Source of the DNA: Hydrogenophaga sp.
GTDB taxonomy: Bacteria > Pseudomonadota > Gammaproteobacteria > Burkholderiales > Burkholderiaceae_C
Assembly: GCA_030684755.1 (NCBI GenBank)
Contig: JAUXXN010000394.1
Span: 1-14,124 of the forward strand
DNA length: 14,124 nt
Reading direction: 5' to 3'
Positions within the stretch are counted from its first letter, which is position 1, and every line of letters begins with the position of its first letter. Of the stretch, positions 1-14,124 are shown piece by piece. The notes beneath the pieces are model-generated. The model saw nothing but the letters and a program-made list of their open reading frames with translations. It was not told the DNA's origin and searched no databases. The position numbers were made by a program, and so were the translations under genes.

Positions 1-1
1 C

Positions 2-1066
2 GTGGGCGATTTCGCGCGCGGCTACGACACCCGCGTGCGGGGCATCGCCTCGCACTTTGTCTGGACCAACCGCAGCAAGGAAAGCCTGACGCTGGACGTC
101 AAGCACCCCGAGGCGCAGGCGATCCTCAAACGCATCATCGAAGAAGAGGCCGACGTGGTGGTGCAGAACCTCGCGCCCGGTGCTGCCGCTCGCCTGGGTC
201 TTTCTTATGAGGTTCTGAGCGCCGCCAAGCCCGGCATCATCGTCTGCGACATCTCGGGCTATGGCGACAGCGGCCCCTACCGCGACAAGAAAGCCTACGA
301 CCTGCTGATCCAGAGCGAGGCTGGTTTCGTCTCGGTCACCGGGACTGAAGACACGCCGTCCAAGGCTGGGCCGTCGATTGCCGACATCGCCGCTGGCATG
401 TACGCGTACACCAACATCCTGGCCGCGCTGCTGCACCGCCAGCAGACCGGGCAGGGCCAGCACATCGACATCTCCATGCTGGAATCCCTGACGGAATGGA
501 TGGGCTACCCGCTGTACTACAGCATCGACGGCGCGGCGCCGCCCAAGCGCACCGGCGCCAGCCATGCCACCATCTACCCGTACGGCCCCTTTCCCGCAGG
601 GGATGGCAAGATCGTGATGCTGGGCTTGCAGAACGAACGCGAGTGGAAGGCCTTTTGTGAACAGGTGCTGTTGCAGCCCGCGCTGGCCAATGACGAGCGC
701 TTCGCGAGCAACCCACTCCGCGTGGCCGCGCGTTCGACCCTCTACGACATCATCGTGAACGCCTTTGCCGGCCTCAGCGCCGCCGAGGTGGTGCAGCGCC
801 TGGAAACGGCGCAGATCGCCAACGCCCAGGTGAACACCATGGCCGAGGTCTGGGCACACCCGCAGCTGGAGGCGCGCCAGCGCTGGACCCAGGTGGACAC
901 CTCGGTCGGTACGGTGCCGGCCCTGCTGCCACCGGGTTCCTGGAGCCAGGGTGCGCCGCGCATGGACGCCGTGCCCGCACTGGGTCAGCACACCGACAGC
1001 ATCCTGAGCGGACTCGGCTACAGCACCATTCAGGTTCAGGCCTTGCGTGAAGAGGGGGCGGTGTGA
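2..1066 (+). CDS. Family III CoA-transferase (CaiB/BaiF type), 5'-truncated by the window edge
   Basis: This protein would move CoA between a CoA thioester donor, often succinyl-CoA, and a carboxylic acid in the cytoplasm. The visible 354 residues lack roughly the first 40 of the usual ~400, so the true start lies left of the window and the GTG at base 2 is not a real start. Family marks are GYGDSGPYRDKKAYD (about residues 87-101 of the fragment) and GQGQHIDISMLES (150-162). The Asp at fragment residue 156 matches the catalytic Asp that forms the acyl anhydride in this family. The stop overlaps the start of the CitE-like lyase gene by four bases (GTGA), which points to translational coupling. 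With that partner, activation of itaconate, mesaconate or citramalate is a reasonable guess, but family III sequences do not reveal the substrate by eye. The family call is firm; the substrate is inference. Confidence 0.9.
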   Translation: MGDFARGYDTRVRGIASHFVWTNRSKESLTLDVKHPEAQAILKRIIEEEADVVVQNLAPGAAARLGLSYEVLSAAKPGIIVCDISGYGDSGPYRDKKAYDLLIQSEAGFVSVTGTEDTPSKAGPSIADIAAGMYAYTNILAALLHRQQTGQGQHIDISMLESLTEWMGYPLYYSIDGAAPPKRTGASHATIYPYGPFPAGDGKIVMLGLQNEREWKAFCEQVLLQPALANDERFASNPLRVAARSTLYDIIVNAFAGLSAAEVVQRLETAQIANAQVNTMAEVWAHPQLEARQRWTQVDTSVGTVPALLPPGSWSQGAPRMDAVPALGQHTDSILSGLGYSTIQVQALREEGAV

Positions 1067-1884
1067 TCCCGACCACCTACCTGTTTGTGCCGGGCAACCG
1101 GCCTGAGCGTTTTGCGAAGGCGCTCGCCAGCGGTGCGGACCGGGTCATTCTCGATCTGGAGGACGCGGTGTTGCCTGCTGACAAGTCACAGGCCCGCCAT
1201 GCCATCGGCGCCTGGCTTGCCACGCTGGAAAACGCCGCGCGCGCCAACATCCTCGTGCGTCTCAACGATGCCTTGAGCCCGTGGCATACCGACGACCTTG
1301 AGTGGTTGTCGGCCCAACCGCTGGGCGAGGTGATGTTGTCCAAATGCGAGTCGGCTGTTCAGGTCGCCTCTGTTCATGCGCGCATGGCACCCAGCGCTCA
1401 GGTGCTGCCCCTGATCGAGACCGTGCGCGGCGTGATGGGCCTGAACGATATCGTCAGTTCGCCCCATGTCTCGCGCCTGGCCTTCGGATCCATCGACTAC
1501 CAGCTTGACCTCGATCTGCCCGGTCCCGGTTTCGCGCTCGATGCGGCCGCCACGGCCATTGCCATGGCCTCACGTGCCGCCGACCTGCCACCACCGGTGG
1601 CAGGGGTCACCCCCGAACTTGCCGCTGAACGCGTGAATGCCGACCTGCTGCACGCCCGAGCCCTGGGCTTCACCGCCAAGCTTTGCATCCACCCGACGCA
1701 AGTGGGTGTGGTGCGCGAAGCCTTGCGACCCGATGCCCAAACGCTGGCATGGGCATCCCGTGTGAACAGCGCCTGGCAGACAGGGAGTGGCCAGGGTGCC
1801 ATACAGGTCGACGGCCGCATGGTTGACAAACCTGTGGTGCTGCGTGCCCAGCGGATTCTGGCCCTGGCCGATCTGACCCATTGA
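1063..1884 (+). CDS. CitE-like CoA-ester lyase (HpcH/HpaI aldolase/citrate lyase family)
   Basis: A 273-residue TIM-barrel lyase of the CitE-like group, which cleaves beta-hydroxyacyl-CoA thioesters such as malyl-CoA or citramalyl-CoA. The N-terminus carries LFVPGNRPERFAKA (7-20) and VILDLEDAV (28-36). R66 in VRLND is a likely CoA/substrate contact. E119 in LIETVRG and D145 in FGSIDYQLDL fit the two Mg2+ ligands of the family. KLCIHPTQV (206-214) is the usual C-terminal motif. The start is a GTG inside the stop of the CoA-transferase gene (overlap 1063-1066), so the pair is probably co-translated. A CoA-transferase beside a CitE-like lyase is the arrangement expected for activating and then splitting a C5 acid, for example (S)-citramalyl-CoA to acetyl-CoA and pyruvate. 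Malyl-CoA cleavage is the main alternative. Confidence 0.9.
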   Translation: MIPTTYLFVPGNRPERFAKALASGADRVILDLEDAVLPADKSQARHAIGAWLATLENAARANILVRLNDALSPWHTDDLEWLSAQPLGEVMLSKCESAVQVASVHARMAPSAQVLPLIETVRGVMGLNDIVSSPHVSRLAFGSIDYQLDLDLPGPGFALDAAATAIAMASRAADLPPPVAGVTPELAAERVNADLLHARALGFTAKLCIHPTQVGVVREALRPDAQTLAWASRVNSAWQTGSGQGAIQVDGRMVDKPVVLRAQRILALADLTH

Positions 1885-1912
1885 CAACATCATTTCATTT
1901 CTGAGGAACACC

Positions 1913-3265
1913 ATGGCAGCCACCATCATCGACTCGCGCATTTTCGGCGACATCTTCAGCGACGCGCGAATGCGCCAGGTCTGGTCGGACGAGAACCGCA
2001 CCGCCAAGTACCTGGACATCGAACGCGCACTGGCCAAGGTCCAGGGCGAGCTCGGCATCATCCCCCAAGAAGCCGCTGACGAAATCGTCCAGCACTGCGA
2101 GCTGTCCATGATCGACTGGGACCAGCTCAAGGCCAAGACCGAGCAGATCGGTTACCCCATCATCGCGGTGGTCAACCAGATCAACGCCAACTGCCGAGAC
2201 CGGCTCGGTGAGTATTGCCACTGGGGCGCGACCACGCAGGACATCACCGACACCGCCGCGGTGCTGCAGATGCGTGAAGGCCTCGCGCTGGTCGAGCAGG
2301 ACCTCAAGGACATCTCGGATGCGCTGGCGGCGCTGGCTCAGAAGTACCGCGACACCCCCGTCATCGGACGCTCCAACCTGCAGCAGGCCACGCCGATCAC
2401 CTTCGGCTACAAGATGGCCAGCATTCTGGCCGGCATCGAACGCCACCGCGAACGCCTGCAGCAGCTAAAGCCGCGCGTGCTCATGGGTGAGTTCGGTGGT
2501 GCTTCGGGCACGCTGTCGTCGCTGGAAAAGGGCGCGATGGAAACTCAGGCTGCGCTGATGAAAGAACTGGGTCTGGCGCAGCCCCTGATCTCCTGGCACA
2601 CCGTGCGCGACACCATTGCCGAGGTGGGTGCCTTCCTCGGTCTGGTGGGCGGGTCGCTGGGCAAGATTGCCATGGACGTGAAGCTCATGATGCAGACCGA
2701 GGTGGGCGAGGTGTTCGAACCCTTCGCGCCGGGCCGTGGGTCTTCGAGCACCATGCCGCAAAAGCGCAACCCGATTTCCTGCCTGTATATCCACGCCAAT
2801 ATTTCGGTGGCGCGCCAGCACGCCGCCGCCCTTATGGATGCCATGGTGGCCGACCATGAGCGTTCCACCGGTCCCTGGGAAATCGAATGGGTGTCGCTGC
2901 CCGAGATCTTCTGCCTCATGTCGGGTGCGCTGAAACAGACCAAGTTCGTGCTGCAGGGCCTGGAGGTGGACGCCACCCGCATGCGCGCCAACATGGACAT
3001 CACCCATGGACTGGTCATGTCCGAAGCCGTGATGATGGGCCTGGGGCCTTACCTGGGCCGTGAATACGCACACGATCTGGTGTACGACCTGTGCCGCCAG
3101 GCGCTGCGCGAAAACCGGCCGCTGATCGACGTGCTCGAAGCGCACCCGGAGATCAACTGCCACGTCAACAGGGCACAACTCGAAGCCCTGTGCAACCCGG
3201 AGAACCACCTGGGGCAGGCTGGCGTGATGGTGGATCGCGTACTGGCTGCTCGCCAAGTCCGCTGA
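1913..3265 (+). CDS. Fumarase/aspartase superfamily lyase, PcaB-like; candidate trans-aconitate decarboxylase
   Basis: A 450-residue cytoplasmic enzyme, probably a homotetramer like its relatives. The three conserved superfamily blocks are present: HWGATTQDITDT (103-114), GRSNLQQATPITFG (152-165) and the signature GSSSTMPQKRNP (276-287), whose serines 278/279 sit on the mobile catalytic loop. The second block resembles 3-carboxy-cis,cis-muconate cycloisomerase (PcaB) more than adenylosuccinate lyase, and residue 155 is Asn where hydro- and ammonia-lyases have His. A helical ADSL_C-type tail follows. There are no pca genes nearby, so a muconate role is unlikely. The neighbours are tcuA, tcuB and a PrpF-family gene. 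The fungal trans-aconitate decarboxylase Tad1 belongs to this same superfamily, which makes decarboxylation of trans-aconitate to itaconate an attractive inference. C-N or C-O lyase activity on a polycarboxylate is the alternative. The start ATG follows GAGGA at 1903-1907. Confidence 0.85.
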   Translation: MAATIIDSRIFGDIFSDARMRQVWSDENRTAKYLDIERALAKVQGELGIIPQEAADEIVQHCELSMIDWDQLKAKTEQIGYPIIAVVNQINANCRDRLGEYCHWGATTQDITDTAAVLQMREGLALVEQDLKDISDALAALAQKYRDTPVIGRSNLQQATPITFGYKMASILAGIERHRERLQQLKPRVLMGEFGGASGTLSSLEKGAMETQAALMKELGLAQPLISWHTVRDTIAEVGAFLGLVGGSLGKIAMDVKLMMQTEVGEVFEPFAPGRGSSSTMPQKRNPISCLYIHANISVARQHAAALMDAMVADHERSTGPWEIEWVSLPEIFCLMSGALKQTKFVLQGLEVDATRMRANMDITHGLVMSEAVMMGLGPYLGREYAHDLVYDLCRQALRENRPLIDVLEAHPEINCHVNRAQLEALCNPENHLGQAGVMVDRVLAARQVR

Positions 3266-3271
3266 ATCATC

Positions 3272-4708
3272 ATGCCGAGAACAGATGAAATACCTGCGGT
3301 TGACGTGCTGGTCATCGGCGGCGGAAACGCCGCACTCTGCGCCGCCCTGATGGCGCGCGAGGCCGGCGCCAGCGTCTTGCTGCTGGAATCCGCACCGAAA
3401 GAGTGGCGTGGCGGCAACTCTGCCCACACCCGCAACCTGCGCTGCATGCACGACGCGCCGCAAGACGTGCTGGTTGACGCCTACCCCGAAGAAGAGTTCT
3501 GGCAAGACCTGCTCAAGGTCACCGGCGGGCTGACCAATGAAACGCTGGCGCGCCGCGTGATCCGCGACTCGGGTACCTGCCGGCCCTGGATGCGCAGCCA
3601 CGGCGTGCATTTCCAGCCTTCGCTGTCGGGCGCACTGCACACGGCCCGCACCAACGCCTTCTTCATGGGTGGCGGAAAGGCGCTGATGAACGCCTATTTC
3701 CGAAGCGCTGAGCGTCTGGGGGTACAGGTTCGGTATGAGGCACCGGTGGACCGGCTGGAATTGCGCGACGGGCTCTTTGTCGCCGCGTACGTGGGCACCG
3801 AGCGCATCACCGCCCGCAGCTGTGTGCTGGCGGCCGGTGGCTTCGAGTCCAACCGCGAATGGTTGCGCGAAGCCTGGGGCACCAACGAGCGCGGTGAGAC
3901 GCCGTCCGACAACTTCCTGATCCGGGGCACCCGTTTTAACCAGGGGGTGCTGCTGCGCCACTTGCTCGACGACCACGGAGCCGATGCGATCGGCGATCCG
4001 ACCCAAGCTCACATGGTCGCCATCGACGCACGCGCGCCGCTCTATGACGGCGGCATCTGCACCCGCATTGACTGCGTCTCGCTGGGCGTGGTGGTCAACC
4101 GCGACGCACGTCGCTTTTACGACGAGGGTGAAGACTTCTGGCCCAAGCGCTATGCCATCTGGGGCCGTCTGGTGGCGCAGCAGCCCGGGCAAATCGGCTA
4201 TTCCATCATCGACGCCAAAGCCATCGGTCGCTTCATGCCACCGGTATTCCCCGGTGTGAAGGCCAACACGCTGCCCGAATTGGCCGGGCAACTGGACTTG
4301 GACAAAGACACATTTATGCAAACCTTGACCGATTACAACAGCGCCTGCCGCGTCGGCACGTTTGACCACACAGCACTAGACGATTGCCACACCGAAGGCG
4401 TTGTACCGGCGAAGACCCACTGGGCACGTCCGATCGACACGGCGCCGTTCTACGCCTATGCGCTCAAGCCCGGGGTGACATTCACCTACCTGGGTCTGAA
4501 GACCGATGAGTCCGCCGCCGTGCGCTTCGGCGATGTGCCCAGCCCCAACCTGTTCGTGGCGGGCGAGATGATGGCCGGCAACGTGCTGGGCAAGGGCTAT
4601 ACCGCCGGTGTCGGCATGTCCATTGGTACGGCTTTCGGGCGTATTGCCGGTACCGAAGCCGCTCGCTCGGCGATGAGCCTCAAGGAGGGTCGGCATGTTG
4701 TCGCTTGA
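3272..4708 (+). CDS. tcuA: FAD-dependent tricarballylate dehydrogenase TcuA
   Basis: A 478-residue flavoprotein of the fumarate reductase/succinate dehydrogenase flavoprotein family, close in length to Salmonella TcuA (about 467). TcuA oxidises tricarballylate to cis-aconitate and passes electrons to TcuB. The N-terminal FAD dinucleotide fold is [16 protein letters not shown] (11-26), ending in an acidic residue (E39) after the second strand. GGNSAHTRN (47-55) is the family's flavin-contact loop, and the C-terminal FAD segment runs from FVAGE (428-432) through [18 protein letters not shown] (440-457). No twin-arginine or Sec signal is visible, so it is cytoplasmic or docked on TcuB at the membrane. 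It starts six bases after the PcaB-like lyase gene with only a weak ribosome site, and overlaps tcuB by 14 bases. Side activity on a related tricarboxylate cannot be excluded from sequence. Confidence 0.88.
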
Positions 4709-5867
4709 ATCGCTGGTGAAAGACGCCCGGTCGCTTGCTTCCGGGGCGGACGGTTCGTCGGCTGCGGTGGACGAGGTGACGCGGCAGATGGCCATCTGCA
4801 ACGCCTGCCGCTACTGCGAAGGCTTCTGCGCGGTGTTCCCGGCCATGACCCGACGGCTCGAATTCGGCCCAGCCGATATCCACTATCTGGCCAACCTGTG
4901 CCACAACTGCGGCGCCTGCCTGCACGCGTGTCAATACGCACCTCCCCACGAGTTCGCGGTCAATGTGCCGCAGGCCATGGCGAAGGTGCGGGGTGAAACC
5001 TATGTGGCCTATGCCTGGCCCCAGCCGCTGGGAGCGCTCTACGAGCGCAATGGCCTGACCGTGTCGCTCGCACTGGCCGCTGGACTGGCGCTGTTCCTGA
5101 TCCTGGCCCTGGCGCTGAACGGCACCGTGTGGGGAGGGGACCTGGGCGGAAACTTCTACAACCTGTTCCCGCACAACCTGCTGGTGCTGATGTTCGCGCC
5201 CGTGTTTCTCTGGGCTGTACTGGCCCTGGGCATTGGCGTCACGCGATTCCTGCGCGATGTGTCACCCGCGACGACGGGGCAAGCGGTGGCCAGTGGTGAT
5301 GCGGTGCAGGCTGCGCGCGATGTGGCGACGCTCAAGTACCTGGATGGTGGTCACGGGGAGGGCTGTCACAACGAGGACGATGCCTACTCCTTGTCGCGCC
5401 GACGTGCCCATCACCTGACCTTCTACGGCTTCATGCTGTGTTTTGCCGCGACCAGCCTGGCCACGGTGTACCACTACGTCTTTGGCTGGGAAGCGCCCTA
5501 CGACCTGCCCAGCCTGCCCAAGGTCCTGGGTGCCGTGGGTGGGGTGAGCCTGCTGCTGGGGACGGCCGGTTTGTTTCGCCTGAAATGGTCGCGGCACCCG
5601 CTGCACGGCGACGCTGCTCAGAAGCCCATGGACTACGGTTTCATCGCACTCCTGTTTCTCACCAGCCTGACCGGGCTGTTGCTGTGGTGGCTGCGCGGCA
5701 CCGATGCCTTGGCGCTCATGCTCGCTCTGCACCTTGGCGTTGTGATGGCCTTGTTCGCTACGCTGCCGTATGGCAAGTTTGCGCACGGCATATTCCGCAC
5801 GGCAGCCTTGATTCGCTTTGCCGTAGAGCGGCGCCAGCCGAGCAGCTTGGCTCTGAGCGATGACTGA
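4695..5867 (+). CDS. tcuB: Tricarballylate utilisation 4Fe-4S membrane protein TcuB
   Basis: A 390-residue electron-transfer partner of TcuA, matching the TcuB/CitB layout (Salmonella TcuB is about 380). The cytoplasmic N-terminus has two clusters of the form CxxCxxCxxxC, at C35/C38/C41/C45 and C69/C72/C75/C79, consistent with two [4Fe-4S] centres. Several hydrophobic membrane segments follow, at about 121-141, 162-185, 238-260, 275-291, 313-330 and 335-355. Histidines in the motifs HHLTFYGF and HLGVVMALF could bind heme b or shape a quinone site; this is inference. It would reoxidise the TcuA flavin by sending electrons to the quinone pool. A strong ribosome site, AAGGAGGG (4683-4690), lies inside the end of tcuA, so the two proteins are made together. 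Confidence 0.9.
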
Positions 5868-5876
5868 CCAAGAACG

Positions 5877-6536
5877 GTGAACAAGCACCGATGGAGCCAA
5901 ACATTGAAAAACACCTCACCCCATAAGCCGGTCAGCGACCGCCTGGATGAACACGCTTGCGCACCCCCCAGCAGCTTGTCCGCGCTTTTTTGGGGATTCA
6001 GCATGTTGTCGCTCCAGGGCTTCGGTGGTGTGATGGCCGTGACCCAGCGTGAGCTGGTGGAACGACGGCGGTGGCTCTCCCGAGACGAGTTTCTGGAGGA
6101 TTGGGCCGTGGCGCAGGTTTTGCCCGGACCCAACGTGGCCAACCTTGGGGTGCTGCTCGGAGACCGTTACCTGGGCTGGCGGGGCGCCCTGACCTCGTTG
6201 CTCGGCCTGTTTTTGTTTCCCTTGGTCATCATCACCCTGTTAGCCATGACCTTCACCACCTTTCAGCACCTGCCTGTGGTCCAAGGTGCATTGAAGGGCA
6301 TGGGGCTGGTGGTGGTCGCCCTGATACTGACCACAGCGTTCAAACTCATGGCGGCGCTGCGAGCCCACGTCGGAGGCGTGATTTTCTGCGTCATTTCTGT
6401 CGTGACAAGCTTTGTGGCTGTCGCCATTTTGCGCTTTCCCCTGGTCTGGGTCTTGCTCATCGTTGGCACCCTGTCCTGTCTTTGGACCTACCGCTGTATC
6501 GTCGCCGCTCCGGTCGTCGAAGGGTCCGACACATGA
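5877..6536 (+). CDS. Chromate transporter family protein, N-terminal half type (short ChrA)
   Basis: A half-size CHR-family membrane protein of 219 residues from the GTG at 5877, or 210 from the TTG at 5904. The TTG has GGAG at 5893-5896 with a 7-base spacer and is the better-supported start. No in-frame ATG precedes the conserved core. Family marks are SMLSLQGFGGVMAV near the start of the membrane domain and VLPGPNVANLGVLLG, which carries the PGP motif. Four to five hydrophobic segments follow. CHR proteins are oxyanion permeases best known for chromate efflux; short ones work as pairs of unlike halves, and the second half follows with a four-base overlap. Lying between tcuB and a PrpF-like gene, this pair may move an organic acid or another anion linked to the pathway rather than chromate. 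That is inference; the family call is firm. Confidence 0.88.
   Translation: MNKHRWSQTLKNTSPHKPVSDRLDEHACAPPSSLSALFWGFSMLSLQGFGGVMAVTQRELVERRRWLSRDEFLEDWAVAQVLPGPNVANLGVLLGDRYLGWRGALTSLLGLFLFPLVIITLLAMTFTTFQHLPVVQGALKGMGLVVVALILTTAFKLMAALRAHVGGVIFCVISVVTSFVAVAILRFPLVWVLLIVGTLSCLWTYRCIVAAPVVEGSDT
5893..5906 (+). promoter_or_regulatory. Ribosome binding site and TTG codon, likely true start of the first short ChrA gene
   Basis: GGAG at 5893-5896 is followed by seven bases and then TTG at 5904-5906, in frame with the ChrA-family protein. The upstream GTG at 5877 has only a weak AAGAACG before it. This favours a 210-residue product. Confidence 0.45.
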
Positions 6537-7102
6537 CCGAGCTCGGCTGGATGGACTGGTTGGGCCTGTTGCTGCATTTCGGCATGCTTTCGCTTCTGTC
6601 GGTGGGTGGCGGCATCAGCGTGCTGCCCTACATGCACCGGTACTTGGTGGATCAACACGGGTGGCTGACGCCGCAACAGTTCGCCTCGTCGGTGGCTTTG
6701 GCCCAAGCTGCGCCAGGTCCGAACGTGTTGTTTGTGGTCCTCATGGGCTGGAATGTGGGCGTCAACGCAGGCAGCCTGCTCCTGGGAGTGCTGGGAGCCA
6801 CGCTGTGTTTGTTAGGGCTGCTGATCCCCAGCTCCGTGCTCACGCTGTACGCCACCCGGTGGGCCCAACGCAACCGGCTGCGTCCCGGTGTCCAGGCCTT
6901 CAAGAGGGGTTTGACGCCTATGGTGGTGGCGCTGCTGGCCTCCACCTCCTGGCTGCTGCTTAAGCCCCACCTCACGGGCGACGGCATGGTCACGACGAGC
7001 CTGCTGGTAGTGGGAGCGACACTGATACTGTGGCGCACATCGATTCACCTGTTGTGGGTCCTGGCCGCCGGTGCTTTCATCGGTGGTATGGGCTGGGTCT
7101 GA
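6533..7102 (+). CDS. Chromate transporter family protein, C-terminal half type (short ChrA)
   Basis: A 189-residue half-size CHR-family membrane protein that should pair with the preceding half. Its frame is open from base 6071, but the ATG at 6533, overlapping the upstream stop as ATGA, gives the family's expected N-terminus. Recognisable segments are LSVGGGISVLPYMHRYLV (about 22-39) and AQAAPGPNVLFVV, with the PGP motif of the family. About five hydrophobic stretches span the rest. The two halves differ clearly in sequence, as expected for a two-gene CHR transporter with opposite topologies. The short gap of 15 bases to the PrpF-like gene keeps it within the same transcription unit. Substrate is unknown; chromate, sulfate-like anions or a pathway organic acid are all possible. 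Confidence 0.87.
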   Translation: MTELGWMDWLGLLLHFGMLSLLSVGGGISVLPYMHRYLVDQHGWLTPQQFASSVALAQAAPGPNVLFVVLMGWNVGVNAGSLLLGVLGATLCLLGLLIPSSVLTLYATRWAQRNRLRPGVQAFKRGLTPMVVALLASTSWLLLKPHLTGDGMVTTSLLVVGATLILWRTSIHLLWVLAAGAFIGGMGWV

Positions 7103-7117
7103 AATCTAGGAGACAGC

Positions 7118-8365
7118 ATGCACACCATTCATCATCCCTCGGCACCCCTCCCGTTAAGCCTGCTTACCACGCCCCCCTTCCTGAGTCATGGCGTGTTGCA
7201 TTTTCCAGTCAGCTACATGCGGGGGGGCACCTCCACGGGGGTCATCATCTGGGGTCCGCACTTGGCTCCCCTGGCCGATGTGAAGGAAGAGATCCTCCGC
7301 AAGATCATGGGCGTTCCCGACGAGGGCGAGCTCAAGGGCAACAGACAGATCACCGGTCTGGGGCGCGGCCCGGCCACCAGCAACAAAGTGTTCATCATCG
7401 AGCCTGCCGATGGCTCTCAGGCCGACTTCAACAGCACCCTTGCCCAACTGGCGGCGGAAAAATCCGCCATCGACTGGAGTGTCAACTGCGGCAACATGTC
7501 GGCCGCCATTCCGCTGTTCCTGCTGAACAACGGTTTGGTGACTGCGGGGAACCCCCTTACGCACATACGGGTATTCAACACCAACACCGGGGTGGTGACC
7601 GACTGCCGGGTTCCCACGCCCGATGGCCTGCCGACAATACCCGCTGACACGGCCATTCCCGGCGTGTATGGCCGGTTTCCGGGCGTGGAGCTGAGCCTGA
7701 GAGACCCGGTGGGCTCCAAGACCGGGCAGCTCCTGCCCACTGGGCAGGTGCGCGACACCTTCGACGGTATCGAGGTCAGTTGTGTGGATGTTGCTGTACC
7801 CATGGTGATCATTCGAGCCGATGCCGTGGGCATGCGTGGCGACGAATCGGTGGCAAGCCTGAATGCCCATGCACCGCTCAAAGAAAGACTGCGTTCCATC
7901 TGGGTGCAGGCCGGCCTGGCGATGCAACTCAAGAAGAAGGGCATTTCCATGACCGCCGACGAATTGGCCTCCAGCGAAACCGTGCCCAAGGTCTGTCTGG
8001 TCTCCAGTCCCACACAGGGCGGACACATCTCGGTGCGCTACTTCACGCCCCAGGAGTCGCATGCGTCGCTGGCCGTCACGGGCGGTTGCTGTCTGGCCAC
8101 GGCCTGCCTGATTCCGGGCACCACCGCACACGAAGTGGCCACCAGCCTTGAGCCCTTGTCAGCCAACAATGCGCAGTGTGAGGTTTCCATGGAAAACCCG
8201 GCAGGCATCTTGCGGGCCCGCGTCTTCGGCAGGCGCCTTGCCGACGGTGGCTTTGCATTCCCCTGGGTGGCCTACGAGCGCAATGCCCAACTTTATCTGG
8301 ACGGCCATTTCAGAATCCACCAGCCCTCGGCGCGGCTCGTGGAGCAGGTCACTGCCATGACTTGA
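7118..8365 (+). CDS. PrpF-family isomerase (aconitate / methylaconitate isomerase or 4-oxalomesaconate tautomerase type)
   Basis: A 415-residue cytoplasmic protein of the PrpF family, which shifts double bonds or cis/trans geometry in unsaturated tricarboxylates. The fold is two diaminopimelate-epimerase-like halves. Visible marks are SYMRGGTSTG (32-41), GRGPATSNK (82-90), SVNCGNMSAAIP (121-132) and, in the second half, AVTGGCCLATACL. K90 and C124 line up with the active-site Lys and Cys reported for Shewanella PrpF (offset of 17 for both, from memory). The first motif has Thr at 40 where most family members have Lys (MRGGTSKG). The N-terminus carries about 25 extra low-complexity residues. 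AGGAGA at 7108-7113 precedes the ATG. With tcuAB and the PcaB-like lyase nearby, cis- to trans-aconitate isomerisation, as by fungal Adi1 of this family, is the favoured role; 4-oxalomesaconate tautomerase is less likely because no gallate genes are present. Confidence 0.88.
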   Translation: MHTIHHPSAPLPLSLLTTPPFLSHGVLHFPVSYMRGGTSTGVIIWGPHLAPLADVKEEILRKIMGVPDEGELKGNRQITGLGRGPATSNKVFIIEPADGSQADFNSTLAQLAAEKSAIDWSVNCGNMSAAIPLFLLNNGLVTAGNPLTHIRVFNTNTGVVTDCRVPTPDGLPTIPADTAIPGVYGRFPGVELSLRDPVGSKTGQLLPTGQVRDTFDGIEVSCVDVAVPMVIIRADAVGMRGDESVASLNAHAPLKERLRSIWVQAGLAMQLKKKGISMTADELASSETVPKVCLVSSPTQGGHISVRYFTPQESHASLAVTGGCCLATACLIPGTTAHEVATSLEPLSANNAQCEVSMENPAGILRARVFGRRLADGGFAFPWVAYERNAQLYLDGHFRIHQPSARLVEQVTAMT

Positions 8366-8396
8366 CAAACTCGGAAAAAAACATTTAGCCAACCCC

Positions 8397-8409
8397 TGTG
8401 AAGTTCACA
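8397..8409. promoter_or_regulatory. Perfect 13-base inverted repeat next to the ribosome site of the dehydrogenase gene
   Basis: TGTGAAGTTCACA is a perfect 6-1-6 palindrome that ends one base before the ribosome site AAGGAGA (8410-8416) of the gene starting at 8423. It is too compact for the usual CRP spacing (TGTGA-N6-TCACA). It could be an operator for an unlinked regulator or a small hairpin near the start. There is no T-run, so it is not a terminator. Confidence 0.35.
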
Positions 8410-8422
8410 AAGGAGACACAAC

Positions 8423-9382
8423 ATGAAAATCGCCATCCTGGAAGACTATCAAGACGCCGTACGCAAACTCCCCTGCTTCGCGCTGCTTGATGGACATGAG
8501 GTCGATGTTTTCACCGATCCCCTGAGCGAAGACGAAATGGTCCAGCGACTCGCCGATCACGAAGCGCTCGTGCTGATCCGGGAGCGCACGAACATCACCG
8601 CCTCCTTGCTGGCGCGACTGCCCAGGCTCAGACTCATCTCCCAGACCGGTAAGGTCAGCGGCCATGTGGACGTTGAAGAAGCGCAGCGCCGGGGTGTCAC
8701 CGTGATGGAAGGTGTGGGCGACCCCACCGCACCAGCGGAACTCACCTGGGCCTTGCTGATGTCCGCCTACCGGCGCATACCCCAGTATGTGGCGCATATG
8801 AAGGCGGGACATTGGCAGATGGTTTCTGCAGATCCCGCGCACAACCTCATTGGACGTGCCGTCAAGGGTGATGTGCTGGGCATCTGGGGCTACGGAAAAA
8901 TCGGGCAACGCATGGCCCGCTACGGCAAGGCCTTCGACATGGAGGTCCTCGTCTGGGGCCGCGAGGCCAGTCGGGACAAGGCCCTGGCCGATGGCCTTCG
9001 GGTGGCCGAATCCAAGGAAGCGTTCTTCCGGCAGGCCGACATCGTCAGCCTGCACCTGCGTCTGAACGACGCCACCCGGGAAATCGTGAAAGCCAGCGAC
9101 CTGGCCCAGATGAAGCCGACAGCGTTGCTCGTCAACACCAGCCGCTCGGAACTGATCGAGACGGGTGCGTTGCTGGCGGCTTTGACCCGTGGCCAACCGG
9201 GCCATGCCGCGCTGGACGTGTTCGACCACGAGCCCATCAACCCAAACGACCCCCTGCTGATGCTGGACAACGTGGTCACCACCCCCCATTTGGGCTACGT
9301 GGAGCACAAGGGCTATGAGCTGTATTTTTCGGCGGCGCTGCGCAATGTGTTGGCGTTTGCTGCACGGGATGGCGCTGAATGA
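8423..9382 (+). CDS. D-2-hydroxyacid dehydrogenase, probably NADP-preferring
   Basis: A 319-residue cytoplasmic oxidoreductase of the D-isomer-specific 2-hydroxyacid dehydrogenase family, interconverting a 2-oxo acid and a D-2-hydroxy acid. The catalytic domain surrounds a Rossmann domain with GIWGYGKIGQRMARYG (153-168). The catalytic triad is visible as R241 in NTSRS, E270 in DHEP and H289 in TPHLG. After the second beta strand the sequence is VLVWGREASR, with no acidic residue where NAD-specific members usually have Asp and with nearby Arg, which suggests NADP. It begins 57 bases after the PrpF-like gene behind a clear AAGGAGA ribosome site, and its stop overlaps the GNAT gene by four bases. 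Its substrate is not evident; glyoxylate, hydroxypyruvate or a branched 2-oxo acid are possible. It is not an obvious step in the pathway proposed for the upstream genes. Confidence 0.9.
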   Translation: MKIAILEDYQDAVRKLPCFALLDGHEVDVFTDPLSEDEMVQRLADHEALVLIRERTNITASLLARLPRLRLISQTGKVSGHVDVEEAQRRGVTVMEGVGDPTAPAELTWALLMSAYRRIPQYVAHMKAGHWQMVSADPAHNLIGRAVKGDVLGIWGYGKIGQRMARYGKAFDMEVLVWGREASRDKALADGLRVAESKEAFFRQADIVSLHLRLNDATREIVKASDLAQMKPTALLVNTSRSELIETGALLAALTRGQPGHAALDVFDHEPINPNDPLLMLDNVVTTPHLGYVEHKGYELYFSAALRNVLAFAARDGAE

Positions 9383-9888
9383 GCCACCCCAGGGCAAACA
9401 CAGGGGTCGGCCCCGTGAACTTCCGTCTGGCGACAGCGAAAGACCTGCCGGCCATTGTCGGCATGCTGGTCGACGACCCACTCGGCGCCCAACGCGAGTG
9501 CCTGACCAATCCGCTTGCGCCCGCATATCTGGCGGCGTTTGAGGCTATCGACAAGGATCCGAACAACGAACTGGTGGTGGCCGAAGACCAAGATGGAAAC
9601 GCCATCGCCACGCTCCAGCTGACCTTTACCCCCTACATCACCCACCAAGGGGGCTGGAGAGCCAGCATGGAGGGCGTTCGAGTGGCCAGCCACTTCAGAG
9701 GCATCGGCCTGGGAAGGCAGCTGTTGACCTGGGCCATCGCCAGGGCCCGGCAGCGCCGCTGCCATGTCATCCAGCTCACAACGGACAAGCAGCGCGCTGA
9801 CGCGCAACGCTTCTACGAAACCTTGGGGTTTGTGGCCACACATGAGGGCATGAAGCTCAAGCTCGCGTTGGATCCCGCGAGCATCTGA
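9379..9888 (+). CDS. GNAT family N-acetyltransferase
   Basis: A 169-residue single-domain GNAT protein that would transfer an acetyl group from acetyl-CoA to an amine. The acetyl-CoA pyrophosphate loop is RGIGLGRQLL (107-116), matching R/QxxGxG/A. AQRFYETLGF (142-151) is the usual C-terminal motif with Y146 as the likely general acid. The ATG at 9379 overlaps the dehydrogenase stop as ATGA, giving tight coupling. A GTG at 9415, giving the start of NFRLATAKD, is an alternative that would remove 12 poorly conserved residues. The acceptor is unknown: small molecule, peptide or protein. Its coupling to the dehydrogenase is the only clue to its job. Confidence 0.88.
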   Translation: MSHPRANTGVGPVNFRLATAKDLPAIVGMLVDDPLGAQRECLTNPLAPAYLAAFEAIDKDPNNELVVAEDQDGNAIATLQLTFTPYITHQGGWRASMEGVRVASHFRGIGLGRQLLTWAIARARQRRCHVIQLTTDKQRADAQRFYETLGFVATHEGMKLKLALDPASI

Positions 9889-9897
9889 TGCTATCGA

Positions 9898-9913
9898 CCA
9901 AGGGTGGCCTTGG
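9898..9913 (+). other. Short hairpin between the GNAT and AbrB-family genes
   Basis: CCAAGG, a GTGG loop and CCTTGG form a perfect 6-bp stem nine bases after the GNAT stop. No T-run follows, so it is not a simple intrinsic terminator. It may slow RNA decay or be chance. The GTG in its loop (9904) could open the next reading frame but is an unlikely start. Confidence 0.25.
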
Positions 9914-9948
9914 GACTGATCCGTTGTCTCCAATTCCGGACATTGCAC

Positions 9949-10989
9949 ATGCCCCTTCATCTGATACCGCGCTCGGGAACACTGGCCTTGGCTCTCCTGG
10001 GGGCTGGACTGTTTTACTTCCTGGGTCTGCCACTGCCTTTCCTGTTCGGGCCCATGACGGCCTGCTTGCTTGCAGCACTTGCAGGGGCACGTCTCAAAGG
10101 GATGGGTACCGTCTCGACCGCGGCACGGACGATTCTGGGCGTCGCCATCGGCGCCTCGATCACGCCAGAGATCGTGGCCCGCATCCCACAGATGCTTGGC
10201 AGCGTGGCTCTGGTGCCACTTTATGTGGCATTGATCGGCCTGGTGGGTGTGCCGTTTTTTCGACGCCTCGGTTATGACCCCGCCACGGCTTGGTATGCGG
10301 CCATGCCCGGGGGGTTGCCGGACATGGTGGCATTCGGCAAAGAGGCCGGTGGCGATGCCCGTGCACTGGCGCTGATCCATGCAACCCGGATGCTGATCAT
10401 TGTGACCGTGGCGCCGATCATTCTGACCCTGCTGTATGGTGCCACCCTGACCGGTGCTTTGGGCGAGCCTGCGCGCAACCTGCCTCCAATCGAATTGGCC
10501 TTGATGGCGGCAGCCGCGGTGATCGGCTGGAAGGGGGGCGAGAGAATCGGTCTCTTTGGCGCGTCGATCCTGGGACCCATGATCATCTCGGCGGCGCTGT
10601 CACTGGGCGGATTCATCCACTCACGCCCACCGGTCGAGGCCATCCTGGTTGCTCAGGTGTTCATCGGCCTGGGGATCGGGGTGCAATACGTGGGTGTGAC
10701 CGTGCGCGAATTACGTGGCTTCATCGTCTCAGGGATCTTGTTCGTCGCCCTGCTGGCCCTGCTGGCTGCGGCTTTCACCGAAATCGTGACCCTGTCGGGC
10801 CTGGCCAAACCAGTTGAAGGATTCTTGGCTTTTGCACCTGGAGGCCAAGCAGAGATGACTGTTTTGGCACTGGCCGCCGGTGCAGACCTGGGCTTCGTGA
10901 TCCTGCACCACGTGACACGAGTGGTGACGGTGATTCTGGGTGCTCCGGTCGCAGCGAGGTGGGCAGGAATCAGGAAGCACAAGCAATGA
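9949..10989 (+). CDS. AbrB-family integral membrane protein (duplicated AbrB domain), putative transporter
   Basis: A polytopic inner-membrane protein of 346 residues from the ATG at 9949; the frame also allows a GTG at 9904 adding 15 residues. The internal duplication of the family is visible: LFGPM (32-36) matches ILGPM (207-211), and PGGLPDM (120-126) matches PGGQAEM (297-303). HHVTR (320-324) is the usual end motif. About nine to ten hydrophobic segments cover the chain. It is not related to the DNA-binding AbrB of Bacillus. Members are sometimes misnamed ammonia monooxygenase; E. coli AbrB is linked to aidB expression and no transport substrate is firmly established. Here it ends the accessory gene run, 60 bases after the GNAT gene. 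A role in uptake or export of a pathway acid is only inference. Confidence 0.85.
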   Translation: MPLHLIPRSGTLALALLGAGLFYFLGLPLPFLFGPMTACLLAALAGARLKGMGTVSTAARTILGVAIGASITPEIVARIPQMLGSVALVPLYVALIGLVGVPFFRRLGYDPATAWYAAMPGGLPDMVAFGKEAGGDARALALIHATRMLIIVTVAPIILTLLYGATLTGALGEPARNLPPIELALMAAAAVIGWKGGERIGLFGASILGPMIISAALSLGGFIHSRPPVEAILVAQVFIGLGIGVQYVGVTVRELRGFIVSGILFVALLALLAAAFTEIVTLSGLAKPVEGFLAFAPGGQAEMTVLALAAGADLGFVILHHVTRVVTVILGAPVAARWAGIRKHKQ

Positions 10990-11276
10990 CCCGTAGGTTC
11001 ATCCGCTGCGCCTCTTCTTCGCGGTGCCGCTTGCACGATTCCGACCACGGCCAAAAATGGGACGTATGCAGCCCCTTTGCCCTAAGGTAAGCCCTTTCTC
11101 GGTCAGGTATAGGTGGCAGTGGATTTTGATATGTGGGTGTGTTGATTTCCAAGCAATTCTGACCCGAGGGGGTGGCGGTGTTCTCCTTGAACTTGCCGCT
11201 ACTTTGGCGCCGACTGCGTGGGCATCAGCGCCGCGCATGAGAGTCCAGGCGCTTTATCCGTCAAAATCGGAGGGCC
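10990..11276. other. Intergenic gap (287 bases) between accessory and core genes
   Basis: No convincing gene, terminator or strong promoter is visible. A reading frame of 87 codons from 11024 crosses it, but it has no clear ribosome site and no recognisable domain. The AT-richer stretch around 11085-11165 differs in base use from its surroundings and may be an old mobile-element end. TGACCCG occurs at both 10987-10993 and 11160-11166. GGAGG at 11269-11273 serves the next gene. Confidence 0.5.
11076..11166 (-). mobile_element. Possible decayed end of an IS21-like insertion sequence
   Basis: Read on the - strand, the stretch begins GGGTCAGAATTGCTTGGAAA (from 11165 leftwards) and continues into a TCAACA motif. 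This resembles the GGGTCA plus GGAAATCAACA repeats I recall from ends of IS21-family elements. No transposase gene or matching second end is present. The recognition is from memory and weak. Confidence 0.25.
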
Positions 11277-11912
11277 ATGAAAAATGAACCCCCTGTTTTT
11301 TCGTCTGGATCGCCCGCTGGCGGCCCTGCCTCCAACTTTTTGCAGTCCTTGCTGGGTGCGATAAGACCGCCCGAATGGGTGGTGGATGAGTTGCAGAACC
11401 GCATCGTGCTGTTCCTCAACCATGTGTTGATGCAAGAAAAAGCCGCTCAAGACCGTTTGCGGCGCCAAAAAGGCAAGCCCGTGAAGATGCAATGGGGCGA
11501 ATTCCACCTCACGCTCACGCCCACCGCCGCAGGCTTGCTGGAGCGTGCCGCGTCCGATGCCGTGCCCGAACTGCGGGTCACGTTGATCCAGACCTCGCCG
11601 CTGGCTCTGGCCCAAACCGTGCTAACGGGTGACAAACCCGGCGTGGACATCCAGGGCGATGTGCAACTTGCTGCCGAAGTGGCTTGGCTGGTGGACAACG
11701 TGCGATGGGATCCCGAAGAGGATCTGTCGCGTTTTGTCGGCGATGGACCGGCCCACACCCTGAGCCGTTTTGCCCGCATGGCAGCTCAGGCCGTCAAATC
11801 GTTTGTGGCGCGCAAACCCCCGGGCTTTCCCCGTTCACCTTTCGCATCGACCCCACCCGCACCCGTCGCCACCCCGAGAGCGGCGCCCGGTGCCGACGGA
11901 ACCGCCCCATGA
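11277..11912 (+). CDS. ubiJ: Ubiquinone biosynthesis accessory factor UbiJ (SCP2 domain)
   Basis: A 211-residue cytoplasmic accessory protein for the late steps of ubiquinone synthesis, where its SCP2 lipid-binding domain is thought to present hydrophobic intermediates to the Ubi enzymes. The SCP2-like region runs from about residue 30 to 125. Diagnostic for UbiJ is the following helical block, [20 protein letters not shown] (133-152), then [16 protein letters not shown] (153-168). The last 30 residues are a Pro/Ala-rich tail. The ATG follows GGAGG at 11269-11273. Its stop overlaps the ubiB start by four bases (ATGA), as expected for the conserved ubiJ-ubiB pair. In many proteobacteria ubiE precedes ubiJ; here an AbrB-family gene stands upstream instead, so the accessory block may have been placed between them. 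Confidence 0.85.
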
Positions 11913-13474
11913 GTCGTTTGTTTCGCGGCGCTTTCATTGTCTGGGTGGTGTTGCGCTATGGGCTGGACGAGTTGGTGCTCTCCAGCTTTCGGGGCCGGGG
12001 CATTCGGCTGCTGACACGCATTGTTTCCATTGGGCGCAACCTGGACGCACCGCGCGGCCAGCGCCTGCGCGAGGCGCTGGAGCGGTTGGGCCCTATTTTT
12101 GTGAAATTCGGCCAGGTGCTGTCTACCCGGCGCGACCTGTTGCCGCCCGACATTGCCGACGAGCTCGCCCGACTTCAAGACCGGGTGCCACCGTTTTCCA
12201 GTGCCGTGGCGGTGGCCACTATCGAGCGTGCCTTTGGCAAGCCGCTGGACGCGGTTTTCTCACACTTCGAGCAGGTGCCGGTGGCCAGCGCGTCTATTGC
12301 CCAGGTGCACTTTGCCACCCTGCGCGATGGTCGTCACGGTGGGCGCGAGGTGGCGGTGAAGGTGCTTCGACCCAACATGCTGCCAGTGATCGACAAAGAC
12401 CTGAGCCTCATGCGCATGATGGCTGGCTGGGTGGATGCGCTGTCGTCGGACGGCAAGCGCCTGAAACCCAAAGAGGTGGTGGCCGAGTTCGACAAATACC
12501 TGCACGACGAACTGGACCTGGTGCGCGAAGCCGCCAATTCGGCTCAGCTGCGGCGCAACATGCAGGGCTTGGACTTGGTGCTGATCCCCGAAATGTTCTG
12601 GGACTATTGCCATACCGAAGTGATGGTGATGGAGCGCATGCACGGTCTGCCCATCAACAAGGTGGACGAGTTGCGTCGCCTGGGGGTGGATATTCCTAAG
12701 CTGGCGCGCGATGGCGTCACGATCTTCTTCACCCAGGTGTTTCGCGACGGTTTCTTTCACGCCGACATGCACCCCGGGAACATCCAGGTCAGCGTGGCCC
12801 CAGACACGTTTGGACGCTACATTTCGCTTGATTTCGGCATTGTCGGCACTCTGACCGAGTTCGACAAAGAATATTTGGCGCAAAACTTCACCGCTTTTTT
12901 CCGGCGAGATTACAAGCGCGTGGCCGAGTTGCATGTGGAAAGCGGTTGGGTGCCCGCCGACACCCGCATTGACGAACTGGAGTCGGCCATCCGTGCTGTG
13001 TGCGAACCGTATTTCGACCGGCCCTTGAAAGAAATTTCGCTCGGCATGGTGCTGATGCGTTTATTTCAAACTTCGCGCCGTTTTCAAGTCGAAATACAGC
13101 CGCAGCTGGTGTTGCTGCAAAAAACACTGCTCAACATCGAAGGCCTGGGCCGCGACCTAGACCCGGAGCTGGACCTGTGGAACACGGCCAAGCCGTTCCT
13201 GGAAACCTGGATGGTGGAGCAGGTGGGCCCGAAGAAGCTGCTGGAGCAGCTCAAGGCCGAGGCACCGCAATACGCCAAACTGCTACCTGCGCTGCCGCGC
13301 CTGCTGCACGACTATTTGCAGCACAAACCCCACGAAATGCGCCGTGAACTCGAGAGCTTGTTGACGGAGCAACGACGCACCAACCGCCTCTTGCAAGCCA
13401 TTTTGTCTGGCGGACTGGGCTTTTTGCTGGGCCTGCTGGTGATGCAGTTGCTGGTACGCGTGCGCCTGTGGTGA
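11909..13474 (+). CDS. ubiB: UbiB, atypical ABC1/ADCK-family kinase-like protein of ubiquinone biosynthesis
   Basis: A 521-residue member of the UbiB/ABC1/COQ8 family (E. coli UbiB is 546), an ATPase thought to help extract or present lipid intermediates to the Ubi complex. Visible marks are KFGQ (66-69), which blocks the usual kinase site, the Ala-rich nucleotide loop ASASIAQVH (126-134), the ATP-binding Lys in VAVKVLRP (K151), HADMHPGN (284-291, catalytic-loop Asp and Asn) and DFG (308-310, metal-binding Asp). The C-terminal hydrophobic stretch from about 494 to 516 anchors it in the membrane. The frame stays open back to 11684 inside ubiJ, but the ATG at 11909 overlapping the ubiJ stop gives the family N-terminus. 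All key residues are intact, so it should be functional. Confidence 0.93.
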
Positions 13475-13524
13475 GAGCATGAAAACGGCTTGACAGGTGG
13501 ACATGCAACAACTGCACCCCAATT

Positions 13525-13530
13525 TATAAT
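13525..13530 (+). promoter_or_regulatory. Consensus -10 box upstream of the fmdB-family gene
   Basis: TATAAT matches the sigma-70 -10 box in all six bases, about 100 bases before the ATG of the FmdB-family gene. No good -35 lies at 16-18 bases. A perfect TTGACA at 13490-13495 is 29 bases away, too far to pair. A promoter here is likely because the gap separates ubiB from the next two genes. Confidence 0.5.
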
Positions 13531-13555
13531 GTCGGGTTTCGTTCGAGTTCCCTCC

Positions 13556-13571
13556 AAGGAGCGTCTGTGTG
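13556..13571 (+). promoter_or_regulatory. Strong ribosome site before an in-frame GTG upstream of the fmdB-family ATG
   Basis: AAGGAG (13556-13561) is followed by seven bases and GTG (13569-13571). The GTG is in frame with the FmdB-family protein 20 codons upstream of its ATG, and no stop intervenes. It could start an extended form, although the family normally begins at MPIY. Confidence 0.35.
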
Positions 13572-13585
13572 GCCTTTGGCCGCAG

Positions 13586-13599
13586 CGTTCTGCAGAACG
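13586..13599. promoter_or_regulatory. Perfect 14-base palindrome in the leader of the fmdB-family gene
   Basis: CGTTCTGCAGAACG is fully self-complementary and lies about 60 bases downstream of the -10 box and 30 bases before the ATG at 13629. It does not fit the LexA consensus. It may be an operator or chance. Confidence 0.25.
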
Positions 13600-13628
13600 A
13601 CTTCAAAGTCCATTCACAGGTTCACGTC

Positions 13629-13979
13629 ATGCCCATCTATGCCTACAAGTGCGAGTCCTGCGGCCATGCCAAGGACGTGTTGCAAAAAATGTCCGATGAC
13701 CCGCTGAGCGTTTGCCCCGCCTGTGGTCAGCCCAGCTTTCGCAAACAGCTGACTGCGGCCGGTTTTCAGCTCAAGGGCTCAGGCTGGTACGTCACCGATT
13801 TCCGTGGTGGCAACACCGCAGCGCCAGCGGCGGCGGATGGCTCCGCGCAGACAGCAGAGAGCGCCCCCAAGCCAGCGGCTGATTCGGCAGCAGCTGGTGT
13901 TGCGCCTGCTTCGGCCCCTGCACCGGCTGCTGCGCCTGCACCCGCCCCCGCCTCTGGTTCGACACCGACATCGACCTGA
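13629..13979 (+). CDS. FmdB-family zinc ribbon protein
   Basis: A small protein of 116 residues with the FmdB/CxxC_CxxC_SSSS regulatory domain. It begins MPIYAYKCESCG, the near-invariant start of this family, and carries paired CxxC motifs (C8/C11 and C29/C32) that should bind one zinc. KGSGWYVTDF is the second family mark. The rest, from about residue 65, is a low-complexity Ala/Pro/Ser tail made by GCx/CCx codon runs. Function is not well established; the name comes from a regulator-like protein of the formamidase operon in Methylophilus. The ATG at 13629 is chosen because the family starts there, although its own ribosome site is poor compared with the one for the in-frame GTG at 13569. 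It sits between ubiB and a DUF502 gene, probably transcribed from the -10 box at 13525. Confidence 0.88.
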   Translation: MPIYAYKCESCGHAKDVLQKMSDDPLSVCPACGQPSFRKQLTAAGFQLKGSGWYVTDFRGGNTAAPAAADGSAQTAESAPKPAADSAAAGVAPASAPAPAAAPAPAPASGSTPTST

Positions 13980-13989
13980 GAATCCTCGG

Positions 13990-14124
13990 ATGCCCTCCTT
14001 TCGCAAATGGCTGTTGTCTGGCCTGTTGGTTCTTGTGCCCTTGATCATCACCTTGTGGGTGTTGGACTGGGTCGTCACCACACTCGACCAGACGCTGCAC
14101 ATCCTGCCTTTTAACTGGCACCCT
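13990..14124 (+). CDS. DUF502 family membrane protein, N-terminal 45 codons only
   Basis: The frame begins MPSFRKWLLSGLLVLVPLI and continues open to the right edge. A short basic N-terminus followed by a hydrophobic segment (about residues 8-27) and a VTTLDQTL stretch is typical of DUF502 membrane proteins of proteobacteria, whose function is unknown. It starts 10 bases after the FmdB-family stop with a weak ribosome site, so it is probably co-transcribed. In related genomes aspS often follows; that cannot be seen here. Confidence 0.78.
   Translation, partial: MPSFRKWLLSGLLVLVPLIITLWVLDWVVTTLDQTLHILPFNWHP

What the first reader, a model, noticed from the sequence alone, without database searches (positions are those of the whole stretch)
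2..8365. Candidate bacterial route from tricarballylate/aconitate through itaconate to pyruvate and acetyl-CoA
Seen: one + strand run holds a family III CoA-transferase, a CitE-like lyase, a PcaB-like fumarase-superfamily protein, TcuA, TcuB and a PrpF-family protein. Known: TcuAB makes cis-aconitate from tricarballylate. In Ustilago maydis, Adi1 (PrpF family) makes trans-aconitate and Tad1 (fumarase/aspartase superfamily) decarboxylates it to itaconate. Itaconate is degraded by a CoA-transferase, a hydratase and a CitE-like citramalyl-CoA lyase. Inference: these parts form one pathway that bypasses aconitase and the TCA cycle. I am not aware of this combination being described in bacteria.
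Basis: partly seen in the sequence, partly recalled or inferred. Interest (0 to 1): 0.85.

Follow-up and report, generated by a model that had tools for sequence, protein, structure and literature searches.

The report
Bacterial trans-aconitate-to-itaconate breakdown pathway
A bacterium, probably a Hydrogenophaga, carries a gene cluster that very probably turns the plant acid trans-aconitate into itaconate with a decarboxylase known from a smut fungus, and then splits the itaconate into ordinary cell fuel; this would be an unrecognised bacterial pathway hidden behind wrong gene names.

Summary
In detail: one tight + strand run holds a class III CoA-transferase (5' end cut by the contig edge), a CitE-type lyase, a "PcaB-like" protein, TcuA, TcuB, two chromate-transporter-like genes and a PrpF-family protein. 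The "PcaB-like" protein is the key. Its best solved relative is Ustilago maydis trans-aconitate decarboxylase TAD1 (57.6% identity, no gaps over 436 aa). It falls with TAD1 in a fully supported clade apart from true PcaB and shares TAD-only residues, including Ser320, replaced in one solved TAD1 variant. The clade sits beside a Pseudomonas-like itaconate-degradation set (hydratase, class III CoA-transferase, lyase) in 47 of 65 loci with enough upstream DNA, and beside none of 20 related genes outside the clade. The hydratase missing from the window lies, in relatives, just where its contig ends. The cassette also occurs on Bradyrhizobium, Azospirillum, Variovorax and Cupriavidus plasmids. So the core route trans-aconitate to itaconate to acetyl-CoA + pyruvate is well supported by sequence; no activity is shown. 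The tricarballylate entry (TcuAB) is an optional add-on (15 of 62 loci), and the window's PrpF is not the usual partner type. Ten searches of an open-licence paper library turned up no bacterial TAD.

The parts
2..1066 (+). Class III CoA-transferase, 5' end cut by the contig edge (354 of about 393 aa); proposed succinyl-CoA:itaconate CoA-transferase
   Evidence: PF02515 301 bits; best NCBIfam match succinate--glutarate CoA-transferase 227 bits, cut-off 750 not met; PDB: formyl-CoA transferase 187 bits, 9br7 succinate--hydroxymethylglutarate CoA-transferase 163 bits; full-length 393 aa in L004
1063..1884 (+). CitE-type lyase, proposed (S)-citramalyl-CoA lyase
   Evidence: PF03328; RipC_Ccl 130 bits, cut-off 375 not met, above citE 110 bits; best PDB 'acyl-CoA lyase beta chain' 8khl/9nzb 170 bits against 106 for the next
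1913..3265 (+). Proposed trans-aconitate decarboxylase (TAD), 450 aa; relatives are annotated PcaB or adenylosuccinate lyase family
   Evidence: PDB best hit TAD1 9h3i, 547 bits, ungapped over 436 aa, against 382 for CMLE 1re5; TAD clade 100/100; signature residues incl. S277 = TAD1 S320
3272..4708 (+). TcuA, FAD-dependent tricarballylate dehydrogenase
   Evidence: NF006130 765 bits (cut-off 369), TIGR02485 711 bits (cut-off 373)
4695..5867 (+). TcuB, tricarballylate utilization 4Fe-4S protein
   Evidence: NF011607 677 bits (cut-off 524), TIGR02484 409 bits (cut-off 247)
5877..6536 (+). Chromate_transp-family half-size membrane protein, role unknown (substrate transport possible)
   Evidence: PF02417 121 bits
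6533..7102 (+). Second Chromate_transp-family half-size membrane protein
   Evidence: PF02417 124 bits; start codon located
7118..8365 (+). PrpF-family protein, proposed aconitate (cis/trans) isomerase
   Evidence: PF04303 220 bits; OMA_tautomer 279 bits, cut-off 440 not met; prpF 117 bits, cut-off 440.6 not met; Lys of the SNKV and Cys of the NCGN motif conserved with other PrpF proteins; only PF04303 hit in this incomplete genome
8423..9382 (+). D-2-hydroxyacid dehydrogenase, travels with this PrpF type
   Evidence: PF02826; same order in L015, L007, L165
9379..9888 (+). GNAT-like protein, same module (family name recalled; not scanned)
   Evidence: ORF; conserved next to PrpF and D2HDH in L015, L007, L165
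9904..10989 (+). AbrB-family membrane protein, same module
   Evidence: PF05145 249 bits; conserved in L015, L007, L165

Best explanation
The run encodes a catabolic pathway for aconitate-type tricarboxylates that goes through itaconate. Trans-aconitate, taken up as such or made from cis-aconitate by a PrpF-family isomerase, is decarboxylated to itaconate by the 1913-3265 protein. The class III CoA-transferase makes itaconyl-CoA. A FAS1/MaoC-type hydratase, encoded just upstream in relatives and not on this contig, makes (S)-citramalyl-CoA, and the CitE-type lyase splits it into acetyl-CoA and pyruvate. In this and some related genomes TcuAB adds tricarballylate as an entry by oxidising it to cis-aconitate. 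Shown here: gene content, order, orthology, active-site signature and conserved partnership. Inferred: every reaction, the direction of flux and the tricarballylate link. The confidence given is for the core, trans-aconitate to itaconate to acetyl-CoA + pyruvate.
For: TAD: PDB best hit TAD1 E 4e-163, 547 bits, ungapped. Identity 57.6% to TAD1, 42.9% to CMLE 1re5, 48.8% to 3c8t. TAD clade 100/100 with fungal TAD1 inside it. Ser at TAD1 S320, changed to Ala in solved variant 9h4h, in 44 of 44 TAD-clade rows; Ala in 16 of 16 3c8t-type rows, Gly in 16 of 16 CMLE-type rows. Signature SNKSES in 78 of 78 readable of 80 loci. Partners: of 65 TAD loci with at least 4.5 kb upstream, hydratase in 59, CoA-transferase in 55, CitE in 49, all three in 47; 0 of 20 control loci have any of the three. 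Hydratase: two PDB matches, 8khg 'Itaconyl-CoA hydratase' and 8huc 'MaoC_dehydrat_N domain-containing protein', both 240 bits. Hydratase and CoA-transferase stand with TAD in 5 of 5 fetched plasmid loci (of 7 records at 60-80% identity). A PrpF within 10 kb in 31 of 47 loci with 6.5 kb on both sides. A 73%-identical relative of the window's PrpF lies in L165 in the order LysR, aconitase AcnA, TctC, TctA, PrpF, D2HDH, GNAT-like, AbrB.
Against: No enzyme activity is shown. The window protein passes one PcaB model (TIGR02426, 359.2 bits, cut-off 355.75), though it misses NF006554 (514 against 595). Neither lyase nor CoA-transferase reaches an NCBIfam cut-off, and the hydratase matched no NCBIfam model. 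The hydratase was not found in the held, 82.6% complete genome. Of the 65 loci 6 lack the hydratase, 10 the CoA-transferase and 16 the CitE gene. One plasmid TAD (Komagataeibacter, L150) has no itaconate genes nearby. TcuA is within 10 kb in only 15 of 62 loci. The window's PrpF misses both PrpF-family cut-offs, and of 8 other loci of this PrpF type only 2 have TctA beside it. I315, mutated in one solved TAD1 variant, is Ala in the window, as in CMLE.
Confidence: 0.82

Rival explanations
1. The core (TAD plus itaconate degradation) is right, but TcuAB and PrpF are only neighbours: tricarballylate is oxidised to cis-aconitate and burned through aconitase, and no flux runs from tricarballylate to itaconate.
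For: TcuA is within 10 kb of TAD in only 15 of 62 loci. A relative of the window's PrpF sits in a run with an aconitase gene and without TAD.
Against: In 9 of 62 loci TcuA directly follows TAD on the same strand, 6 bases apart in the window, which suggests co-transcription. TcuAB's product and TAD's substrate are one isomerisation apart, and a PrpF gene is in the same run.
Confidence: 0.35
2. The lyase acts on a different unsaturated tricarboxylate, or yields mesaconate or citraconate instead of itaconate, and the CoA-transferase and hydratase work on that product.
For: The CoA-transferase also scores with succinyl-CoA:mesaconate CoA-transferase (168 bits, far below its cut-off of 700). Class III CoA-transferases are promiscuous (PMC5592240, passages).
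Against: All six signature positions match TAD1. One of the hydratase's two PDB matches is named itaconyl-CoA hydratase, and the lyase scores higher with RipC/Ccl than with citE.
Confidence: 0.08
3. The protein is an ordinary 3-carboxy-cis,cis-muconate cycloisomerase (PcaB) or adenylosuccinate-type lyase, as relatives are annotated in public records.
For: TIGR02426 cut-off just met; public names say pcaB or adenylosuccinate lyase family.
Against: Separate clade from two solved CMLEs. CMLE has Thr-Trp and Gly where TAD has Ser-Asn and Ser. No protocatechuate-pathway gene is among the annotated neighbours in L145-L147 (incomplete gene tables), and the partners are itaconate-type genes.
Confidence: 0.04

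Closest known systems
Ustilago maydis itaconate biosynthesis (Adi1 + Tad1; PMC4720413, passages)
   Same: PrpF-family isomerase plus TAD of the same clade and active-site signature
   Different: The fungus makes and exports itaconate; here itaconate-degrading genes are next door, so the direction is probably catabolic. The window's PrpF could not be compared with Adi1 (no sequence at hand).
Pseudomonas/Cupriavidus itaconate degradation cluster (CoA-transferase PA0882, itaconyl-CoA hydratase, citramalyl-CoA lyase; PMC12290011, passages; PMC9875883, abstract and outline)
   Same: Class III CoA-transferase (the P. aeruginosa enzyme is mentioned among class III enzymes in PMC5592240, passages), MaoC-type hydratase and CitE-type lyase
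   Different: Here they are joined to TAD, which would make the itaconate inside the cell. The saprophyte clusters carry methylsuccinate genes, and PMC12290011 names macrophages and fungi as the two known itaconate sources.
Bacterial trans-aconitate assimilation TarA/TarB/TarR of Bacillus velezensis (PMC11495376, passages)
   Same: PrpF-family aconitate isomerase for growth on trans-aconitate
   Different: TarA turns trans-aconitate into cis-aconitate; 'itacon' has no occurrence in the main text.
Salmonella tricarballylate utilization tcuABC (recalled)
   Same: TcuA and TcuB over their curated cut-offs
   Different: No tcuC or regulator gene was recognised in the window's scanned genes. In the known system cis-aconitate goes to the TCA cycle (recalled).
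PcaB, 3-carboxy-cis,cis-muconate cycloisomerase
   Same: Same superfamily, 42.9% identity to 1re5; passes one PcaB model
   Different: Different clade and different active-site residues

Membership tests
Trans-aconitate decarboxylase (TAD1 family) | Groups with characterised U. maydis TAD1 apart from CMLE | tested here: met
   100/100 clade of 44 rows; again 99 by SH-aLRT, 60 rows, with plasmid rows added
Trans-aconitate decarboxylase (TAD1 family) | TAD residues S197, N198, K300, S320, E366, S413 (choice of positions is mine) | tested here: met
   All identical in the window; SNKSES in 78 of 78 readable of 80 loci and in none of the 35 non-TAD rows listed
Trans-aconitate decarboxylase (TAD1 family) | Makes itaconate from trans- but not cis-aconitate | not testable with these tools
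   Needs purified protein; known for TAD1 (PMC4720413, passages)
PcaB / CMLE | Curated score cut-offs | tested here: inconclusive
   TIGR02426 met (359.2 against 355.75); NF006554 not met (514 against 595)
PcaB / CMLE | CMLE clade and CMLE residues (Thr-Trp, Gly) | tested here: not met
   Outside the 1re5/1q5n set; Ser-Asn and Ser instead
Tricarballylate dehydrogenase TcuAB | NCBIfam cut-offs of TcuA and TcuB | tested here: met
   765 against 369; 677 against 524
PrpF-type aconitate isomerase | PrpF family with the catalytic Lys and Cys motifs | tested here: met
   PF04303 220 bits; SNKV Lys and NCGN Cys aligned with six other PrpF rows; matched by motif to K73/C107 of PMC5690661 (passages), not aligned to that protein
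PrpF-type aconitate isomerase | Same PrpF type as in other TAD loci | tested here: not met
   35-36% identical to that type in four plasmid loci; OMA_tautomer 279 against cut-off 440, while two TAD-linked PrpFs score 484 and 489
Pseudomonas-type itaconate degradation | Class III CoA-transferase, hydratase and citramalyl-CoA lyase together | tested here: inconclusive
   CoA-transferase and lyase in the window; hydratase only in relatives, not found in the own genome; RipC_Ccl cut-off not met
Pseudomonas-type itaconate degradation | Itaconyl-CoA formation and cleavage measured | not testable with these tools
   Needs enzyme assays

The most novel reading that the evidence does not exclude
A whole family of bacterial trans-aconitate decarboxylases, hidden under the names pcaB and adenylosuccinate lyase, forms a partly plasmid-borne route that burns plant trans-aconitate (and, where TcuAB is present, tricarballylate) through itaconate while avoiding aconitase, which trans-aconitate inhibits. 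It would be a third natural source of itaconate besides fungi and macrophages, and the smut-fungus itaconate enzyme was taken from such bacteria.
Probability: 0.6. Interest if true: 0.82.

Novelty: new variant of a known kind. Interest (0 to 1): 0.72.

Why it matters
Trans-aconitate is a common plant acid and an aconitase inhibitor (a 1949 paper on this stands in the reference list seen). The bacterial route in the papers I saw isomerises it to cis-aconitate. A decarboxylating route that ends in acetyl-CoA and pyruvate would be a second solution, would give saprophytes a reason to keep itaconate-degrading genes that has nothing to do with macrophages, would correct the names of many genes now called pcaB, would supply bacterial TADs for itaconate production, and would make the origin of the Ustilago enzyme testable.

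Tried and rejected
Ordinary PcaB: rejected on clade, residues and neighbours, although one PcaB model is met. Chance adjacency: rejected, the order is conserved in diverged loci. Hydratase elsewhere in the own genome: none found, which proves little in an 82.6% complete genome (the tool itself warns that an empty answer shows nothing). G533, an alphaproteobacterial hit at 58% to a bacterial TAD: lacks the signature (TH, M, G, H) and the partners, so it is not counted as TAD. Comparison of the window's PrpF with Adi1, TarA or TbrA: not possible, no sequences at hand. The homology search with the window's PrpF (best 120 of 1342 listed) showed PrpF relatives of 58-99% identity, none of them named as a tested isomerase. 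The promoter scan gave 1 hit against a shuffle mean of 2.2: uninformative; terminator-like sites 21 against 11.6, not used. No structure prediction was run, as the TAD1 match is ungapped.

Literature: 10 searches of an open-licence library. No paper on a bacterial trans-aconitate decarboxylase turned up, judged from the listings and abstract starts (one search listed 20 of 29 papers, 20 of 94). I opened passages of PMC4720413, PMC12290011, PMC11495376, PMC13188880, PMC5690661, PMC5592240 and PMC12460153, and the outline of PMC9875883. Subscription papers and preprints are not covered, and I found no paper for the TAD1 structures, so what their authors say about bacterial relatives is unknown to me.
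Full report
WHAT IS THERE. The window is the whole of contig C403 of an incomplete genome (3.62 Mb, 689 contigs, 82.6% complete). Three held genomes of its genus (G011, G015, G035) have contigs of the same lengths as contigs named Hydrogenophaga (L033, L005, L008), so I take the genus to be Hydrogenophaga (inference). From base 2 to 10989 eleven + strand genes follow each other with gaps of -14 to +57 bases (coordinates): CoA-transferase III, CitE-like lyase, PcaB-like protein, TcuA, TcuB, two Chromate_transp proteins, PrpF, D-2-hydroxyacid dehydrogenase, a GNAT-like protein (name recalled), AbrB. The CoA-transferase is cut by the contig edge: 354 aa against 393 aa in L004.

THE KEY PROTEIN. 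Against the PDB the 450-aa protein matches Ustilago maydis trans-aconitate decarboxylase 1 first (9h3i, 547 bits, E 4e-163, no gap over 436 residues), then 3c8t "Fumarate lyase" (466), then the CMLEs 1re5 (382) and 1q5n (354). Identity is 57.6% to TAD1, 48.8% to 3c8t, 42.9% to 1re5 and 40.6% to 1q5n; TAD1 itself is 37.7% identical to 1re5. A search with TAD1 (best 120 of 7980 listed) shows TAD1 itself, two further fungal-type rows of 84-89% identity (one named Pseudozyma hubeiensis), and then proteins of 60-64% identity; the named ones come from Stellaceae, Geminicoccaceae, Xanthobacteraceae and Betaproteobacteria. In a maximum-likelihood tree of 82 rows the window protein, its Burkholderiales kin, these proteins and the fungal TADs form one clade of 44 rows (support 100/100), apart from the CMLE set and from a 3c8t-type clade. 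A second, quicker tree with plasmid rows agrees (60 rows, SH-aLRT 99).

ACTIVE SITE. Solved TAD1 variants in the PDB differ from 9h3i at least at G123, I315, S320 and R360 (read by eye from the alignments, numbered). G123 (one gap among 44 TAD rows) and R360 are shared by all groups; I315 is not conserved inside the TAD clade (the window has Ala, as CMLE has). S320 is diagnostic: Ser in 44 of 44 TAD-clade rows including the window (S277), Ala in 16 of 16 3c8t-type rows, Gly in 16 of 16 CMLE-type rows. So are S197-N198 (Thr-Trp in CMLE, Thr-His in 3c8t-type) and E366 (His or Gln in those groups). The six-residue signature SNKSES occurs in 78 of 78 readable sequences of the 80 loci and in L084-L087, and in none of the 35 other rows listed. 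That S320 and the others are catalytic is inferred; I did not see the structure paper.

PARTNERS. A scan of genome contigs (one genome for each of 84,980 species) gave 266 stretches that encode relatives; the best 80 (84-98% identity, most of them named as Burkholderiales) were kept. Of the 65 with at least 4.5 kb upstream, 59 have the hydratase, 55 the CoA-transferase and 49 the CitE gene within 5 kb upstream on the same strand, and 47 have all three. The misses are listed there (six without hydratase: L050, L055, L074, L076, L079, L081). As a control I took 20 loci of homologues, 18 and 2, with 6.7-9.9 kb on each side; 19 of them were tested and lack the signature, one (L144, 41% identical) was not tested. 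None of the 20 has the hydratase, CoA-transferase or CitE gene at E 1e-15; four have a TctC-like gene, the only scanned partner seen there. The 80 loci were picked by similarity to the window, so these counts describe this lineage and not all bacteria.

THE MISSING HYDRATASE. The gene directly upstream of the CoA-transferase in relatives is a FAS1/MaoC-type protein, 286 aa in L015 (7103-7960). It has two PDB matches, 8khg "Itaconyl-CoA hydratase" and 8huc "MaoC_dehydrat_N domain-containing protein", both 240 bits. The lyase matches best the PDB "acyl-CoA lyase beta chain" entries 8khl/9nzb, which I believe to be the Pseudomonas citramalyl-CoA lyase (recalled). The P. aeruginosa itaconate CoA-transferase is mentioned among class III enzymes in PMC5592240 (passages). 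So the set looks like the Pseudomonas kind of itaconate degradation, here joined to TAD.

BEYOND THIS LINEAGE. In the plasmid collection 37 records match a bacterial TAD at E 1e-100, 7 of them at 60-80% identity. I fetched 5 of those 7: all 5 have the signature, the hydratase and the CoA-transferase; CitE was seen in 2, a PrpF of the TAD-linked type in 4. The plasmid of Bradyrhizobium sp. CB82, predicted conjugative, reads LysR, dctA, MaoC, CoA-transferase, CoA ester lyase, TAD. Azospirillum brasilense reads LysR, PrpF, dctA, MaoC, CoA-transferase, TAD. Of the 30 records below 60% I fetched four: three lack signature and partners (L151-L153) and one, Komagataeibacter (L150), has the signature but no partners. 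The trait is patchy. Among the window's genome and 59 relatives, 4 of the 59 have a TAD-level match (88-97%; the one in G011 has an in-frame stop). In a sample of 398 Pseudomonadota genomes only the window's own lies above 55% identity to the query; the 29 other matches whose DNA was returned all lack the signature, the rest (48% or less) were not tested. In 385 Alphaproteobacteria genomes one match passed E 1e-165, and it lacks the signature.

TRICARBALLYLATE AND PrpF. TcuA and TcuB pass their cut-offs clearly. TcuA follows TAD directly in 9 of 62 loci with at least 4.5 kb downstream and lies within 10 kb in 15 of 62: an optional front end. A PrpF gene lies within 10 kb in 31 of 47 loci with 6.5 kb on both sides; in 30 of these it is of one type, mostly a PrpF-TctC fusion (a cluster of 39 loci with a median length of 695 aa; two checked, 674 and 696 aa), with an unfused relative in Azospirillum. 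One fusion and the Azospirillum protein pass the OMA-tautomerase model (489 and 484 bits, cut-off 440). Adi1's closest known homologue is also an oxalomesaconate tautomerase (PMC4720413, passages). The window's PrpF is another type (35-36% identical to these in four plasmid loci, 279 bits on that model); L005 carries both types. It keeps the Lys and Cys motifs of the family and is the only PF04303 protein found in its genome. Of 8 other loci of this type (L165-L172), one reads LysR, AcnA aconitase, TctC, TctA, PrpF, D2HDH, GNAT-like, AbrB (L165); one has TctA and TctB next to PrpF (L166); one short contig has a TctC-like gene (L167); four have none of the scanned genes, and in the one looked at the next gene is RNase E (L168-L171, L168); one has a distant TctC-like and a weak D2HDH-like match (L172). 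An aconitase and a tricarboxylate transporter beside it fit an aconitate isomerase, but weakly.

MECHANISM, STEP BY STEP. Shown: genes, order, orthology, residues, conserved partnership. Inferred: tricarballylate to cis-aconitate (TcuAB); cis- to trans-aconitate (PrpF, probability about 0.6 for this particular PrpF); trans-aconitate to itaconate (about 0.88); itaconate to itaconyl-CoA, citramalyl-CoA, then acetyl-CoA + pyruvate (about 0.85, hydratase assumed to lie off the contig). The route avoids aconitase but its products enter the TCA cycle, so "bypasses the TCA cycle" is too strong.

NOVELTY. Bacterial trans-aconitate use as described in PMC11495376 and PMC13188880 goes by isomerisation to cis-aconitate (passages); 'itacon' has 0 occurrences in the main text of either. 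PMC12290011 (passages) states that two sources of itaconate in ecosystems are known, macrophages and fungi. Ten library searches turned up no bacterial TAD, judged from listings and the passages named. Each enzyme type is known; the combination, its direction and its bacterial distribution appear new. I therefore call it a new variant of a known kind.

Noticed in passing
L016:14807-16894, L147:13850-15871, and others of the 80 loci: PrpF-TctC fusion proteins (674-696 aa in the two checked, PF04303 then PF03401 in L016): an isomerase domain fused to a solute-receptor domain, next to TAD; the receptor domain would be cytosolic (inference)..
   Followed up: partly
P0121, P0122, P0130, L150: Fungal TAD1 lies inside the TAD tree with P0130/P0136 (source unnamed, presumably bacterial) and a Komagataeibacter plasmid protein: horizontal transfer between bacteria and smut fungi is likely, direction not tested.
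   Followed up: partly
L150:8001-9422: TAD-signature gene on a Komagataeibacter plasmid predicted conjugative, with transposase and recombinase genes around it and no itaconate genes found nearby.
   Followed up: partly
L151, L152, L153: Members of the 3c8t-type group (Ala at the TAD Ser320 position) sit beside a GntR regulator and a cation:dicarboxylase symporter gene; function unknown, annotated pcaB or adenylosuccinate lyase family.
   Followed up: no
L165:1565-12804: LysR, AcnA aconitase, TctC, TctA, PrpF, D2HDH, GNAT-like, AbrB in one run: perhaps a trans-aconitate route through aconitase that shares its PrpF-AbrB module with the window.
   Followed up: partly
window 5877-7102: Two half-size chromate-transporter-family genes inside a carboxylate operon, also near TAD in L004, L005 and L015 (3 of 47 loci): they may move an organic acid and not chromate.
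   Followed up: no
L145-L149: The TAD cassette is carried by large plasmids in Bradyrhizobium, Azospirillum, Variovorax and Cupriavidus, from a plant, soils and sewage sludge.
   Followed up: partly
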